Origin: Ruminococcus sp.
Lineage (GTDB): Bacteria; Bacillota; Clostridia; Oscillospirales; Ruminococcaceae
Length of the DNA stretch: 64,000 bases
Assembly (NCBI GenBank): GCA_017462565.1
Contig: JAFTQW010000028.1
Location: 48,564 to 112,563, forward strand
Direction of reading: 5' to 3'
The notes below the pieces were generated by a model. That model had not been told where the DNA came from, did no database searches, and saw only the letters and a list, made by a program, of their open reading frames with translations. The translations under genes and the position numbers were made by a program. Within the stretch, counting starts at the first letter, position 1; each line of letters opens with the position of its first letter. Below are positions 1 through 64,000 of this stretch, piece after piece.

Positions 1-1
1 G

Positions 2-532
2 GCTTACACATTCATCAAAGCTAACGGCGGTTCTATCGGAACATCTCTCGTTGATGACGAGAAGCTTGACTACTGTAAGGAAATGCTTGCTAAGGCTGAA
101 AAGCTTGGCAAGAAGATTCTTCTTCCTGTTGACACGGCAGTTGCAGCAGAATTCCCGAATCCTATTGACGCTGAAATTTCAATTGAAAATGTAGATTCCG
201 ATAAGATCCCTGCTGATAAAATGGGACTCGATATCGGCGTTAAGACTCAGGAACTCTTCGCTGAGGCTGTTAAGTCTGCAAAGACAGTTGTTTGGAACGG
301 ACCTATGGGCGTTTTTGAGAATCCTGTTCTTGCTAAGGGTACAATTGCAGTTGCAAAGGCACTTGCTGAAACAGATGCTACAACTATCATCGGCGGCGGC
401 GATTCGGCAGCAGCAGTTATGCAGCTCGGCTTTGCTGACAAGATGAGCCATATCTCAACAGGCGGCGGCGCTTCTCTTGAATACCTCGAGGGAAAGGTTC
501 TTCCGGGTGTTGCAGCAATCGCTGAAAAGTAA
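2..532 (+). CDS. pgk: phosphoglycerate kinase, C-terminal part (5' end outside window)
   Basis: Phosphoglycerate kinase makes ATP and 3-phosphoglycerate from 1,3-bisphosphoglycerate in glycolysis. The reading frame is open from base 2 with AYTFIKANG and no start, so the N-terminal domain lies upstream of the window; the ATG at 83 is internal. Visible family motifs are [11 protein letters not shown] and the nucleotide-binding [11 protein letters not shown], followed by [13 protein letters not shown] near the C-terminus. It is the first gene of a glycolytic cluster with tpiA and gpmI on the same strand. The family assignment is secure; only the truncation is a limit. Confidence 0.96.
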
Positions 533-592
533 TTATCAATGAAAATAGGGCGGGTAGAGATATTCGCCCTTATTGCCATGAGGGGAATGTTT

Positions 593-772
593 ATGAAAAA
601 AATTATAAATAAAGCTCAGGAGGATTCCGGAGTAATGATACTTTTTGCGGTGGTATGCTTCCTGCTGGGATTTGTTGCGGGCGTGCTGATGTCGCCTGCC
701 AAAAATGGATTGTCTATCGCAAGCAATAATAATATCATCGGCTGCGATGATGATGACGACGAGGACGAATAG
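593..772 (+). CDS. small single-pass membrane protein with acidic tail
   Basis: I do not recognise a named family. The frame is open from 539, but AGGGGA at 581-586 sits 6 nt before the ATG at 593, which gives a 59-residue protein; the ATG at 587 is possible but too close to the site. Residues about 12-35 form one hydrophobic helix, and the protein ends in a run of nine Asp/Glu after a Gly-Cys. It lies between pgk and tpiA, 60 bp after pgk, so it is probably co-transcribed. No function can be assigned. The acidic tail would face the cytoplasm if the lysine-rich N-terminus stays inside, but topology is uncertain. Confidence 0.6.
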   Translation: MKKIINKAQEDSGVMILFAVVCFLLGFVAGVLMSPAKNGLSIASNNNIIGCDDDDDEDE

Positions 773-797
773 CTGAACGGGATATGGTGAGGCGGTA

Positions 798-1238
798 ATG
801 ATCGGATATATCTTAGAAGGTTTTGCGAGCTTTGGAAAAGGATTAGCGATAGCAATGTTTGAAATATTTGTTGTTTTGCCTGTTCTTTTTGTAGGATTTT
901 TCACCAGCGCTGCCTATGCAGTACAGGCAGTCAGCTATTATCTCATGATAAAGAACAAAACGTACCTCAAGCGGGGTTGGAGTTTTACTCGTGCAGAAAT
1001 TATCGATGAAAACGGTATGCTTAAACTTTGCTGGTTTACCGACAAAAGCTCATACACAAGCAAATTTAATGGATTTTCATATGATGATACCATTCCGCTC
1101 CTCTACAAAACAAGAAAACCGAAAAGATTTATACTCTGTGATGAAAAATACTGGCGCAGTAAAATACATAGACGATGTATTGTGGCAGTTTTGTGGGGAA
1201 TTGTGTTCCTACCACTGTTTATAAGAATCTTTTTTTAA
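798..1238 (+). CDS. membrane protein of unknown function
   Basis: 146 residues, family not recognised. Residues about 15-50 form one or two membrane helices. They are followed by a soluble segment of about 70 residues (contains WSFTRAEIIDENG), and then a second hydrophobic stretch at the C-terminus (about 127-146) ending in FIRIFF. A GGTGAGG site lies 6-7 nt before the ATG. It follows the small acidic-tail protein by 25 bp and precedes tpiA, and both small genes interrupt the glycolytic order pgk-tpiA. A promoter lies between this gene and tpiA, so it probably belongs to the pgk transcript. Confidence 0.65.
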   Translation: MIGYILEGFASFGKGLAIAMFEIFVVLPVLFVGFFTSAAYAVQAVSYYLMIKNKTYLKRGWSFTRAEIIDENGMLKLCWFTDKSSYTSKFNGFSYDDTIPLLYKTRKPKRFILCDEKYWRSKIHRRCIVAVLWGIVFLPLFIRIFF

Positions 1239-1310
1239 TAATATTACGTCCGAATCAGAAATTTATGAAAAGACCTTATTGAAAAAACGCAGCAGGATAC
1301 TGTTGTGATA

Positions 1311-1339
1311 TTGATAAGGATAACAATAGTTGTTACATA
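1311..1339 (+). promoter_or_regulatory. promoter of tpiA (TTGATA-17-TACATA)
   Basis: TTGATA at 1311-1316 and TACATA at 1334-1339 are separated by 17 nt and lie about 28 bp before the tpiA start. This suggests tpiA and gpmI can be transcribed independently of pgk. The -10 is imperfect. Confidence 0.45.
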
Positions 1340-1366
1340 TAATTTTTTATTAAGGAGAAATTGACA

Positions 1367-2143
1367 ATGAATAAGTCAACAAGAAAGGCTATTATTGCCG
1401 GAAACTGGAAAATGAATAAGACAAGACCTGAGGCTAAGGAGCTTCTCGAAGCTATCAAGCCTCTCGTAGCAAACGCAGAGGGAAACGTTGAAGTAATCGC
1501 CTGCGTTCCTTTCACAAATCTTGAAACAGCTATCAACGCAACGGCAGGTTCAAATGTAAAGATCGGCGCTGAGAACGTTCACTTTGAGAAGAGCGGCGCT
1601 TTCACAGGTGAGATTTCCGCTGATATGCTCACAGAACTCGGAGTTGAGTACGTTGTAATCGGTCACAGCGAAAGAAGACAGTATTTCGGTGAAACAGATG
1701 AAACTGTAAACAAGAGAACTCTTGCTGCACTTAATGCAGGGCTCAAGCCTATCGTTTGCGTTGGCGAGCTTAAATGGGAGCGTGAGTGCAACATCACAGA
1801 AGAAGTTATCGCTCGTCAGATCAAACTTGATCTCTGGTCGGTAACTGCTGAACAGGTTAAGAACGTTGTTATCGCTTACGAGCCTGTATGGGCAATCGGA
1901 ACAGGTCTTACAGCTACTCCGGATCAGGCAGAAGAAGTTTGCGGATTTATTCGTGCTCAGCTTGCAAAGCTTTACGATCAGGCAACTGCTGACGCTGTAA
2001 CTATCCAGTACGGCGGTTCAATGAACGCCAAAAACTGTGCCGAACTCCTTGCAAAGCCGAATATCGACGGCGGACTCATCGGAGGAGCTTCACTCAAGGC
2101 AGCTGATTTCAATACTATCGTTCAGGCTGCTGTTGAAGGCTGA
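1367..2143 (+). CDS. tpiA: triosephosphate isomerase
   Basis: Interconverts dihydroxyacetone phosphate and glyceraldehyde 3-phosphate. The 258-residue length is normal. The catalytic residues are all in place: Lys15 in GNWKMNK, His100 in VIGHSERR and Glu172 in YEPVWAIGTG. The phosphate-gripping loop follows Glu172, and the GGASL phosphate site is near the end. The frame opens with a TTG at 1361, but TAAGGAG (1351-1357) is 9 nt from the ATG at 1367, which I take as the start. gpmI follows 40 bp later with its own AGGAGAA site, so the two form one operon. Confidence 0.97.
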   Translation: MNKSTRKAIIAGNWKMNKTRPEAKELLEAIKPLVANAEGNVEVIACVPFTNLETAINATAGSNVKIGAENVHFEKSGAFTGEISADMLTELGVEYVVIGHSERRQYFGETDETVNKRTLAALNAGLKPIVCVGELKWERECNITEEVIARQIKLDLWSVTAEQVKNVVIAYEPVWAIGTGLTATPDQAEEVCGFIRAQLAKLYDQATADAVTIQYGGSMNAKNCAELLAKPNIDGGLIGGASLKAADFNTIVQAAVEG

Positions 2144-2183
2144 GTCGGATAGATTTTATTAATTTGATTATAGGAGAATAATT

Positions 2184-3701
2184 ATGTCAAAGAAACCAGT
2201 AGCGCTTATAATTATGGACGGCTTTGGCTACAATCCTGACAGCTACGGCAATGCAATTACAGCCGCAAAGAAGCCAAATATTGACAAATATATGAAAGGT
2301 CCGCATACACTTATAGGTGCAAGCGGTCTTGATGTAGGACTTCCCGACGGACAGATGGGAAACTCAGAAGTTGGTCACACAAACATTGGCGCAGGAAGAA
2401 TCGTTTACCAGATGCTCGTTAAGATTTCAAAGGATATAAAGGACGGAACTTTCTTCAACAATAAAGCTATTCTTTCCGCAATGGACAACTGCAAGAAGAA
2501 TGATTCTGCACTTCATCTTATGGGACTTCTTTCTCCCGGCGGAGTTCACAGTCACATGGAGCACCTTTTCGGTCTTGTTGAAATGGCAAAGAAAAACGGT
2601 CTTGACAAGGTCTATATCCACGCATTTCTTGACGGACGTGATGTTCCTCCGTCTTCAGCCGCAGAATATATGGAGCAGACTGTTGAAGAGCTGAACAAGA
2701 TCGGTCTTGGCAAAATAGCTACTATTTCAGGACGTTTCTACGCTATGGACAGAGACAATGCCTGGGACAGAGTTGAGAAGGCTTATTCTGCAATCGTATA
2801 CGGCGAGGGAGTTAATGAATCCGAGCCTGTTCAGGCTATCAAAAATTCCTACGCTAACGAAATAACGGACGAATTCATGCTTCCTACCGTAATTGAGGGC
2901 GGAGCTTCTGTCAAAAAGGGCGACAGCGTAATTTTCTTCAACTTCCGTCCCGACCGTGCAAGACAGCTCACAAGAGCTTTTGTTGATCCCGATTTCAGCG
3001 GTTTTGAGAGAAAGAACGGATTCTTTAAAACTAACTTTGTCTGCATGGCACAGTACGATGCTTCAATGCCAAATGTAAGTGTTGCATATCCTCCGGAGCA
3101 GCTTACAATGACTTTGGGCGAATATCTCAGCAAGTCCGGAAAAACTCAGCTTCGTATTGCAGAAACACAGAAGTATGCTCATGTTACATTCTTCTTCAAC
3201 GGCGGTGAGGAAAAGCAGTTTGAGGGAGAGGACAGAATCCTTATCAAATCGCCTGATGTTGCAACATTCGATATGAAACCGGAAATGAGCGCTTACGAAG
3301 TGTGCGATGCCGTTGTAGACGCTATCAATGCCGATAAATACGACGTTATTATACTTAATTACGCAAACTGCGACATGGTTGGTCATACCGGAGTTTTCGA
3401 TGCAGCAGTAGCAGCAGTTGAAGCTGTTGACGAATGCGTTGGAAGAATGGTTGAAGCTATTCTCGCAAAGGGCGGAGCAGCTCTTATTACAGCAGATCAC
3501 GGTAATGCTGATAAAATGTATGAACCGGATGGAAGTCCGTTTACAGCTCATACAACAAATCCCGTACCGCTTATCGCTGTAGGAATTGACGGTGAGCTTC
3601 GTGAGGGCGGAGTTCTTGCAGATCTCGCACCAACAATGCTTGAAATTCTCGAAATGCCTCAGCCAGCAGAAATGACTGGTAAATCATTGATCGTTAAATA
3701 A
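2184..3701 (+). CDS. gpmI: 2,3-bisphosphoglycerate-independent phosphoglycerate mutase
   Basis: Interconverts 3- and 2-phosphoglycerate using a phosphoserine intermediate and two metal ions (alkaline phosphatase superfamily). At 505 residues it is of normal length. IIMDGFGY holds the first metal ligand. Ser61 in MGNSEVGHT is the phosphorylated serine. HAFLDGRDVPP, SGRFYAMDRD and the C-terminal TADHGNAD metal site are clear. The start ATG has AGGAG 9 nt upstream. It is the last gene of the pgk-tpiA-gpmI cluster and is followed directly by a strong intrinsic terminator. Confidence 0.97.
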   Translation: MSKKPVALIIMDGFGYNPDSYGNAITAAKKPNIDKYMKGPHTLIGASGLDVGLPDGQMGNSEVGHTNIGAGRIVYQMLVKISKDIKDGTFFNNKAILSAMDNCKKNDSALHLMGLLSPGGVHSHMEHLFGLVEMAKKNGLDKVYIHAFLDGRDVPPSSAAEYMEQTVEELNKIGLGKIATISGRFYAMDRDNAWDRVEKAYSAIVYGEGVNESEPVQAIKNSYANEITDEFMLPTVIEGGASVKKGDSVIFFNFRPDRARQLTRAFVDPDFSGFERKNGFFKTNFVCMAQYDASMPNVSVAYPPEQLTMTLGEYLSKSGKTQLRIAETQKYAHVTFFFNGGEEKQFEGEDRILIKSPDVATFDMKPEMSAYEVCDAVVDAINADKYDVIILNYANCDMVGHTGVFDAAVAAVEAVDECVGRMVEAILAKGGAALITADHGNADKMYEPDGSPFTAHTTNPVPLIAVGIDGELREGGVLADLAPTMLEILEMPQPAEMTGKSLIVK

Positions 3702-3707
3702 GAACAG

Positions 3708-3739
3708 AAAAGGCTGATTTATAATTATCAGCCTTTTTT
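3708..3739 (+). terminator. intrinsic terminator after gpmI
   Basis: An 11-bp stem (AAAAGGCTGAT with ATCAGCCTTTT), an 8-nt loop and a T-run begin 7 nt after the gpmI stop. Confidence 0.9.
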
Positions 3740-3763
3740 CACTTTGCTTCGTAGGTGCTTATT

Positions 3764-4630
3764 ATGAAGATTTTGATACTGGGCGGAACAAGATTTTTTG
3801 GTATTCCTATGACAAAAAAACTTGCAGCAAAAAATGATGCTACAATAGCGAATCGGGGAAAAACTGCGGATAACCTCGGCGATTCAGTTTCACGGCTGAT
3901 CATTGAGCGCTCGGATGAAAACAGCGTGAAAGCTGCTCTAAAAAACAGAAAATATGACGTTGTAATAGACAAAACTGCATATTCATCCAATGATGTAAAA
4001 AGAGTTCGTGATAACGTCAAATGTGAAAAATATATTCTTATGTCAAGTTCGGCGGTATACGAAAATATACATAACGAAACAACTGAGGATGAATTCAAAG
4101 CTGTTGAGCATTCGCTGAAGTGGTGTGAACGCAGTGACTTTGGCTACGGTGAGGCGAAACGTCAGGCGGAATCCTGCGTTGCGCAATATTATCCGGAACA
4201 AGCTTATATAGCAGTTAGATATCCGGTAGTTATCGGTGAACATGATTATACAAAAAGACTTTATTTTTATGTTGAACACGTTATTAATTCAATTCCTATG
4301 TTTATTGACGACATGGATTCAAGAATAAGCTTTATTCATGAGGATGATGCTGGAGAATTTCTTGCTTATCTTGTCGAATCTGATGTCAGAGGAGCAGTGA
4401 ACGGGTGTTGTCGAGGGGACATTTTCATAAAGGAAATCGTCTCGTATATTGAACAAAATACAGGAAAAAAAGCTGTTTTATCAGCAGGCGGTGATGCTGC
4501 TCCTTATAACGGTTATCCTTCATTCGCAACATTGAATACATCAAAAGCAGAGAAAACCGGTTTTATTTTTACTGAAGTCCACAATCGTATTTATGAAACG
4601 ATAGATAATTATATAAAATCACTGTCATAA
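3764..4630 (+). CDS. NAD(P)-dependent epimerase/dehydratase (extended SDR family)
   Basis: A Rossmann-fold protein of about 288 residues that starts MKILILGGTRFFG, a variant of the GxxGxxG dinucleotide site. The SDR catalytic Tyr-Lys pair is visible as YGEAKRQ near residue 125, preceded by the strand MSSSAVYEN. C-terminal residues resemble the sugar-binding half of nucleotide-sugar epimerases, but the substrate cannot be read from sequence. The frame opens at a GTG (3755); the ATG at 3764 with AGGTG 6 nt upstream is the better start. It stands directly after the gpmI terminator, so it should have its own promoter, which I could not place. Confidence 0.82.
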   Translation: MKILILGGTRFFGIPMTKKLAAKNDATIANRGKTADNLGDSVSRLIIERSDENSVKAALKNRKYDVVIDKTAYSSNDVKRVRDNVKCEKYILMSSSAVYENIHNETTEDEFKAVEHSLKWCERSDFGYGEAKRQAESCVAQYYPEQAYIAVRYPVVIGEHDYTKRLYFYVEHVINSIPMFIDDMDSRISFIHEDDAGEFLAYLVESDVRGAVNGCCRGDIFIKEIVSYIEQNTGKKAVLSAGGDAAPYNGYPSFATLNTSKAEKTGFIFTEVHNRIYETIDNYIKSLS

Positions 4631-4679
4631 AAATTTATAGTGCTTCTTTAAAATGTATCTAAAATGGAGGAAAATTAAA

Positions 4680-4913
4680 ATGATAAATCCAATGACGCTT
4701 ATGAACCTGAAAAAACATCTTTTAAATTTCAGAGATAATCATCCAAAAGCAATTCAGTTCGTTAACGCCGTTTCGGGAAAAATAGACGAGGGGAGTATAA
4801 TTGAACTTTCAGTACAGCTCTCGGACGGAACAAAAACCAAAACCAATATACGAGTAAATTCTCAGGATATCGCATTCATAAACGAACTGCGGAAAGAACT
4901 TCTCAGCAAGTGA
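4680..4913 (+). CDS. small conserved-looking protein of unknown function
   Basis: 77 residues from the ATG at 4680, chosen because TGGAGG (4665-4670) is 9 nt upstream; the frame itself is open from 4653. The protein is soluble, with an N-terminal helix (LKKHLLNFRDNHPK) and a C-terminal part with alternating strand-like residues and DIAFINELRKELL. No motif or family is recognised. It lies 49 bp after the epimerase and 28 bp before a HAD phosphatase, so it probably shares their transcript. Confidence 0.65.
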   Translation: MINPMTLMNLKKHLLNFRDNHPKAIQFVNAVSGKIDEGSIIELSVQLSDGTKTKTNIRVNSQDIAFINELRKELLSK

Positions 4914-4941
4914 TTGCCCGTAATTACAAGGAGATTAAAGA

Positions 4942-5730
4942 ATGTCCAGTATAATTTTTTTTGATATAGACGGAACTCTTGCAACCGAAGATGAACGTCC
5001 ATTTATACCGGAAAGCACTGTTTTTGCAATTGCTGAAACACGCAAAAGAGGAAATCTTGCATTTATAAACACCGGAAGAACTCGTTTCAATGTAAGCAGC
5101 CGAATCCATGAGATTGGTTTTGACGGATTTATCTGCGGCTGCGGAACTTATATTGAGTATAACGAAGAGGTTATTTTTGAAATCACGCTTGAACAGTCAT
5201 TCTGCCGTAACATTTCAGAAATACTGAGAAAATGCCGCATCACCCCTGTATATGAGCATAGAGACGGATATTTCTTTGATGATAAAGCTGTAATGACAGA
5301 CGGTCTCAGATATTTCATGGACGTTTTTGTAGATTCCGGAATAGATATAAGCGGACGAGTAGAGGATGAAAATTTCTGCTTTGATAAATTTGTAGTATGG
5401 GTCAATGATGAAACAGACTTTGAGATGTTCCATCGGGAAATAAGTCCTTATTTCTCAATAATTGACAGGGGAAACGGATTTTATGAAAATGTCCCTCTTG
5501 GTTATTCAAAGGCTACAGCGATTGATGTGATCCTGAAAAAATTGAATATTCCGATAGATAATGCATACGCAATTGGTGACAGCATGAATGATCTTCCAAT
5601 GCTTCGGGCTGTTCCTAACAGTATTGCAATGGGAAATGCAGAAAAAATTTATCCCTATGTTTCTTACATAACAACTCCATTAGAGGATAATGGAATATAT
5701 AACGCTTTAAAACATTATTCTTTGATTTAG
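4942..5730 (+). CDS. HAD-superfamily phosphatase, Cof type
   Basis: 262 residues. HAD motif I FFDIDGTLA (nucleophile and acid aspartates) is at residues 6-14. The GDSMNDLPML motif IV near residue 213 is typical of Cof/YbjI-type IIB sugar-phosphate phosphatases. A cap domain of about 100 residues separates them, and a lysine (motif III) lies in GYSKATA. Members dephosphorylate small sugar phosphates or flavin and pyridoxal phosphates; the substrate here is not predictable. An AAGGAG site precedes the start. Confidence 0.9.
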   Translation: MSSIIFFDIDGTLATEDERPFIPESTVFAIAETRKRGNLAFINTGRTRFNVSSRIHEIGFDGFICGCGTYIEYNEEVIFEITLEQSFCRNISEILRKCRITPVYEHRDGYFFDDKAVMTDGLRYFMDVFVDSGIDISGRVEDENFCFDKFVVWVNDETDFEMFHREISPYFSIIDRGNGFYENVPLGYSKATAIDVILKKLNIPIDNAYAIGDSMNDLPMLRAVPNSIAMGNAEKIYPYVSYITTPLEDNGIYNALKHYSLI

Positions 5731-5832
5731 AGCAGAGCAATATAATCCTAATTCAGAGCAAAAAGTTACTTTTTTTGCCTGAAATGACAAATATTATTAT
5801 TCTGAATTGATTAAATTTGTGCCTGAAAATAA

Positions 5833-5861
5833 TTGAAAAAAAAACTCACTTATGGTATAAT
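5833..5861 (+). promoter_or_regulatory. sigma-A promoter of the phosphofructokinase gene
   Basis: TTGAAA (5833-5838) and a perfect TATAAT (5856-5861) are spaced 17 nt apart, about 78 bp before the gene. Confidence 0.8.
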
Positions 5862-5938
5862 AAAATAAATGTTGTCGCTACGAAAACAGTAAAATAATGA
5901 GAGGAAAATGGCTTTAATATTTCAGCCAAAGGTGATTT

Positions 5939-7159
5939 ATGAATATAGCAGTTGCACAATCCGGCGGACCTACCTGCGCAATAAACGCTTCACTTGCAGG
6001 AGTTTTCAGAGCAGGAAAAAAATCCGGAAAATTTGAAAAAATTTACGGCGTATTTAATGGAATTGAAGGTATTCTTGAAAACAGATTGGTCGATCTTTCC
6101 GAGGTTATTACAGACGATGAAAAATATCAGCTTCTGTTAAGAACCCCGTCCGCAGTTCTTGGTTCATGCAGAAGAAAGCTTCCAGATTATCATGAAAGCT
6201 CTGAAATTTACGAAAAAATAACAGATGTTCTTCGTAGTAATAACATCAGCGTTTTTTTCTATATTGGTGGAAACGATTCAATGGATACCGTTGCAAAGTA
6301 TTCTTCTTACCTTGCGCAAAACTCAATAAATGATATTAAGGTGATCGGCATTCCGAAAACTATTGATAATGATTTGTGCGAAACAGATCATTCTCCGGGA
6401 TTTGGTTCAGCGGCGAAGTATGTCTGCTCAACAGTTCAGGAAATTACCCGTGACAGTAATGTTTACTGCATCCCGTCTGTTACTATTATTGAGACCATGG
6501 GACGTCATGCCGGATGGCTTGCAGCTTCTTCCTGTTGTATCAGGGCGAACGGCGAGAATGCTCCGCATCTTATTTATCTTCCAGAGATGACATTCAGTAT
6601 TGAAAAGTTTCTTTCCGATGTGAAAAAAGAAATGAAAAAACACAAGGCAGTTATTGTTGTTGTGTCCGAGGGCGTTAAAACTGCTGAAGGAAAATTTGCA
6701 GCTGAAGAGTTTCAATCCGGTCAGAAAGACGTTTTCGGTCATTCATATCTTGCAGGAATAGGAAAATTTCTGGAAAAGCTTGTTGCAGCCGAAATAGGAT
6801 GCAAAGTACGTTCTATTGAGCTGAATGTAATGCAGAGGTGCAGTTCACATATTGCGTCGAGAGAGGATATTGAATCTTCCGCAGCAATAGGTTCAGCGGC
6901 AGTAGAAGCTGCTATAAGCGGAAAAAGCGGATGCATGATGACCTTTATAAGAGAATCTGACAAGCCTTATCGCTTCAGGATTGAAACTGTTGACGCTTCA
7001 AAAGCGGCCAATTCTGAAAAACTTTTCCCTCGTGAATGGATAAATGAAGAGGGGAATAACATTCTTCCGGCTGCGCTTGATTATTTCATGCCGCTGATTC
7101 AAGGAGAAATTCTTCCGATTATGAAAAATGGAATGCCTTTACATATGATAATAGAATAG
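5939..7159 (+). CDS. 6-phosphofructokinase, pyrophosphate-type active site
   Basis: 406 residues of the phosphofructokinase A family, phosphorylating fructose 6-phosphate. The N-terminus AVAQSGGPTCAINAS is the phosphate-donor loop. The motif GGNDSMDT has Asp where ATP-dependent enzymes have Gly (GGDGS), and PKTIDND has Lys where ATP enzymes have Gly (PGTIDND). Both substitutions are established marks of pyrophosphate-dependent enzymes. MGRHAGWLA is the fructose-6-phosphate region. The length, longer than 320-residue ATP-PfkA, also fits. It has its own promoter and an AAAGGTGAT site, and ends at a terminator shared with the convergent GH9 gene. Donor use is inferred from residues, not shown. 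Confidence 0.9.
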   Translation: MNIAVAQSGGPTCAINASLAGVFRAGKKSGKFEKIYGVFNGIEGILENRLVDLSEVITDDEKYQLLLRTPSAVLGSCRRKLPDYHESSEIYEKITDVLRSNNISVFFYIGGNDSMDTVAKYSSYLAQNSINDIKVIGIPKTIDNDLCETDHSPGFGSAAKYVCSTVQEITRDSNVYCIPSVTIIETMGRHAGWLAASSCCIRANGENAPHLIYLPEMTFSIEKFLSDVKKEMKKHKAVIVVVSEGVKTAEGKFAAEEFQSGQKDVFGHSYLAGIGKFLEKLVAAEIGCKVRSIELNVMQRCSSHIASREDIESSAAIGSAAVEAAISGKSGCMMTFIRESDKPYRFRIETVDASKAANSEKLFPREWINEEGNNILPAALDYFMPLIQGEILPIMKNGMPLHMIIE

Positions 7160-7171
7160 GAATAAATTACC

Positions 7172-7209
7172 AAAAATGGCCGTCACACTTTTGTGCAACA
7201 GCCATTTTT
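7172..7209. terminator. bidirectional terminator between phosphofructokinase and GH9 genes
   Basis: A 9-bp outer stem (AAAAATGGC with GCCATTTTT) with an inner GTCACAC/GTGCAAC imperfect helix. It has T-runs on both strands, between two convergent genes. Confidence 0.85.
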
Positions 7210-7212
7210 GTT

Positions 7213-9966
7213 TTATATGGGAAGTGAATCAATAAGTTCAAGGCGTAATTTCTGAATAGCAAGAGCATCCTCATTTGTTACGCCGTCTCCGGTATTACAG
7301 CAGTCGGCATTTAACATTCCTTGAGCTGTAATACGGCTTTGCTCAGATCCGTTGATACTATATTTGTCAGGATTTGAAAGCGACTGCATAATAAGGACTG
7401 CATCAGACATATCGACTGTTTTGTCACAGTTTGCATCGCCATAGAAAATTTTTTCCGATGGAGTTGTAGAAGGCTCAGTTCCGTCGGGTTCAATACCCCA
7501 AACAAGTTTGTCATCTGCATAAAGAGTAATTTTCTTGGTAATAGCAGCAGCATCGTTGTCATCCTCAAAGCTTACGAGATCGTCGTAACTGTAATCATTG
7601 GCAGAATCCCAAACAGTATCGTATGTCTCAGGATTCATTTTATTAAGCAGTCCGAATTGATATACACGGCTTCCATAGAAATCACAATTCTGCCATGAGA
7701 TCTCAATGTAATAAGTGCCGTTATCATCATATTTTACAGGTTCCGAAATAAGCGCCTGATTCTTTCCGTCCGTGAAGCTTTTTTCCTGATCGTAGTCGAT
7801 TCTTGTTTCGATAAAGCTGACATCTTCGCCCTTTGCGATCTGCTCGCCAATGTTAAAGTAATATCTTGCTTTGAGATTGCTTTCAAACTTAGGAGGATTG
7901 ACTGTTCTGTTATGAACGACAATTTTTATCTGAAGTCCGGCATCGGTTTCCTGAGCCTTTCCTGCTGAGATGAAAAGACCTGTCGGCAGCGGATTGCCGT
8001 CCGCATCGACCTGATCGTAGCCAACTGCATTTTCAGACATATCAAAATCCGGAATAACATAGTTTTTGTCCTCAAGCTCTTTGCCTTTTGCTCCGTAGAA
8101 ATGGTAAAGACCGGCAAGATCGCCGCAGAATCCGGCATTATAATCGTCCGTAACTTCGTTATAGATGTAGTCCTTTGTTTCATCGTTGTGGAAATCATCA
8201 AGATCAGGACCTCCGACCAATGCACCCCAGAGAGTATGAACCTGTGTTACAGGATCTTCCATGCTCTGTGTTGCAGAACAGTGAGACGATCTGTGATGAG
8301 CCTGCGAAGCAAAATTATTCTCATATCCTACTTCATAAGCGTATCCCATAGGATTATCACCGAGAATGTATTCCATCTGATCTTTTGCCCATTCAGCGAA
8401 GATCATATCGCCGGTTTCTTTTGCATAAACCATTGCCTGAAGTCCGGCAGCAGTATTATAACGAGCGCTTCCATATCCTGCAACAACAGCGTATCCCTCA
8501 GGAGATTTGGCGATAAAGTTTGAACCCTGTTCCGGAAGATCGGGAATATCCTTGGGGTCGATAGTCTGATTCCAGATAAGATCATCCATTCCGAAATATT
8601 TATGAGTAGTAGTAGGAACATAGTAATTTGCAGTTTTGGCAGTTTCAGCGTCCACACCCGACCAGAATTCAAGATTCCAGCGGAAAATATACCAATCACG
8701 GGCAGTATTCGTAACAGGAGCAAGCTTTGCGAAAACTCCGCCCCATACAGTATCCCAGCAGTGAACCCAGATATTCTGCCAGCAGTTTCCGGTATCTGTC
8801 ATAATTCTTTTCAGATATCCAACATAGGGATGTGCGCCCTTATCATTGGTCGTTGTTTCATCAACAGCGATAATATCGTTTATATAGTCGTAATTATCCG
8901 TGCAGTAATAAAGCCATACAGCCGCCCATGCAAGCTCGTCATAATCATAACTGGAGGTATAGAAGCCGCCGTCGTAGCCGAGGCTCGTTGCGGTAGGGGT
9001 TGTTCCCGGTTCCCATTCTTCCGTATGAGTCTGAACTGCAAAATTATAAAGAGCAATTGCATAATCGAGATTTTTCTGAGCGTATTCAGGATCTGTGTCT
9101 TTGAAATTTAGGTAGTTTACTGCAAGTGAAGCGGCAGCTCCGGCACACTGGTCGGAAGCAGGCATTTCAGTTGTTGCAAAATAAGCCGGACGTTTTACTC
9201 CGCATGAAGAAGAAGCAACAAAGGTTCCGTCAACCTGAAGTTCAGGCGGACACCAATAGTTGTGATCGTTATTTCCTTCTCCTACCTGATAGCAGTAAGC
9301 AACAACATTTCCGTCGTCATCGAGGAAGGTTGCTTTCATGAAATAATCGTTTATCCAGCGAAGCTCATCTTCAATGTGCTTCTGAAGTCCTGTTTCTTCA
9401 TAGGCGTCACGGAATTCATAATATCCCCATCCGACGGTTGAAGCAGAGTAGCTTCCCGGCAGACCAAATTTGACGTGATCTCCGGCATCGTGCCATCCAC
9501 CTGTAAGATCAAGAGTTCCGTTTCCGTCCGGATCAAGATATTTTCGGTTTTCGTCTATAAATTCCTGCGACATATTAACTCCGACATAAAGTCCTTCAGC
9601 GGCGCTTGCACCGCCATCGCCCTTGCCGTCATACTCACCTGTACCGCTTCCGTCACCGTCATAATCAGTTTTTCCACTGCCTGTCGTTGGCATAGGAGTC
9701 ATAGGCTGAAGCGGTATCTCCGCATCTTTAATGTGACAATTGCCACGCCATGAATAATAACCATCATCAGCTACTTCATCGCCGCACTTATTTGCATCAT
9801 AAAAACAAAGAGCAAGTTGAAGAGCTTCTGCGAAGTTATCATAATTGTTAGGCTTATCAGGATTAATAACTGCTGCATTTGAAACAGCCGGAACAGTACA
9901 AGAGAGTATCATAGCGGCTGCCGAAATTCCAGCGGCAGTTTTTTTAAGAAATCCTGTATTCTTCAA
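7213..9966 (-). CDS. dockerin-bearing GH9 endoglucanase with CBM3c-like module
   Basis: Secreted cellulase of 917 residues. A signal peptide (1-32) ends VSNA. The GH9 domain spans about 38-640: LTGGWHDAGDHVKF carries the base/nucleophile aspartates, and HHRSSHCS and NEVTDDYNAGF (acid Glu) are the C-terminal catalytic blocks. A CBM3c-like module follows at about 655-825. A C-terminal type I dockerin (about 838-917) has YGDANCDKTVDMSDAV and a second calcium loop. The start is TTG: a stop codon immediately precedes it, and AAAGGAA lies about 10 nt upstream. A Gly/Asp-rich insertion of about 60 residues sits inside the catalytic core. It is 30 bp downstream of yerC and probably co-transcribed. 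Confidence 0.95.
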   Translation of the reverse strand: MKNTGFLKKTAAGISAAAMILSCTVPAVSNAAVINPDKPNNYDNFAEALQLALCFYDANKCGDEVADDGYYSWRGNCHIKDAEIPLQPMTPMPTTGSGKTDYDGDGSGTGEYDGKGDGGASAAEGLYVGVNMSQEFIDENRKYLDPDGNGTLDLTGGWHDAGDHVKFGLPGSYSASTVGWGYYEFRDAYEETGLQKHIEDELRWINDYFMKATFLDDDGNVVAYCYQVGEGNNDHNYWCPPELQVDGTFVASSSCGVKRPAYFATTEMPASDQCAGAAASLAVNYLNFKDTDPEYAQKNLDYAIALYNFAVQTHTEEWEPGTTPTATSLGYDGGFYTSSYDYDELAWAAVWLYYCTDNYDYINDIIAVDETTTNDKGAHPYVGYLKRIMTDTGNCWQNIWVHCWDTVWGGVFAKLAPVTNTARDWYIFRWNLEFWSGVDAETAKTANYYVPTTTHKYFGMDDLIWNQTIDPKDIPDLPEQGSNFIAKSPEGYAVVAGYGSARYNTAAGLQAMVYAKETGDMIFAEWAKDQMEYILGDNPMGYAYEVGYENNFASQAHHRSSHCSATQSMEDPVTQVHTLWGALVGGPDLDDFHNDETKDYIYNEVTDDYNAGFCGDLAGLYHFYGAKGKELEDKNYVIPDFDMSENAVGYDQVDADGNPLPTGLFISAGKAQETDAGLQIKIVVHNRTVNPPKFESNLKARYYFNIGEQIAKGEDVSFIETRIDYDQEKSFTDGKNQALISEPVKYDDNGTYYIEISWQNCDFYGSRVYQFGLLNKMNPETYDTVWDSANDYSYDDLVSFEDDNDAAAITKKITLYADDKLVWGIEPDGTEPSTTPSEKIFYGDANCDKTVDMSDAVLIMQSLSNPDKYSINGSEQSRITAQGMLNADCCNTGDGVTNEDALAIQKLRLELIDSLPI

Positions 9967-9996
9967 TTAAAACATTCCTTTCCCGGATAAATAAAA

Positions 9997-10296
9997 TTAA
10001 TCAGAGCTTTTTTCTGAAAGACGTTTGAAAACGAGTTCATAGCCGTCATTTCCGTCTTTAAGCGAACGATTTACTCTGCTTATCGTAGCCGTACTTGCTC
10101 CTGTTTCAGTCACTATGCTGTTATAAACTCTATGTTCATCGAGAAGCTTAGCCACCTGAAGTCTCTGAGCAAACGATTTTAATTCAATGCTTGTACAGAG
10201 ATCATCAAAAAATTTATAGCAGTCATCAAGTGTTTCGAGTGTAAGAATAGCTTTAAAAAGAGTATCCATGCTTTCAGATTTAATCTTGTCGATCAT
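9997..10296 (-). CDS. yerC: TrpR-like helix-turn-helix regulator, YerC/YecD family
   Basis: 99 residues matching the YerC/YecD relatives of the Trp repressor. The helix-turn-helix region is VYNSIVTETGASTATISRVN, with EIKSFAQRLQ-like spacing seen here as ELKSFAQRLQVAKLL upstream of it. These are presumed DNA-binding dimers of unknown ligand. It is preceded by a promoter and a structured leader RNA of about 160 nt, and followed 30 bp later by the GH9 endoglucanase. The pairing suggests, but does not show, that it regulates cellulase expression or simply shares a transcript. Confidence 0.88.
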   Translation of the reverse strand: MIDKIKSESMDTLFKAILTLETLDDCYKFFDDLCTSIELKSFAQRLQVAKLLDEHRVYNSIVTETGASTATISRVNRSLKDGNDGYELVFKRLSEKSSD

Positions 10297-10335
10297 ATTA
10301 AAACTCCAATCTGCCGTAAGGCTTAATGATTCAAA

Positions 10336-10493
10336 ATAGACCTCTTCGGAAACTAACGTGTACCATATGTCTAAGGGCTTTAGTGATAGGCGAGGATGCC
10401 GACGGCGGGCTTGACGCTCTCCAAGGGGAAAGAAGAAGCATCTTGCTAAAAGACCATAGCGGACGGTGCGTGGTAGTTTCCGAGGATGTCTAA
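10336..10493 (-). ncRNA. structured leader RNA upstream of yerC, class unidentified
   Basis: The two ends of this 158-nt GC-rich block (in AT-rich surroundings) form a near-perfect 17-bp closing helix, containing GGAAACTA paired with TAGTTTCC. Internal helices include GATGC/GCATC. A TTTACT-17-TAAAAT promoter on the minus strand starts transcription about 10 nt before it, and yerC begins 40 nt after it, so it lies in the yerC 5' leader. I compared it by memory with lysine, cobalamin, SAM, TPP, c-di-AMP, M-box, 6S and SRP patterns and found no match. One closing pair is G-U on the plus strand and A-C on the minus, so orientation is not settled. Confidence 0.55.
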
Positions 10494-10509
10494 TAATTTC
10501 ACACTTTAC

Positions 10510-10538
10510 ATTTTAGCACATTATTACATAAAAGTAAA
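10510..10538 (-). promoter_or_regulatory. promoter for the leader RNA-yerC-GH9 transcript
   Basis: On the minus strand TTTACT (10538-10533) and TAAAAT (10515-10510) are separated by 17 nt. The predicted start is near 10503. Confidence 0.6.
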
Positions 10539-10860
10539 GAGAATTTAATAGGAAAAATGAAAAAATAAAAATGTGAACACAGTTTGAATATCTTTGCCTT
10601 AGAGTACATCATAACATAAAATTAACAAAAAGTAAAGGAAAAATTTGAGGAATCACGAAAAATTATTCAATTTATCAAAATATAAATATTTTTTATGTGC
10701 ATTTTAAATAAATTAAAATCAGGTAATATTCATCAGAAATGCAGCAGTTACGGATTTTTAAGCCTTTTCTGCGAATACTTTTCGATGCAGGCTTCTTGCA
10801 GTTGTTTGAGGAGTGTATATTCAAATCTGTTGCATTGGACATAGCAAAAAGGCTCTGCAA
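10539..10860. other. AT-rich intergenic stretch, no gene seen
   Basis: No credible reading frame, RNA-like GC block or promoter was found here beyond the yerC promoter at its left edge. It separates the yerC-GH9 transcript from the DUF2520 operon, both transcribed leftward. Confidence 0.5.
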
Positions 10861-10892
10861 ATAAGACCGAATGCTTTCGCAATCGGTCTTAT
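10861..10892. terminator. hairpin, probable terminator of the DUF2520 operon
   Basis: A 10-bp perfect stem, ATAAGACCGA with TCGGTCTTAT. On the plus side a run of seven T follows 5 nt later; on the minus side a run of five T follows 10 nt later. It lies about 60 bp past the end of the leftward operon, so minus-strand use is likely. Confidence 0.5.
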
Positions 10893-10951
10893 CATAATTT
10901 TTTTATTGCATTATTTTGCGTTTTTACTGAATTTGAGAGTGAGCTATGTTT

Positions 10952-11827
10952 TTACTTTTTCGCCATGTCCTCAGCCAAATCAAATGACAATATTTGTTTC
11001 ATATATTCGTAGTTTGTATCAGGATGTTTTTTCTGTGCAAGCTCTATCAGCTTGAGAGAAATACTTTTATATATTTTCCTGTCTTGTTTATCGTTTATGC
11101 ATTCGAGATGTTTGATAACGGTTGAGGTATCACATCTTTCTACCGGACCGGTAAGCGCTGCAACAGGACCGACTTCAAAAATATTCTTGATATTTTGTAT
11201 TACAAGAGGTCTGAGAGCAATCAGTGTCTCTTCTTCAGTAAATCCGCACTTTTTCAAAAGAGAGATGCTTTCATAAACCAATGCGCATACAAGATTGCTT
11301 GAAACAGCACAAGCAGCATGATACTCTCTCTTAGTCTCACTGGAAATAATTCTGACACGATTACCAATTTTATTGAAAAAGCTTTCCCATTCGTTAAGAT
11401 ACTCAATATCGCCTTCAATGCAGAAAAAAGCGTCGTTTAGTCCTGTATATGAGCTGTATTTATCGCTTACAGGAAAAAGGGGATGTATAGAATAGCCGTA
11501 TGCTCCGTATTCTGATATATCCGGAAAAGTTTCGGATGCGGTCATTGAACCGCTGCAATGGCATATCTGTTTTCCGGATATACTCATGTGTTTTATTGTA
11601 TCGTAAACTTGTTTTATTGTACTGTCAGGAACTGTCAGAAATATAACGCTGCTGTCTTTTATTAGCTCAGATACATTGCTATACTGTTCAGAACCTGTAA
11701 ATTCTGCTGCGTCCTTTGCAGATTCGGATTTTTGACTATAATATCCTATGACGTTAATTCCGTGTGCGGTAAAGTATTTTCCTAATGAAAATCCGACTTT
11801 GCCTGCCCCTATAAATCCTATATTCAT
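10952..11827 (-). CDS. Rossmann-like protein with DUF2520 domain
   Basis: 291 residues. N-terminal MNIGFIGAGKVGFSLGKYF is a dinucleotide-binding Rossmann site, as in ketopantoate reductase-like and F420 oxidoreductase-like proteins. The C-terminal half (EYHAACAVSSNLVCAL onward) matches the helical DUF2520 dimerisation domain. Family members are often called hypothetical oxidoreductases, and the reaction is unknown. The frame opens at 11839, but GGAGG lies 5 nt before the ATG at 11827. It is the last gene of a four-gene leftward operon with YolD-like, VOC and Y-polymerase genes. Confidence 0.85.
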   Translation of the reverse strand: MNIGFIGAGKVGFSLGKYFTAHGINVIGYYSQKSESAKDAAEFTGSEQYSNVSELIKDSSVIFLTVPDSTIKQVYDTIKHMSISGKQICHCSGSMTASETFPDISEYGAYGYSIHPLFPVSDKYSSYTGLNDAFFCIEGDIEYLNEWESFFNKIGNRVRIISSETKREYHAACAVSSNLVCALVYESISLLKKCGFTEEETLIALRPLVIQNIKNIFEVGPVAALTGPVERCDTSTVIKHLECINDKQDRKIYKSISLKLIELAQKKHPDTNYEYMKQILSFDLAEDMAKK

Positions 11828-11869
11828 TAAACCCTCCATTAAAAAATATATTTAAATGACAGATAATAT

Positions 11870-12283
11870 TTATTCCTTGTTAAATTTTATTTGACTTACA
11901 AATTTCACAGGGATATTTGTACCGTCTGTAAATTTCAGTTTTTCTTCCTCTTTATCAAAAAATCTGAAATTTCCTTTATAAGTTACATACGTTCCGCCTG
12001 CTTTTCGATTATCGGGCTTAAAATAAATAATTGTAACCAGCGGATGTTCATATTGCATTTCTATTAACAGCTGAAACGACTTATTCAGTTCATCAAGCCT
12101 GTCATCTGACATAGCCGTAAATTCATCAGTATAGCGTGCCGTTTCGTCAATTTCATCATCAAAACCGGTCAAAGCTGCAAAAGGAGAAAATTGCACTGCC
12201 CGCTCTGTCAGCGGCATAGGTTTATGATTTTTCAATTGATATCTCGGATGCTCAATAATATCTGTATAGTTATAATTATTCAT
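11870..12283 (-). CDS. YolD-like protein
   Basis: 137 residues. The N-terminal half contains RAVQFSPFAALTGFDDEI and DDRLDELNKSFQLL, which fit the YolD-like family. These small proteins are usually encoded next to Y-family polymerases of the UvrX/ImuB kind and may accompany them in translesion synthesis. That matches the context: a Y-family polymerase lies two genes upstream. No catalytic residues are expected. Identification rests on this pattern plus neighbourhood. Confidence 0.8.
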   Translation of the reverse strand: MNNYNYTDIIEHPRYQLKNHKPMPLTERAVQFSPFAALTGFDDEIDETARYTDEFTAMSDDRLDELNKSFQLLIEMQYEHPLVTIIYFKPDNRKAGGTYVTYKGNFRFFDKEEEKLKFTDGTNIPVKFVSQIKFNKE

Positions 12284-12311
12284 TAAAAAACCTCATGTAT
12301 TTTTATTGTAT

Positions 12312-12692
12312 TCACCATTTCTGACAGAAAAATTCAATTTCTTCACCAAGCGGTCCCCTGCAAAATGCGATTCTTGCTTTTAATGATGGATCGCCGCCGA
12401 TTTGTATGTCTTTAGGTTCAACAAAAACCTCATATCCGTCAGATTTTACTTTCTCTGCACAAGCATCTGTATCATCTACAGTAAAAGCAAAATGACGTAT
12501 CGTCCCCTTTTCAAGATCTTCTTTACCATCTTTGAAAATTTCGATCATACCTGCTCCTGTATCAAATAATATGCAGTTGTCACATTCTTTGAAAACCGAA
12601 AGCTTCAGTGTTTCGGTATAGAAAAATTTAACCTTTTGATACTCCTCATCATTTTTGCATTTCATTGAAATATGATGTATTCCTTTGATCAT
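12312..12692 (-). CDS. VOC/glyoxalase-fold protein
   Basis: 126 residues starting MIKGIHHISMKCKND. The frame extends to 12755 inside the polymerase gene, but TAAGGAGGATATC precedes the ATG at 12692, 10 bp after the polymerase stop. The paired beta-alpha-beta-beta-beta modules of the vicinal oxygen chelate fold are visible: a His near residue 6 and Glu in GAGMIEIF, then RHFAFTVDD and EIEFFCQ. Such proteins bind a metal through two His and two Glu. The substrate is unknown, and a lactoylglutathione lyase-like label is only a fold assignment. Confidence 0.85.
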   Translation of the reverse strand: MIKGIHHISMKCKNDEEYQKVKFFYTETLKLSVFKECDNCILFDTGAGMIEIFKDGKEDLEKGTIRHFAFTVDDTDACAEKVKSDGYEVFVEPKDIQIGGDPSLKARIAFCRGPLGEEIEFFCQKW

Positions 12693-12702
12693 GATATCCT
12701 CC

Positions 12703-14178
12703 TTACGCTTTATGACCTCCGACTTGTCTGTTGCGTTCAATAGTAGTAGCTCCATCCTGAAAATTCAACCCTTTTAAAATAGCGTTTTTACCGTATTTAT
12801 CCTTGATAGAGAGCATTGCTTTTTGCAGATTATGCTCACGCTCAAGGGCATTTTTTTCCTGATTACGCTGACGCTCCAATTCCTCAACATCGTCAAACAG
12901 ACTGTACTGCACGATTTCTTCTTTTGCTTCATTTTCCTGAACGACATGATTTGCCACAACATACATTCTGCGAACTAATAAATCCGGATCAACGATTTTA
13001 CTGTACAACTTCATAGCTGCCTGCACGATCAGCTTTGCGGATGAAGTTTGTCTGCCGATATTAATAGAACCATGCGCTTGCTTCGGCACAGTTTTTCCGT
13101 ATCTGTCCGTTTCAAGCTTACCTTTATAGCCTTTTGGTATACCCGTGTGATCATATCCAACCGTCAGAACAATCTGGTCGGTAACAAGTCTTTTACATAC
13201 AAGATCAAGAGCCAGAAGTTCCGTCATTTCACGAACTATTAATTGCCCCTTCTGAAAGTCATATGGACATGACAATACCTGTCCCTGACTGATACTATGA
13301 TTTTCCGGTTTATATGATTTTATCGCAGACATAGGCGTTGGCTCATAACCCCATGCGTGATCGATAAGCAGTTCTGCATTTACTCCGAATATCTTAAAAA
13401 GCTTATCCTCACCGTATTCCGAAAATCTTGCAACGTCGCCCATTGTGAACAGACCTTCCGCCTCAAGCTTTTTTGAAATACCTCGTCCGATTCTCCAGAA
13501 ATCCGTAAGCGGTCGATGATTCCACAGCTTCCTGCGGTAAGACATTTCGTCCAGTTCTGCAATACGAACGCCGTCTTGATCTGCCGGCATTTTCTTTGCA
13601 ACAATATCCATTGCAATTTTGGCAAGATAGAGATTAGTACCAATTCCGGCAGTTGCTGTGATGCCCGTTTCACTAAGAACCTCACGTATCAGCTTCATGG
13701 CAAGCTCATGTGCGGTACATTTGTAGGTTTTCAGATAAGCGGTCACATCAATAAATACCTCGTCAATTGAGTAAACGTGAATATCCTCCGGAGCAATATA
13801 CCTGAGATAAATTTCATATATTTTCGTGCTGATTTCCATATAATGAGCCATTTGAGGCGATGCAATGATAAAATCCAGTTTGAGCGACGGATTTTTATCC
13901 AGTTCTGAAGCCGAAAAGGAGCTTCCTGTAAACGTGTTATACGGTTTGAAGTTCAATCGTTCTTTGTTAACATTTTGAACCTTTTGTATGACCTCGAATA
14001 ATCTCGCTCTGCCCGGAATACCGTATTTTTTCAGTGACGGTGTAACAGCAAGACATATCGTTTTTTCGGTACGGCTTTCATCGGCAACTACAAGATTGGT
14101 ATCCATAGGATCAAGTCCACGGTCTACACATTCAACCGAAGCGTAGAAACTTTTTAAGTCAATACAGATACACTGCAT
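12703..14178 (-). CDS. Y-family DNA polymerase (UmuC/UvrX-like)
   Basis: 491 residues. The N-terminus CIDLKSFYASVE carries the first catalytic Asp and steric-gate region, and SIDEVFIDVTAYL holds the Asp-Glu pair. TAGIGTNLYLAKIAMD is the DNA-binding block of the palm/fingers, and a little-finger domain follows. The C-terminus has an added charged tail (about 415-491) not found in short Pol IV proteins. It is a lesion-bypass polymerase of the group found with YolD, and it heads a leftward operon behind a consensus promoter. No canonical LexA box was seen. Confidence 0.93.
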   Translation of the reverse strand: MQCICIDLKSFYASVECVDRGLDPMDTNLVVADESRTEKTICLAVTPSLKKYGIPGRARLFEVIQKVQNVNKERLNFKPYNTFTGSSFSASELDKNPSLKLDFIIASPQMAHYMEISTKIYEIYLRYIAPEDIHVYSIDEVFIDVTAYLKTYKCTAHELAMKLIREVLSETGITATAGIGTNLYLAKIAMDIVAKKMPADQDGVRIAELDEMSYRRKLWNHRPLTDFWRIGRGISKKLEAEGLFTMGDVARFSEYGEDKLFKIFGVNAELLIDHAWGYEPTPMSAIKSYKPENHSISQGQVLSCPYDFQKGQLIVREMTELLALDLVCKRLVTDQIVLTVGYDHTGIPKGYKGKLETDRYGKTVPKQAHGSINIGRQTSSAKLIVQAAMKLYSKIVDPDLLVRRMYVVANHVVQENEAKEEIVQYSLFDDVEELERQRNQEKNALEREHNLQKAMLSIKDKYGKNAILKGLNFQDGATTIERNRQVGGHKA

Positions 14179-14221
14179 ATTCCGAACCCCTCCGATTGTT
14201 CCAAGAATTTTTTAAGGCAGT

Positions 14222-14242
14222 ACTGCATAATTTTTGTGCAGT
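14222..14242. promoter_or_regulatory. inverted repeat, candidate operator of the polymerase operon
   Basis: ACTGCA and TGCAGT are separated by 9 nt, about 25 bp downstream of the -10 element of the polymerase promoter. A repressor site is possible, but no known regulator consensus matches. Confidence 0.3.
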
Positions 14243-14265
14243 GTTGTTTTAATGTCTCTACTTTA

Positions 14266-14294
14266 ATTATATCATAGCCGTCAGAATGTGTCAA
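14266..14294 (-). promoter_or_regulatory. consensus sigma-A promoter of the polymerase operon
   Basis: The minus strand has TTGACA (14294-14289) and TATAAT (14271-14266) with a 17-nt spacer, about 88 bp before the polymerase start. Confidence 0.85.
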
Positions 14295-14484
14295 TCACTG
14301 ATTTTCAAAGCAGCACCGCACAGAGATTGTGCGTTAGATGCGCAGTCAGATTTTTACATCAAGAAACGCATGGAACTGTCTGAGATCATATGGTCTGGCA
14401 TTCATAAACAATATCGATTTGATTGCAGATACATATACTAATAAATTATTACAAAAGAAAAATAAACAAAATATAAAAAAAGCC

Positions 14485-14513
14485 TTGCAAAAAGTTCAAA
14501 TAAAGGGTATAAT
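14485..14513 (+). promoter_or_regulatory. promoter of the SGNH-like gene
   Basis: TTGCAA (14485-14490) and TATAAT (14508-14513) with a 17-nt spacer, 35 bp before the start codon. Confidence 0.75.
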
Positions 14514-14548
14514 ATATAAAGATAACTTATTTTTACTAAGGAGGACCT

Positions 14549-15415
14549 ATGGCGAAGAAAAGAACAGTTCAGCATATATCAAATAAAAAAAGAGGCAGAC
14601 CAAGGGTGAAGTTTAATTTCGGAGTTCTTGTGGTCATTTTTGTACTTTCCTTTGCCGGATGTTTTGCCTTGTATATGCTTGCGGCAAATTTGAACGATGA
14701 TTTTTTAAATGAAAGCTCTGAAAAAAACGTTGTACAGGAACAGCCCGATGCCGACGGTGAAAATGCAGATGATTCCACTGAAGTCACTTCTGATGAAGCT
14801 CAAAAAACACCGGAACAGCAGGGGAACACGTCAATAGCCAATCCTGTACCGCAATCCGAAGCAGTCGACGTATCTTACCTTGAAAGCTGCTGTCTTATAA
14901 CGGATTCAACACTCATAAGAATGGCAGAGCATACATCTCTTAAAGATGTTATAGGAAGCGAGCAGCTTGGAGCTGCGGTATGCAACGAACAAAAAGTTGA
15001 ATCTACTTACGGAACTGTAACCGTATATCAGACAATGCAGCTTAAAAAACCGACTAATCTTTATATAATGCTTGGAAACGATATCGGAGTATCAAGTGTG
15101 GACGAAATGATAACAGCTTATACAACCCTTGTGAACAGTCTCCATAATTATCTGCCTGATACAAAGATTTATATCATGCAGCTGCCTCCTGTTTACGTCA
15201 ATGGAGAAACGGTTAATAACGATCTTATAAATCAATATAACAGCCGTCTGCTTGATGTGGCAAGAAATACCGGAGTTTATTGCATTGATACAAATACAGC
15301 GCTTAAATCAGCTGAGGGAAATCTTTCGGAAGAATACTGGAATGCTGATACTGGCGAATTGAGCGAGTCGGCATATAAGGCAATAAGCGATTATATAAGA
15401 ACTCATACAGCATAA
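14549..15415 (+). CDS. membrane-anchored SGNH/GDSL-hydrolase-like protein, degenerate active site
   Basis: 288 residues. A basic N-terminus (KKRTVQ, KKRGRPR) is followed by one membrane helix at about 25-46, then an acidic, Gln/Thr-rich linker (55-105) and a C-terminal extracellular domain. In that domain LITDSTL occupies the place of the GDS nucleophile block, LYIMLGNDIG the Asn block, and LSESAYKAISDYI the C-terminal block where a catalytic His normally sits. The His is absent, so it may be a non-catalytic relative of cell-wall or polysaccharide esterases. It has its own promoter and terminator. The fold assignment is moderate. Confidence 0.65.
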   Translation: MAKKRTVQHISNKKRGRPRVKFNFGVLVVIFVLSFAGCFALYMLAANLNDDFLNESSEKNVVQEQPDADGENADDSTEVTSDEAQKTPEQQGNTSIANPVPQSEAVDVSYLESCCLITDSTLIRMAEHTSLKDVIGSEQLGAAVCNEQKVESTYGTVTVYQTMQLKKPTNLYIMLGNDIGVSSVDEMITAYTTLVNSLHNYLPDTKIYIMQLPPVYVNGETVNNDLINQYNSRLLDVARNTGVYCIDTNTALKSAEGNLSEEYWNADTGELSESAYKAISDYIRTHTA

Positions 15416-15438
15416 TTTTAATACACGATTTAAATTCG

Positions 15439-15473
15439 CCCACCACAATATATTGTGGTGGGTCTGCTTTTTC
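15439..15473 (+). terminator. perfect-palindrome terminator after the SGNH-like gene
   Basis: A 12-bp perfect stem (CCCACCACAATA with TATTGTGGTGGG) is followed by TCTGCTTTTTC. Its centre also resembles an NrdR box. Confidence 0.8.
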
Positions 15474-15590
15474 TAAAAGCGTTTTGAAATGACGATATAT
15501 CGCCAAAATCTATTTTTAAAAAGCGGTTTTTAGGCGATAATTGCCAAAAAATGCAATAAAAAGTTTGATTTTTACTGCTTAATTGCACAA

Positions 15591-15619
15591 TTGACAAGCA
15601 GGCATATTTGCATTATACT
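15591..15619 (+). promoter_or_regulatory. promoter of nrdDG
   Basis: TTGACA (15591-15596) and TATACT (15614-15619) with a 17-nt spacer, 56 bp before nrdD. Confidence 0.8.
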
Positions 15620-15642
15620 TATATAAGACGAATGAAACGAGA

Positions 15643-15658
15643 CTACTATATATTGTGT
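15643..15658 (+). promoter_or_regulatory. NrdR-box-like operator of nrdDG
   Basis: CTACTATATATTGTGT agrees at 14 of 16 positions with the published NrdR box pattern (aCaCwAtATaTwGtgt). It lies between the expected transcription start and the GGAGG of nrdD, a repressing position. NrdR boxes usually come in pairs; a clear second box at standard spacing was not found, though CTTATATAAG lies 28 bp upstream. Confidence 0.6.
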
Positions 15659-15674
15659 TCGGAGGTAATAGGCA

Positions 15675-17993
15675 ATGATAATTCATATTGTTAAAAGAGA
15701 CGGAAGAAAAGTACCGTTTAACATAGAAAAAATTGCGAACGCTATTTTCAGAGCGGCTCAATCATGCGGCGGAACGGATTTTAATGCTGCTGTTGATATT
15801 GCTGTTGAGGTTTGCAGAATCTATGAAGAACAGAACAAGGGTAAGGTTCCTACCGTTGAGGAAATTCAGGATCTTGTTGAGAAAACTCTTATTGAAAAAG
15901 GTCATGCTAAAACCGCAAAGGCGTATATTCTTTATCGTTATGAGCGTACACGCTCACGAGAGATGAAGACAAATCTTATGTGCGTTCTTAACGAGCTTAC
16001 TTTCAGTTCGGCAAAAGACAGCGATATAAAGCGTGAAAACGCCAATATTGACGGCGATACGGCTATGGGAACTATGCTTAAATACGGCTCTGTTTCGGCT
16101 AAGGAATACTACGAAATGTATGTTCTTGAAGAGGAGCACGCTAAGGCTCATCGTGAAGGCGATATACATATTCACGACCTTGATTTCTATACTTTAACAA
16201 CTACCTGTTCTCAGATAGACCTGAAAAAGCTCTTTACCAACGGATTTTCAACAGGTCATGGATATCTGCGTGAGCCTAACGATATTTCAAGCTATTCAGC
16301 CCTTGCCTGTATTGCAATTCAGTCCAATCAGAATGATCAGCACGGCGGACAGAGTATTCCAACGTTTGATTATGCTATGGCAGACGGAGTAAAAAAGACC
16401 TACGCTTCCAGATATATTCAAAATATCGCAAGAGCGCTGTCCCTTATCGGCGGAGCTGAAAATGAATTTGAAATTGCAGATTCAATTAAAAAAGGGATTC
16501 GTGAAAAATATGATCTTATACCTGTGTTAACCAATGATAATGGATACAAGGAAAAGGAATTTGAACTGCTTCTCAATTATACCGATAAGGAAACTGCTGA
16601 AAAGATTCAGAAATTTGCAGCAAGAAACGCTGAAAAAGAAACGGACAGAGCTACTTATCAGGCTATGGAAGCTCTTATTCATAACCTTAACACAATGAAC
16701 AGCCGTGCCGGTGCGCAGACGCCTTTCAGCTCGATAAACTATGGTACGGATACATCTCCGGAAGGAAGAATGGTTATAAAAAATGTCCTTCTTGCTCAGG
16801 AAGCAGGTCTTGGAAACGGAGAAACTCCGATTTTCCCGATTCACATTTTCAAGATCAAAGAGGGAATCAATTACAATCCGGAAGATCCGAACTATGATTT
16901 GTTCAAGCTTGCCTGCCGTGTTTCTGCGAAGAGACTTTTCCCGAACTTCTCGTTTATAGACGCTCCGTACAATCTTCAGTACTATAAACCGGGCAATCCT
17001 GATACGGAAATCGCCTATATGGGATGCCGTACAAGAGTTATCGGCAACAATTACGATCCGTCACGAGAAATTGTTACAGGCAGAGGAAACCTCAGCTTCA
17101 CTTCAATAAACTTACCAAGACTTGCTATTAAGGCCGACCACAATGTCGGATTATTCTTTGAGATGCTGGAAGATATGATGAATCTTGCCATAGATCAGCT
17201 TATGCACCGTTTCAGGATTCAGTCTCAGAAGCGTGTGCGCAATTATCCTTTCCTTATGGGCCAAGGAATCTGGATAGACTCAGATAAGCTTTCAGAAGAT
17301 GACACTGTTGGTGAAATTCTGAAACATGGTACGCTTTCTGTTGGATTTATCGGCCTGGCTGAAACGCTGAAGGCTCTTATCGGGGCTCATCATGGTGAAA
17401 GTGAAGAAGCCCGTGAGCTTGGACTTGAGATCGTTACTGCTATGCGTACACGACTTGATGAAGAATCTAAAAGAACCGGACTTAATTTCTCGCTTCTTGC
17501 AACTCCGGCAGAGGGACTTTCAGGACGTTTTGTTCGTATGGATGCACAGCGATACGGCATTATCGAGGGCGTTACAGATCGTGATTATTATACGAATTCA
17601 TTCCATGTTCCGGTTTATTATCCTATAAGTGCATTTGATAAAATTAAAATTGAAGCGCCGTATCACGAGCTTACCAATGCCGGACATATCAGCTATATAG
17701 AACTTGACGGAGATCCGCTTGAAAATCTTTCAGCGTTTGAAAAAATCGTTCGCTGCATGAAGGAATCTGGAATCGGCTATGGAGCTATCAATCATCCTGT
17801 GGATCGTGATCCATGCTGCGGCTACACCGGAATTATCGGCGAAACTTGTCCGTGCTGCGGAAGAAAAGAGCATAGCGAAACTGTTGCGTTTGATCGGATT
17901 CGCCGCATTACAGGCTATCTTGTGGGAACTCTTGATCGTTTTAACAATGCAAAACGTTCCGAAGAGCATGACAGAGTAAAACATAATATATAA
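15675..17993 (+). CDS. nrdD: anaerobic ribonucleoside-triphosphate reductase
   Basis: Class III reductase making dNTPs without oxygen through a glycyl radical. It has 772 residues. The N-terminal ATP-cone regulatory domain (1-95) begins with KRDGRKVPFN. The barrel domain includes HIHDLD and the catalytic-loop region around YMGCRTRV. A C-terminal zinc site, CCGYTG and CPCCG (about 713-732), is followed by the radical motif RITGYLVGT with Gly747 as the probable radical residue. GGAGG precedes the ATG. nrdG follows 11 bp later, and an NrdR-like box lies in the leader. Confidence 0.97.
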   Translation: MIIHIVKRDGRKVPFNIEKIANAIFRAAQSCGGTDFNAAVDIAVEVCRIYEEQNKGKVPTVEEIQDLVEKTLIEKGHAKTAKAYILYRYERTRSREMKTNLMCVLNELTFSSAKDSDIKRENANIDGDTAMGTMLKYGSVSAKEYYEMYVLEEEHAKAHREGDIHIHDLDFYTLTTTCSQIDLKKLFTNGFSTGHGYLREPNDISSYSALACIAIQSNQNDQHGGQSIPTFDYAMADGVKKTYASRYIQNIARALSLIGGAENEFEIADSIKKGIREKYDLIPVLTNDNGYKEKEFELLLNYTDKETAEKIQKFAARNAEKETDRATYQAMEALIHNLNTMNSRAGAQTPFSSINYGTDTSPEGRMVIKNVLLAQEAGLGNGETPIFPIHIFKIKEGINYNPEDPNYDLFKLACRVSAKRLFPNFSFIDAPYNLQYYKPGNPDTEIAYMGCRTRVIGNNYDPSREIVTGRGNLSFTSINLPRLAIKADHNVGLFFEMLEDMMNLAIDQLMHRFRIQSQKRVRNYPFLMGQGIWIDSDKLSEDDTVGEILKHGTLSVGFIGLAETLKALIGAHHGESEEARELGLEIVTAMRTRLDEESKRTGLNFSLLATPAEGLSGRFVRMDAQRYGIIEGVTDRDYYTNSFHVPVYYPISAFDKIKIEAPYHELTNAGHISYIELDGDPLENLSAFEKIVRCMKESGIGYGAINHPVDRDPCCGYTGIIGETCPCCGRKEHSETVAFDRIRRITGYLVGTLDRFNNAKRSEEHDRVKHNI

Positions 17994-18004
17994 GGTGAAA
18001 TAAA

Positions 18005-18505
18005 ATGAAATTACGGATTGCCGGAACTGTAAATGATTCGATCGTTGACGGACCGGGTATCAGATTTACAATTTTTACGCAGGGTTGCCCTCATCATTGT
18101 GAGGGCTGCCATAATCCTCAGACGCATGATTTCAACGGCGGAGAAATTGTTGAAGCCGATGAAATTATTGAGAAAATTAAAAAAAATCCTCTGCTTGACG
18201 GTGTGACGTTCAGCGGAGGAGAGCCTTTTTGTCAAGCGGAAACGCTTGCTGATATCGGCAAAGAAATCAAATCACTCGGATTAAATGTAATAACCTACAC
18301 AGGCTATACCTTTGATGAAATTTATGAAAACCGGGACAAAAATCACTGGAATGAATTGCTTTCTGTAACAGATTTTCTTATAGACGGAAAGTTTATTTTG
18401 CAGCAAAAGGATTGGAATTTAAAATTCCGTGGAAGCTCTAATCAAAGATATATTGATTGTCAGAGAAGCCTTAAAGAAGGCAGGGCAGTTGAAATTGAAC
18501 CATAA
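18005..18505 (+). CDS. nrdG: anaerobic ribonucleotide reductase activating protein
   Basis: Radical SAM activase that installs the glycyl radical on NrdD. It has 166 residues. The cluster motif is CPHHCEGC (CxxxCxxC) near residues 29-36, followed by NPQTHDFNGG, typical of NrdG. TFSGGEP is the SAM-binding GGE motif. It starts 11 bp after nrdD with a GGTGAAA ribosome site and shares its promoter. A strong terminator closes the operon. Confidence 0.96.
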   Translation: MKLRIAGTVNDSIVDGPGIRFTIFTQGCPHHCEGCHNPQTHDFNGGEIVEADEIIEKIKKNPLLDGVTFSGGEPFCQAETLADIGKEIKSLGLNVITYTGYTFDEIYENRDKNHWNELLSVTDFLIDGKFILQQKDWNLKFRGSSNQRYIDCQRSLKEGRAVEIEP

Positions 18506-18510
18506 TTATT

Positions 18511-18541
18511 AAAAAGGACGAACAACAAGTTCGTCCTTTTT
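18511..18541. terminator. bidirectional terminator between nrdG and the ABC permease
   Basis: A perfect 13-bp stem (AAAAAGGACGAAC with GTTCGTCCTTTTT) and 5-nt loop between convergent genes. Confidence 0.92.
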
Positions 18542-18568
18542 CAGAGTGTAGTAATTCTGTTTTATTGA

Positions 18569-21250
18569 TCAGATATTTTCATTTTTTAATGCGTCGATAG
18601 GATTATCCTTTTTGATTTTGCTCATAGAATACATCATTGTTGCAAAAACAACGATAAATACGCTTGAAACAGCTATGGCAATTGCTTTCCACGGAAGCTG
18701 GAAATTGGTTACGAATCCTTCGGAAACAGAGCGGTATATCCAGTAGGTGATAGCAATAGAGACAGGAAGTCCGTATAACAGAGACTTTATTCCGTAAAGA
18801 ACGCACTCAAAATTCATCATGCGGTTGAATCCCTTTGCGGTCATACCGATAGATTTCAGCATAGCGAACTCACGTCTTCTGAGACTGATATTGGTCGAAA
18901 TGGTATTGAAAACGTTTGCGGCGGCAATAAGAGAAATAAGAACGATAAATCCGTAAGCAAATACCTGAACGATCGTAACGATATTTCTGTCGGCTTCAGC
19001 CATTTCTGCGTAATCCGTAATGTCTCCGGCGGGAAGAAGTTTACTGTCAATAAGTCCTTTTAAAGCCGTGTAGCAGTCGGAATGATTTTCGGACTGAATC
19101 CTGATACTGAAATATGATCCGATTTCGGCATTTTCAGGAATAATAACATCCTTCGCACTGTATGGATAAATAAATGCAATATTACCATAATTTTCGACAA
19201 AGAATGGAGTTTTGTGAAGTGTTTTTTCTGATTTGAGATTTGTTTTAGTACATGCTTCTTCCGACTTTATTTTTAATGAATCTTCAGGGTCATCGTTATT
19301 TCGGTAAACAATATATTCGTTGTCTTCTTCGTCATAGTAATATGTTTCAAAATAGTATCCGTCGACTTTCTTTATCATGTTGAATTCCGCTTCGCATTTA
19401 TCAGAAGCCAAACCGTTGAAAACCAGCATTTTTTGCTTTTCGTAATCAAAAGAGGAAAGATTGTCGATAGCCACTGCCTGAGGAGATTCAGGGTTCATAA
19501 AATCTTCTTTTTTGAGATGATTTTCATCAAGAAGCTTGATAAATTCATCGTCATTTACAAAACAAAGATTGATAGGCACACCGTTTTCTTCATATGCGGG
19601 GAAGAAGTCTTTCATCTCATCTGAAAGGTATTTTCCGTCAATAGAAGCTGAATTGTTGATATTATTGGTATAAACAGCATAGTCTACAGTTTCTTCATTT
19701 CTTACCGTTTTAAGAACGTCGTCCTTATCAAATCCTGATAAATCAGCCCATTCAGGTCTATAGACAAGGTCATACCCGTATGAATTGAAAGCGCTGTCTG
19801 CCATATCGACAAGATAACCTGTGAATGCAGTTGAAGGAATAAACAGAACAATACTCATGAAAAGGCTTACTACAGTTGCACGGTATTTCTTTTTGCTTCT
19901 CTTATAATACTTGTGAGCAAGCAAACCTGGAAGTCCGAAAACTTTACCGATTATCTTAGGAGTTTTAATTGCTCTTTTTTCAGCCTTGATATCATTGCTC
20001 TGTCGGATAGCTTCAACAGCAGAAATTTTCGTTGCTCTTTTTGACGGTATCCATGCTGAGATCAGAACCGTCACAAGCGCTACTATGCAGGCGATCACTA
20101 CAGCGATAAGAGAAACGCAGAGTTTCATTTTAACTGCTCCGGAAGCCTGACCTGTAAATGTATCAAATTTATCGCTTATAAGAGTTAGTGTTGTACCGAT
20201 TCCAGTAATTCCGACAAGTATTCCAAGCGGAATTCCTATAAGGCTGACTATGCCTGCTTCAAAAAATACAGTCCTGCGGAGCTGTTTTTTTGTTGCACCG
20301 ATAGATGAAAGAAGTCCGAACTGTTTTGTTCTTTCTGAAACGGAAATTGAGAAAGCGTTGTAGATAAGTGAAACAGAACCGAACATTATCAACAGGATAA
20401 CAAATGCTGCAAGACTATAGATAACATTAGTAAATCCGTCATACTTCACTACGCCCATACAAGCAAGCAGCTCGTTATTGGTATCTGCGTCAAGATGATT
20501 TTTCTCAATAAATTTGTAAATATCCTTTGGCTTTTTCATGCTGAAATAAACGTCATACTGAACAGATTCCATGTTGTCCATGTCAGGAGCTGTTATAGCG
20601 GTAAATCCGGGAGCAGACCAGCCTTCAAACCCCGGACGCTGAAACAATCCGACAACGGTAAACGTTCTTTTCGCATTAACTTCTATCCTTTCAGCGTCAT
20701 CAACAGGATTACCGTTGTCATCATAAGCCCGATAAGGATTATTTTGTCCAAGAACATATCCATCGCTGCCTATACGCTGACCTATTTCAAGCTCGATAGT
20801 ATCGCCGACAGTGTAAGCAAGTCCGCCATTGCTTGCAAGATGACCTGGCAAAATAATTTCGTTTTCGTTTTCAGGAAGTCTGCCGGATGTAAGATGAATA
20901 GAAACCGTTTCGGCAAAATTTTTATCTGCTCCGAGAACATACATATACGGCTTATCGGAATTGTCACTTTCAATTTTTGCATAGCCTATCTGTTGAGCAA
21001 ATACGGAATCCGAAATCTCTCCAGAATCGCTAATCAGATTGTACGAATCAAGATCAGCTCCGAGAACGCTTCCCTGCCAGTTTCCGTCCTGATAGATAAT
21101 ATTTCTTTTCATGTAATCCAGAAAGCTTGAGATAGACGTTGTAACGGCGCAGATAAGAGCAGTTGAAAGAATTATTCCGATTATCGTAACGATAGTTCGG
21201 GTTCTGTTCTTTTTAAGAGATTGCAGAGTGACTCTATGAAAAATATTCAT
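18569..21250 (-). CDS. ABC transporter permease with two FtsX-type domains
   Basis: 893 residues. TM1 is at about 16-38, followed by a first extracellular domain (to about 280). A cluster of three helices comes next (about 283-400), a fourth helix near 460-480, a large second extracellular domain (490-760) and three final helices (765-885). The YNAFSISVSERTKQFGLLSSIGAT and LRRREFAMLKSIGMT blocks are the FtsX permease signatures in the two halves. It overlaps the upstream ATPase gene by 4 bp, so the two are translationally coupled. Together with the adjacent two-component genes this resembles antimicrobial-peptide resistance/efflux modules; the transported substrate is unknown. Confidence 0.9.
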   Translation of the reverse strand: MNIFHRVTLQSLKKNRTRTIVTIIGIILSTALICAVTTSISSFLDYMKRNIIYQDGNWQGSVLGADLDSYNLISDSGEISDSVFAQQIGYAKIESDNSDKPYMYVLGADKNFAETVSIHLTSGRLPENENEIILPGHLASNGGLAYTVGDTIELEIGQRIGSDGYVLGQNNPYRAYDDNGNPVDDAERIEVNAKRTFTVVGLFQRPGFEGWSAPGFTAITAPDMDNMESVQYDVYFSMKKPKDIYKFIEKNHLDADTNNELLACMGVVKYDGFTNVIYSLAAFVILLIMFGSVSLIYNAFSISVSERTKQFGLLSSIGATKKQLRRTVFFEAGIVSLIGIPLGILVGITGIGTTLTLISDKFDTFTGQASGAVKMKLCVSLIAVVIACIVALVTVLISAWIPSKRATKISAVEAIRQSNDIKAEKRAIKTPKIIGKVFGLPGLLAHKYYKRSKKKYRATVVSLFMSIVLFIPSTAFTGYLVDMADSAFNSYGYDLVYRPEWADLSGFDKDDVLKTVRNEETVDYAVYTNNINNSASIDGKYLSDEMKDFFPAYEENGVPINLCFVNDDEFIKLLDENHLKKEDFMNPESPQAVAIDNLSSFDYEKQKMLVFNGLASDKCEAEFNMIKKVDGYYFETYYYDEEDNEYIVYRNNDDPEDSLKIKSEEACTKTNLKSEKTLHKTPFFVENYGNIAFIYPYSAKDVIIPENAEIGSYFSIRIQSENHSDCYTALKGLIDSKLLPAGDITDYAEMAEADRNIVTIVQVFAYGFIVLISLIAAANVFNTISTNISLRRREFAMLKSIGMTAKGFNRMMNFECVLYGIKSLLYGLPVSIAITYWIYRSVSEGFVTNFQLPWKAIAIAVSSVFIVVFATMMYSMSKIKKDNPIDALKNENI

Positions 21251-21930
21251 CTGCGGATCACCTCATCCTTTTTGATTTTACCGTCCTCAACAGTAAGAAT
21301 TCGGTCTGCCTGTAAGGCGATATTTTCGTCATGAGTGATAACAATGAGAGTCTGGTTGTATTTTTCATTTGAGTATTTAAGAAGCTCCATGATCTCCTGA
21401 CTATTTTTGCTGTCGAGGTTTCCTGTAGGTTCGTCGGCAAGAACTACAGCCGGAGCGTTCATAAGCGCTCTTCCGATAGAAACTCTCTGCTGCTGACCGC
21501 CTGAAAGCTGATTCGGCAGATGATTTTCACGTCCTTTGAGCTTTAGAGTTGTAATAAGTTCTTTCAGTCTTTCTTTGTTAACCTTCTGCCCGTCCATAAG
21601 AACCGGAAGAGTGATGTTTTCCGTAACGTTCAGAACAGGGATAAGATTGTAGAACTGGTAGATAAGCCCTACCTGTCTGCGGCGGAAAATAGCGAGCTGT
21701 TCCTCATTCTGAGAGTAAACATCGCAGCCGTCCATAAAAACCTTTCCGCTTGTAGGTCTGTCTACGCCGCCGAGTATATGAAGCAGGGTAGATTTTCCCG
21801 AACCGGAAGGACCGATTATCGCCACAAATTCTCCTTTGTTTACAGAAAATGAAACATGATCGAGCGCATGAACGATATTTTCGCCCTTTCCATAAGTTTT
21901 GCATAGATTTTCAACTTTTAAAATTTCCAT
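21247..21930 (-). CDS. ABC transporter ATP-binding protein (MacB/LolD type)
   Basis: 227 residues. Walker A is GPSGSGKST (about 40-48), Q-loop YQFYNLIP, signature LSGGQQQR, Walker B VVLADEPTGNLDS and the switch His in VITHDE. LolD/MacB-type ATPases power FtsX-type permeases, and the permease gene overlaps its end. It has its own promoter with 11-bp TGAC direct repeats next to the -35 region, in addition to any read-through from the kinase gene. The partner permease and sensor genes make a peptide-antibiotic response the likely role. Confidence 0.95.
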   Translation of the reverse strand: MEILKVENLCKTYGKGENIVHALDHVSFSVNKGEFVAIIGPSGSGKSTLLHILGGVDRPTSGKVFMDGCDVYSQNEEQLAIFRRRQVGLIYQFYNLIPVLNVTENITLPVLMDGQKVNKERLKELITTLKLKGRENHLPNQLSGGQQQRVSIGRALMNAPAVVLADEPTGNLDSKNSQEIMELLKYSNEKYNQTLIVITHDENIALQADRILTVEDGKIKKDEVIRR

Positions 21931-21959
21931 AGCTGTTCTCCTTTTTTGATTATGTCTGT

Positions 21960-21991
21960 ATTATAACACGCTTAAATGACATTGAAGTGAC
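21960..21991 (-). promoter_or_regulatory. promoter of the ABC genes with OmpR-family direct repeats
   Basis: TATAAT on the minus strand (21965-21960) is preceded, at the -35 region, by two TGAC motifs (plus-strand reading, 21977-21980 and 21988-21991) exactly 11 bp apart. That is the usual period of OmpR/PhoB-type regulator half-sites. The upstream-encoded response regulator is the expected ligand. Confidence 0.55.
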
Positions 21992-22016
21992 TTTAAAATT
22001 ACAAAAATGTCACATA

Positions 22017-22042
22017 AGAGCGTGCTGATGTCAGCACGCTCT
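22017..22042 (-). terminator. hairpin after the histidine kinase gene
   Basis: A perfect 12-bp stem (AGAGCGTGCTGA with TCAGCACGCTCT) lies 12 bp after the kinase stop and before the ABC promoter. The T-rich tail is weak, so read-through is likely. Confidence 0.6.
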
Positions 22043-22053
22043 GAGAATAAATA

Positions 22054-23058
22054 TTAAACGACCTCTTTATAGAATCTTATGACGAATTTAGCTCCGCCTG
22101 AAAGTTGATTTTCCGCTTTGATAGTACCATTCTGATTGGTGATTATCATTCTTGCAAGGTTAAGTCCGATTCCGAAGCTGTTGTCATCAGAATCCTTACC
22201 CTTATAGAAACGCTCAAAAATATGAGGAAGATCATCTGCTGAAATTCCGCTTCCGTTATCGCAGACGCATATTTCGGAAAAAAGAGGATTTTCTTCAGCA
22301 GTTACAGAAATCATTCCTCCCTCAGGAGTATGCTCAATGCAGTTTTTAACGATATTACCGATAGCTTCGCAGCTCCACGAAATATCACCGATAAAATTTC
22401 CGGAAGCGTTTATATTCAAGGTCTGTCCACGCAGGTCTATCGAAACAAGCATTGGAGCGCAGGATTTGTTTATAAGTTCCTCAAGCGTAATTTTTTCCTG
22501 ATTAAAAGTGATAGTTCCGGCGTCGAGCTTTGAGATTTTCAAAAGCGAGGTTATAAGCCAGTCTATCCTTGAAAGCATCTGACGAAGTTCAAGACAGAGC
22601 TGATAACGGCGTTCTTCGTCAAGATTCGGTTTTGAAAGAAGCTGAACCAGAAGATTTATCGAGGTCAGCGGAGTTCTTATCTGATGTGAGATATCGGCGA
22701 TAGAATCGGCAAGATAAACTTTGTCGTTGATGAGTTTCTGACTCTGTTCACGCAGACAAACAGTCATTTTATATATCTCGCTCTGAAGAAGCGCAAGCTC
22801 TCCTTCATCATACGAATTAAGTGCAATATGATTATCACCGTGAAGAATACCGTCTATATCGGCAGCGAGATCGTTGATCTTTCGATATCGTTTCCAAGTT
22901 GTGAAAATATGAATAATAATAAAAAGCAGACAGAGAGCGGCGGTGAAAGCTCCGAAATTCGCTCCCATGGAAAAAGCCTTGCTGACAGCAATTACTGAAA
23001 TTATGATATATACTGAAATCCCTTTTAAAACCTCTGTGTTTCGCAGTAATTTCATCAT
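22054..23058 (-). CDS. sensor histidine kinase with short extracellular loop
   Basis: 334 residues. Two membrane helices (about 13-32 and 36-52) are joined by a very short loop and followed by a short linker. HisKA carries the phospho-acceptor His in DISHQIRTPL (about 125). The ATPase domain has N-box GNIVKNCIEH and G-boxes VCDNGSGI and GIGLNLARMI. The lack of an outer sensor domain is typical of intramembrane-sensing kinases working with ABC transporters of the Bce/Psd type. The start overlaps the regulator stop by 4 bp. Confidence 0.92.
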   Translation of the reverse strand: MMKLLRNTEVLKGISVYIIISVIAVSKAFSMGANFGAFTAALCLLFIIIHIFTTWKRYRKINDLAADIDGILHGDNHIALNSYDEGELALLQSEIYKMTVCLREQSQKLINDKVYLADSIADISHQIRTPLTSINLLVQLLSKPNLDEERRYQLCLELRQMLSRIDWLITSLLKISKLDAGTITFNQEKITLEELINKSCAPMLVSIDLRGQTLNINASGNFIGDISWSCEAIGNIVKNCIEHTPEGGMISVTAEENPLFSEICVCDNGSGISADDLPHIFERFYKGKDSDDNSFGIGLNLARMIITNQNGTIKAENQLSGGAKFVIRFYKEVV

Positions 23059-23726
23059 GCATCCACCCTGTAGCCTATTCCTCGGACTGTTTTTATGATT
23101 GAAGGATTCTGTGGATCTTTTTCTATTTTGTCCCTTAAACGCTTTATATAAACAGTAAGAGTGTTATCGTTTACAAATTCTCCTGCAACATCCCATATTG
23201 ATTCAAGAAGCTGATTTCTTGAAAGAACTGCGCCTCTGTTATTAATAAATGTAAGGAGAAGTCTGTATTCAAGCGCCGAGAGGTACAAGTCTTTTCCGTT
23301 TCTGAGAGCAGTACCTTTTATCGTATCAACAGTTACATCGCCGAGTTGGATAACGGCTCCTATACTTCCTGTTAAACGGAGAATATTTTTGATTCTTGAA
23401 ACAAGTTCACGGGGACGGAAAGGTTTTGGAATATAATCATCCGCACCAAGATCAAATCCGGTAACAGTGCTATATTCGTCTCCGGAAGCGGTAAGAAAAA
23501 TTACAGGGATATTATAGTTGCTTTTTATTGCCGAACATACTGCAAATCCGTTTCCGTCTGCTAAAGAAACATCAAGCAAAACAAGATCGGGAAGTTCTTC
23601 TTCAACAGATGCAAGAGCGGCTTTCTGACCGGCGGCTGTTCTCACATTAAATCCTTCGGATGTAAGAAATTCGCTTAAATTTGATACAATACTTCTATCG
23701 TCTTCAACTACAAGAATTTTTGTCAT
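23055..23726 (-). CDS. OmpR-family response regulator
   Basis: 223 residues. The receiver domain has acidic pair EDDRS, the phospho-acceptor Asp in DLVLLDVSL (about 53), Thr/Ala of FLTASG and the switch Lys in PKPFRP. The winged-helix C-terminus has ALEYRLLLTFINN and NTLTVYIKRLRDKI with KTVRGIGYR. It is the first gene of the regulator-kinase-ATPase-permease cluster, with a consensus promoter 37 bp upstream. It probably activates the ABC promoter at 21.96 kb. Confidence 0.95.
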   Translation of the reverse strand: MTKILVVEDDRSIVSNLSEFLTSEGFNVRTAAGQKAALASVEEELPDLVLLDVSLADGNGFAVCSAIKSNYNIPVIFLTASGDEYSTVTGFDLGADDYIPKPFRPRELVSRIKNILRLTGSIGAVIQLGDVTVDTIKGTALRNGKDLYLSALEYRLLLTFINNRGAVLSRNQLLESIWDVAGEFVNDNTLTVYIKRLRDKIEKDPQNPSIIKTVRGIGYRVDA

Positions 23727-23762
23727 AATTATTTTCCTTTCATGAAATGACTTATAAAGAAT

Positions 23763-23791
23763 ATTATACCTTTAATTACCATTAATGTCAA
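23763..23791 (-). promoter_or_regulatory. consensus promoter of the response regulator gene
   Basis: Minus-strand TTGACA (23791-23786) and TATAAT (23768-23763) with a 17-nt spacer. Confidence 0.85.
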
Positions 23792-23998
23792 ACTAAAAAA
23801 TAAAAATTAAGAACAAATTAAAAAATATGAATAAAATTTTATGTGAGAGTTTTTTTGTTCAACATACGACAAAGCTATAGAAATTTGCTGTGATTTTGCT
23901 GAAACATATATTTTTGCGAATATCATTTCCGAATCACGGCAAAATATGAAGGGTATATCATAATTTTCCATTGATATATCGAAAGGAGAATTGAAAAA

Positions 23999-25234
23999 AT
24001 GGGAAAAAACAAATCAAAAAAATATAAACCCGAAATGAGCAGAAATTCTGTGAAAAATTCAGAATCATCTTCTCCGCCTGATGAGTCAGCAGCTGCAGCA
24101 GTGCAGTCTAATAAGTTGAACAAGCCTTATTATGCTGGAATCGATATTATAAAAATTCTTGCCGCATTTTTCGTTGTTTCCATTCATTTCTTTTTGTACA
24201 GCGGAGTATATTATGTTCCTATCCAAAGCAAGGAATATATAGCTCCCATCGCAATGAGGTGGCTGGTTTACACCTGTGTTCCGCTTTTTATGATCGCAAC
24301 CGGTTATCTTATGAAGAATAAGAAATTCAGCGGAAAATATTATCTTGGTCTGATAAAAATAATCGTTATTTATATTGTGGTAAGCATTCCGTGCATGATG
24401 AAGGACAAAGAAGTTTTTAATAAGGAATTTACTCCCTGGACTACGCTTAAAGGTTTCCTTGAATTCACCAATGCTCAGTACAGTTGGTATGTTAACTTCT
24501 ATATTGCCCTTTTTCTGCTGATACCTTTCCTCAATCTTGCTTTTAATGGACTTGAAAATAAAAAGCAGCGTCTTGCGCTTGTAATTACCATAACTACTTT
24601 AACAATAGTTGCAAGAAGCCTTTATATCGGTTTTGACAGAGAAACTCAATCAAAACTTATTCCTGATTATCTGAATGCACTCTGGCCTCTTGCGTATTAT
24701 TATGTCGGAGCGTTTATCCGTGAATACCCAATTAAAAAGAAGGTAACTGGAAAACTTATCGCTTTTGTTATTCTTGTTGCAGATATGATCTTCCTGACCA
24801 TGAGCACCTACAACCAGACAATAAACAATACATTTGATGAAAATCCTGATTTCCATTATAGATTCCTTTCATATCATTTCAATGATTATGGAACTTATCC
24901 TGTTTTCATCGCTGCCGTATGTATTTTCGTACTTCTCTGCGATATTAAAACGACCAACAAGGTTGTCAAGTTTATACTCCGTCAGCTTGGAAACACAACT
25001 CTTGCGCTTTATCTGCTTTCATATGTTTTCGATCGAAAGATTTATCCTGATTTCTCAGAAAAATATCCTGATATTCTTGATAGATGCAAGCATTGCTTTG
25101 AGCCAATAGGATATGTTTTTATCCACGCATTATTCTGGGCATTAATAATCCAGAATGTTTATGATATAATCCTTAGCATAATAAAAATAGCAAGTTCAAA
25201 AATAAAGAAAAAGAGAATAGAAACTGCTTCATAA
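23999..25234 (+). CDS. membrane acyltransferase (acyltransferase 3 family)
   Basis: 411 residues, about ten membrane helices. A polar N-terminus of about 40 residues, rich in Lys and Ser, precedes the first helix. GIDIIKILAAFFVVSIHFF contains the conserved His of the acyltransferase 3 family, and VPLFMIATGYLMKN is the second conserved block. Members transfer acetyl or other acyl groups to cell-surface polysaccharides, peptidoglycan or lipids. The acceptor is unknown. AAAGGAG lies 9 nt before the ATG. It is a single gene with its own terminator. Confidence 0.9.
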   Translation: MGKNKSKKYKPEMSRNSVKNSESSSPPDESAAAAVQSNKLNKPYYAGIDIIKILAAFFVVSIHFFLYSGVYYVPIQSKEYIAPIAMRWLVYTCVPLFMIATGYLMKNKKFSGKYYLGLIKIIVIYIVVSIPCMMKDKEVFNKEFTPWTTLKGFLEFTNAQYSWYVNFYIALFLLIPFLNLAFNGLENKKQRLALVITITTLTIVARSLYIGFDRETQSKLIPDYLNALWPLAYYYVGAFIREYPIKKKVTGKLIAFVILVADMIFLTMSTYNQTINNTFDENPDFHYRFLSYHFNDYGTYPVFIAAVCIFVLLCDIKTTNKVVKFILRQLGNTTLALYLLSYVFDRKIYPDFSEKYPDILDRCKHCFEPIGYVFIHALFWALIIQNVYDIILSIIKIASSKIKKKRIETAS

Positions 25235-25238
25235 AAAT

Positions 25239-25277
25239 AAGCTGCCATACTTGAAAGTGTGGCAGCTTTAGCTTTTT
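25239..25277 (+). terminator. intrinsic terminator after the acyltransferase gene
   Basis: A 12-bp stem (AAGCTGCCATAC with GTGTGGCAGCTT), 6-nt loop, then TAGCTTTTTC. Confidence 0.88.
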
Positions 25278-25381
25278 CAAAAATAAATTTTGCAGTTAAA
25301 ATCAAAATAACAAAAAGTATTAAAACATATTATTTCAACTTTAATTAATAACTTCTTTAAGTTCTTTCTTTAAATTAGGCA

Positions 25382-25577
25382 AAAAAATCCGCCTTGCCGT
25401 CATATAGCGAAATAAAACCAAGCGTTTACGCAAGGTGGGTAGTCGCCCGAATGCTTCACGCTCCCTTCTTCCACAATGGGGAGGTCTGCAATCCACAGCC
25501 GGAGCCGAATTCCCTTTAAAAAAGTGTTGGATTATAAAAACTACAATTACCCGAACAAGGCAGATTATTTAATTGAC
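25382..25577 (-). ncRNA. ssrS: 6S RNA
   Basis: A transcript of about 195 nt on the minus strand. Its ends pair over 9 bp (TCTGCCTTG with CAAGGCGGA) and it finishes in TTTTTTT. The 3' half reads GGCGACTACCCACCTTG, then a small hairpin, then CTTGGTT; this parallels the GCGAC...CACCTTG...AAGGGTT arm of E. coli 6S RNA. GGCTCCGG and GGGAGCG provide the terminal arm. It has a TTGATT-17-TATAAT promoter. Length, symmetry and the 3' bubble strand fit 6S RNA, which binds the sigma-A RNA polymerase holoenzyme. Identification is by memory, not a covariance search. Confidence 0.72.
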
Positions 25578-25583
25578 ATATAT

Positions 25584-25612
25584 ATTATAACACAAATAAA
25601 TCAGAAAATCAA
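25584..25612 (-). promoter_or_regulatory. promoter of 6S RNA
   Basis: Minus-strand TTGATT (25612-25607) and TATAAT (25589-25584) with a 17-nt spacer; the start is expected near 25577. Confidence 0.75.
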
Positions 25613-25649
25613 TACCTAATTTATGTAAAGTTGTAAATTTTTAAAGAAT

Positions 25650-25958
25650 TTATTCTTCATCGAGAGAATCTTCTTCAAAAGCTTCCTGCATTCTCTGGAG
25701 AAAGAACTCAGAAACTTCTTCAAATTCATCGTCATCGTCAATAGAAGCAAGAATCTCTTCGCCGTTATCTTCGATTGCCTTTAATATTACAAGGTCACAA
25801 TCGGCATTTAGAAAATCGTCATCCTCTATAGCCGGCACCATAGCATAATACTGTTCACCGTTAAGCTCAGCAGCGTCAATAAGTTCAAAGTTCTTTTTAT
25901 TTCCATCTTCATCGACAAGTTCAAAAAGTTCGGGAGTGTATTCGTTCATTTCAGACAT
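25650..25958 (-). CDS. DUF1292 family protein
   Basis: 102 residues, strongly acidic (C-terminus FEEDSLDEE). FELVDEDGNKKNFELID, EYYAMVP-like EQYYAMVPA and DEFEEVSEFF match the small DUF1292 (YrzB-type) family found across Firmicutes. No enzymatic role is known. An AAGGAGC site precedes the ATG. It lies upstream of 6S RNA on the same strand; the 6S promoter makes that RNA independent. Confidence 0.88.
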   Translation of the reverse strand: MSEMNEYTPELFELVDEDGNKKNFELIDAAELNGEQYYAMVPAIEDDDFLNADCDLVILKAIEDNGEEILASIDDDDEFEEVSEFFLQRMQEAFEEDSLDEE

Positions 25959-26173
25959 AAAAATGCTCCTTTTCAGGCATTAAGCCATATAAATAATTTT
26001 CTGAAAAACATTAATGGGATTTCAGTTCATATTTATTATACACTATAAAAACAAAAAAATCAAGAGGAAATAAGAGGAACAGATACGTTTGTGCAAATTG
26101 TTATATAATTCTCTTTAAACATTGTTAATTGTTACAAATATTCTAAAACAATCAAAATTATTAAAAGAAACTA

Positions 26174-26202
26174 TTGACATTTAATAAATAATGTGGTATT
26201 AT
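26174..26202 (+). promoter_or_regulatory. strong promoter of the 525-nt RNA
   Basis: TTGACA (26174-26179), 17-nt spacer, TATTAT (26197-26202); the start is expected near 26209. Confidence 0.8.
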
Positions 26203-26208
26203 ATAATC

Positions 26209-26735
26209 AATGAAAGGGAAGTAAGAGTCCCAAAGCTGAATTTACTTGGTCTGAGTTTAAAAGCTCGATGTAAATTTATTTAATGCGGAAAGGCGGTTGA
26301 GTCCAATGGAAGAAATATCAGAACAGCAGCGTGAAGCCGGCGGGCTTGCTGAGTAAAACGTATAAAAATTGGGAATATAGGCTTCGGCTTGTTCCATTGA
26401 TTGAAATTACAAATTTAATGTTCGTTTACTGAGCTGACGTATTGCTGATTGGAAACGGCTTCATGTCTAAAGTCTATTTGGATACAGGATTATCTGAAAT
26501 TTCGACAGTAAGTCTTTAGATATATTGAATTAAAAATAATGTAAAGGTTGAGTCCAATGAGAAATTAAGATATTTTTATCAGTTATTTTAGGATAGATTT
26601 TGGGTCGGACAGGCGCAGAATGCAATCTGATTTTACTGAAAAGGTGATATCCGATGAAGAAAGATATGTTCTGATTATTTAAACAATTGAATATTATTAA
26701 TATATCGGCTGGGTTATTAATCCGGCCGTTTTGAT
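26209..26735 (+). ncRNA. large structured non-coding RNA, class unidentified
   Basis: A region of about 525 nt with a near-consensus promoter at its 5' end, a terminator at its 3' end and no reading frame with a ribosome site. The 14-nt sequence GGTTGAGTCCAATG occurs twice, at 26295-26308 and 26546-26559, both followed by AGAAAT. Clear helices include GGGA/TCCC near the 5' end, GAATTTAC with GTAAATTT (about 26241 and 26271), CAATGGAA (26304-26311) with TTCCATTG (26392-26399), and GAAGCC (26333-26338) with GGCTTC (26380-26385). It lies upstream of the GH11 gene, but the terminator separates them. It does not resemble tmRNA, RNase P or SRP RNA. A ROOL-like large RNA is one possibility. Confidence 0.6.
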
Positions 26736-26737
26736 TT
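26706..26737 (+). terminator. terminator of the 525-nt RNA
   Basis: An 8-bp GC-rich stem (CGGCTGGG with TCCGGCCG, two G-U pairs), a 7-nt loop and TTTTGATTT. Confidence 0.75.
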
Positions 26738-26756
26738 ATAATCTGTTCCATGGGAT

Positions 26757-26803
26757 TGTGTGCGGATTTTCAAACGTAATTTCACCGAAAAAACGTGTGA
26801 AAT
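26757..26803 (+). repeat. partial copy of interspersed palindromic repeat
   Basis: GTGCGGATTTTC followed by CGTAATTTCACCGAAAA and ACGTGTGAAATC matches both arms of the element at 29170-29331 with the middle deleted. It sits just upstream of the probable GH11 promoter. Confidence 0.6.
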
Positions 26804-26811
26804 CTTCTATA

Positions 26812-26840
26812 TTGACAAGTTTTTATAAAAATGCGATATA
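26812..26840 (+). promoter_or_regulatory. possible promoter of the GH11-CE4 gene
   Basis: TTGACA (26812-26817), 17-nt spacer, GATATA (26835-26840). It lies 170 bp before the start, with a weak -10. Confidence 0.4.
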
Positions 26841-27013
26841 CCTTAAAAACACGATTTATGAACAATATATAATTTTTTTCAATAAATTTTCCGAATTCAA
26901 TAAAATTTCAATAATGTTATGATAGAATAAAATCATTAAGTAAAGGCATGAACTCAGTTGAAAAAAATTTTCAGAGTTACAAGCCAATTTAATGAAAGTG
27001 AGGAATAATTTAC

Positions 27014-29164
27014 ATGAGACAAGGCGCAATCAAAAGGTCTGTCAGCGGTTTTATTACAATGCTGATGACAGCTGTTTGCTTCTTTACCATGCCGGCATCG
27101 CAGCTAAATTCCGCCGCTGCCGATCAGCAGCAGATCGGTAATAAAGACGGATATGACTACGAGCTTTGGAACCAGTGGGGACAAGGCAGTGCAGAAATGC
27201 AGGTTGGAAGCGACGGAGCATTCTCATGCAGCTGGAGCGGAATCGAAAATTGTCTTTTCCGTACCGGAAAAAAGCTTGAGAAAACAAAGAAATACGGCGA
27301 ATATAACGGTATTTACATTGATTATGATGTCGAATATGAGCCGAAAGGAAACTCCTATATGTGTGTCTACGGATGGACAGAAAACCCTACCGTTGAATAC
27401 TACATCGTGGAAGCATGGGGTTCATGGAGACCGCCGGGATCTACTAATTCTCTCGGTACAGTTGAAGCGAACGGAAATAAATACGACATTTATAAAACCG
27501 TAAGAGAAAATCAGCCGTCTATTCACGGAACTGAAACATTTGAACAGTATTGGAGCGTTCGTCAGGATAATCCCGCACAGAACAATGTCAAAAAAGAAAT
27601 CACAGGCAGAATCAGTGTATCCAAGCACTTTGAAGCATGGGAAAAAGCTGGTCTTGATATGAGCGGAACAATGTATGAAGTTGCTTTGAATATCGAGGGT
27701 TATCAGTCAAACGGAAGTGCTAATGTTATTAAGAACGGTCTTGTTTTTGGTGATGGTGACGGCGACGGAGGTACAGTTAAACCTCCAGTGATCGTAGAAC
27801 CGGACGAAAACGGATATTTCTTTCACTCTGATTTTGAAGATGATACCGACAGCTGGGCAGCAAGAGGCAATGCTTCTGTTAAAACAGACAGTTCCGAAAC
27901 TTATGACGGAAACAAATCTCTCTGCGTAACCGGAAGAACAGATTCATGGAATGGCGCAGCACGTTCATTAAACAGTTCTGCTTTTGTTCCGGGAAATTCT
28001 TATAGTTTCAGCGTAATAGCAATGCAGAATGAAACTGCATCAGAGAATTTCAAGCTTACTCTTCAGTATACAAAAGACGGCGAGGAAAACTATGATACAA
28101 TTGCTACAGCAACCGGAGCAAAAGGCGAGTGGGTTCAGCTTGCAAACACAAGCTATACTATTCCGTCCGGTGCATCAAATCTACTTATTTATGTGGAAAC
28201 GGACGACAGCACAACGAATTTCTATATGGATGAGGCTATCGGAGCTAAAAACGGAACAATAATCAGTGCTGACAAAAAGTATAAAACTGGTGACGTAAAC
28301 TGCGATGGAAAAATTGACTCTGCTGATATTCAGGAGCTTCAGAATTTTATTCTTGGTATGAAAGCAAGCGTTGTCACTGAAACATCTGATATGAACAGTG
28401 ATGGTATTATCGATTCGTTTGATCTTGCTCTCCTAAGAAAAGCAGTGAATGCAAAATCTACAGAACCTATAACTCCTCTGGATGAGCCTTCGGGAAATAA
28501 TGGCATTGATATTTCGTGGATAGATCCATCCAAGCCAATGGTTGCGATCTCATTTGATGACGGAGCGGTCGGAACATCTTCAAATTCGTCGTCTATGAGA
28601 ATTCTCAATGCTCTTTCCGATTCAGGCTTCCACTCAACATTTTTCTATGTTGGAAACTGGATAAACGCTGGCAATCAGGATGAAGTAAAAAAAGCATATG
28701 ATATGGGAATGGAAATTGCTAATCATACAAATTCTCATCCGTATCTTACAAACCTTTCAGAGAGTGAGATACGAAGCGAATATGATACCTGCGCACAGAA
28801 GCTTAAATCTATAACAGGCGCAGAGCCGTCTAAACTTCTGAGACTTCCATATCTTGCTTCAAACAGCACAGTTCAGAGCGCACTTTATGATGCTCCGCTT
28901 ATAACTTGTTCAATCGACACACAGGATTGGAACAGCGCATCGAGCAATCAGATAATAGATACCGTAAAAAATGCCATGAACAGCGGTTCACTTGATAATG
29001 CAATCGTACTTTGTCACGAAACGTATGATAGCACGGCAGAGGCAATGGAATATCTTTGTCCTTATCTTAAATCGCAGGGATGGCAGATAGTGACCATTTC
29101 AGAACTTTTTGCAGTAAATGGAAAAGAACTGAATGGCGGTCAGATTTACACAAAATGTAATTAA
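27014..29164 (+). CDS. bifunctional xylanase/acetylxylan esterase: GH11-CBM22-dockerin-CE4
   Basis: 716 residues, secreted (signal 1-36). GH11 (about 40-245) has the nucleophile Glu in VEYYIVEAWG and the acid/base Glu in NIEGYQSNGSA. CBM22 (260-415) binds xylan. The type I dockerin (422-485) has GDVNCDGKIDSADI and a second loop DMNSDGIIDSFDL. CE4 polysaccharide deacetylase (497-700) has AISFDDG, the zinc-site ANHTNSHP and LRLPY. The order matches bifunctional xylanase-esterases described from R. flavefaciens. It would cleave the xylan backbone and remove acetyl groups while docked to the cellulosome. It is monocistronic, flanked by an RNA gene and a palindromic repeat. Confidence 0.96.
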   Translation: MRQGAIKRSVSGFITMLMTAVCFFTMPASQLNSAAADQQQIGNKDGYDYELWNQWGQGSAEMQVGSDGAFSCSWSGIENCLFRTGKKLEKTKKYGEYNGIYIDYDVEYEPKGNSYMCVYGWTENPTVEYYIVEAWGSWRPPGSTNSLGTVEANGNKYDIYKTVRENQPSIHGTETFEQYWSVRQDNPAQNNVKKEITGRISVSKHFEAWEKAGLDMSGTMYEVALNIEGYQSNGSANVIKNGLVFGDGDGDGGTVKPPVIVEPDENGYFFHSDFEDDTDSWAARGNASVKTDSSETYDGNKSLCVTGRTDSWNGAARSLNSSAFVPGNSYSFSVIAMQNETASENFKLTLQYTKDGEENYDTIATATGAKGEWVQLANTSYTIPSGASNLLIYVETDDSTTNFYMDEAIGAKNGTIISADKKYKTGDVNCDGKIDSADIQELQNFILGMKASVVTETSDMNSDGIIDSFDLALLRKAVNAKSTEPITPLDEPSGNNGIDISWIDPSKPMVAISFDDGAVGTSSNSSSMRILNALSDSGFHSTFFYVGNWINAGNQDEVKKAYDMGMEIANHTNSHPYLTNLSESEIRSEYDTCAQKLKSITGAEPSKLLRLPYLASNSTVQSALYDAPLITCSIDTQDWNSASSNQIIDTVKNAMNSGSLDNAIVLCHETYDSTAEAMEYLCPYLKSQGWQIVTISELFAVNGKELNGGQIYTKCN

Positions 29165-29169
29165 AGTTT

Positions 29170-29331
29170 AGAACCTGTATTAATAGGAAATATGTGCGGA
29201 TTTTCGAGCGTAATTTTGCCGATTACAAGAAAAAATCCGCAGGAATACTGACGTATTGCAAGGATTTTTGACACAGTAAGCGGTAAAATTCGCCGAAAAG
29301 ACGTGCAAATTCTCCTATGAATACAGGTTCT
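29170..29331. repeat. palindromic MITE-like element
   Basis: 162 bp. The ends AGAACCTGTATT and AATACAGGTTCT belong to 19-bp terminal inverted repeats with one mismatch; much of the interior is also inverted (GTGCGGATTTTCGAGCG against a related arm). TTA flanks both sides (29168-29170, 29331-29333), a possible 3-bp target duplication. No reading frame is present. Related copies are at 26757 and 51671. Confidence 0.7.
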
Positions 29332-29477
29332 TACATATCCGAAATTTTATAAAATTCAGGGTATGGAATATTCTATAATTCACACCTCGAAAAATTTATC
29401 ACTTAAATAAAGCTCTGTTAAGAGTCTTCCTTTCTCTTCGCAGAGTTTTATTTGGGGGACAAAACAATAATCAAACC

Positions 29478-29517
29478 AAAAGGTCTGCCGCATACGGTCA
29501 AATGCGTCAGACCTTTT
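29478..29517. terminator. terminator of the leftward kinase gene
   Basis: A 10-bp stem (AAAAGGTCTG with CAGACCTTTT), 20-nt loop with a small inner helix, 8 bp past the kinase stop. The region 29405-29453 holds a second weaker hairpin. Confidence 0.75.
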
Positions 29518-29524
29518 GATCTTT

Positions 29525-31225
29525 TTAAATATTGAGTATAACAGTAAACGTTATAATATTGTTTTCATAATCAGCCGAGATTTTTCCGCCATGAAGCTCG
29601 GCAATAGCCTGAGCAATTGACAGTCCAAGACCAAATCCTTCCTGTTCATGGATACGGTCGTTTTCACTTCTGAAAAAACGTTCAAATAATTTTGAAGTAT
29701 CGCTTGCCGAGAAATCAGAGCATGGATTAGAACAGCTTATAACAGCACATTCGCCATTCTTTTTAAGGCTGAAACGTATAACGCTTTTTTCGTCAGAATA
29801 TTTCAGAGCATTGTCCATAAGAATTCCGACAAGCTGAGAAATTTTATTTTCATCGCAGTTTAGCCTGATATTTTCTTCAATATCCAGTTCAAGGGTTTTG
29901 CCGCTTTCAAATAATAAACTCTCAAAATAAAGGAGAGAATTATTTACGGTATTGCTTATATCGCTGATTTTAAAACCGGAGCGAGCCGTATTAACTTCCA
30001 GCAGCTTAGAGAGATCAAGAAGCTCTTTAACCAGCCTTTGCATTTTAACAGCCTGTTCTTTTATGCATTCAGTCCAGCGGTCTTTACCGTTTTTATTTCC
30101 GATAATGTCAATAGTAGTGGAGATAACAGTAATGGGAGTTTTAAGCTCATGGCTTGCATCCGAGATAAATTGCTTCTGACGTTCAATGCTGTCGGCGACA
30201 GGCTTTATAACATATCCTGAAACGATAACAATAAAAACAAAAAGGATAAAGAAAATAATGCCTCCGACAAGAATAGAAATTTTAAGAAGATTACCGTTTG
30301 CCGTATGAGTGAAGCTGTCGTTAATAAAGATTATGATTTTCATTCCGTCCTTCTGGTGAACGCTGTAGCTGTAAGCAATTTTATCTTTAGTGATTTTCCC
30401 GTTTTTCTTATCAGAGTTAAGAATGGTTTTGGCATATTCTCTTGCTTCAGAATTTTCTAAAGGATTCATAAGGTTGCCGTCATTGATCGATAAAAGACTA
30501 TTACTGCTGTCGGCAATAAGATAAAACGAACCGGTATTATTCAGAACTTCCGGAATATTGTTTTCAAAAATATCAGCAAAGCTGCTGTGTGCTACGAGAG
30601 AACCGTTTGAAGAGGGGATAGTTGCTTCATTTTTATAACTGATATCTATACTGTCAACAGTGATTTTAATATTTTCGTCATCTCCGCCATTACTTGAAGA
30701 TTTCCACCATATAACTGAAAAGAGAAAATAATCACTTACAATTTGTGATTTATCAATAGAAATAGTATCGTCGCCCATTCTTATGTTATCATAGTTATTG
30801 AAGTCTATTGAGATACTTGTAGTATCATCATTAAATTGATATTTTTTATGAATCCATTGCAGACTGCCATCTATTTCAGCCTCGAAAAGCAGTCCTCCTC
30901 CGGCACTGTACCAATCAACTGAACCGTCGTAGCTTATATTTCCGTAAACAGTGATTTTTGAAATATCTCTTACGCTTCTTGGAATTATGTAATCACCGTT
31001 CTCAGTTTTTTCAGCTTCACTTAAATCGAAATGCTCGTTTACAGGCTGATTCAGATGAGAGACTGCCGCTTGTTCAATAACGCTTTCGATAATTTTTCCC
31101 TCATTTTTATAGCTGAATCTCATTAAAAAATTCAGAGTTATTATCATGAGCAAAACGACTGCAAAAACTATCAGCGAAGCTGTTATGATATATTTTTTCC
31201 TGAGCTTATTAAGAGAGCTGTTCAT
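29525..31225 (-). CDS. sensor histidine kinase with large extracellular domain
   Basis: 566 residues. TM1 is at about 12-34, an extracellular sensor domain at about 35-315 and TM2 at about 316-342. Then comes HisKA with DASHELKTPI and an ATPase domain with N-box LVGILMDNALKYS and G-box GFGLGLSIAQAIAE. The outer domain includes WYSAGGGLLFEAEIDGS and appears beta-rich; no named sensor family was recognised. The start overlaps the response regulator stop by 4 bp. The signal sensed is unknown. Linkage to the GH11 enzyme is by position only. Confidence 0.92.
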   Translation of the reverse strand: MNSSLNKLRKKYIITASLIVFAVVLLMIITLNFLMRFSYKNEGKIIESVIEQAAVSHLNQPVNEHFDLSEAEKTENGDYIIPRSVRDISKITVYGNISYDGSVDWYSAGGGLLFEAEIDGSLQWIHKKYQFNDDTTSISIDFNNYDNIRMGDDTISIDKSQIVSDYFLFSVIWWKSSSNGGDDENIKITVDSIDISYKNEATIPSSNGSLVAHSSFADIFENNIPEVLNNTGSFYLIADSSNSLLSINDGNLMNPLENSEAREYAKTILNSDKKNGKITKDKIAYSYSVHQKDGMKIIIFINDSFTHTANGNLLKISILVGGIIFFILFVFIVIVSGYVIKPVADSIERQKQFISDASHELKTPITVISTTIDIIGNKNGKDRWTECIKEQAVKMQRLVKELLDLSKLLEVNTARSGFKISDISNTVNNSLLYFESLLFESGKTLELDIEENIRLNCDENKISQLVGILMDNALKYSDEKSVIRFSLKKNGECAVISCSNPCSDFSASDTSKLFERFFRSENDRIHEQEGFGLGLSIAQAIAELHGGKISADYENNIITFTVILNI

Positions 31226-31899
31226 TTATTTTCCCCCAGAGAATAACCGATTCCTCTTACGGATTTTATAACTGTATCAGACTTGAGAGCATTCAGCTTT
31301 TTGCGGAGGAAGGAAATATAAACATCTGTTGAATTATACTCAACATCTGATTCATAGCCCCAGATTTTATTTATACAATACTCACGCTTAACAACGTTGC
31401 CTTTATTTAAAATAAGAAGCTCCATAAGCTGATATTCCTTTGTGCTTAGTTTAATGCCTTTTCCGTCTTTTTTCAGCTCATGATGAGTGCGGTCGAGTTC
31501 AATATCTGCAAAGCGCAGAATCTCGGTAACATATTCCATAGCATTTCTTCTGGAAAGCGCCCACACACGAGCGATAAGCTCTTCGGTTACAAACGGCTTG
31601 GTGAGATAATCGTCAGCTCCGGATTTAAAGCTTTTTATCTTATCTTCTGTTTCAGACTTTGCAGTAAGCATTAGTATAGACGAGGAAATGTTGTTTTTTC
31701 GTATTTCCTGCAAAACCTCTACACCGTTCATTTTTGGCAGCGTGATATCAAGAATAATAACATCGTAAATTCCGCTTAGAGCGTTATCAAGACCGTCTAT
31801 ACCGTTAAAAGAAGTGTCAACGAGAAAACCTTCGCAAACAAGCAATTCCTTTAAAGCCATAGAAAGATTTTTTTCATCTTCAATAATCAGAACTTTCAT
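31222..31899 (-). CDS. OmpR-family response regulator
   Basis: 225 residues. The receiver has IIEDEKN, phospho-acceptor Asp in DVIILDITLPKMNG (about 51), MLTAKSE and TKPF. The winged-helix DNA-binding domain contains KEYQLMELLILNKG and TDVYISFLRKKL with SVRGIGYSLG. It pairs with the overlapping kinase gene. A promoter lies 37 bp upstream. No transporter is adjacent in this operon, unlike the two other two-component systems in the window. Confidence 0.95.
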   Translation of the reverse strand: MKVLIIEDEKNLSMALKELLVCEGFLVDTSFNGIDGLDNALSGIYDVIILDITLPKMNGVEVLQEIRKNNISSSILMLTAKSETEDKIKSFKSGADDYLTKPFVTEELIARVWALSRRNAMEYVTEILRFADIELDRTHHELKKDGKGIKLSTKEYQLMELLILNKGNVVKREYCINKIWGYESDVEYNSTDVYISFLRKKLNALKSDTVIKSVRGIGYSLGENK

Positions 31900-31935
31900 A
31901 AATAAGACCCCCTAACATAAGTTTATCATTATATC

Positions 31936-31964
31936 ATTATAACATATTTTCCGGAATTTGTCAT
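31936..31964 (-). promoter_or_regulatory. promoter of the regulator-kinase pair
   Basis: Minus-strand ATGACA (31964-31959) and TATAAT (31941-31936) with a 17-nt spacer. Confidence 0.65.
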
Positions 31965-32007
31965 AAAAAGTCTGGATTTAAGGTGAGAAAATTTGCGGAA
32001 AAATTTG

Positions 32008-32036
32008 TTGACTTTTACAACGGATCGTGGTATAGT
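32008..32036 (+). promoter_or_regulatory. promoter of the small C39-like gene
   Basis: TTGACT (32008-32013), 17-nt spacer, TATAGT (32031-32036). It lies inside the longest possible frame, which forces the true start downstream. The leader holds a hairpin with GTTGTCT/AGACAAC arms. Confidence 0.65.
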
Positions 32037-32087
32037 GAAAGAAAAAAGGAAAAGGTTGTCTTAACAGACAACTTTAAAAAATTGAAA

Positions 32088-32462
32088 ATGACTGAAATAA
32101 AATACATACACGAACCGACTGATTTACAGTGCGGACAGGCTGTGCTTGCAAAGGTTCTTGATAAAAGTGTTGATGAAATAATTGAATATCTTGGAAACGA
32201 AAGGGAAACTAATCTGAAAGAAATGAAGTCGGCTTTAAGGCATTTCGGAGTAAATATTTCTGATGAACGCATACCTGTAAGCAGTAAAAAAGAGCTTCCG
32301 GAGCTTTGTCTATTAAGTCTTGAAACTCCAAGATGCTGGCATTGGTCGCTTTATTGCAGAGGAATTTTTTTCGATCCCGAGCATGGGGTAATGGACGATT
32401 TTCCAATATCAAACAGAAGATACTATTGGAAGCTGTCGAAAAAACAGAGTGTGTTCGCATAA
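32088..32462 (+). CDS. small C39-peptidase-like protein without export signal
   Basis: 124 residues from the ATG at 32088. The frame is open from 31983, but a promoter at 32008-32036 and the onset of homology at MTEIKYIHEPTDLQCGQ favour the later start. Cys in LQCGQAVLAKVL, His in HWSLYC and Asp in FFDPEHG are arranged as in C39-type bacteriocin-processing cysteine peptidases and papain-fold relatives. There is no membrane segment or ATPase domain. It sits between two-component and ABC modules, so a link to peptide signals is tempting but unproven. The ribosome site is weak. Confidence 0.6.
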   Translation: MTEIKYIHEPTDLQCGQAVLAKVLDKSVDEIIEYLGNERETNLKEMKSALRHFGVNISDERIPVSSKKELPELCLLSLETPRCWHWSLYCRGIFFDPEHGVMDDFPISNRRYYWKLSKKQSVFA

Positions 32463-32464
32463 AT

Positions 32465-32505
32465 TAAGGAGATGTTTTCAAGTTTAACATCTCCTTAGTT
32501 TTATT
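32465..32505. terminator. bidirectional terminator, C39-like gene and kinase
   Basis: A perfect 12-bp stem (TAAGGAGATGTT with AACATCTCCTTA), 9-nt loop and GTTTTATT tail between convergent genes. Confidence 0.85.
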
Positions 32506-33382
32506 CAAAATATATGGTGATAACAAGCCTTTCATTCACATATTCCGCTTTGATCGTTCCGCCCATTTGCTCTGTAAATAACTTGGCTATTGACAGTCCC
32601 AATCCGGTTGAGTTTTTGGCGGTTTCAACCGTATAAAATCTGTCAAATAAACGTCCGACTGTAACGGTATTCAGATTTTTAGCCGTGTTTGAAAATGTTA
32701 TCACTCCATTTTCTGTAAGTTTAACGAACAAGTCTCCGTCACTGTATTTAAGAGTGTTACTGATAATATTTCCGAAAATTCTCATAAGCGCCGATTTATC
32801 AAGGTTACGCTCTACACGAGTGCTGGAAATTTCAACGTTGGGAGTAATTCCGTGCTGAACGATTGCACCATAATATGAAGCAATGCTCTCCTCAAGGACG
32901 CTGTTCAGACAAATCGGCTGCATATTCATTTCACGAACCGATGCAACGATTGAATAGCGAAAAAGCTCTTCGGTAAGCTGTTTCATAGCGTTTGTACGAT
33001 TGGCAATCTGAGTAATATATTTCCGGACTGTATCGGACGTTTTTTCTTTTTCCAAAAGGTCAAGATATCCGCTTATTGCAGTCAGCGGCGTACGCAAATC
33101 GTGGGAGATGTTCGTGACAGCCTCTTTCAGTTCAGTATCTCCTTGTTGACAGCGAAGTTTTTCCCGGCGGAGCTGCTGGAGCTGAACATTCAGACTTTCA
33201 GCAAGCGCACGCATATCCCTGTCACTGCTTGAAATATCAATTAGCGTATTTGTGTCGGCTGACATCCTTTCAGCGATTTTTTCTTTTATTTCTCTTGCGG
33301 ATTTTTTCATAAAGTATGTCTTTATCAGTAGAATCACTATTCCTGCCGTAAGCAAAGAACAAAGGCAAGTCAGCCCGAACAC
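32501..33382 (-). CDS. sensor histidine kinase, single membrane helix
   Basis: About 293 residues. The start is probably the GTG at 33382: AAGGAG lies 9 nt before it, whereas the TTG at 33391 directly abuts that site. One helix (about 2-22) precedes a short linker. The HisKA motif is NISHDLRTPLTAISG. The ATPase domain has N-box RIFGNIISNTLKYS and G-box GLGLSIAKLF. It is the last gene of a regulator-ATPase-permease-permease-kinase operon, 13 bp after a permease gene. With no extracellular domain, it may sense through the ABC transporter. Confidence 0.9.
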   Translation of the reverse strand: MFGLTCLCSLLTAGIVILLIKTYFMKKSAREIKEKIAERMSADTNTLIDISSSDRDMRALAESLNVQLQQLRREKLRCQQGDTELKEAVTNISHDLRTPLTAISGYLDLLEKEKTSDTVRKYITQIANRTNAMKQLTEELFRYSIVASVREMNMQPICLNSVLEESIASYYGAIVQHGITPNVEISSTRVERNLDKSALMRIFGNIISNTLKYSDGDLFVKLTENGVITFSNTAKNLNTVTVGRLFDRFYTVETAKNSTGLGLSIAKLFTEQMGGTIKAEYVNERLVITIYFE

Positions 33383-33395
33383 GAAAATCAACTCC

Positions 33396-34241
33396 TTATT
33401 TCAGGTTTTTTCTGCGGAAGAAAAATATTCCGCAGGCTGTTGTAACGACAATAATTGAAAATGAATAAATCGGCAGACGTTCCGGATTTTCAGGGTTTTG
33501 CTGCGTGATCTGAAGCATCTGACATCCGGGCAGAAAATCGTACAGGAACTCATATACTTTACGCTTTGTACCGTCAACATAATCGTAATTTTTCTCTCTG
33601 TCTATATGCTCTTCATGAACATTGCCTTCTTCATCAGTATAGACGTAATCATAATCTTCATAGTATTCCGGACCATCAAGTTTATTCTGAATCGTCATAG
33701 CGCTCATCAGAAATAAAACAGATATAATAATTGCTGTCACAGAAGCGTTTGATTTACTGTGAATGAGCATGGATATCAGAAGGAAAATACTGCACAGTGA
33801 AATAAGTGCTGCTATACTTATTAAAGTTAATTTAATAAGCGAACCTGCGGACGCTGAATTTCCAACAAGCGGAAATCCTACTCCGATGACGGGTATAAAA
33901 TAGGCAAAGTGCATCATAAGCAGAGCTGAAATGCATACTATGAAATTTGAAAAGTATACTTCTGTTCTTGTATGACCGACAATAAGCTTATTTCTGATCG
34001 TACCGTTATGGTAATCTGTACCGATAAACAATCCGATAAAAACAGCAGTGATCACGATCATAAACATACATCCCGAAAACAGAAGATCTCCCATATCATA
34101 ATCATATTCGGGTATTTTATTGACTGAGGTATATCGAGAAAAGACAGCATAGACACCCATTCCGAACATAAAAATCATGCCAAGCCAGAAAACTCTGCTT
34201 TTCCGAAGCCTTGAAAAATTGGATTTTATCAACTTAATCAT
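33396..34241 (-). CDS. ABC-2 type permease (second of a tandem pair)
   Basis: 281 residues, about six membrane helices, beginning KLIKSNFSRLRKSRVFWLGM. It has a hydrophilic, acidic loop of about 70 residues (190-240) ending in GTKRKVYEFLYDFLPG before the last helix. It is clearly a paralogue of the adjacent upstream permease. Such pairs form the membrane part of lantibiotic-immunity or bacitracin-type (LanFEG/BcrAB-like) exporters. The gene lies 20 bp after its paralogue. Substrate unknown. Confidence 0.87.
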   Translation of the reverse strand: MIKLIKSNFSRLRKSRVFWLGMIFMFGMGVYAVFSRYTSVNKIPEYDYDMGDLLFSGCMFMIVITAVFIGLFIGTDYHNGTIRNKLIVGHTRTEVYFSNFIVCISALLMMHFAYFIPVIGVGFPLVGNSASAGSLIKLTLISIAALISLCSIFLLISMLIHSKSNASVTAIIISVLFLMSAMTIQNKLDGPEYYEDYDYVYTDEEGNVHEEHIDREKNYDYVDGTKRKVYEFLYDFLPGCQMLQITQQNPENPERLPIYSFSIIVVTTACGIFFFRRKNLK

Positions 34242-34261
34242 TATTTCACCTCATCCCGGAA

Positions 34262-35122
34262 TTACTTCAGATTTTTTCGGCGGAAAACAGCAATGCCTGC
34301 CGTTGTTGTAATCAGAAGTATGATCCCGTCGTATATCAGTGCAATGTCAGGCTTCGATGAATCAAGCGAAGCGGCTTTATAAAGCTGTGAGGTGGGGAGA
34401 AAGTCGTTGAGAAACTCATAAACTTTACGTTTTGTTCCTGTGGGGTAATGTGTATTTTTTTCTCTCTCTACATCTATCTTTTCTCCCGTATCTTCATCAA
34501 TGTAGGAATAACCTTCGTAATATTCAGGAGCGCTAAGACGATCAGCAATAGTTACTGTTGACATAAACATGACTATTGTTGCGATCAGTATAGCTACAGC
34601 TCCCGCTGATTTGCTGTGGATAAGCATTGATATCATTACCAGAATTGATGATACTGCAATCATCGCAGCTGTTCCTATGAGCGTGAGCAATAAAATTTTC
34701 TTAAATGTTAATACTGAAATATCCAGAATCAGTTTTCCAAGCAATAATGTTATGATTATATATGTCAGATGCATCATAATATCAGTTGCAATACAAGTTA
34801 TTAAATTTGAAATGTAAATCGAACTTCTGGAATGACCTATAATAAGCTTATTTCTGAGCGTACCGTCTGAATATTCAGTTCCGACAAAAATACCTATAAA
34901 TACGGCAGCTGCAAATATAATAGTTATTCCTCCAATAAAAATCAATTCGTCGGCGTTTTTATAGCTTTCATCCAGAGTTGCATATACTTCCTGATGTTGT
35001 TCAATATCTATATATCTCATAAGAATGAAAAATACGCTGAGTCCGGCAGAAAACAGCATTCCAAGCCAGAAAATCCTGCTTTTCCAGAGCCTTGCAAAGT
35101 TTGCATTCAATAATTTACTCAT
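34262..35122 (-). CDS. ABC-2 type permease (first of a tandem pair)
   Basis: 286 residues, about six membrane helices, beginning SKLLNANFARLWKSRIFWLGM without its first Met. A central charged loop with GTKRKVYEFLNDFLP parallels the next gene. The start overlaps the ATPase gene by 8 bp, so it is translationally coupled. With the ATPase and the second permease it makes a three-gene exporter under control of the flanking two-component genes, a typical arrangement for resistance to antimicrobial peptides. Confidence 0.88.
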   Translation of the reverse strand: MSKLLNANFARLWKSRIFWLGMLFSAGLSVFFILMRYIDIEQHQEVYATLDESYKNADELIFIGGITIIFAAAVFIGIFVGTEYSDGTLRNKLIIGHSRSSIYISNLITCIATDIMMHLTYIIITLLLGKLILDISVLTFKKILLLTLIGTAAMIAVSSILVMISMLIHSKSAGAVAILIATIVMFMSTVTIADRLSAPEYYEGYSYIDEDTGEKIDVEREKNTHYPTGTKRKVYEFLNDFLPTSQLYKAASLDSSKPDIALIYDGIILLITTTAGIAVFRRKNLK

Positions 35123-36029
35123 TGCCCTTGCCTCCGATCAGATTGATATAATAGCTTTCCAGACTCTCATCACGTTCGGCAAGCGAAAGCACTTCGCAAT
35201 TTTCCTCTGCAAGAGCAAGCGTGAGTTTTGTTATGTTGATTTTAGCGAATATGTCCGCACTATTTTCATCAATAACGCTGTACTCAAAGCCCATTTTATC
35301 CAGTATACGGACAAGCGCTTTTATATCAGTAACTTTGATTCGTGAACATTTGCGGCAGGCATTTTCGAGATCCTCGGCGCTTATTTCCTTGACCATTCTT
35401 CCGCTGTCAATAAAACCGTAATGTGTGGCAAGACGTGACAGCTCGTCCAGAATATGACTTGATATCAGGAATGTTATCTGCCGTTCACGATTGAGCTTTA
35501 ATATCAGCTCACGCATTTCAATAATTCCCTGTGGGTCGAGACCGTTAACAGGTTCATCCAGTACAAGAAAATCCGGATCGCCTGCAAGAGCAATTGCAAT
35601 ACCGAGTCTTTGGCGCATACCGAGAGAAAAATTCTTAGCTTTTTTCTTGCCCGTGTTCTCCAGTCCGACAAGTTTCAGAAGTTCAGCAACTCCCTCAAAC
35701 GACGGCAGACCGATAATGCGGAACTGTTCTTTGATATTTTCTTCCGCAGTCATATTCAGGTAAATAGACGGCGTTTCAACTACAGCTCCCATACGTCGGC
35801 GGGATTTTTCAATCGACTTGTTATTGTTGCTTATTTTGTAGAGAGAATATTCTCCCGAAGTCGGCTCCTGCAATCCGCATATCAAGCGGATGAGAGTAGT
35901 TTTTCCTGCGCCGTTTTTTCCGATAAAGCCGTAGATAGAGCCTTTCGGAACACGCATGGAAAGACCGTTTAGAGCCTTAAAATGACGATATTGCTTGCTA
36001 AGCAAATTGGTTGTTAAAACATATTCCAT
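35115..36029 (-). CDS. ABC transporter ATP-binding protein (BcrA/lantibiotic type)
   Basis: 304 residues. Walker A GKNGAGKTT (about 38-46), signature FSLGMRQRLG, Walker B FLVLDEPVNGLDPQG and switch His in ISSHILDE. A C-terminal extension of about 80 residues is typical of BcrA/NatA-type ATPases that drive ABC-2 permeases. It is separated from the response regulator by 108 bp containing GTTAAG direct repeats and a -10 element, so it has its own regulated promoter. AAGGAGG precedes the ATG. Confidence 0.94.
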   Translation of the reverse strand: MEYVLTTNLLSKQYRHFKALNGLSMRVPKGSIYGFIGKNGAGKTTLIRLICGLQEPTSGEYSLYKISNNNKSIEKSRRRMGAVVETPSIYLNMTAEENIKEQFRIIGLPSFEGVAELLKLVGLENTGKKKAKNFSLGMRQRLGIAIALAGDPDFLVLDEPVNGLDPQGIIEMRELILKLNRERQITFLISSHILDELSRLATHYGFIDSGRMVKEISAEDLENACRKCSRIKVTDIKALVRILDKMGFEYSVIDENSADIFAKINITKLTLALAEENCEVLSLAERDESLESYYINLIGGKGNE

Positions 36030-36059
36030 TTGAATAGTCCTCCTTTTCTTGATACTGAT

Positions 36060-36116
36060 ATTCTAACACGTAATTGTTAAGAAAGCGGTAAAGAAAAGAG
36101 TTAAGATTTAGTTAAG
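36060..36116 (-). promoter_or_regulatory. regulated promoter of the ABC operon with 11-bp-spaced repeats
   Basis: Minus-strand TAGAAT (36065-36060) has no good -35. Instead GTTAAG (plus-strand reading) occurs at 36076-36081, 36100-36105 and 36111-36116; the last two are 11 bp apart. This matches an OmpR-family activator site adjacent to a weak promoter. Confidence 0.55.
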
Positions 36117-36137
36117 AATCTATCCACATAGGAAATT

Positions 36138-36800
36138 CTAAGATTCTCTCATTTTAAATCCTATACCCCAGACTGATTCAATGTAATCTTTAGATGATGC
36201 TTCACGCAGTTTTCTGCGAAGATTGCTGATATGCACTTTCAGCGAACTTTCCACACAGTCGGGAGTATCTATGCTTATTTTATCAAGTATAGCTGATTTG
36301 GTGATTACCTGTGCAGGATTCTGCATAAGCAGTTTTAGAATAGCATATTCAGTTTTTGTCAGTCTTACAGTATTTCCTCCTGCCGTAACCTCGTGAGAAA
36401 CACAGTTTAAAATCAAATCTGTAAACGTCAGTATATCTGAATTTTTAATTCTGTTCTGCCGAAGCTGCACTGTAATTCTTGCAAGCAGTTCCTGCGTATC
36501 AAACGGTTTGGTGATATAATCCGCTGCGCCGCCTAAGAGCAGTTCCACCTTATTTTGGATATCTGCCTTTGCGCTCATAACGATAACGGGAACTTCTTTT
36601 ATTTGTGAAAGAACTTCTTCTCCGGAAAGTCCCGGCATCATCAGATCAAGTAAAACTAAATCAGGAACATTCTGTGATAAAAGGTAAACCGCTTCTGTAC
36701 CTGAGTATGCGTTTATTACGGAATATCCCTCCCGTGTAAGCAGATCTGTAAGCATTTCATTTATATGTTGATCATCGTCGATTACTGCGATCGTTGACAT
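36138..36800 (-). CDS. OmpR-family response regulator
   Basis: 220 residues. The receiver has VIDDDQ, phospho-acceptor Asp in DLVLLDLMMPGLSG (about 51), VMSAKAD and TKPFD. The winged helix carries TKTEYAILKLLMQN, SSLKVHISNLRRKL and SVWGIGFKM. It heads the regulator-ATPase-permease-permease-kinase operon. It probably binds the GTTAAG repeats in the gap before the ATPase gene. Confidence 0.95.
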   Translation of the reverse strand: MSTIAVIDDDQHINEMLTDLLTREGYSVINAYSGTEAVYLLSQNVPDLVLLDLMMPGLSGEEVLSQIKEVPVIVMSAKADIQNKVELLLGGAADYITKPFDTQELLARITVQLRQNRIKNSDILTFTDLILNCVSHEVTAGGNTVRLTKTEYAILKLLMQNPAQVITKSAILDKISIDTPDCVESSLKVHISNLRRKLREASSKDYIESVWGIGFKMRES

Positions 36801-36825
36801 TCAGAATTCCTCCTTTGATCAGATA

Positions 36826-36854
36826 ATTATATTGTAACACAAGTAAGACTGCAA
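36826..36854 (-). promoter_or_regulatory. promoter of the response regulator
   Basis: Minus-strand TTGCAG (36854-36849) and TATAAT (36831-36826) with a 17-nt spacer. Confidence 0.7.
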
Positions 36855-36881
36855 AGCAAGCGGAGAGTGTAAGAATATCAC

Positions 36882-36901
36882 GGCAACAGCATTTACTTTT
36901 T
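36882..36901 (+). repeat. direct repeat, left copy, beside the acetyltransferase cassette
   Basis: GGCAACAGCATTTACTTTTT is repeated exactly at 37946-37965, on the same strand, 1064 bp apart. Confidence 0.8.
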
Positions 36902-36940
36902 CTGTTAGTTATAAAGGGGACGCTGTCCCCTTAAACCCCT

Positions 36941-37040
36941 GCCAAAGGGTTATTCAACCCTTTGGCAACCCGGTATTAATCCTTACGGATGCCCTTTATG
37001 GGTATCCGTAAGGATTAGGGCAGGATGCCCAGACGGAAAT
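36941..37040 (+). repeat. left arm of a 100-bp inverted repeat
   Basis: It is itself made of two hairpins: CCAAAGGG with CCCTTTGG, and AATCCTTACGGAT with ATCCGTAAGGATT. The reverse complement recurs at 38017-38116 with only a few mismatches. GGGGACGCTGTCCCC lies just outside at 36916-36930. Confidence 0.85.
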
Positions 37041-37133
37041 ACAACGTTCAGCAAGTAATTTAAGATACAAAGTTCGCTTGAAAACTATGACAGAAAGTGA
37101 ATACTGATGCACGGTTCCATAAAATTATGAAGA

Positions 37134-37162
37134 TTGACAATTTTGTTAATATATGCTATAAT
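37134..37162 (+). promoter_or_regulatory. consensus promoter of the acetyltransferase gene
   Basis: TTGACA (37134-37139), 17-nt spacer, TATAAT (37157-37162). Confidence 0.9.
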
Positions 37163-37191
37163 AGGGAAAATTTATTTACCGGAGGTATAAA

Positions 37192-37764
37192 ATGATATTA
37201 ACTACCAAAAGATTGATACTTCGTCCATGGGATGAAACTGACGCTGAAAGCTTATACAAATATGCTAAAGATCCCTCGATTGGTCCGATCGCAGGATGGC
37301 CCGTACATACCAGTGTAGAAAACAGTCTTGAAATTATCAGAAATGTATTGTCAGCTAATGAAACGTATGCCATATGTTTAAAAGAAGATAATAAAGCAAT
37401 AGGCAGTATCGGTCTTATATTGAACGGTTCAACAGATATGACTACAAGAGATGACGAATGCGAACTCGGATATTGGATAGGAAAACCTTTTTGGGGTAAT
37501 GGATACGTTCCTGAGGCAGCTATTGAACTGATCAGACGTGGTTTTGAAGATCTTGGTATGACAACGATTTGGTGCGGTTATTATGACGGAAATGAAAAAT
37601 CAAAACGAGTTCAAGAAAAATGCGGTTTTATTTATCAATATACTACAAAAGAACTTGAAGTTCCGCTTATGAACGAAATTCGCACCGGTCATGTTTCAAG
37701 TCTGACTAAAAAACAATGGCTTTCAAATACTGCCGGATATAATGATGAAGTCTCCGTCCGGTAG
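37192..37764 (+). CDS. GNAT-family N-acetyltransferase (RimJ/RimL type)
   Basis: 190 residues. LTTKRLILRPWDETDAESL is the N-terminal signature of RimJ/RimL-like acetyltransferases. ELGYWIGKPFWGNGYVPEA is the acetyl-CoA-binding motif A region, and NEKSKRVQEKCGF is motif B. The substrate (a protein N-terminus, small amine or antibiotic) cannot be inferred. It has a perfect promoter, a CCGGAGG ribosome site and a strong terminator. The whole unit is bracketed by a 100-bp inverted repeat and a 20-bp direct repeat, suggesting a mobile or duplicated cassette. Confidence 0.92.
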   Translation: MILTTKRLILRPWDETDAESLYKYAKDPSIGPIAGWPVHTSVENSLEIIRNVLSANETYAICLKEDNKAIGSIGLILNGSTDMTTRDDECELGYWIGKPFWGNGYVPEAAIELIRRGFEDLGMTTIWCGYYDGNEKSKRVQEKCGFIYQYTTKELEVPLMNEIRTGHVSSLTKKQWLSNTAGYNDEVSVR

Positions 37765-37796
37765 GCAAGAAAAAGTTTAATTTATTATTAAAGAAA

Positions 37797-37842
37797 CGCT
37801 TATTAAATCTGGTGCATAGTCAGATTTAATAAGCGCTTTTAA
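37797..37842 (+). terminator. terminator of the acetyltransferase gene
   Basis: A perfect 15-bp stem (CGCTTATTAAATCTG with CAGATTTAATAAGCG), 9-nt loop, then CTTTTAAT. Confidence 0.9.
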
Positions 37843-37945
37843 TAATAGACAAAGAGGATATTCTCGCAAAAGTTATAATATTTAGTAAAACAATATTGCT
37901 TTTTCAAGAACCTTTCTGCATTTTATGTAAACATATTCTTATCAT

Positions 37946-37965
37946 GGCAACAGCATTTACTTTTT
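37946..37965 (+). repeat. direct repeat, right copy
   Basis: Exact second copy of the 20-bp sequence at 36882-36901. Confidence 0.8.
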
Positions 37966-38016
37966 GTTATGCTTATCAAGCGGACTTTGTTTCTTTAATT
38001 CTTTGATGAACGGTGG

Positions 38017-38116
38017 ATTTTCTTCTGGGCATCCTGCTCTAATCCTTACGGATACCCTTTATGGGTATCCGTAAGGATTAATACCGGGTTTCCAAAGGGT
38101 TGAATAACCCTTTGGC
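38017..38116 (-). repeat. right arm of the 100-bp inverted repeat
   Basis: Inverted copy of 36941-37040. Outside it, at about 38193-38207, CAGCGTCCCCTTATG mirrors the ATAAAGGGGACGCTG beside the left arm, so the relation extends past the conserved 100 bp. Confidence 0.85.
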
Positions 38117-38223
38117 AGGAGTTCAAGGGTGAACTCCCTACAGTGTAGGAAGATGTCAGCTTGCTGATAGAGGTACGGGCGACCGTTAGGAGCAGCGTCC
38201 CCTTATGGTTTTAGTTAAGAAGA

Positions 38224-38253
38224 AAGGCTGTTGCAATTAAATGAAACAGCCTT
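38224..38253 (-). terminator. terminator of the Mrp-type ATPase gene
   Basis: A 9-bp stem (AAGGCTGTT with AACAGCCTT), 12-nt loop, and a T-rich tail on the minus strand, 15 bp after the stop. Confidence 0.7.
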
Positions 38254-38267
38254 GTCTGCGTTATCAA

Positions 38268-39107
38268 TTATTTATCCGAATTACAGTTTTCTGCAATATA
38301 ATCAACAGCATGATCAAGCCAGTCACCCTCATAAAGTTCGATAGTACCCTGATCACAGTGTTTAGCAAGTTCTGTATTGATAGGAAGTCTTGCGAGAACC
38401 GGAATACCGTATTCGGCAGCAATCTCTTCAATATGACTTTCACCGTAAATGCTGTGGCGTTTTCCGCAGTCGGGACATTCGTAATAGCTCATATTCTCAA
38501 CGATTCCAAGTATCGGAATATTCATAAGCTTAGCCATTTTAACTGCTTTTTCCACTATCATAGAAACAAGTTCCTGCGGAGAAGTAACTATAACGATTCC
38601 GTCAACAGGAACAGACTGGAATACTGTAAGCGGAACGTCTCCTGTTCCCGGAGGCATATCAACGAAGAGATAATCAATATCCTTCCAGATAACGTCTGTC
38701 CAGAACTGCTTTACAACTCCTGCAATAACAGGTCCTCTCCAGACTACAGGATCACTCTCGTTTTCAAGGAGAAGATTGATGGACATAACATCAATTCCCA
38801 TTTTACTTTTTGAAGGAATAATACCGAATTCGCAGGCATCAGCCTTTTCGTGAAGTCCGAAAGCCTTTGGAACGGAAGGACCTGTAATATCAGCGTCCAT
38901 AATGCCGACATTTTTTCCTCTTCTCTGCATAGAAACGGCAAGAAGTGAAGAAACCATAGTTTTTCCCACTCCGCCTTTACCGCTTACAATACCGATGACT
39001 TTATTAATTTTGCTCATCTGATTTGGTTTTTCGATCATGCTCTGAGGTTCCTTACGGCTTGCGCAGTCGCTTCCGCAGGAAGAACAGTCGTGTGTACATT
39101 CGCTCAT
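38268..39107 (-). CDS. Mrp/NBP35-family P-loop ATPase (Fe-S cluster carrier)
   Basis: 279 residues. The N-terminus has five cysteines in the first 17 residues (CTHDCSSCGSDC), then GIVSGKGGVGKTM, the deviant Walker A with two lysines. DADITGPS and LFVDMPPGTGD are the Walker A' and B parts. YECPDCGKRH contributes a C-terminal CxxC used for cluster binding in ApbC/Mrp proteins. It is presumed to assemble or deliver iron-sulfur clusters. It stands alone between terminators. Confidence 0.93.
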   Translation of the reverse strand: MSECTHDCSSCGSDCASRKEPQSMIEKPNQMSKINKVIGIVSGKGGVGKTMVSSLLAVSMQRRGKNVGIMDADITGPSVPKAFGLHEKADACEFGIIPSKSKMGIDVMSINLLLENESDPVVWRGPVIAGVVKQFWTDVIWKDIDYLFVDMPPGTGDVPLTVFQSVPVDGIVIVTSPQELVSMIVEKAVKMAKLMNIPILGIVENMSYYECPDCGKRHSIYGESHIEEIAAEYGIPVLARLPINTELAKHCDQGTIELYEGDWLDHAVDYIAENCNSDK

Positions 39108-39162
39108 TTAAAAAACACTCCTTAAATGTTGTTGTTATTTTATTATACCCCTTTTTTCAGTA

Positions 39163-39684
39163 TTAGTCAAGTGTTCGAGGTAAAACATATTTATTCTCCG
39201 AATCCAGCCTGCCCATAAGCTTCATACGATTCTGAGTATAAATTGTCGGTATATCGCATGATAACTTTTCAATATATTCATAAAATTTTTTTAACGCTGC
39301 CTTATTTTCTTCTTTTTTGCTCATATTCAGCAAACATTCAGCTTTATCGAGCAAAACAGATGCATATCTGAAAAAAGTTCTGTTTTTTCTTTTGAGTATC
39401 GCATTTATAAATGGAAGCCTCAACTTCCTTGAAAAGACATTCTTCATTTAAATAGCATAATTTAATCTTACAAATACAATATTCGACTTGCAATGAATTT
39501 TTTCATCGAAGTTTTTTTCAATATTCTGAAGTTCTTTATATGCTTCTCCATGCTCGCATCTGTTAAAATAAGTATAGAAACGCATTACTTTTAGCGAAAA
39601 AAGGTTAAAAACATCTTTTTCTTCTATAATATAAGTATTTAAATGCGCAAGTAATCTATCGGAACATATTTCAACCGACTGCAA
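39163..39684 (-). pseudogene. decayed gene with in-frame stop
   Basis: Two in-frame pieces, 39448-39684 (78 residues) and 39163-39447 (94 residues), are joined without gap across a single TAA at 39448-39450. Both are helical, charged sequences (HLNTYIIEEKDVF, EAYKELQNIEKNF, LLDKAECLLNMSKK) that read like one tetratricopeptide-type or all-helical domain. There is no ribosome site for either. The upstream membrane protein ends in a different frame 5 bp before, so the original gene may have been longer and also frameshifted. Family not recognised. Confidence 0.5.
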
Positions 39685-39689
39685 ATCAT

Positions 39690-39977
39690 TCAGCTTTTAT
39701 ATTTCCTGACATATTTTATAATGCTTTTTGTTTTCTTGCCATAACGCTTTTTATAGATGAAATAACAGGCAATATACGGCATATAAAACAGAATGACACA
39801 GTTAAAGGCAAGGATAAGAACAGATATGATCAGACGATTTCCGGAAAGTGAAAAACTTGCAGTTGAAATAGCGAGTAATATTGCAAAACTGACTCCTACA
39901 GATTTTTGTATATACGAAGCTATACGGTTGTCCGATTTTTTTGCAGCTTCAATATCTTCTCTTGATATTTTCAGCAT
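39690..39977 (-). CDS. small two-helix membrane protein
   Basis: 95 residues from the ATG at 39977, preceded by AGGTGA; the frame extends to 40022 within the MreB-like gene. An N-terminal amphipathic stretch (ISREDIEAAKKSDNRIASYI) is followed by two membrane helices (about 27-48 and 52-75) and a basic tail. Function unknown. It begins 5 bp after the MreB-like gene stop. It may be the surviving N-terminal part of a larger decayed protein whose remains lie directly downstream. Confidence 0.55.
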   Translation of the reverse strand: MLKISREDIEAAKKSDNRIASYIQKSVGVSFAILLAISTASFSLSGNRLIISVLILAFNCVILFYMPYIACYFIYKKRYGKKTKSIIKYVRKYKS

Positions 39978-39981
39978 AGTG

Positions 39982-41001
39982 TCACCTATATTTGTAAACC
40001 GTAGCCGTTTCAAATCCATCAAGGAGAGTGGTCATTTTTCCGAAAGCCATTCCCGTACCTTTAGCAACGCAGTTGATGGAATCCTTGGCGATATGGCAGT
40101 TTATACCGAGAGTACGCTTGATAAGCTGCGGCAGACCTCCGAGAAGTGCTCCGCCTCCGGTCATAAGAAGTCCGTTATCGTAAATATCTCCGACCAGTTC
40201 AGGCGGAGCATCTTCCAGAACCTTTCTGATAGCTTCCATTATAGCGAAAGCGTCGTCCTCTATTGCCTCAAAAAGCTCTGTTTCGCTGAGAAGCACCTGT
40301 GCCGGAAGTCCTTTCAGCAGACTTCTTCCCTTAACGATATATGTCATTTCATCACTCGGGTCATAAAGATTGCAAAGTTCTTTCTTAACCTTTTCGGCAG
40401 TTCTTTCACCAATAAGAAGCTTGTACTTATTCTGCATATATTTAACGATAGAACGATCAATCGCATTTCCGGCAGTTTTTATAGTATACGAGGTAACTAC
40501 GCCGTTCATGGAAACAATGGCAACATCAGTCGTTCCTCCGCCGATATCAACTATAAGATGTCCCTTGGCTTTAGTAATATTAACGCCTGCTCCGATCATT
40601 GCAGCGATAGGATTCTGAATAAGATAAACCTGTCTTGAACCGGCGCTTTTAGCAGCGTCAACTACCGCTCTGCTTTCAATATCAGTGATAAAAGAGGGGA
40701 TACATATTATAATTCTCGGCTTGATGAGCTGATGTCCTGCAACTTTAAGAATAAATTCACGGATCATGCTGTGAGTAAGATCGTCATCAGAAATAACGCC
40801 CTCGTTTATCGGGCGTGCAACAGCTATGTAATCGGGATTTCGTCCTATCATCTCATACGCTTCTTTCCCTACAGCAAGCACACGTTCAGTTCTTGTGTTA
40901 TAGGCAATAACAGACGGTTCGCTTAAAACTACCCCTTTATTTCCCATTGTCATAACAATATTCGAGGTTCCTAAATCTATACCTATATCGGTATTAGCCA
41001 T
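39982..41001 (-). CDS. mreB: MreB-family rod-shape actin homologue
   Basis: 339 residues. GIDLGTSNIVM is the phosphate-1 motif, VDIGGGTTDVAIVSMNG phosphate 2, and LMTGGGALLGGLPQLI the adenosine motif of the actin/Hsp70 fold. MreB proteins form filaments that guide lateral wall synthesis. The ATG at 41001 is preceded by AAAGGA at 8 nt, better than the ATG at 41010. It overlaps the RecD2-like gene end by 8 bp. With no mreC/mreD nearby, this is likely an MreB or Mbl paralogue. Confidence 0.92.
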   Translation of the reverse strand: MANTDIGIDLGTSNIVMTMGNKGVVLSEPSVIAYNTRTERVLAVGKEAYEMIGRNPDYIAVARPINEGVISDDDLTHSMIREFILKVAGHQLIKPRIIICIPSFITDIESRAVVDAAKSAGSRQVYLIQNPIAAMIGAGVNITKAKGHLIVDIGGGTTDVAIVSMNGVVTSYTIKTAGNAIDRSIVKYMQNKYKLLIGERTAEKVKKELCNLYDPSDEMTYIVKGRSLLKGLPAQVLLSETELFEAIEDDAFAIMEAIRKVLEDAPPELVGDIYDNGLLMTGGGALLGGLPQLIKRTLGINCHIAKDSINCVAKGTGMAFGKMTTLLDGFETATVYKYR

Positions 41002-43348
41002 TTTGATCATCCTTTCTGTTCAACTTTTCATTAAGTTTTTTTATATCTTCATCACTAAGAGTTTCAGCAAGATTTTTTCCTATCTTATCTATGTCATTTT
41101 TCTTCATTTTCTCATATTGCGGCTTAAGGATAAGCTCTGTCTGTTTTTCATCAAGAGAACCTCCCAGCATATTTTTAAGGCAGGTATATCTTTTGGCGCT
41201 TCGGTTGTTGTCGACCATTTTATAAACTTCTTCTTCCTGACCGATAATAATTAGCAGCTTTTTAGCTCTTGTAACAGCCGTATACAGAAGACTTCGGTAT
41301 GACAGCTTATTGAAACCGTCCATCAAAGGCATAATAACCACTTCAAATTCACAGCCCTGACTTTTATGAACCGTTATCGCATAAGCAAGCTCTATCTGAG
41401 AAAGCTGATCGAAAGTAAATACTGCCGTTCTGCCGTCAAAATCAAGAACCGCAAGCCTGTCCGGAACTTTAATGCTGACTATACGGCCTATATCGCCGTT
41501 AAAAACTCCCGTACCCTGTTCGTCTCCTCTTTTCCAGACTATATCGTAGTTATTTTTAGTCTGCATAATTTTGTCGCCCTCACGAAAAATATAAAGATAG
41601 CCTTTATATTCGGATTTGCCGGGAGCATGAGGATTAAGTTTTTCCTGAAGAAGCCTGTTCAGCTCGACTGTTCCGAGAGTTCCCTTGCGTGACGGACACA
41701 GAATCTGTATATCGTCCACAGGATTAAGATTATAAGCTCTTGGAAGTCTTGTTTGCGTAAGACTGGCAAGAAGCTCTGCCGCTTTATCGTAGTCGTTTCT
41801 TTTAAAGAAGAAGAAATCGCTGTCTTTTCGAGAAAGATCCGGATACTCACCCGATACTATCTTATGAGCATTTGTTACTATACAGCTTTTCCGTGCCTGA
41901 CGGAAGATCTCTTTAAGGGCGATAACCGGAACCTTTCCGCATTCGATGAGATCGCTCAAAAGATTTCCTGCTCCAACTGACGGAAGCTGATCGCTGTCGC
42001 CGACCATAATAAGCTTGCAGCCAAGGCGTACAGCTCTAAGTAATTTTTCAAAAAGAACCACATCAACCATCGACATTTCGTCGATAACAAGAACGTCACA
42101 GTCGAGAGGATTGTTTTCGTTATGAGCAAAAACGAGTCTGCCTCCCGCATCGTAAACTACTTCAAGCAGTCGATGAATGGTTTTAGCCTCATATCCAGTG
42201 AGATCAGACATTCGTTTTGCCGCTCTTCCGGTAGGAGCAGCAAGGAGAACTCTGCTTCCCTGTTTTTCAAAAATTGAAATAATTGCATTCAGAGTAGTGG
42301 TTTTTCCGGTACCCGGTCCTCCGGTAAGAATCATCAGTCCACGTGAAACAGCGGAGGTAATAGCCTTTCGCTGTAGAGCTTCATACTTTATGTTATGCTC
42401 TTCCTCTTCAATATTTATAAGGGTATCACAGTTAAAATCCTCCGGCGAGGAAAAATCCTTTAAAATGTTGATTCTATCGGTAATAAATTGCTCGGCATAG
42501 AAATAATCGGGCAGATAAACGTATTCACGCTGGATTTTCCAGTATTCAAAAAGCTCGTTATCGTCAAGAGCAATATTATAAGCGCTGTAAAAATCACTTT
42601 CTGATACGCCAAGAGCTCTCTGAGCTTTTTCACTTAAAACCGCAAGCGGAAGACAGGTATGACCTATTGAAGCGTTAGCTTTGAGAATATGCTGAATACC
42701 TGCAATAATACGTTTTTCAGAGTTTTTTTCTATATGAAGATCAAGAGCAATATTATCAGCTTTTTCAAATTCAAGTTCAATATCGTCGCCGCAAAGCAGA
42801 TACGGATTAAGTTTAAGAAGCTCTATAGCGTCACCGCCGAATTTTCTGTATGTGTTCATAGCGTACTGAGATTTGATATCATATTGCGAAAGAAACGTCA
42901 TAATGCATCTTAAAGAGAAAAGTTTTCTCGCTTCGGCGGCAATTTCTTCGCATTTAGAAGCGGAAATGCCTTTGATTTCACTAAGCCTGTGAGGATCATT
43001 TTCCATAATATCAAGCGTTTTATCTCCGAAAACATTAACGATTTTTTTTGCAAGTCCAGGACCTATTCCCTTCACAGCGCCGGAAGCGAGATATTTTTCT
43101 ATATTAACAACCGTATCAGGAAGCTTTCTTTCGCAGTATTCCGCACGAAACTGAGTCCCGAATTTTTTATGGCTTACATATTGTCCCTCAAGAATAAGAC
43201 CTTCTCCCTCTTCAACATCTCCGAGATCGCCTACAGCAGTGATCATTTCACCTCCGGCATCAAGGTCAACAACAGCATATCCGTTCAGCTCGTTTTTGAA
43301 CAGAACGGTTTCAACCGTTCCCTCGATATGAAGCGGCTTTTCATCCAT
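40994..43348 (-). CDS. recD2: RecD2-like ATP-dependent DNA helicase
   Basis: 784 residues from the ATG at 43348 (GGAGGTG upstream; the frame opens at 43387). The N-terminal OB-like domain (GTVETVLFKNELNGYAVVDL) and helix-hairpin-helix repeats (GIGPGLAKKIVNVFG, IKGISASKCEEI) are typical of the longer RecD2 form. The helicase core has Walker A LTGGPGTGKTT, Walker B VIDEMSMVD, motif III VGDSDQLPSVGAG and C-terminal YAITVHKSQGCEF and YTAVTRAKKLL. It is a 5'-3' helicase acting in repair without RecBC. Confidence 0.94.
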   Translation of the reverse strand: MDEKPLHIEGTVETVLFKNELNGYAVVDLDAGGEMITAVGDLGDVEEGEGLILEGQYVSHKKFGTQFRAEYCERKLPDTVVNIEKYLASGAVKGIGPGLAKKIVNVFGDKTLDIMENDPHRLSEIKGISASKCEEIAAEARKLFSLRCIMTFLSQYDIKSQYAMNTYRKFGGDAIELLKLNPYLLCGDDIELEFEKADNIALDLHIEKNSEKRIIAGIQHILKANASIGHTCLPLAVLSEKAQRALGVSESDFYSAYNIALDDNELFEYWKIQREYVYLPDYFYAEQFITDRINILKDFSSPEDFNCDTLINIEEEEHNIKYEALQRKAITSAVSRGLMILTGGPGTGKTTTLNAIISIFEKQGSRVLLAAPTGRAAKRMSDLTGYEAKTIHRLLEVVYDAGGRLVFAHNENNPLDCDVLVIDEMSMVDVVLFEKLLRAVRLGCKLIMVGDSDQLPSVGAGNLLSDLIECGKVPVIALKEIFRQARKSCIVTNAHKIVSGEYPDLSRKDSDFFFFKRNDYDKAAELLASLTQTRLPRAYNLNPVDDIQILCPSRKGTLGTVELNRLLQEKLNPHAPGKSEYKGYLYIFREGDKIMQTKNNYDIVWKRGDEQGTGVFNGDIGRIVSIKVPDRLAVLDFDGRTAVFTFDQLSQIELAYAITVHKSQGCEFEVVIMPLMDGFNKLSYRSLLYTAVTRAKKLLIIIGQEEEVYKMVDNNRSAKRYTCLKNMLGGSLDEKQTELILKPQYEKMKKNDIDKIGKNLAETLSDEDIKKLNEKLNRKDDQNG

Positions 43349-43390
43349 AAAAATAACACCTCCGGCTTCCTGAATAAAAAAATACACTTG

Positions 43391-43435
43391 GTAACTTCTA
43401 AAAACCCTTTCTGAAACAGGGTTTTTAGAAGTTAC
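43391..43435 (-). terminator. long hairpin terminator upstream of recD2
   Basis: A perfect 17-bp stem (GTAACTTCTAAAAACCC with its complement), 11-nt loop, followed on the minus strand by a T7 run at 43375-43381. Confidence 0.75.
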
Positions 43436-43447
43436 TTTTATATTATA

Positions 43448-43801
43448 CTATGTTTTTCTCTGAATTGCAAACATTTCCGGCAATTTTTTTTGAAGTTCGC
43501 TTAACGAAAGAGTCTCCGCCCATGAATAACTCTGACAAAATTCGCTGCAAAGACGAATTTGCTCCAAAGATGAACCAATGTCAAGAAGAATGAGCTTATC
43601 CAGCTCAGATGAACCTTTCGAGAGAAGAACGGTCATATATTCCAGCTTCTGAGCAAGTTCGCAGTCGTCCGCTATTATCGGTATAACGGCAATAACCGGA
43701 GCGGTTTTCGCTCTTGCCTTTGAGCAGCAGAAAAGACAGAAAATCTCAATTCCGGCAATAACGGTCATGACTGCTATTGAAATTAAAACGGCTACATCCA
43801 T
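43448..43801 (-). CDS. single-pass membrane protein of unknown function
   Basis: 117 residues. One membrane helix (about 4-27) ends in IFCLFCCSKARAK, then a soluble domain: APVIAVIPIIADDCELAQKLEYM, KLILLDIGSSLEQIRLCSEFC and a final helix. The alternating strand-helix pattern suggests a small alpha/beta domain facing the cytoplasm. No family recognised. It stands alone with its own terminator between the MATE and recD2 genes. Confidence 0.65.
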   Translation of the reverse strand: MDVAVLISIAVMTVIAGIEIFCLFCCSKARAKTAPVIAVIPIIADDCELAQKLEYMTVLLSKGSSELDKLILLDIGSSLEQIRLCSEFCQSYSWAETLSLSELQKKLPEMFAIQRKT

Positions 43802-43864
43802 ATGTATTACCTCCGTAAAAATTTATTAATGATATAATATATTCTTATTAACGCAAAAACGCTA

Positions 43865-43894
43865 CAAAAAACTGCCGCATGAATACGGCAGTTT
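43865..43894 (-). terminator. terminator of the MATE gene
   Basis: A 9-bp stem (AAACTGCCG with CGGCAGTTT), 8-nt loop, and a T-run on the minus strand. Confidence 0.85.
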
Positions 43895-43905
43895 AAAATT
43901 TAATT

Positions 43906-45270
43906 TTATTTAGCAAGTGATTTTCTTTTTATTTTTCTCAAAAGGATAATGAACAATATCAATTCAGTCAAAAATGTTATGCTCCATGAAATCGTGTAAG
44001 AAAGATAAAGGCTTTGAAGGGTATGGTATTGGGGAATCTGAAAAATTGTGTATATCCAGATGATTCGCATTACGCACACTCCGGCGATCGTGATTATCAT
44101 AGGAAGAATCGAGTAGCCGATTCCTCTGAGCAGACCAGTCGTAACGTCCATAAGTCCGCAGAGAAAATAGGGGATACAGATGAAAGTCATTCTTATAAGA
44201 CCATAGCTTATATCTTCCGTTTTTCCTGGAATATAGATCGAAAGCAGGGGCTTACCGAATAGCCTGGCAATACATCCGAGAGAGAGTCCTGTAACGAACA
44301 CAGAAGCAAGACAGAGTATCATAATTTTTCTTATCCGGTCAATTTTACCGGCACCATAGTTTCGTGCAGTAAAATTAATAGAAGTCTGGCTGAAAGAGTT
44401 CATCGAAACATAAACAAAACCCTCGATATTTCCGGCAGCAGCATTTCCCGACATTACAACAGAGCCGAAAGAATTTATAGAGGATTGAATAATAACGTTT
44501 GAAATTGAGAAAAGTGAACCTTGTATTCCGGCAGGAAATCCGATCTGAATTATCCTTAGAATCTGGCGGCGGTAAAAACGCATTTCTTTAAGAATAAGCT
44601 TACAGGAATCATTCCTTTTCATTAACGCACGAATTATCAACACAGCGGAAAGCGTCTGCGAAACAGTAGTAGCCGTTGCAACTCCGGCAACGTCCATTTT
44701 TAAAAGTATTACAAATATAAGATTAAGTATAACATTAACAATTCCGGCTGCCGTAAGATAAATAAGCGGACTTTTTGTGTCGCCTGCCGCTCTTAAAATA
44801 GCAGAACCGAAGTTATAAATCATACTTGCGGTTATACCTATGAAATATATCTTCATATAAGTTGTAGAAAGTCCGATAACATCAGAAGGCGTTCCCATAA
44901 GCGACAGAAATGTTTCAGAGCCGCAGACTCCTACAACAGTAAGCACAATTCCACTGATAATAGCAGTTGGAATAGCGGTATGAACCGTTTTGTGAACATC
45001 ATCTCCTTTTCCTGCTCCCAATCCATGAGCAACCGACACTCCTGCACCTACTGAAAGTCCGATAAACAGATTGGTAATAAGATTGATTATTGCTCCTGTC
45101 GCGCCAACTGCTGCAACAGAATTATCAGAGCCGAATCTTCCCACAACAACAAGATCGGCTGCATTAAACAGAAGCTGAAGAATACCGGTAAGTATAATGG
45201 GGAACGTATAAAGAAGAATTTTTTTCAAAAGAGGACCTTCTGTCATATCGTATGACGATTGATTCTGCAT
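43906..45270 (-). CDS. MATE-family efflux transporter
   Basis: 454 residues with about twelve membrane helices in two homologous halves. ADLVVVGRFG near residue 45 and the GxxxxxAVGATG region are typical of MATE proteins, as is the second-half repeat around GNAAAGNIEGFVY. MATE proteins export drugs and cations using Na+ or H+ gradients. An AAGGAG site precedes the ATG. The gene is single, bounded by terminators on both sides. Substrate unknown. Confidence 0.94.
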   Translation of the reverse strand: MQNQSSYDMTEGPLLKKILLYTFPIILTGILQLLFNAADLVVVGRFGSDNSVAAVGATGAIINLITNLFIGLSVGAGVSVAHGLGAGKGDDVHKTVHTAIPTAIISGIVLTVVGVCGSETFLSLMGTPSDVIGLSTTYMKIYFIGITASMIYNFGSAILRAAGDTKSPLIYLTAAGIVNVILNLIFVILLKMDVAGVATATTVSQTLSAVLIIRALMKRNDSCKLILKEMRFYRRQILRIIQIGFPAGIQGSLFSISNVIIQSSINSFGSVVMSGNAAAGNIEGFVYVSMNSFSQTSINFTARNYGAGKIDRIRKIMILCLASVFVTGLSLGCIARLFGKPLLSIYIPGKTEDISYGLIRMTFICIPYFLCGLMDVTTGLLRGIGYSILPMIITIAGVCVMRIIWIYTIFQIPQYHTLQSLYLSYTISWSITFLTELILFIILLRKIKRKSLAK

Positions 45271-45302
45271 AGCAAAACTCCTTTCAAACCTTTTTAAACC
45301 GA

Positions 45303-45363
45303 TAAAAAAGCTCCCGAATAAAAGGGAGCGAATAATCAGACCTATTCTTCAATAGGTCTGATT
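45303..45363 (-). terminator. double hairpin terminator after plsY
   Basis: Two hairpins follow plsY on the minus strand: AATCAGACCTATT/AATAGGTCTGATT (13 bp, 4-nt loop) and GCTCCC/GGGAGC, the latter followed by a T6 run. Confidence 0.85.
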
Positions 45364-45387
45364 ATAGAAGCATTTTAGAACTTTTCC

Positions 45388-46020
45388 TCAATTAGTATTA
45401 TGCTTGATACGTTCAATTTCCTGATCTCTTTTCCAAAGAAAACTTATATGCGCCTCAGTACCCATCTGAATTCTTCGGAGATTTTCTATATGCTTGTAAA
45501 GAATCACAAGCGAAACGGCAGCAAGAATAAGCGTTCCATATACATCGCCTGTTAAAAATGCGTATATACAGGTAAATAATATCGAGCCGGAAATAGGAAC
45601 GATGCATATGTAATCAATTCCGAATCCAAGAAACATTTCCAGGATCAGCAGAAGCAGGAAAAGCTGCGGATTAAATGAAATTATCATACCAGCAAGGCAA
45701 GCAAGACCTTTTCCGCCGTGAAATTTCATAAAAGCGGGAAAAATATGTCCGAAAATACAAGCTGAACCGCCGAGAATCTTTGCAAATTTTATTTTCGGGA
45801 AAAGATAAACAGACACTGAAGCAGCTATTGCCGCCTTAGAAATATCGAATATTGCCGAAATCAGTCCCGCCTTTTTACCCATAGTAATAATTGCATTAGA
45901 AGCTCCGGCGTTTCCTGAACCTCGGTCTCTAATATCGAAGCCTTTCAGTTTTGATAAGATGTAGGCTGTATTGATGTTACCTATCAGATAGCCTATTAAA
46001 GAACACAGAACAACCTCCAT
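45388..46020 (-). CDS. plsY: glycerol-3-phosphate acyltransferase (acyl-phosphate donor)
   Basis: 210 residues, about five membrane helices. GYLIGNINTAYI, RGSGNAGASNAI and KFHGGKGLA are the three conserved cytoplasmic motifs of PlsY, which transfers the acyl group from acyl-phosphate to glycerol 3-phosphate in phospholipid synthesis. AAGGAGGGT precedes the ATG. A consensus promoter and a 26-bp perfect palindrome lie upstream, suggesting control of the gene. Confidence 0.96.
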   Translation of the reverse strand: MEVVLCSLIGYLIGNINTAYILSKLKGFDIRDRGSGNAGASNAIITMGKKAGLISAIFDISKAAIAASVSVYLFPKIKFAKILGGSACIFGHIFPAFMKFHGGKGLACLAGMIISFNPQLFLLLLILEMFLGFGIDYICIVPISGSILFTCIYAFLTGDVYGTLILAAVSLVILYKHIENLRRIQMGTEAHISFLWKRDQEIERIKHNTN

Positions 46021-46069
46021 ATAACACCCTCCTTAAAATTCAAAACCTATTGATATAGATTTACATACG

Positions 46070-46095
46070 TTCTTACATAAAATTTTATGTAAGAA
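46070..46095. promoter_or_regulatory. 26-bp perfect palindrome in the plsY leader
   Basis: TTCTTACATAAAA is followed directly by its exact reverse complement. It lies about 30 bp downstream of the plsY -10 element and 50 bp before the gene. It could be an operator for a dimeric lipid-responsive repressor; it does not match the FapR or FabT consensus as I recall them. Confidence 0.55.
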
Positions 46096-46125
46096 AATTA
46101 TAATAAGAACGCATTATCAATAAAT

Positions 46126-46154
46126 ATTATATATCAGCCTTTGAAATTTGTCAA
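46126..46154 (-). promoter_or_regulatory. consensus promoter of plsY
   Basis: Minus-strand TTGACA (46154-46149), 17-nt spacer, TATAAT (46131-46126). Confidence 0.85.
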
Positions 46155-46184
46155 GAAAAAAGAAGAAAGTTATCAAAAATGGTT

Positions 46185-47255
46185 TTATTGTACTGATACG
46201 ATGTCAAAAATTAACTCTTCTGGAATTAGATTGCTTTTCTTTAAGAAAAATATATAATTTTTGCCCACTTGCTGTTCTGGAATTTGTTCTTTGGAATAAT
46301 AAACATACCGGTATTCAGGAGAAATATTTATCCAACTATGATTTTCGGCAAACTTATCAGCCGGCATATAGCCTCCCTTGATAAAAACTGATATTTTGTC
46401 CATATAATTAAGTTTTATGTCGCCTTGCAATGATGAAATAATGGTAATATTCTCCTGAGTATAAGGCTCTCCGTTGATTTCCGTGTAAATAACTTCATCA
46501 ACAGAAGCGATAATAACGCCGTCAAAATCATCAATATCATCTTCTACGTTAGGAACATCACCGTATATATGATAAACTGAATCATTCGGTTTATTGTACT
46601 TTACAGAAGGTATAACAGTAAAATCATTAATATTATCAGGTCCGTCTGTAACCGGATATTTATTAATATCTTGCTCCTTGGAAGTGGTAACAGTCGGAGG
46701 TTCTGTAACAGCTGTTGTTGCAGTCGTTATAGAAGCAGAATCTGTAGTCGGACTTTCATACGGAACTGTTGTGACCGCATCTGTTGCGCCCTCCGATGTC
46801 TTTTCAGGCATTTCGTAAACAGGTACATCAATTGGTTCGTCTCCGATCTCAATATTTTGTGATGTCAAAGCCGTAGTGACAGTGGTCACCTCCGAAGAAA
46901 CTGTGGCTGATTCAGTAACTAAGCTTTTGGAAAAATTTTCTGTTGACACAGCGTTAAAACTAATAGCGGTTGTATTTATTGAAGCATCCGAATGACTATC
47001 AGAATCAGTCTCTTTTATAACAGAAACATTATTGAATTTGCTGTTAAAATCACTATTTTTTCCGGCGATTCCGCACAAACATATAACAACAGCAGCCATA
47101 ACTGCGGCAGAAGCGTATCTGAATATCATTATCGGATAAAAACGGCGTTTATTTTTTTTAAAGTTTTCCTCATAAAGCTTAATAAAATCATTTTTATTTT
47201 CGGGTTCAGGAATATTAAAGGCTTCTTTTAAAGCCTGTATTTCAGATTTTTTCAT
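46185..47255 (-). CDS. membrane protein, probable anti-sigma partner of the ECF sigma factor
   Basis: 356 residues. The cytoplasmic N-terminus (1-42, KKSEIQALKEAFNIPEPENK) is followed by one membrane helix (about 46-65), a long Ser/Thr/Val-rich extracellular linker (70-205) and a C-terminal domain with an YTQENITIISSLQGDIK block. The architecture and the 4-bp overlap with the sigma gene are those of a transmembrane anti-sigma factor. A zinc-finger anti-sigma motif is not visible. The Thr-rich linker suggests the C-terminal domain reaches through the wall to sense an external signal. Confidence 0.7.
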   Translation of the reverse strand: MKKSEIQALKEAFNIPEPENKNDFIKLYEENFKKNKRRFYPIMIFRYASAAVMAAVVICLCGIAGKNSDFNSKFNNVSVIKETDSDSHSDASINTTAISFNAVSTENFSKSLVTESATVSSEVTTVTTALTSQNIEIGDEPIDVPVYEMPEKTSEGATDAVTTVPYESPTTDSASITTATTAVTEPPTVTTSKEQDINKYPVTDGPDNINDFTVIPSVKYNKPNDSVYHIYGDVPNVEDDIDDFDGVIIASVDEVIYTEINGEPYTQENITIISSLQGDIKLNYMDKISVFIKGGYMPADKFAENHSWINISPEYRYVYYSKEQIPEQQVGKNYIFFLKKSNLIPEELIFDIVSVQ

Positions 47256-47719
47256 TGCAGCTCCTCCTTTCCGAGTTCATTATGTAAAGCTGCGAGAATC
47301 TTTTTTATTTTTCTGTTTACTGCAAATCTGGAAATATTATAAATACCGCTTATAACGTTTATTGGAACATCGTTTACATATCTCAGCAGAATTATCTCTC
47401 TTTCCTCATCCTGAAGTCTGTTAAGGGCCTGATGAAGAGATAAATTGGTAAGAACATTTTCCTCTAAATTTTCATCAGAAACTGTATCTTCAGAAATTTC
47501 CGAGGAAGGACGTTTTCTGAATTCATCAGCACAGAGATTTCCTGCTATCGTATATAAAAGCTGTAAAGTTTTGTCTATATTATGGTATTGCGGATGTTCA
47601 AGATAACGCAGGAAGGTTTCTTGTGTAATATCCTCTGCAATTTCACGTTTTTTCACACGCAGATAACAATACCGATATACTTTATCGTATTGATCACTTA
47701 TATCAAATGACACACACAA
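47252..47719 (-). CDS. ECF-type RNA polymerase sigma factor
   Basis: 155 residues. Region 2 is KVYRYCYLRVKKREIAEDITQETFLRYL (core binding and -10 melting) and region 4 is DEEREIILLRYVNDVPINVISGIYNISRFAVNRKIKKIL (-35 recognition helix-turn-helix); each is quoted here only as extent, about residues 10-40 and 98-140. A TTTACA-17-TATAAT promoter lies upstream. It overlaps the membrane partner gene by 4 bp. The regulon is unknown; the neighbouring dockerin-serpin gene is one candidate by proximity. Confidence 0.9.
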   Translation of the reverse strand: MCVSFDISDQYDKVYRYCYLRVKKREIAEDITQETFLRYLEHPQYHNIDKTLQLLYTIAGNLCADEFRKRPSSEISEDTVSDENLEENVLTNLSLHQALNRLQDEEREIILLRYVNDVPINVISGIYNISRFAVNRKIKKILAALHNELGKEELQ

Positions 47720-47797
47720 AACCTCCCTTCAACATTTTTAACGGAACAACTGAATCTCATGTGCGGATAAAAATGTAAATTTTCTATGAACATTTTA

Positions 47798-47826
47798 ATT
47801 ATACCATATTTAAATCAAATTGTAAA
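47798..47826 (-). promoter_or_regulatory. promoter of the sigma/anti-sigma operon
   Basis: Minus-strand TTTACA (47826-47821), 17-nt spacer, TATAAT (47803-47798). Confidence 0.75.
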
Positions 47827-47828
47827 GA

Positions 47829-47855
47829 AAAAGCCGTATCCAAACGATACGGTCT
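47829..47855 (-). terminator. terminator of the dockerin-serpin gene
   Basis: An 8-bp stem (CCGTATC plus flanking pair with GATACGG), 5-nt loop, then TTTTTC on the minus strand. Confidence 0.8.
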
Positions 47856-47924
47856 TTTCTGATTTGTCCCAATATAGGAAACCCAATTTTATAAAACTGC
47901 TGGTTAAGTGCAATTACAGCAGAA

Positions 47925-50156
47925 TTATTCTTCCGGAATAGTCATAAGAGTTCCGATAAATACAGGAAGCGATGTTTCGGTATCAACGATGCAGTAAACA
48001 AACGGACGATCAAAAGCAAGGCTTATATCCGGTGGTATGATCACTCCATCAGTTACCATTTCAACTGCTGTAACAGCCGCAGCTCTGGTACCACTTTCAC
48101 TAAGTTCTATATGAGTTTTGTGAATAATCCTGTTTATGAAAAGCGATGCTTCTGCCATTCTTGAAAAATTTGCACTATCGCTATTGAACGCCTGATTCAT
48201 ACCCATTGACTGCAATTCATCTGACAATTCGTTTTCATAATCATAGCTGAATTTAGGAAGAGTACAGTTAACACTTTCATATTTTGGGGAAGAAAGAATT
48301 TTATTAAGCGATTCCGGAGTAAGTCCGGCGACATAATCGGTCACTGAAATTCCCTCATCAGGAAGAAGAGCAGCAAATGCATATTTTTTTCCTGCGTAAT
48401 ATTTATAAATACCGGATGCATTCTCATCTTCAAGATAAAGATGCTCAACAGAATTCAGCATTTCGGCTTCCTGAACATTTCCGTCATAATCTGTAAAAGT
48501 GCCGCTGCTCACCTGATTTTCCTCATACTGTTCCATCCATTTTGCATCAAAAGCGACTGCATTTATAATAAATGCAACAACATCTGGATCAATGTTATTG
48601 ATTATTTCAGGTATCATTTCATCAGTTTTCTCATTCACCCAATTGTTTATATCCTTAACCGTTGATTCATCAAAAGGAGCTTTAAATGAATCGGCATCAT
48701 AATAAGTTTTATTTTTCTGCAAAAATTCAGGAAGAAGGCTTATTCTTTCGGAAGCATTTCTGAACCAGATAGAATTGGCTGTGGAAAGCTTGCATTTTTC
48801 ATCATTCGGCTGAGATGTACGCTGAGTGTAGAGATATTCGTTAAGCTTATCTATGGATATTCCTCCGAGAGCTTTTTCCATTTCCGCAAGAGTTTCACCG
48901 TCTGCGCCGTTAGCTGTCATCGAAAGAGCCTGCATCACGGAATACGGCGAAATGAGCGTATTTGTATCCTCCGAGACGCTTTTCTGCATAAGGTCAAGTG
49001 CAAATTTAGTTTGAGCCATGATGAATTCTTCGTCCGCTTTTGCACCTTCGGCAGACTGCGCTTCAAATTTTTCGCTGAGATTTACAGTAGTATCATCAGG
49101 TTGAGGTTGAGGTCTTTCGTACCCTACGGTATTTATCAGAGTTTTTCTCATAAGAACAAGATCGAACGAATCAATTACACCGTCTTCGCAGAGATCGGCA
49201 AGCTTCCATTCTTCCAGTTCTCCCTTACCGAGCAGATACTTCTCAAGCATAACGAGATCAGCAATATCTATCTCGCCGTTGTTGTTAACATCTCCCATAA
49301 GCATAGGGTCACACAGAGAACCGGGAAGATTCGTGGATGCAAAACCATATTTCGATGCAAATTCCCGCATACTGCTGTGCGGAGGCGCACTAATAAGGCA
49401 TTCATTTGTTGTTATATTCCACATATAGTATTCTTCATCTATCTGGCAATCGGGATTTACTATGAAAAGATGTATCAAGGTTTTCGGAAGAGCCTGTTTT
49501 CCAATAAAATTAATATTTTTAGGAACAATAAGCTGCGTTATGGCACAGCCGTTGAATACCATATCTTCAAGAACGGTGATTCCTTTCGGTATATTTGCGG
49601 AAGAAAGCGAAGTACAGGAATCGAATGCCTGCTTGCCCAAATATGTAACGCTGTCAGGAATAGTGATTGCTTCAAGCTTAGAACATCCGTAAAATGCACG
49701 AATTCCAATACTTGTAAGATTTTCCGGCAAAGTTATTTCAGTTAGGGACGCACAGTTTAAAAAAGCTTCATCGCCGATCTCTTTAACTCCCGATGGAATG
49801 TTTACAGAAGTAAGCTTACTGCACATAGAAAATGCCTGTTTGCCGATTTCTGTAACACCGTCAGGGAGAGTTATAGATGTAACGTTTGATACGCCTGCAA
49901 AAGCGTGTTCACCGATCACTTTTACGGGAACTCCGTCAATTTCATCCGGGACTATTATTTCATTTTCGGCTTTAGTCGAAGTTGAAGTAATTTCAACATA
50001 TTCGCCGTAATTTTTATACATATAAATATCATAAATAGACGTTTTAACATCCTCAACTACAACTACGGCATTTGTTTTTGGCAGCAGAAAATTTGCAGTC
50101 ATCGGAGCAGTCAGACACAGGCACATCACTGCCGATATTATTTTTTTATAATTCAT
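47925..50156 (-). CDS. secreted leucine-rich-repeat, dockerin and serpin protein
   Basis: 743 residues from the ATG at 50156 (AGGAGG upstream; the frame opens at 50216). Signal peptide about 1-30. BspA-type LRR_5 repeats cover about 55-230 (IGEHAFAGVSNVTSITLPDG and similar units of about 23 residues). A dockerin follows at about 295-360 with GDVNNNGEIDIADL and DLCEDGVIDSFDL. A serpin domain covers about 385-743, ending in the reactive-loop hinge SGTRAAAVTAVEMV and the FDRPFVYCIVD block. Serpins trap proteases by suicide cleavage. Dockerin-serpins are known in cellulosomal bacteria; the added LRR domain is less usual. The target protease is unknown. Confidence 0.93.
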   Translation of the reverse strand: MNYKKIISAVMCLCLTAPMTANFLLPKTNAVVVVEDVKTSIYDIYMYKNYGEYVEITSTSTKAENEIIVPDEIDGVPVKVIGEHAFAGVSNVTSITLPDGVTEIGKQAFSMCSKLTSVNIPSGVKEIGDEAFLNCASLTEITLPENLTSIGIRAFYGCSKLEAITIPDSVTYLGKQAFDSCTSLSSANIPKGITVLEDMVFNGCAITQLIVPKNINFIGKQALPKTLIHLFIVNPDCQIDEEYYMWNITTNECLISAPPHSSMREFASKYGFASTNLPGSLCDPMLMGDVNNNGEIDIADLVMLEKYLLGKGELEEWKLADLCEDGVIDSFDLVLMRKTLINTVGYERPQPQPDDTTVNLSEKFEAQSAEGAKADEEFIMAQTKFALDLMQKSVSEDTNTLISPYSVMQALSMTANGADGETLAEMEKALGGISIDKLNEYLYTQRTSQPNDEKCKLSTANSIWFRNASERISLLPEFLQKNKTYYDADSFKAPFDESTVKDINNWVNEKTDEMIPEIINNIDPDVVAFIINAVAFDAKWMEQYEENQVSSGTFTDYDGNVQEAEMLNSVEHLYLEDENASGIYKYYAGKKYAFAALLPDEGISVTDYVAGLTPESLNKILSSPKYESVNCTLPKFSYDYENELSDELQSMGMNQAFNSDSANFSRMAEASLFINRIIHKTHIELSESGTRAAAVTAVEMVTDGVIIPPDISLAFDRPFVYCIVDTETSLPVFIGTLMTIPEE

Positions 50157-50180
50157 ATAAATACCTCCTGAAAATTTATT

Positions 50181-50272
50181 AGAATCTGCCTTCAAAAGCA
50201 GAAGGAGAAAATTCACAGCCAGATTTCATTTTATGCAAATGGAGAACAGGATATCTTTTAAAGGCAGATTCT
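50181..50272 (-). repeat. inverted repeat/hairpin in the serpin leader
   Basis: AGAATCTGCCTTCAAAAG (50181-50198) pairs with CTTTTAAAGGCAGATTCT (50255-50272) with one mismatch, in the serpin 5' leader just before its ribosome site. It could affect translation or messenger stability. Beyond it, 50273-50491 is AT-rich with a TATAAT on the minus strand near 50400 and no gene. Confidence 0.55.
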
Positions 50273-50491
50273 GAAAGCGGTTTTGTGTGTTCATAAAGTT
50301 TAACGTAAAATAGACGGCAGATGTGCGGAAAAAATTGTAAATATTTCGTGAACAAAACTGAGATACTGGTTCAAATTTATGTAACGCTCCGGTATTTTTT
50401 ATTATAAAACGAACATAATAAGAAATAGAAAAGTGCATACAACATTAATATTGCACAAAATCAATATTTCATAGCTGAAAGGACATTAATT

Positions 50492-50926
50492 ATGATAGAA
50501 CAGGACACAATTAAGCTTTTAAGAGAATGTGATGCAGGAATCAAAATGGGAATATCATCCCTTGATGATTCAATGAAATATGTAAAAAATCCGGAACTGA
50601 AAGAAATTCTTGGCAACAGTGCAAAAGAGCATACCAAAATTAAACATGATATGCAGAATCTTCTTGATCGCTACCATGATGACGGAAAAGAACCGCCTGC
50701 TATGGCAAAGGGAATGGAGTGGCTCAAGACAAACGTCAAGCTTGCGGTTGAAGCTTCGGATAACGCAGTAGCAGCTTTTATTACAGACGGATGCAATATG
50801 GGAATAAAATCGCTGTCACGCTATATGAATCAGTATAAGGCGGCCGATGAAAAATCTAAAAATATATCAAAAAAGCTTATAAATATTGAAGAAAAACTTG
50901 CTTTTGATATACGGCAGTTTCTTTAA
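50492..50926 (+). CDS. four-helix-bundle protein, DUF2383-like
   Basis: 144 residues, all helical. ECDAGIKMGISSLDDSM, LGNSAKEHTKIKHDMQNLL and DGCNMGIKSLSRYMNQYKAA recur with the spacing of ferritin-like DUF2383/PA2169-type bundles. Glu and His residues in the helices could bind metal but no complete diiron set is certain. AAAGGAC precedes the ATG. It is followed 230 bp later by an Hsp20 gene, so a stress role is plausible. Confidence 0.65.
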   Translation: MIEQDTIKLLRECDAGIKMGISSLDDSMKYVKNPELKEILGNSAKEHTKIKHDMQNLLDRYHDDGKEPPAMAKGMEWLKTNVKLAVEASDNAVAAFITDGCNMGIKSLSRYMNQYKAADEKSKNISKKLINIEEKLAFDIRQFL

Positions 50927-51158
50927 AAAGTGTTCCTATTAAAATAGAATTAACGTAATATGAGCAAACTTTGCTGCTATTTTTACGGAGCACAGTAAAA
51001 TGTGCTCCACTTTCTGATTTTTCTGCATAATATATTATATAGAACTTTTTATTCTATAGTGAATTTATTTATGATATCCGGAAACACTTATATTATGGCG
51101 TATCACCTTTTCACATTTTAAAGAAATTTAATTTTAAGTACGCCTGAGGAGGATTTTT

Positions 51159-51578
51159 ATGTTTGGATTAATGCCGTTTGAAAGAAACGATATCTGGAAC
51201 CCATTCAGAGATTTTGAAAAGGATTTTTTCAAGGGCTTTGGAACTGTAAGCCATTGCCGTACCGACATCAAAGATGAGGGAGATAAATATCTGCTTGAAT
51301 GCGAAATGCCCGGTTTGGATAAAGATGATATAAAAATAGATATCAGTGGAAATACGCTTAATTTATGTGCAGAGCGTAAAGCTGAAAATGATGAAAAGAA
51401 CAGCAGCGGAGAGTATATCAGAAGAGAAAGAAATTACAGCTCATATTGCAGAAGCTTTGATATATCAAATATTGATGAAAATTCTATTGGGGCTGAGTAT
51501 ACGAACGGAATCCTGAAATTATCATTGCCTAAAAAAGAAAAGGAACAGCCCCAAAGCAAAAGAATTGAAATAAAATAA
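51159..51578 (+). CDS. Hsp20/alpha-crystallin small heat-shock protein
   Basis: 139 residues. The N-terminal arm starts FGLMPFERNDIWNPFRDFEKDFF. The alpha-crystallin domain (about 35-128) contains DIKDEGDKYLLECEMPG and AEYTNGILKLSLPKKE, the conserved GxLxxxxPK end. This ATP-independent chaperone binds unfolding proteins. GAGGAGG is 9 nt before the ATG. No CIRCE element was seen upstream. Confidence 0.95.
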   Translation: MFGLMPFERNDIWNPFRDFEKDFFKGFGTVSHCRTDIKDEGDKYLLECEMPGLDKDDIKIDISGNTLNLCAERKAENDEKNSSGEYIRRERNYSSYCRSFDISNIDENSIGAEYTNGILKLSLPKKEKEQPQSKRIEIK

Positions 51579-51580
51579 TC

Positions 51581-51615
51581 AAAAGGAGTACAGTTTTTTT
51601 GAACTGTACTCCTTT
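51581..51615 (+). terminator. terminator of the Hsp20 gene
   Basis: A 15-bp perfect stem (AAAAGGAGTACAGTT with AACTGTACTCCTTTT). Confidence 0.9.
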
Positions 51616-51670
51616 TCAAATTCATGAAAATAAATTTAAGCCCGTCCGAAATGTAAAATGTTTGGGATAA

Positions 51671-51756
51671 GAGCCTGTTCAGTATCTCACTGCACACGCC
51701 TTTTTCGGCAAAATTATGCTCGAAAATCTGCTTACACTGAGCTGCTAAACAGGCTC
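51671..51756. repeat. short copy of the palindromic interspersed repeat
   Basis: Ends GAGCCTGTT and AACAGGCTC. The interior, read on the minus strand, is GCAGATTTTCGAGCATAATT followed by TTGCCGAAAA, matching the left arm of the element at 29170-29331. At about 86 bp it is a deleted form. Confidence 0.65.
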
Positions 51757-51781
51757 TGAGATTTAAGGCAGTATAGCACCT

Positions 51782-53989
51782 TTAAATCATTTTTCTGTAT
51801 GTATTTGGACTTATTCCGGTGATCTGACGAAACTGCCGCAGAAAATATTTATCGTCCTCATACCCGCATTTCACAGCAATTGAATAAAGACTCAGCGAGG
51901 TAGTCATAAGCAAATATTTGGCCAGAGCAATTTTAGCGAGAATTAAGTCTTTATGGAAGCTTATTTCAAAAATATTTTTATATGCGGCACGAAAATGACC
52001 GCTGCTAAGACCGAATTCTTTGCAGACATTCTGCGCATTCCATGTTTTTTCCGGATTTTTATACATAGCTGTTCTTACTGAAATATATTTATTATAACCT
52101 GTAATATTCTTTTTTTCGGAAATAAAAGCGGATTTTTTATTTATTTCAACAGAAAGCGATAATAAAAGCTCTTTCGGAGAACAGTTTTCTACCGGAGCAA
52201 CTATTCCGGCAGATACAATAGTGTCTATTTTACGTTCTTTGCTATATTCAGGTGAGTGAGATATAAGAATCTTTATCCTATCTGCTATCAAGTCAGAGAA
52301 ATTGTCTGAAAGATCGCCGATAAATGCTGCAACGAAAGTTTTATCCGAAAGCTTAGCGCTGAAAGAACCGCTGTCAACAGTAAGTTTTTTCAGACATTCT
52401 GCAATTTCAATATTAATTTTTACTGATGTCTTTTTTTCATCTATGCGGCTGTCATCAAAAAAAAGACTTGTTTTTATCATAACCATACATATTTTATTGC
52501 TACTTGCTGAATTGTTCAAGACATTGTCCAATTCACTGAAAAGTCCGCTGCGATTATAAAGACCCGTGGCTGTATCATGAAATTCTGATAGATTATTATA
52601 TGTTAAAAGTGTATTGATGTCATTTTTTACTTTAAGCATATTAAGAGCATTTACAGCAGCGTGTATCCAGTCTATATAAATAGAATCTAAAGTGTCTGGT
52701 GTTGTATATTGAAAAATAAAATAACCGATTTCAATTCCGGCAGAAAAAATAGGAATAAAATAAATGAAAAGATCATTGCCTGCTCCATAAAGTTTCTCTG
52801 GAAAAAGCATATGACGCTTAAAAAAGTGCGGATTTGAATCGGAATACTCCGGACTGATTATTCTGTAGAAAATCATGATCTCATCATTAGTATTTACATT
52901 AAGATTTGTTTTTTCATTCAGACTGCACCAATTTTCGTAAAGGCATAGATAAATTCCGGCTATGTTTCTTATAAGGTAGGCAAAATCCTGAAGAACTCTT
53001 ATATAATCGTTTATTGATCGGCATATAGTTAACTGCTGTTCAAAATTTCCGCAGAAATTCAAATTAGTATAATACTGAACATTTCGCATATTATTAAGTT
53101 CTGTTCTGAGGTAATCTCTGTCTATCTTGCATGAGCAGGTATTTCCGCAGATCATACATCCTTTAAGAGATATTTCTTCTTCCGGTAAACCTGTTATCAT
53201 ACTGTAAAGGATACTTACAGCTTTTGCTCCGATAGCTTCTCTGTTCCGGCGGTAAGTTGTAAGAATCGGAGTATGATAGAAACGTTCGCCGACATATTCA
53301 TAACTTATAACAGTTACATCGTCAGGGACTATGATGTCATTTTCAAAAAAGGTATCAATAATACCATATGCCATATAATCGTTTGCACATACTATAGCCT
53401 GTGGAAGCTTTCTTTTTCCACTAATATATTCCATAGCGAGCTTTTCTCCGGAATCATTCCAGAAATTGCCGAAAATAATATTTTTCTCACTGAAAGGAAT
53501 ATTTTTTTCTTCAAAAACATCACAAATTCCAGCCGCTCTCTCGTGAGAAGTTTCAACATTCTCAAAACCGGTAAGAATATCAATGTCTGTAAAGCCATGA
53601 ACATCAATAAGATGGTGGGCGATATCCCGAAAATCTGAACGAACATCATTATTAATACATTTAAGGCCATTCAAAACAACTCCCGTAACAACAACAGGGA
53701 TATTTCTATTGCAAATTTTATTATAAATACGCATTTGGAGTTCTTGATTTATTATAGATTCAGCTGTGAGAATAAGTCCGTCAAGACGTTCAGATTCGAT
53801 AAGGTCATATATTTTATTTTCAACTTCAACATTGGCATGATATTCGTTAAAATTATAAATGTTTGAGAAAACGGCGACATGAATATTATATTTTTCTGCC
53901 TGTGAAAAAATACCGGCAAGAATTTTGTGCTGTTCCGATGCTGAAACTCTTGCCGTAATGATACCGATAAATAATTTGTCGTTTAGCAT
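51782..53989 (-). CDS. AraC-family regulator with periplasmic-binding-like sensor domain
   Basis: 735 residues. The N-terminal half (1-290) is a LacI/periplasmic-binding-protein fold: GIITARVSASEQHKILAGIF, DGLILTAESI and VCANDYMAYGIIDTFFEN, as in sugar-responsive regulators. A middle region (about 295-470) is helical and GAF-like. GLYNRSGLFSELDNVL to about 600 resembles a degenerate GGDEF domain without the active GGDEF residues. The C-terminal AraC domain (635-735) has two helix-turn-helices and ends GISPNTYRKMI. It is divergent from the GH10-GH43 gene, 184 bp away. Likely a xylan-oligosaccharide-responsive regulator of both enzyme genes. Confidence 0.9.
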   Translation of the reverse strand: MLNDKLFIGIITARVSASEQHKILAGIFSQAEKYNIHVAVFSNIYNFNEYHANVEVENKIYDLIESERLDGLILTAESIINQELQMRIYNKICNRNIPVVVTGVVLNGLKCINNDVRSDFRDIAHHLIDVHGFTDIDILTGFENVETSHERAAGICDVFEEKNIPFSEKNIIFGNFWNDSGEKLAMEYISGKRKLPQAIVCANDYMAYGIIDTFFENDIIVPDDVTVISYEYVGERFYHTPILTTYRRNREAIGAKAVSILYSMITGLPEEEISLKGCMICGNTCSCKIDRDYLRTELNNMRNVQYYTNLNFCGNFEQQLTICRSINDYIRVLQDFAYLIRNIAGIYLCLYENWCSLNEKTNLNVNTNDEIMIFYRIISPEYSDSNPHFFKRHMLFPEKLYGAGNDLFIYFIPIFSAGIEIGYFIFQYTTPDTLDSIYIDWIHAAVNALNMLKVKNDINTLLTYNNLSEFHDTATGLYNRSGLFSELDNVLNNSASSNKICMVMIKTSLFFDDSRIDEKKTSVKINIEIAECLKKLTVDSGSFSAKLSDKTFVAAFIGDLSDNFSDLIADRIKILISHSPEYSKERKIDTIVSAGIVAPVENCSPKELLLSLSVEINKKSAFISEKKNITGYNKYISVRTAMYKNPEKTWNAQNVCKEFGLSSGHFRAAYKNIFEISFHKDLILAKIALAKYLLMTTSLSLYSIAVKCGYEDDKYFLRQFRQITGISPNTYRKMI

Positions 53990-54023
53990 TTCCTAACACC
54001 TCTTACCAAAGTTTATTTATATA

Positions 54024-54052
54024 ATTATATCATTATTTAATAAAAAAGTCAA
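54024..54052 (-). promoter_or_regulatory. promoter of the AraC-type regulator
   Basis: Minus-strand TTGACT (54052-54047), 17-nt spacer, TATAAT (54029-54024). Confidence 0.75.
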
Positions 54053-54076
54053 TAAAAACCTGCATTTTTTACACTG

Positions 54077-54122
54077 AATCTGCAAATTGTGGGTTGTGAA
54101 TAAAATATGAATGATGTATAAT
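54077..54122 (+). promoter_or_regulatory. xylan-box promoter of the GH10-GH43 gene
   Basis: The box AATCTGCAAATTGTGGG (54077-54093) directly abuts a TTGTGA -35 (54094-54099); TATAAT lies at 54117-54122 after 17 nt. The same arrangement occurs at 58184-58229 (15 of 17 box positions identical). Position next to -35 suits an AraC-type activator. Confidence 0.7.
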
Positions 54123-54173
54123 ATAAACAAAGAATGACGAGACAAAAATAATTCTTAAAGGGAGTTGATACTA

Positions 54174-57100
54174 TTGAATATGAAAAAAATTTATGCTGCT
54201 ATGACGGCTTCAGCCTGTATGATAGGTTCTATTGCCGTTATGCCGCAGCTTATTATGCCGGTATCAGCAGTTGATGTTGTTTACGATAGTTTTGAGGCGA
54301 ACTACGACGGATGGCATGGAAATTCTGATACTGTTCAGCTTATAGCTGAAAACGGAGCAGGCTACAGCTCATCAAGAGGAATGAACGTTACAGGACGTTT
54401 ATCCAAAGATGACGGAGCTTCATCATCAAAGGGATTATATCTCAACGGCGGAGTTAAATACAATTACAGCATTCGGGTTTATAGTGAAACAGATGAAAAA
54501 TTCAATCTGACGCTTCTTTGCGTTGACGAAAATACCGGAGAGCAAACTGAAAAGAAACTGGTTTCCAAAAAGACAAAAGCAGGGGAGTGGACTGAACTTT
54601 CGGCAGAATATACAGCCCCCGAAAACAGTTATGAATTCATGCTGACCATAACTACCGACAGTACCAATGATTTCAGCTTTGATAATGTTAAAATAACTTC
54701 TGAAAAGAGCGGAAGTGCTGCTTATGCGGCAAGCTCACAAAAAGGTCTTAAAGATGAGTTTGCAGATTATTTCAGAGTTGGAAATATTCTCAACAGCGGA
54801 ACTGTTAGAAACTCTGCAATAACTGCGAATATGATAAAAGATTTCAACAGTATCGAATGTGAAAATGAAATGAAACCTGACGCAACTCTTGTACAATCTC
54901 AATGCAGCGGTACAAACATCGGAGTTTCTCTTAATAATGCGTCAGCTATTATGGACTTCTGTGTAAAAAATAACATTGCAATGAGAGGACATACTTTCGT
55001 TTGGCACAGTCAGACTCCAGTTTGGTTCTTTAAAGAGAATTTTAACGCTAACGGAAACTGGGTTTCATCATCTGTAATGGATCAGAGAATGGAAAGCTAT
55101 ATAAAAAATATGTTTGCTGCCATAAAGCAGCAGTATCCTGATCTGAATCTTTATGCTTATGATGTTGCCAACGAATGTATCAGTGACGATTCAAACAGAA
55201 CCGCTAATTTCGGAGGAGCAAGAGAGCCGGGCGATAATAATGCCGAGGGCGGCAAGTCCGGCTGGGTTCAGGTTTACGGAAATAACAGTTTTGTAGAAAA
55301 AGCTTTTACTTATGCAAGAAAATACGCTCCGGAAGGATGCGATCTTTATTACAACGACTATAATGAATACTGGGATCATAAAAGGGATGCTATCTACAAT
55401 ATGTGTAAGTCTCTTTATGAAAAAGGACTTCTGGACGGAGTCGGAATGCAGTCCCACGTTCCGGCTAATGCTACCGGATTTGCCGGAACAGACTCTTATC
55501 TTGCTGCAATGGACAAATATTTGTCTATCGGATGTGATGTTCAGGTAACAGAACTGGATATATCTCTTGAAAGCGGAAAGTATTCGCTTCAGGAACAGGC
55601 GGATAAATACAAGGCAATTTTCCAACACGCTATGGAATGGAATAAAAATCCAAAATCAGACGGACGTGTAACGCTTGTCGCTGTCTGGGGTCCGAATGAT
55701 GCTAATTCATGGCTTAAAGCAGGAAGCGATGCGCTTCTTTATGATTCAAATAACCAGCCTAAGATTGCATACAACACGCTCACCTCTATGATACCGCAGT
55801 CTGAGTGGGGCGACGGAAGCAACTATCAGGGAGGAGAAACTAAACCGATAGAACCTAATGAATACGGTTGGTTCTTCAACGACGGTTTTGAGGGAGATAC
55901 TTGCAGCTGGAATGCTCGTGGAGCTGCTGAAATAATGACAAGCGGCAGAACTTCTTATGTCGGAAGTGAAGCGCTTCTTGTTCAGAACAGAACTTCTGCA
56001 TGGAATGGCACGGCTAAAAACCTTAACCCAAGAGCTTTTGTTCCGGGGGAAGAATTCAGCTTTAGTGTAAATGTGAAATATTTTGACGGTGACGAAACAG
56101 ATACATTCTATCTTAAATTACAATATATAGGTTCAGACGGCGAAACTCACTATGATACTATTGCCGAGGGAACTGCTCCTAAGGGAGAATGGTTACAGCT
56201 TGCAAATACAAATTATCTTATTCCTGCTGACGCTTCCGATATGCAGATCTATGTTGAAACTGCCGATTCAACAAATAATTTCTATATTGATGAAGCTATA
56301 GGTGCAGTAGGAGGAACAAGCATACTTGGAGCAGGACAGCCGTCAGTAAGAAAGCTTATTCTCGGTGATACAGATTTTGACGGTGAAATTACTGCTTTCG
56401 ATATGGTTATTGCACGCAGATGTCTGCTTGGTCAGATTGACGATTCACTTACAAAAAAAGCTGCTGATGTTGACCAAAGCGGAAAAGTTGAAGTAAACGA
56501 TGTTGTTCTTCTTCAGCAATATATTCTCGGAATTATCAAGGAGTTCCCTGTTGCTGAAAAGTTTGTTGATACAGCAGCTATGGAGGCAATTTTCAAGAAT
56601 GTAAACGTTGCTTCAAGTTACAAAAAAGACGGGGAAGGAAATCCTCTTTATACTCAGCGATTCGGAGCAGATCCCGGAGTAATGGAATATAACGGCAGAG
56701 TTTATGTTTACATGACAAACGATGTAATTGAATACGACAGCAACGGTCAGGTAACAGAAAATACATACGCTCAGGTAAATAAAATTAATTGCATTTCATC
56801 GGATGATATGGTAAACTGGACCGATCACGGTGCAATTGAAGTTGCAGGAACTAACGGTGCAGCAAAATGGGCGTCGCTTTCATGGGCGCCATGTGCGGCT
56901 CATAAAACTATCAACGGAAAAGAGAAATTTTTCCTTTACTTCTGTAACGGAGGCAACGGTGTGTGCGTTCTTACTGCGGATTCTCCTACAGGTCCGTGGA
57001 GCGATCCTCTTGGTCATGAACTTGTAACAAGAGCTGTTCCGAACTGCGGTAATATACCATGGCTTTTCGATCCGGCTGTATTTGTTGACGATGATGGAAC

Positions 57101-57977
57101 AGGTTATCTCTGTTTCGGAGGCGGCGTACCGGATGGACAGCAGGCTATGCCGTCTACAACAAGAGTTGTTAAGCTTGGCGCTGATATGATAAGTCTTGAC
57201 GGAACTCCTATAACTATTGATGCTCCATATGTTTTCGAAGATTCCGGTATTAATAAGATCGGCAACAAATATTACTACACATATTGTTCAAACTGGAATA
57301 CAGGTGGAAACCAGTATGGTCTTTCAAGCGCAGGCATTCAGTATATGGTTGCGGATAACCCTCTCGGACCTTATACATATGGCGGTGAACTCTTCAAGAA
57401 TCAGGGCAATTTTTTCCCGGGTATGACTGGAAACAATCATCATTCAATTGTCAGCCTGAATAATCAGCTTTACCTTTTCTATCACTCACGTCCTGTTGAA
57501 AAGGCTATGGGAATCGACGGAAATTACAGAAGCCCTCAGGTTGATAAAATAACCATGAACGGCACAAAAATTAATTCTGTAACTGGAACAATGAACGGAA
57601 TCGCACAGCTTAAATCGCTTGATCCTTACAAGAAAATAGAAGCTGAAACTATGTCTAATCAATCTAAGGATATATCTGTAAGCGGTCTTGGAAACACTAC
57701 CGTTAAGGGAACGAAAGGAAGCTGGTTAAAAGTAAGCGGAGCAGATCTTAATAAGGGAACTGACAGCATAACAATAAAAGCAGCAGCGTCTAATGGGGGA
57801 GTTATCAAATTCTGTACAGGTTCACCAACCGGCGATGTTATCGGATATGCAGAGATCGATGCCGGAAGTTCTATGAGCGAAATAACAGTTCCATCGGTTT
57901 CTTCAATAAGCGGAAAAAAAGATATTTATCTTGTTTTCAGTTCAGATATCGAGCTTGATTACTGGTATTTTTCATAA
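54174..57977 (+). CDS. multidomain xylanase/arabinofuranosidase: CBM22-GH10-CBM22-dockerin-GH43-CBM6
   Basis: 1267 residues. The frame opens at TTG 54165; TTG 54174 lies 9 nt after AAGGGAG and is the likely start, with an in-frame ATG at 54180 as alternative. Signal about 1-34; CBM22 36-175; GH10 185-545 with acid/base Glu in DVANECISDD and nucleophile in VTELDIS; second CBM22 560-715; dockerin 722-800 (GDTDFDGEITAFDM, DVDQSGKVEVNDV); GH43 805-1150 with Asp in FGADPGVM and WLFDPAVF and Glu in FEDSGINK; CBM6 from about 1155. It would cut xylan and release arabinose or xylose on the cellulosome. Confidence 0.95.
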   Translation: MNMKKIYAAMTASACMIGSIAVMPQLIMPVSAVDVVYDSFEANYDGWHGNSDTVQLIAENGAGYSSSRGMNVTGRLSKDDGASSSKGLYLNGGVKYNYSIRVYSETDEKFNLTLLCVDENTGEQTEKKLVSKKTKAGEWTELSAEYTAPENSYEFMLTITTDSTNDFSFDNVKITSEKSGSAAYAASSQKGLKDEFADYFRVGNILNSGTVRNSAITANMIKDFNSIECENEMKPDATLVQSQCSGTNIGVSLNNASAIMDFCVKNNIAMRGHTFVWHSQTPVWFFKENFNANGNWVSSSVMDQRMESYIKNMFAAIKQQYPDLNLYAYDVANECISDDSNRTANFGGAREPGDNNAEGGKSGWVQVYGNNSFVEKAFTYARKYAPEGCDLYYNDYNEYWDHKRDAIYNMCKSLYEKGLLDGVGMQSHVPANATGFAGTDSYLAAMDKYLSIGCDVQVTELDISLESGKYSLQEQADKYKAIFQHAMEWNKNPKSDGRVTLVAVWGPNDANSWLKAGSDALLYDSNNQPKIAYNTLTSMIPQSEWGDGSNYQGGETKPIEPNEYGWFFNDGFEGDTCSWNARGAAEIMTSGRTSYVGSEALLVQNRTSAWNGTAKNLNPRAFVPGEEFSFSVNVKYFDGDETDTFYLKLQYIGSDGETHYDTIAEGTAPKGEWLQLANTNYLIPADASDMQIYVETADSTNNFYIDEAIGAVGGTSILGAGQPSVRKLILGDTDFDGEITAFDMVIARRCLLGQIDDSLTKKAADVDQSGKVEVNDVVLLQQYILGIIKEFPVAEKFVDTAAMEAIFKNVNVASSYKKDGEGNPLYTQRFGADPGVMEYNGRVYVYMTNDVIEYDSNGQVTENTYAQVNKINCISSDDMVNWTDHGAIEVAGTNGAAKWASLSWAPCAAHKTINGKEKFFLYFCNGGNGVCVLTADSPTGPWSDPLGHELVTRAVPNCGNIPWLFDPAVFVDDDGTGYLCFGGGVPDGQQAMPSTTRVVKLGADMISLDGTPITIDAPYVFEDSGINKIGNKYYYTYCSNWNTGGNQYGLSSAGIQYMVADNPLGPYTYGGELFKNQGNFFPGMTGNNHHSIVSLNNQLYLFYHSRPVEKAMGIDGNYRSPQVDKITMNGTKINSVTGTMNGIAQLKSLDPYKKIEAETMSNQSKDISVSGLGNTTVKGTKGSWLKVSGADLNKGTDSITIKAAASNGGVIKFCTGSPTGDVIGYAEIDAGSSMSEITVPSVSSISGKKDIYLVFSSDIELDYWYFS

Positions 57978-58118
57978 GTTTGTAATCGTATGCTGTTTTT
58001 AAATCAAATAACAGTATGCGGTCATAAAATAGTTGTAGTTAAGGAATATTTTCTGCACATTAATATTTCTTTACTATATCAATTCCGAACTTTATATGTA
58101 AGGGAAGGACAAATCAGA

Positions 58119-58153
58119 AAAACAGCTGTATTTTGGGTTTACAGCTGTTTTTT
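58119..58153 (+). terminator. terminator after the GH10-GH43 gene
   Basis: An 11-bp stem (AAACAGCTGTA with TACAGCTGTTT), 10-nt loop and a T6 run, 140 bp after the stop and before the next promoter. Confidence 0.75.
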
Positions 58154-58183
58154 CATTTTGAATGTTCTTCATAATATCCACCA

Positions 58184-58229
58184 AATCTGCATATTCTGGG
58201 TTGTAAATAATTTGTGAACATGATATAAT
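58184..58229 (+). promoter_or_regulatory. xylan-box promoter of the GH30-CE1 gene
   Basis: The box AATCTGCATATTCTGGG (58184-58200) directly precedes TTGTAA (58201-58206); TATAAT is at 58224-58229, 17-nt spacer. Geometry identical to the promoter at 54077-54122. Confidence 0.7.
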
Positions 58230-58264
58230 AATTATAGTTTTGAAATTGAAAAAGGAGTGATTTT

Positions 58265-61123
58265 ATGAAATTTAAATGCATAGCAGAGAAATGTATCTCC
58301 GCTATAACAGCGTCAGCTATGATTGTTACCGGATTCTGTATTTTCCCTCAGAAAGAGACAAAAGCGGCTGATGCCGTTGTGATTGATACAACTACCGAAT
58401 ATCAGACTATCAGGGGTTTCGGCGGCATCAATCATCCGGAATGGACCGGTAAGGATATGACTGATTCACAGAGACAGACTGCTTTTGGAAACGGAGCAGA
58501 CGAGCTTGGTCTTACTATTCTCAGAGTTTTTGTAAATCCGGATAAAAATCAGTGGAACAAGGCTGTTCCTACTGCTAAATATGCATCTGAAAATGGTGTC
58601 ACTGTTTTTGCGTCACCATGGGAACCGCCTTCAAATCTTGCAGAATCCGGCGGAAGCAACGGAAAGCTTCATATTCCTAAGTCGAATTACGAAGCTTACG
58701 CTCAGCATCTTAATGATTTTGGCACTTATATGAAAAACAACGGCGTTGATTTGTATTCTATATCTGTTCAAAATGAACCTGACTATGCTTCTGAATGGAC
58801 ATATTGGTCGACCGATGAAACGGTTGACTTTATTGCGAATTATGGCGATAAGATAACAAGTACAAGACTCATGTCGCCTGAATCTTTTCAATATGCTCCT
58901 GTGAACGCTTCATGGGTGAAAGACGGAGGAAAGAAATTTTATCAAAAAATTATGGCGAACAGCAAGGCATTCGCTAACTGTGACGTGTTTGGTACTCATA
59001 TGTATGGCACGACAAGAGATTGGATGGATTATCCAGAACTCGAAAATTGCGGCAAGGAAATATGGATGACAGAAGTTTACGTTCCCAACAGTGATGCCGA
59101 TTCAGCTAATCGCTGGCCTGAAGCTCTTGATGTTTCTGAAAATATTCATAATGCCATGGTTGTTGGAAATATGAGCGTTTATACATGGTGGTATATACGA
59201 AGAAGCTATGGTCTTATGGACGAAAATGGCGCTATCACCAAAAGAGGCTACAACATGGCTCAGTATTCAAAATTTGTACGCCCGGGAGACGTTCGCATTG
59301 AAGCTACAGAGCAGCCTGCGAAAGATATCTTTGTGTCTGCGTATAAAAACGACAGTAATCAGGTAACGATCGTTGCCGTTAATAAGAGTACAGAGGGATA
59401 CGCTCAGCTCTTTTCTATTGGAAGCGGTGAAAATATAGTAAACGTTGATCGATACAGAACCTCGGCAAATGAGAACATTGCTCTTACAAAGAATCTTGAA
59501 TACACCGGAGGAAGCTTTTATGCGCAGCTTCCGGCAGAAAGCGTTTCAACCTTTGTAGTATCTCTTGAAGGAAACGGAGTAACTCCCGGAATCGAACCGG
59601 ATGAAAACGGTTATTTCTTTCACGATACGTTTGAAGGAGATGTTTCTGATTGGGAAAGCAGAGGTTCAGCAAGCGTTACGCTTAGCGGCCGCACATCGTA
59701 TGAAGGAAGTGAATCGCTTCTTGTTCAGGAAAGAACAGCAACATGGAACGGTGGAATGAAAGAGCTTAATCCAAAGGTTTTTGTTCCGGGTAAAGAATTC
59801 AGTTTCAGTACTGACGTTATGTATTTTGACGGAGACGCTGTAAATAATTTCTTCATGAAGCTCGAATATACAGGCTCTGACGGCGAGACTCATTATTCAA
59901 CTATTGCGCAGGCTAAAGCTGTTAAAGGAGAATGGGTTCAGCTCGCCAATACCAACTATGCTATTCCTGCTGATGCATCCGACATGAAGCTTTATATTGA
60001 AACGGAAAGTGGCACTGATAATTTCTATATTGATGAAGCTGTCGGAGCACTTCCCGGTACGGTGATAAAAGGTGCAGAGGAAATAACATTTATTCTTGGA
60101 GATGTAAACTGCGACGGCACAATAGATTCATTTGATCTCGCAGCAGCAAGAAGAGGTATTCTCGGAAATTTCAAAAGCAATGTTGCAGCTCTTGCAGCAG
60201 ATGTAAATCAAGATGGTAAAACAACTGTTGCGGATCTTGTAATGCTTCAGGAGTATATCCTTAGAGTAATAAACAAGTTTGAAAAAGCTCCGGATAATAA
60301 AATGACTATGAAAGAATATACAGAAAAAGTAGCTCCTCTTTTAAAGGAAACAGAACCAGCTGAAGAAAGAAATGAAAAACCTGGAGTACAGTATGGAACA
60401 GTAAGCAAACAAAGCTATTGGTCGACTACCTGTAATCGTCAGAAAAATTTCAATATTCTTTTACCGGCAAACTACAATGAAAATAAGCAATATCCTGTTC
60501 TCTATGCTATGCACGGATATTGGCAGAACGAAGATACTCTTATAGATGAATCTGATGAAAGCATGAGAACACGTCAGATAATCGGAAACGCTATTGCTTC
60601 AGGAGAAGCAGAAGAAATGATAGTTGTGTTCCCTGATATTTATTCAAGTGCAACACAACCTGCCTGTACTGCAATGGATGATGCTAATAATGCAGCATAT
60701 GATAACTTCATAAATGATCTTACCAAAGACCTTATGCCTTATATTGAATCACATTATCCTGTAAAGACCGGACGTGATAATACTGCTATAACCGGATTTT
60801 CAATGGGAGGCCGTGAAGCGCTTATAATAGGCATGAAGCGTCCTGACCTTTTCGGATATGTAGGTGCAATTTGTCCGGCGCCGGGAGTACACGATGTTGT
60901 AAGCACTGCTGATTTCAAATACAATGATGTTGAACCATATCTGCTCCTTCTTACCGCAGGAAGCAACGATACTGTAGTATATTCAACACCATCAGGATAT
61001 AATGATGATCTTACAAACAACGGAGTTCCTCATATCTGGCAATATGTAACCGGAGGATATCATGGAGGAAATTCAATACGTGCGCATATATATAATTACG
61101 TTCGCTGGATTTTCAAGAATTAA
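58265..61123 (+). CDS. multidomain xylanase/esterase: GH30-CBM22-dockerin-CE1
   Basis: 952 residues, secreted (signal about 1-35). GH30 (37-430, glucuronoxylanase-like) has acid/base Glu in SVQNEPDY and nucleophile in IWMTEVY. CBM22 447-600. Dockerin 605-675 (GDVNCDGTIDSFDL, DVNQDGKTTVADL). The CE1 esterase (705-950) has the nucleophile Ser in GFSMGG and His in GGYHGGNS. CE1 enzymes remove feruloyl or acetyl groups from xylan. AAGGAG lies before the ATG. Its CBM22-dockerin segment is very similar to that of the upstream GH10-GH43 protein, suggesting module exchange. Confidence 0.95.
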   Translation: MKFKCIAEKCISAITASAMIVTGFCIFPQKETKAADAVVIDTTTEYQTIRGFGGINHPEWTGKDMTDSQRQTAFGNGADELGLTILRVFVNPDKNQWNKAVPTAKYASENGVTVFASPWEPPSNLAESGGSNGKLHIPKSNYEAYAQHLNDFGTYMKNNGVDLYSISVQNEPDYASEWTYWSTDETVDFIANYGDKITSTRLMSPESFQYAPVNASWVKDGGKKFYQKIMANSKAFANCDVFGTHMYGTTRDWMDYPELENCGKEIWMTEVYVPNSDADSANRWPEALDVSENIHNAMVVGNMSVYTWWYIRRSYGLMDENGAITKRGYNMAQYSKFVRPGDVRIEATEQPAKDIFVSAYKNDSNQVTIVAVNKSTEGYAQLFSIGSGENIVNVDRYRTSANENIALTKNLEYTGGSFYAQLPAESVSTFVVSLEGNGVTPGIEPDENGYFFHDTFEGDVSDWESRGSASVTLSGRTSYEGSESLLVQERTATWNGGMKELNPKVFVPGKEFSFSTDVMYFDGDAVNNFFMKLEYTGSDGETHYSTIAQAKAVKGEWVQLANTNYAIPADASDMKLYIETESGTDNFYIDEAVGALPGTVIKGAEEITFILGDVNCDGTIDSFDLAAARRGILGNFKSNVAALAADVNQDGKTTVADLVMLQEYILRVINKFEKAPDNKMTMKEYTEKVAPLLKETEPAEERNEKPGVQYGTVSKQSYWSTTCNRQKNFNILLPANYNENKQYPVLYAMHGYWQNEDTLIDESDESMRTRQIIGNAIASGEAEEMIVVFPDIYSSATQPACTAMDDANNAAYDNFINDLTKDLMPYIESHYPVKTGRDNTAITGFSMGGREALIIGMKRPDLFGYVGAICPAPGVHDVVSTADFKYNDVEPYLLLLTAGSNDTVVYSTPSGYNDDLTNNGVPHIWQYVTGGYHGGNSIRAHIYNYVRWIFKN

Positions 61124-61142
61124 AAAATTATAAACTAAGAAA

Positions 61143-61190
61143 ATACGCAGATGAGTAAACTTTTTGTTTTAGCTCATCTGCGTATACTTA
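61143..61190 (+). terminator. terminator of the GH30-CE1 gene
   Basis: A 13-bp perfect stem (ATACGCAGATGAG with CTCATCTGCGTAT), 17-nt loop, T-rich tail. Confidence 0.85.
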
Positions 61191-61546
61191 TTTTTATGTT
61201 TATCATCATACAAAATCCGAGCAGCTTCTTCATATTCCCCTTCAATAAAAATTCTATAAATATCATTTTTTTCAATATATCTTTTTCCGAAATCTTTTCA
61301 GTATTTATCAATGAATTTTAAAACAATAAATTCTTCATATATTTCTGAAATAAAACCGATAGAATCTCCTTCGTCATTTTCTTTTTTAAAATATCACAGC
61401 ACCGATGTTTTTGCAAGACATAATTTTAATACTTCTTCAAGTAAATAATTATCTCTGTTTACATTTAAAACATTCGGTTCTATATTTCTTAGTTTAAATA
61501 GTTTCTCATATCCTGCTTTTGCAAATGTAATTAATGAAGATGTATG
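61171..61546 (-). pseudogene. gene remnant read through two in-frame TGA codons
   Basis: On the minus strand one frame stays open for about 125 codons apart from two TGA codons, at 61396-61394 and 61300-61298. Both fall where Trp would fit (SVL-x-YFKKEND and DKY-x-KDFGKRYIEK). The rest reads as ordinary helical protein (GYEKLFKLRNIEPNVLNV, GEYEEAARILYDD), and no other stop or frameshift is present. No start or ribosome site was found; the upstream end meets a plus-strand fragment near 61550. The product family is unknown. Most likely a decayed 3' fragment. Confidence 0.5.
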
Positions 61547-61800
61547 CTGTCTAATAATCTTGAAATAGTTGAACTTGATGAACCGATAACTCCAATTTAC
61601 AAGGAGGCATATGATGCTGTTGAAGCTGATGTTAATAACATTGTAGATTATGTTTATCTGGCGGACTCAGATGAGGACGGATTATATGATTTTCTTGAAG
61701 CTGATTTTAACGACCGCCGATTTGAACAGGGAGATATTAAGATCGTTGATGATAAAATAGTGTTAAGATCAGCAAGTTCTTACTTCAACAAATACGCTCC
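61544..61800 (+). pseudogene. internal fragment of a calcium-repeat surface protein
   Basis: About 85 codons encode acidic protein with LADSDEDGLYDFLEADF, similar to thrombospondin-type-3 calcium loops found in large surface proteins. The ATG at 61544 has stops just before it and no ribosome site. The homologous reading ends at about 61800, where recombinase sequence from the other strand begins. Both ends are therefore broken. AATACGCTCC is tandemly doubled at the right junction (61792-61811). Confidence 0.5.
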
Positions 61801-61806
61801 AATACG

Positions 61807-62231
61807 CTCCATATATAGGCTTTCGCCCTGTATATTTGCCCTGTGCCTTAGCAATCTCGATGCCCTCACGCTGTCGCTGTTTGATCTGCTCTCTTTCAAG
61901 CTGAGAGAGGGCAGCAAACACGGTGAGCATAAACTTTCCCGACGGAGTATCGGTGTCGATATTCTCCTTGTTGCTGACAAGTTTCACGCCCTTGTTTGTG
62001 AAGGGTGTCGATGATGTTCAGCAAGTCTTTTGTGGAGCGTCCCAGACGGCTGATACTCTCAACATAGAGAGTATCGCAGTCAAGCATTGCCCCGAGCTGA
62101 GGGCGGTCTGCGTTTGCTCCTGACAGCTTTTCAGAGAAGATACGATCAACCTGATAGTCGCACATAATCTCCTGCTGTCGGGCGGTTTCCTGTCTTTCCG
62201 TAGATACACGGATATATCCGATTTTGCTCAT
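61807..62231 (-). pseudogene. frameshifted, truncated serine recombinase
   Basis: Start ATG 62231 (MSKIGYIRVSTERQ, with the catalytic Ser). The resolvase domain continues with LSGANADRPQLGAML, VESISRLGRSTKDLLNII, then near 61985-61990 one extra base shifts the frame. The remaining part, KLVSNKENIDTDTPSGKF and LTVFAALSQLEREQIKQR, lies in another frame. After GKYTGRKPI the sequence runs into unrelated DNA, so the DNA-binding end is lost. The protein was an invertase/resolvase-type recombinase and is now inactive. Confidence 0.8.
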
Positions 62232-62247
62232 AATATTGTCATTTCTT

Positions 62248-63045
62248 TTATTCAAGAGTGTTTTTATTCCTGTGTTTCGCCTGTGTCTTCTGTCGGCTCT
62301 TTTCACGCTCACGCCTGTTGTGTTCGTCGCTGAGGTAGTCAATAGCATATGTTATTTCACTGTTTGGCATATATTCCATTAGTTTTTTTGCGCAATTATG
62401 TTGATTATTCGTTTCCGTTAAAACACATGGTTCCCTTTCTGTAAAAAGTTTTTCTACTCTGTCGCCCGAGATATTATTATCTTCTAAAAATGAAATAGCT
62501 AGCTCTTCAGAATGCATTCCGTTTTTACTAACAAATATTTCAGTAACAATATTATCGTTTAAATCTTTATAACGAACAACGCAAACATTCCTCTGAGGAT
62601 TAGTAATTCTTTTTTTTCTTCTAAAATCTAATGCCACTTTTGCAAGATCGTCATCATTGTAACTAACTTTATTTATATTAGAAATTAAATCTTTGGCTGT
62701 TAAACCACACTTATTATGTACACATACACTATTATCGCCAACAAAATAAGTATGATTATCTTCAACAGAGAAATTATAAACCCTTATAGGTTCTTCGAGA
62801 ATTTCATGCTGAACCTGTTCTACAACAACATATTCGCCGTTTACTGTATAAAGAACATCTCCAGCTCTTAACTCGCAAGCTTCAGTCCAGCCTTTTGTAG
62901 GAACATAGAATGGGTGAGTAGGCGTTGCATTGATTACAGAATCTCCCACCGTTATATGTACAAGCTCATCAGATTCTTTTTCATAAGTCTGAAGTACTCT
63001 CTTTAGTGATACTTCCTGTGTTTTCTCATCAAACGAATATACCTA
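62248..63045 (-). CDS. truncated polymorphic-toxin module: HINT domain plus deaminase-like toxin
   Basis: The frame is open from about 63045 without a ribosome site; GTG 62949 is the first common start. The first 100 codons are the distal part of a pretoxin HINT domain (ATPTHPFYVPTKGWTEA, GDVLYTV, ending VCVHN), and its N-terminal catalytic Cys block is missing. Then comes a toxin domain with HSEELAISFL and EREPC...NC, the His-x-Glu and Cys pairs of zinc-dependent deaminases (YwqJ-like). The end is basic and is followed by the recombinase remnant. It looks like an orphan C-terminal toxin cassette that could be recombined into a full toxin. Confidence 0.7.
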
Positions 63046-63056
63046 TATGATGAAAA

Positions 63057-63476
63057 TTATTTTAATTCTATTTCTAATGCACCTTGTACTTTAATATTAG
63101 TATTAATTTCTATTACTAAATCATATTCAAATTCAATTATAGTATTATCACTCAAACCATCAATTTTGCACACTACAATGTCAGTACCATTACTTTCAAC
63201 TACCTTGCCTATTGCAATAATAGTGGATGATTTATTAATTGGTTGAAAAAAGCCTTGTTCATCTTTGTCCTTATCTTCATAAGAATCAACTAGTGATATT
63301 TTTATTTGACCACTTAATATATCACCTTTTTTTCGTTTTGACAGATAGTTATTACTATCAAGGTATTCATCATATTCTACAAAATGAACCCAAATCTTTC
63401 TTTTTGACTTACTGAGTTCTATTTTAGCCCAACGTTCATATCCATCTCCATATATTTCTTCTATCTTATAATCCAT
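63057..63476 (-). CDS. candidate immunity protein
   Basis: 139 residues, acidic, soluble, beta-rich: RWAKIELSKSKRKIWVHFVEY, KRKKGDILSGQIKISLVDSYED, TIIEFEYDLVIEIN. No family recognised with certainty. It begins 12 bp after the toxin C-terminal fragment at 63488 and lies before the HINT-deaminase fragment, the usual slot of an immunity gene in polymorphic toxin loci. Which of the two toxins it would neutralise is not known; position favours the upstream one. Confidence 0.55.
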   Translation of the reverse strand: MDYKIEEIYGDGYERWAKIELSKSKRKIWVHFVEYDEYLDSNNYLSKRKKGDILSGQIKISLVDSYEDKDKDEQGFFQPINKSSTIIAIGKVVESNGTDIVVCKIDGLSDNTIIEFEYDLVIEINTNIKVQGALEIELK

Positions 63477-63487
63477 ATTAAAATCTC

Positions 63488-63865
63488 CTACGACATTTTC
63501 TGAAATGATTTTGGATCACTTGGCATCATCGATTGAATTTTTCCATCTACAACGATAACTACTACACCTTTTTTAGGTTTTTCCGCACCATCTATATAAT
63601 ATATTACTTTTCCTTGTAAATTCCTTGATTGTCCATTTTTTATAACTCTTTCAGCTTGTCTTGTAAAATTTTCAAAACCTTCTACTGTATTCTCAAAATC
63701 AGAAACCTCAACTCCCAATCTTTTAGCTAAAGAAGGTATGCGTTCTTTATACTTTTCCCAGTAATCAGCAAAATGCTTTACACCTTGATTAGTACCATCT
63801 TCTAATACTCCTCACAAATTTGCATATGGCGATTTTAACATTTCATCCTTCAATAGATTTATTGG
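63488..63865 (-). pseudogene. C-terminal fragment of a polymorphic toxin with in-frame TGA
   Basis: Reading from about 63865 leftward gives KSPYANL, a TGA at 63814-63812, then GVLEDGTNQGVKHFADYWEKY and a 76-residue domain ending GKIQSMMPSDPKSFQKMS. This ending resembles C-terminal toxin domains of RHS/contact-dependent toxins. The TGA falls where Trp fits. The upstream part of the gene is cut by the left end of an IS3-type element at 63866. It is either a dead remnant or an orphan toxin tip. The start codon at 63718 (TTG) has no ribosome site. Confidence 0.55.
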
Positions 63866-64000
63866 TGCTATACTAAAAAAGTAGACAGCAAAAAAGAAAA
63901 ATGATATAATAGAAGTAAACAGGCAAAGAGAAGATCATCAAGGAGGAAAAACCAATGACAAACAAACAACCGCAGTACGATGAAAACTTTAAAAAGAACA
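63866..64000 (+). mobile_element. left end of an IS3-family insertion sequence
   Basis: TGCTATACTAAAAAAGTAGA (63866-63885) is typical of IS3-family terminal repeats. A TAGACA-17-TATAAT promoter follows, and then an OrfA-like start. The right end is outside the window. Confidence 0.7.
63955..64000 (+). CDS. IS3-type transposase OrfA, N-terminus only
   Basis: ATG at 63955 with AAGGAGG about 8 nt upstream. The visible residues MTNKQPQYDENFKKN are like the beginning of IS3/IS150 OrfA helix-turn-helix proteins. The remaining coding sequence lies beyond the window. Confidence 0.65.
   Translation, partial: MTNKQPQYDENFKKN

What the first reader, a model, noticed from the sequence alone, without database searches (positions are those of the whole stretch)
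26209..26735. Free-standing structured RNA of about 525 nt
Seen: a TTGACA-17-TATTAT promoter, a GC-rich terminator, no translated frame, several long-range helices (for example CAATGGAA with TTCCATTG), and a 14-nt motif GGTTGAGTCCAATG repeated 251 nt apart. Length and autonomy match the range of rare large bacterial RNAs such as ROOL or GOLLD, but I cannot assign it. It could be a known class in an unfamiliar guise or a new one.
Basis: partly seen in the sequence, partly recalled or inferred. Interest (0 to 1): 0.8.

Follow-up and report, generated by a model that had tools for sequence, protein, structure and literature searches.

The report
Ribosome-start array RNA of Ruminococcus
A conserved, free-standing bacterial RNA carries several strong ribosome-binding sites, each followed by a very short reading frame (some only two or three codons long), and may be built to catch and hold ribosomes rather than to make proteins.

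Summary
The transcript looks real: own promoter and terminator, present in 98 of 125 genomes of the genus (65 of 68 good assemblies), with a folded core supported by compensatory changes. It matches no Rfam family at the locus.

'No translated frame' does not hold. The repeated 14-mer GGTTGAGTCCAATG is a translation-start module: a Shine-Dalgarno sequence extended so that it can pair with most of the free 3' tail of 16S rRNA, then AUG/GUG, then a very short ORF. The window has three (MEEISEQQREAGGLAE*, MRN*, MKKDMF*); one relative has seven.

Upstream of the same neighbour gene (DUF1292) in 29 other genera of the family, the module occurs 51 times on the expected strand and 6 times on the other (shuffles 7.0). 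A stop within three codons follows in frame in 22 of 50, against 4 and 8 of 50 in the other frames.

Best reading: an RNA that recruits ribosomes and holds them in very short initiation-termination cycles, as a reservoir/decoy or as a shield for the RNA. Anatomy well supported; function inferred; no expression data were available.

The parts
26174..26202 (+). Promoter TTGACA-17-TATTAT with TG before the -10
   Evidence: form found in 42 of 44 aligned homologues
26207..26735 (+). Transcript as inferred from promoter and terminator
   Evidence: the transcription start was not mapped
26216..26231 (+). 5' hairpin GGGA...TCCC
   Evidence: predicted fold; seen by eye in homologues, not counted
26240..26275 (+). 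Hairpin ATTTAC...GTAAAT
   Evidence: 98% of cells paired, 6 double changes in 44 sequences; pair 26254-26265 E = 0.05 in the tree-aware test
26287..26305 (+). Module 1: extended Shine-Dalgarno sequence GGAAAGGCGGTTGAGTCCA
   Evidence: repeat; predicted duplex with the 16S tail -18.3 kcal/mol
26306..26356 (+). ORF 1, 16 codons and stop: MEEISEQQREAGGLAE*
   Evidence: the first-module ORF has 16 codons in 34 of 44 homologues and 15-19 in all 44
26319..26522 (+). Folded core covered by covariance model R1
26333..26462 (+). Arm closed by GAAGCCG (26333-26339) with CGGCTTC (26456-26462)
   Evidence: helix 1: 99.3% of cells paired, 5 of 7 pairs with double changes
26371..26395 (+). Hairpin GGGAATATAGGC...GCTTGTTCC inside that arm
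   Evidence: helix 5: 97.1% of cells paired, 5 of 9 pairs with double changes; pair 26382-26387 E = 0.025
26542..26556 (+). Module 2: TAAAGGTTGAGTCCA
   Evidence: repeat; predicted duplex -9.3 kcal/mol
26557..26568 (+). ORF 2, three codons and stop: MRN*
   Evidence: MR* or MRx* in most homologues listed there
26639..26653 (+). Module 3: AAAAGGTGATATCCG
   Evidence: predicted duplex -13.0 kcal/mol
26654..26674 (+). ORF 3, six codons and stop: MKKDMF*
26706..26735 (+). Terminator: stem 26706-26728 and T-rich tail
25650..25958 (-). Neighbour: DUF1292 gene, divergent; syntenic anchor, not part of the RNA
   Evidence: PF06949, E 7e-16
25382..25569 (-). Neighbour: 6S RNA gene; context only
   Evidence: RF00013, 75.7 bits

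Best explanation
The locus encodes a free-standing transcript whose working parts are ribosome-capture modules. Each is a Shine-Dalgarno sequence extended, with about one bulged base, along most of the free 3' tail of 16S rRNA, followed by a start codon and, after a very short ORF, a stop. Ribosomes load at the modules, initiate, terminate almost at once and are likely to restart on the same site, because the long duplex holds them. The RNA thus parks ribosomes; in Ruminococcus a folded core lies between modules 1 and 2. I infer that its job is to hold a pool of ribosomes (a decoy or buffer for translation). Shown by comparison: modules, reading frame, early stops, fold, conservation. Inferred: ribosome binding in the cell, restarting, the reservoir role.
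For: Genus-wide conservation: 98 of 125 genomes, 65 of 68 good assemblies. Module counts on the expected strand against the other strand and 20 shuffles: 51 against 6 and 7.0 in 29 other genera; 133 against 1 and 3.8 in 44 Ruminococcus RNAs. A stop within three codons after the start, in frame: 22 of 50 against 4 and 8 of 50 (p = 2e-5); 51 of 129 against 8 and 11. ORFs over 25 codons: 3 of 50 against 32 of 100; 0 of 129 against 37 of 258. TAA, TAG and TGA are all used. First ORF acidic at codons 2-8: 43 of 140 in frame against 3 and 5. Extended pairing: the tail beyond the anti-SD adds 5.1 kcal/mol in modules against 2.0 at gene starts. Modules recur where the core is not alignable. Published minigene work reports restarting on a strong SD without dissociation (PMC8708949, passages).
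Against: No expression or ribosome-binding data. The anti-SD part alone is weaker in modules than at the chosen gene starts (-7.8 against -9.6). Modules are not more open than the rest in single-sequence folds (0.38 against 0.40, 15 of 44 sequences). A first version of the frame test, counted from the start codon itself, was not significant against the +1 frame (p = 0.37; p = 0.007 against +2); I then counted from the next codon, because ATGA gives a trivial +1 stop. Over 80 6S flanks of the order the strict pattern gave 24 sites and a control with non-stop codons 28, so there is no order-wide signal. Many modules lead ORFs of 6-25 codons, not minimal ones. Isolate ATCC 19208 (L008) has a frameshift in ORF 1.
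Confidence: 0.4

Rival explanations
1. Shield, not sink: parked ribosomes protect a regulatory RNA from nucleases, as STAB-SD does for cry3A mRNA, and the folded core does the real work.
For: A 30S subunit on a non-coding SD is reported to block RNase J1 (PMC4113751, passages), and minigenes to stabilise transcripts (PMC8708949, passages). The core is strongly conserved in the genus. In L190, L193 and five viral-collection RNAs a module lies right at the inferred 5' end.
Against: The core is not alignable in other genera that keep the modules. In the window module 1 lies about 80 nt from the inferred 5' end.
Confidence: 0.25
2. Micro-peptide messenger: the products matter, an acidic-start peptide of about 13-23 residues, a basic one of about 10, and dipeptides.
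For: Acidic bias at codons 2-8 of the first ORF; similar basic ORFs in several genera.
Against: Within the genus pN/pS is about 0.75, but RNA constraint lowers pS and some frames were mis-picked, so inconclusive. ORFs of two or three codons with varied second codons carry little information. Frameshift in L008.
Confidence: 0.12
3. Translation sensor: ribosome or tRNA availability at the modules changes the fold or decay of the RNA and so its activity.
For: Modules flank the folded core; leader-peptide attenuation is a known principle (PMC8708949 introduction).
Against: No downstream gene before the terminator; second codons vary between modules and genera, so no single tRNA is read.
Confidence: 0.1
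4. The motif is not a translation start but a binding site for another RNA or a protein.
For: Copies without a start codon occur near the 3' end of many homologues.
Against: Frame-specific early stops, hardly any long ORFs and use of all three stop codons.
Confidence: 0.08

Closest known systems
Two-codon minigenes (axe-txe mg2, B. subtilis ycbK, EHEC LEE1; PMC8708949, abstract, introduction and passages)
   Same: SD, start, one codon, stop; reported restarting, stabilisation and tRNA trapping
   Different: Those sit singly or in pairs in front of a gene and act in cis; here several sit in a free-standing RNA with an extended SD
STAB-SD of cry3A mRNA (PMC4113751, passages)
   Same: SD-like sequence pairing with the 16S 3' end, proposed to hold a 30S subunit
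   Different: Single site, no start codon used, in front of a protein gene
ROOL and GOLLD (PMC12286853, passages)
   Same: Length range, elaborate fold, rumen/gut hosts; ribosomes are reported to bind GOLLD in pull-downs
   Different: No sequence or structure match; chromosomal and vertically conserved here, while those are reported from phages and prophages
6S RNA
   Same: Analogy only: an RNA that would occupy a central machine by mimicking its template (6S function recalled)
   Different: 6S binds RNA polymerase; a separate 6S gene lies nearby

Membership tests
ROOL / GOLLD | Match to the Rfam covariance models | tested here: not met
   no match at gathering over the window or up to E = 10 at the locus
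ROOL / GOLLD | Encoded in phages or prophages, often near tRNA islands | tested here: inconclusive
   neighbours are DUF1292, 6S and a dockerin-bearing GH11 enzyme; conserved in 98 of 125 genomes of the genus; no tRNA or prophage scan of the window was run
ROOL / GOLLD | Homo-oligomeric cage | not testable with these tools
   needs cryo-EM
tmRNA / RNase P RNA | Match to the family model at this locus | tested here: not met
   no match here; own copies elsewhere in the genome
6S RNA | Match to RF00013 at this locus | tested here: not met
   RF00013 matches only 25382-25569 minus
Two-codon minigene | SD, start codon, one further codon, stop | tested here: met
   MK*, MR*, MA* in L095, MY*, MR* in L198 and others; in the window itself the shortest is MRN*, three codons
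Two-codon minigene | Located in the leader of a gene that it regulates in cis | tested here: not met
   terminator at 26706-26728; no ORF of 50 aa or more between the promoter and the terminator on this strand
STAB-SD | SD-like sequence near the RNA 5' end that can pair with the 16S 3' end | tested here: inconclusive
   pairing predicted, but module 1 is about 80 nt from the inferred 5' end in the window; it is at the inferred 5' end in L190, L193 and five viral-collection RNAs
STAB-SD | Stabilises the RNA against RNase J1 | not testable with these tools
   needs half-life measurements

The most novel reading that the evidence does not exclude
A new class of bacterial RNA, 'minimal-ORF array RNA': a dedicated transcript that holds several ribosomes at once in start-stop cycles and so buffers free ribosomes, a counterpart for translation of what 6S RNA does to RNA polymerase.
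Probability: 0.3. Interest if true: 0.95.

Novelty: categorically new. Interest (0 to 1): 0.85.

Why it matters
If true, bacteria would have an RNA that acts on the ribosome pool directly. It would give a natural system for studying restart, termination and tRNA drop-off on two-codon ORFs, and would show that some 'non-coding' RNAs are built of translation starts. It is near-universal in a fibre-degrading genus (ecology recalled), and its modules extend to other genera of the family. No Rfam 15 family matched the RNA at the loci scanned (6S and tRNA were the only families found), and the ten paper searches run here did not show it (open-licence PMC papers only).

Tried and rejected
ROOL, GOLLD, tmRNA, RNase P, 6S: rejected at this locus.

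Coupling to 6S RNA: at first every confirmed array that I had scanned lay beside 6S, which suggested a joint function. Among DUF1292 loci of the family, 10 of 14 with arrays and 12 of 15 without have 6S, so this is no evidence.

Order-wide arrays: 3 of 80 6S flanks (80 genera) had two or more strict modules on one strand, and one of the two in L254 is probably chance. In that scan the totals were 24 sites, 28 for a control with non-stop codons in place of stops, and 5 for reversed sequence. The stricter pattern was found in 14 of 394 order genomes and 4 of 391 class genomes (the four all in family f1); the reversed-pattern control hit 2 genomes in each scan by my count of the tables.

Model R1 outside the genus: 0 of 392 order genomes (fast filters). 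A weak match (22.3 bits, E 0.003) lies in the syntenic place of one other genus, held twice as L094 and L174.

Purifying selection on the peptides: inconclusive; the automatic choice took the wrong frame for several rows. In one search the register of the GAAGCCG helix was off by one, so its 65% is not used; one search gives that helix 99.3%. Accessibility of modules: no difference.

Frame test: the first version was not significant against the +1 frame; the counting was then changed, as told under evidence against.

I first took the single pattern hits L188-L193 and L203 as chance. Two of them (L190, L193) have a promoter-like sequence directly upstream and look real.

Rows dropped: 78 nhmmer rows in 75 loci; 72 loci at E <= 1e-12 gave 58 distinct sequences, then 44 after removal of near-identical ones. 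Five of the 44 (L015, L020, L024, L059, L089: long inserts or degenerate) were left out of A2 and R1. In one search L176 was read in the wrong place because its contig is cut: it counts 1 module there and 4. One of 51 and four of 133 modules lay too near a sequence end for the frame test. In one search two of the 20 first ORFs (L158, L195) were chosen by hand. DUF1292 loci were held only for the best 30 matches.

Full report
The observation. Over the whole window Rfam finds only 6S RNA, at 25382-25569 on the other strand. At the locus the best matches up to E = 10 have E = 0.23 or worse and lie below their gathering scores. The genome has tmRNA and RNase P RNA elsewhere. The sequence matches once in its genome.

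Conservation. A DNA search matched 26 of 60 genomes (own included): 26 of the 36 of this genus and none of 24 from other families. The neighbour across the promoter is a DUF1292 gene. With it as an anchor, 69 loci were fetched from named genomes, mostly Ruminococcus flavefaciens and uncultured Ruminococcus; 47 of 69 have a match to the RNA, 46 of them directly upstream and divergent. Covariance model R1 of the core found the RNA in 98 of 125 genomes of the genus and 65 of 68 good assemblies, twice in one genome and once in each of the other 97, but in 0 of 392 other genomes of the order.

Fold. On 39 sequences the consensus has 39 pairs, 20 with changes on both sides. 96.2% of cells pair, against 32-43% with the partner slid by 1-3 columns; there are 111 double-change cells against a shuffled mean of 23.9, reached by 0 of 500 shuffles (that control does not correct for relatedness). 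In my own tree-aware test over all column pairs of 44 sequences, three pairs had E = 0.025, the floor of the test, and one E = 0.05; the next best were not complementary. Best supported: the hairpin 26240-26275, the arm closed by 26333-26339 with 26456-26462, the helix around 26355-26427 and the hairpin 26371-26395.

The repeat is a translation start. In the homologues the 14-mer lies at a fixed place before a start codon: an SD-like purine run, GAGTCC or a close variant, one base, then AUG or GUG. The first-module ORF has 16 codons in 34 of 44 sequences and 15-19 in all 44. Then come MR* or MRx*, then ME*, MRN*, MENFYIA* and similar. Many relatives have a further basic ORF of about 10 codons and a start-less copy near the 3' end. 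The window's RNA and its 93% relative (G031) have a shorter form with three modules.

Outside the genus. Upstream of DUF1292 in other Clostridia the core is not alignable, but a similar promoter leads into rows of modules. L095 reads MK*, MK*, MR*, MA*, MKRKRFFLLKEF*, MYK*, MDQQS*, then a terminator-like stem; L096 includes MN*, MACRRKQLKISSVKI*, MGR*, MY*. A pattern for SD + GAGTCC + start + codon + stop hit 14 of 394 order genomes, against 2 for the reversed control, with two sites within about 120 nt in four genomes. Of 16 hit loci looked at, nine (L194-L198, L199-L202) hold several modules; the other seven show one. In 29 DUF1292 loci of 29 other genera of the family the looser module was found 51 times on the expected strand and 6 times on the other; 20 shuffles gave 7.0 on average and 11 at most. 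In 13 of 29, two or more modules lead short ORFs (my count).

Frame test. Counting from the codon after the start, a stop came within three codons in 22 of 50 modules in frame, against 4 and 8 of 50 in the shifted frames (p = 2e-5); ORFs longer than 25 codons were 3 of 50 against 32 of 100 (p = 2e-4). In 44 Ruminococcus RNAs the figures are 51 of 129 against 8 and 11, and 0 of 129 against 37 of 258; these sequences are related, so those p-values overstate. A first version that counted from the start codon itself was not significant against the +1 frame, p = 0.37; it is biased because ATGA contains a +1 stop. Over 20 loci, codons 2-8 of the first ORF hold 43 acidic residues of 140 in frame against 3 and 5 in the shifted frames. 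These results are hard to explain unless the frames are read.

Pairing with the ribosome. The 16S 3' end in four genomes of the order (two of the family) is GGCTGGATCACCTCCTTTCT; the window's own assembly shows no 16S. The module resembles the complement of most of that tail with about one bulged base. Predicted duplexes have a median of -12.7 kcal/mol for 133 modules, -11.0 for 46 long-ORF starts of the window (each chosen for its best SD) and -7.7 for shuffled modules. The part beyond the anti-SD contributes 5.1 against 2.0 kcal/mol; the anti-SD part alone is weaker in modules, -7.8 against -9.6.

Mechanism. Work on two-codon minigenes (PMC8708949: abstract, introduction and passages seen) reports that with a strong SD the ribosome restarts without leaving, that such transcripts are stabilised, and that tRNA can be trapped as peptidyl-tRNA. 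A review of cry genes (PMC4113751, passages) reports that a 30S subunit on the non-coding STAB-SD blocks RNase J1. From these and the anatomy I infer an RNA that parks ribosomes. The modules, not the core, are what different genera share, which favours parking over shielding of one fold; both remain open.

Against it. There are no expression data. Modules are not more open than the rest in single-sequence folds of 15 of the 44 RNAs. One isolate has a frameshift in ORF 1 (L008). Peptide-level constraint in the genus is weak or masked. 6S lies beside array-free loci as often as beside arrays. Across 80 6S flanks of the order, strict modules are no commoner than a non-stop control, so the class is not order-wide.

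Distance from known kinds. The pieces (minigene, extended SD, large folded RNA) are each known. A free-standing transcript made of a row of them I did not find in Rfam 15 at the loci scanned or in the ten paper searches listed under 'why it matters'. I therefore rate the anatomy as categorically new, with the function unproven.

Noticed in passing
L294, L295, L296 (about 2300-2760, minus strand), L298, L299: contigs of the viral collection: 5 of 7 contigs hit by the module pattern carry a similar free-standing RNA of roughly 330 nt that starts, just after a promoter, with AAAGGTGAGTCCRATGTAYTAR (MY*). In L296 it lies between contractile-tail genes (Baseplate_J, Phage_sheath) and an MreB gene. 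No Rfam match, no match to model R1. A second RNA type with the same module.
   Followed up: partly
L190 and L193 (family f14 genomes): A promoter-like sequence followed at once by AGAAAG..AGGTGAGTCC + start + codon + stop: perhaps single-module relatives of the viral-collection RNAs.
   Followed up: no
window 25382-25958: DUF1292 and 6S RNA are neighbours in most loci scanned: 22 of 29 other-genus loci and 16 of 18 named loci. An old linkage, with or without the array RNA.
   Followed up: yes
22 of 69 named DUF1292 loci, e.g. L035, L058, L081: No match to the RNA in these loci; in several, sequence that looks protein-coding follows DUF1292 instead. In L052 the RNA lies over 2 kb away on the other side of DUF1292.
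   Followed up: partly
homologues near the 3' end, e.g. alignment, GGGTGAGTCCAAAGGGTAATTTAGC: A module copy without a start codon, followed by a hairpin of the type AAGTGA-tgaaag-TCGCTT that varies in a compensatory way by eye. Unexplained; not counted.
   Followed up: no
window 27014-29164 plus strand: Secreted-type enzyme with GH11 xylanase, CBM_4_9, dockerin and polysaccharide deacetylase domains, a cellulosome component by its dockerin.
   Followed up: no
G000:C66:160323-160526: A second DUF1292 gene in the same genome.
   Followed up: no
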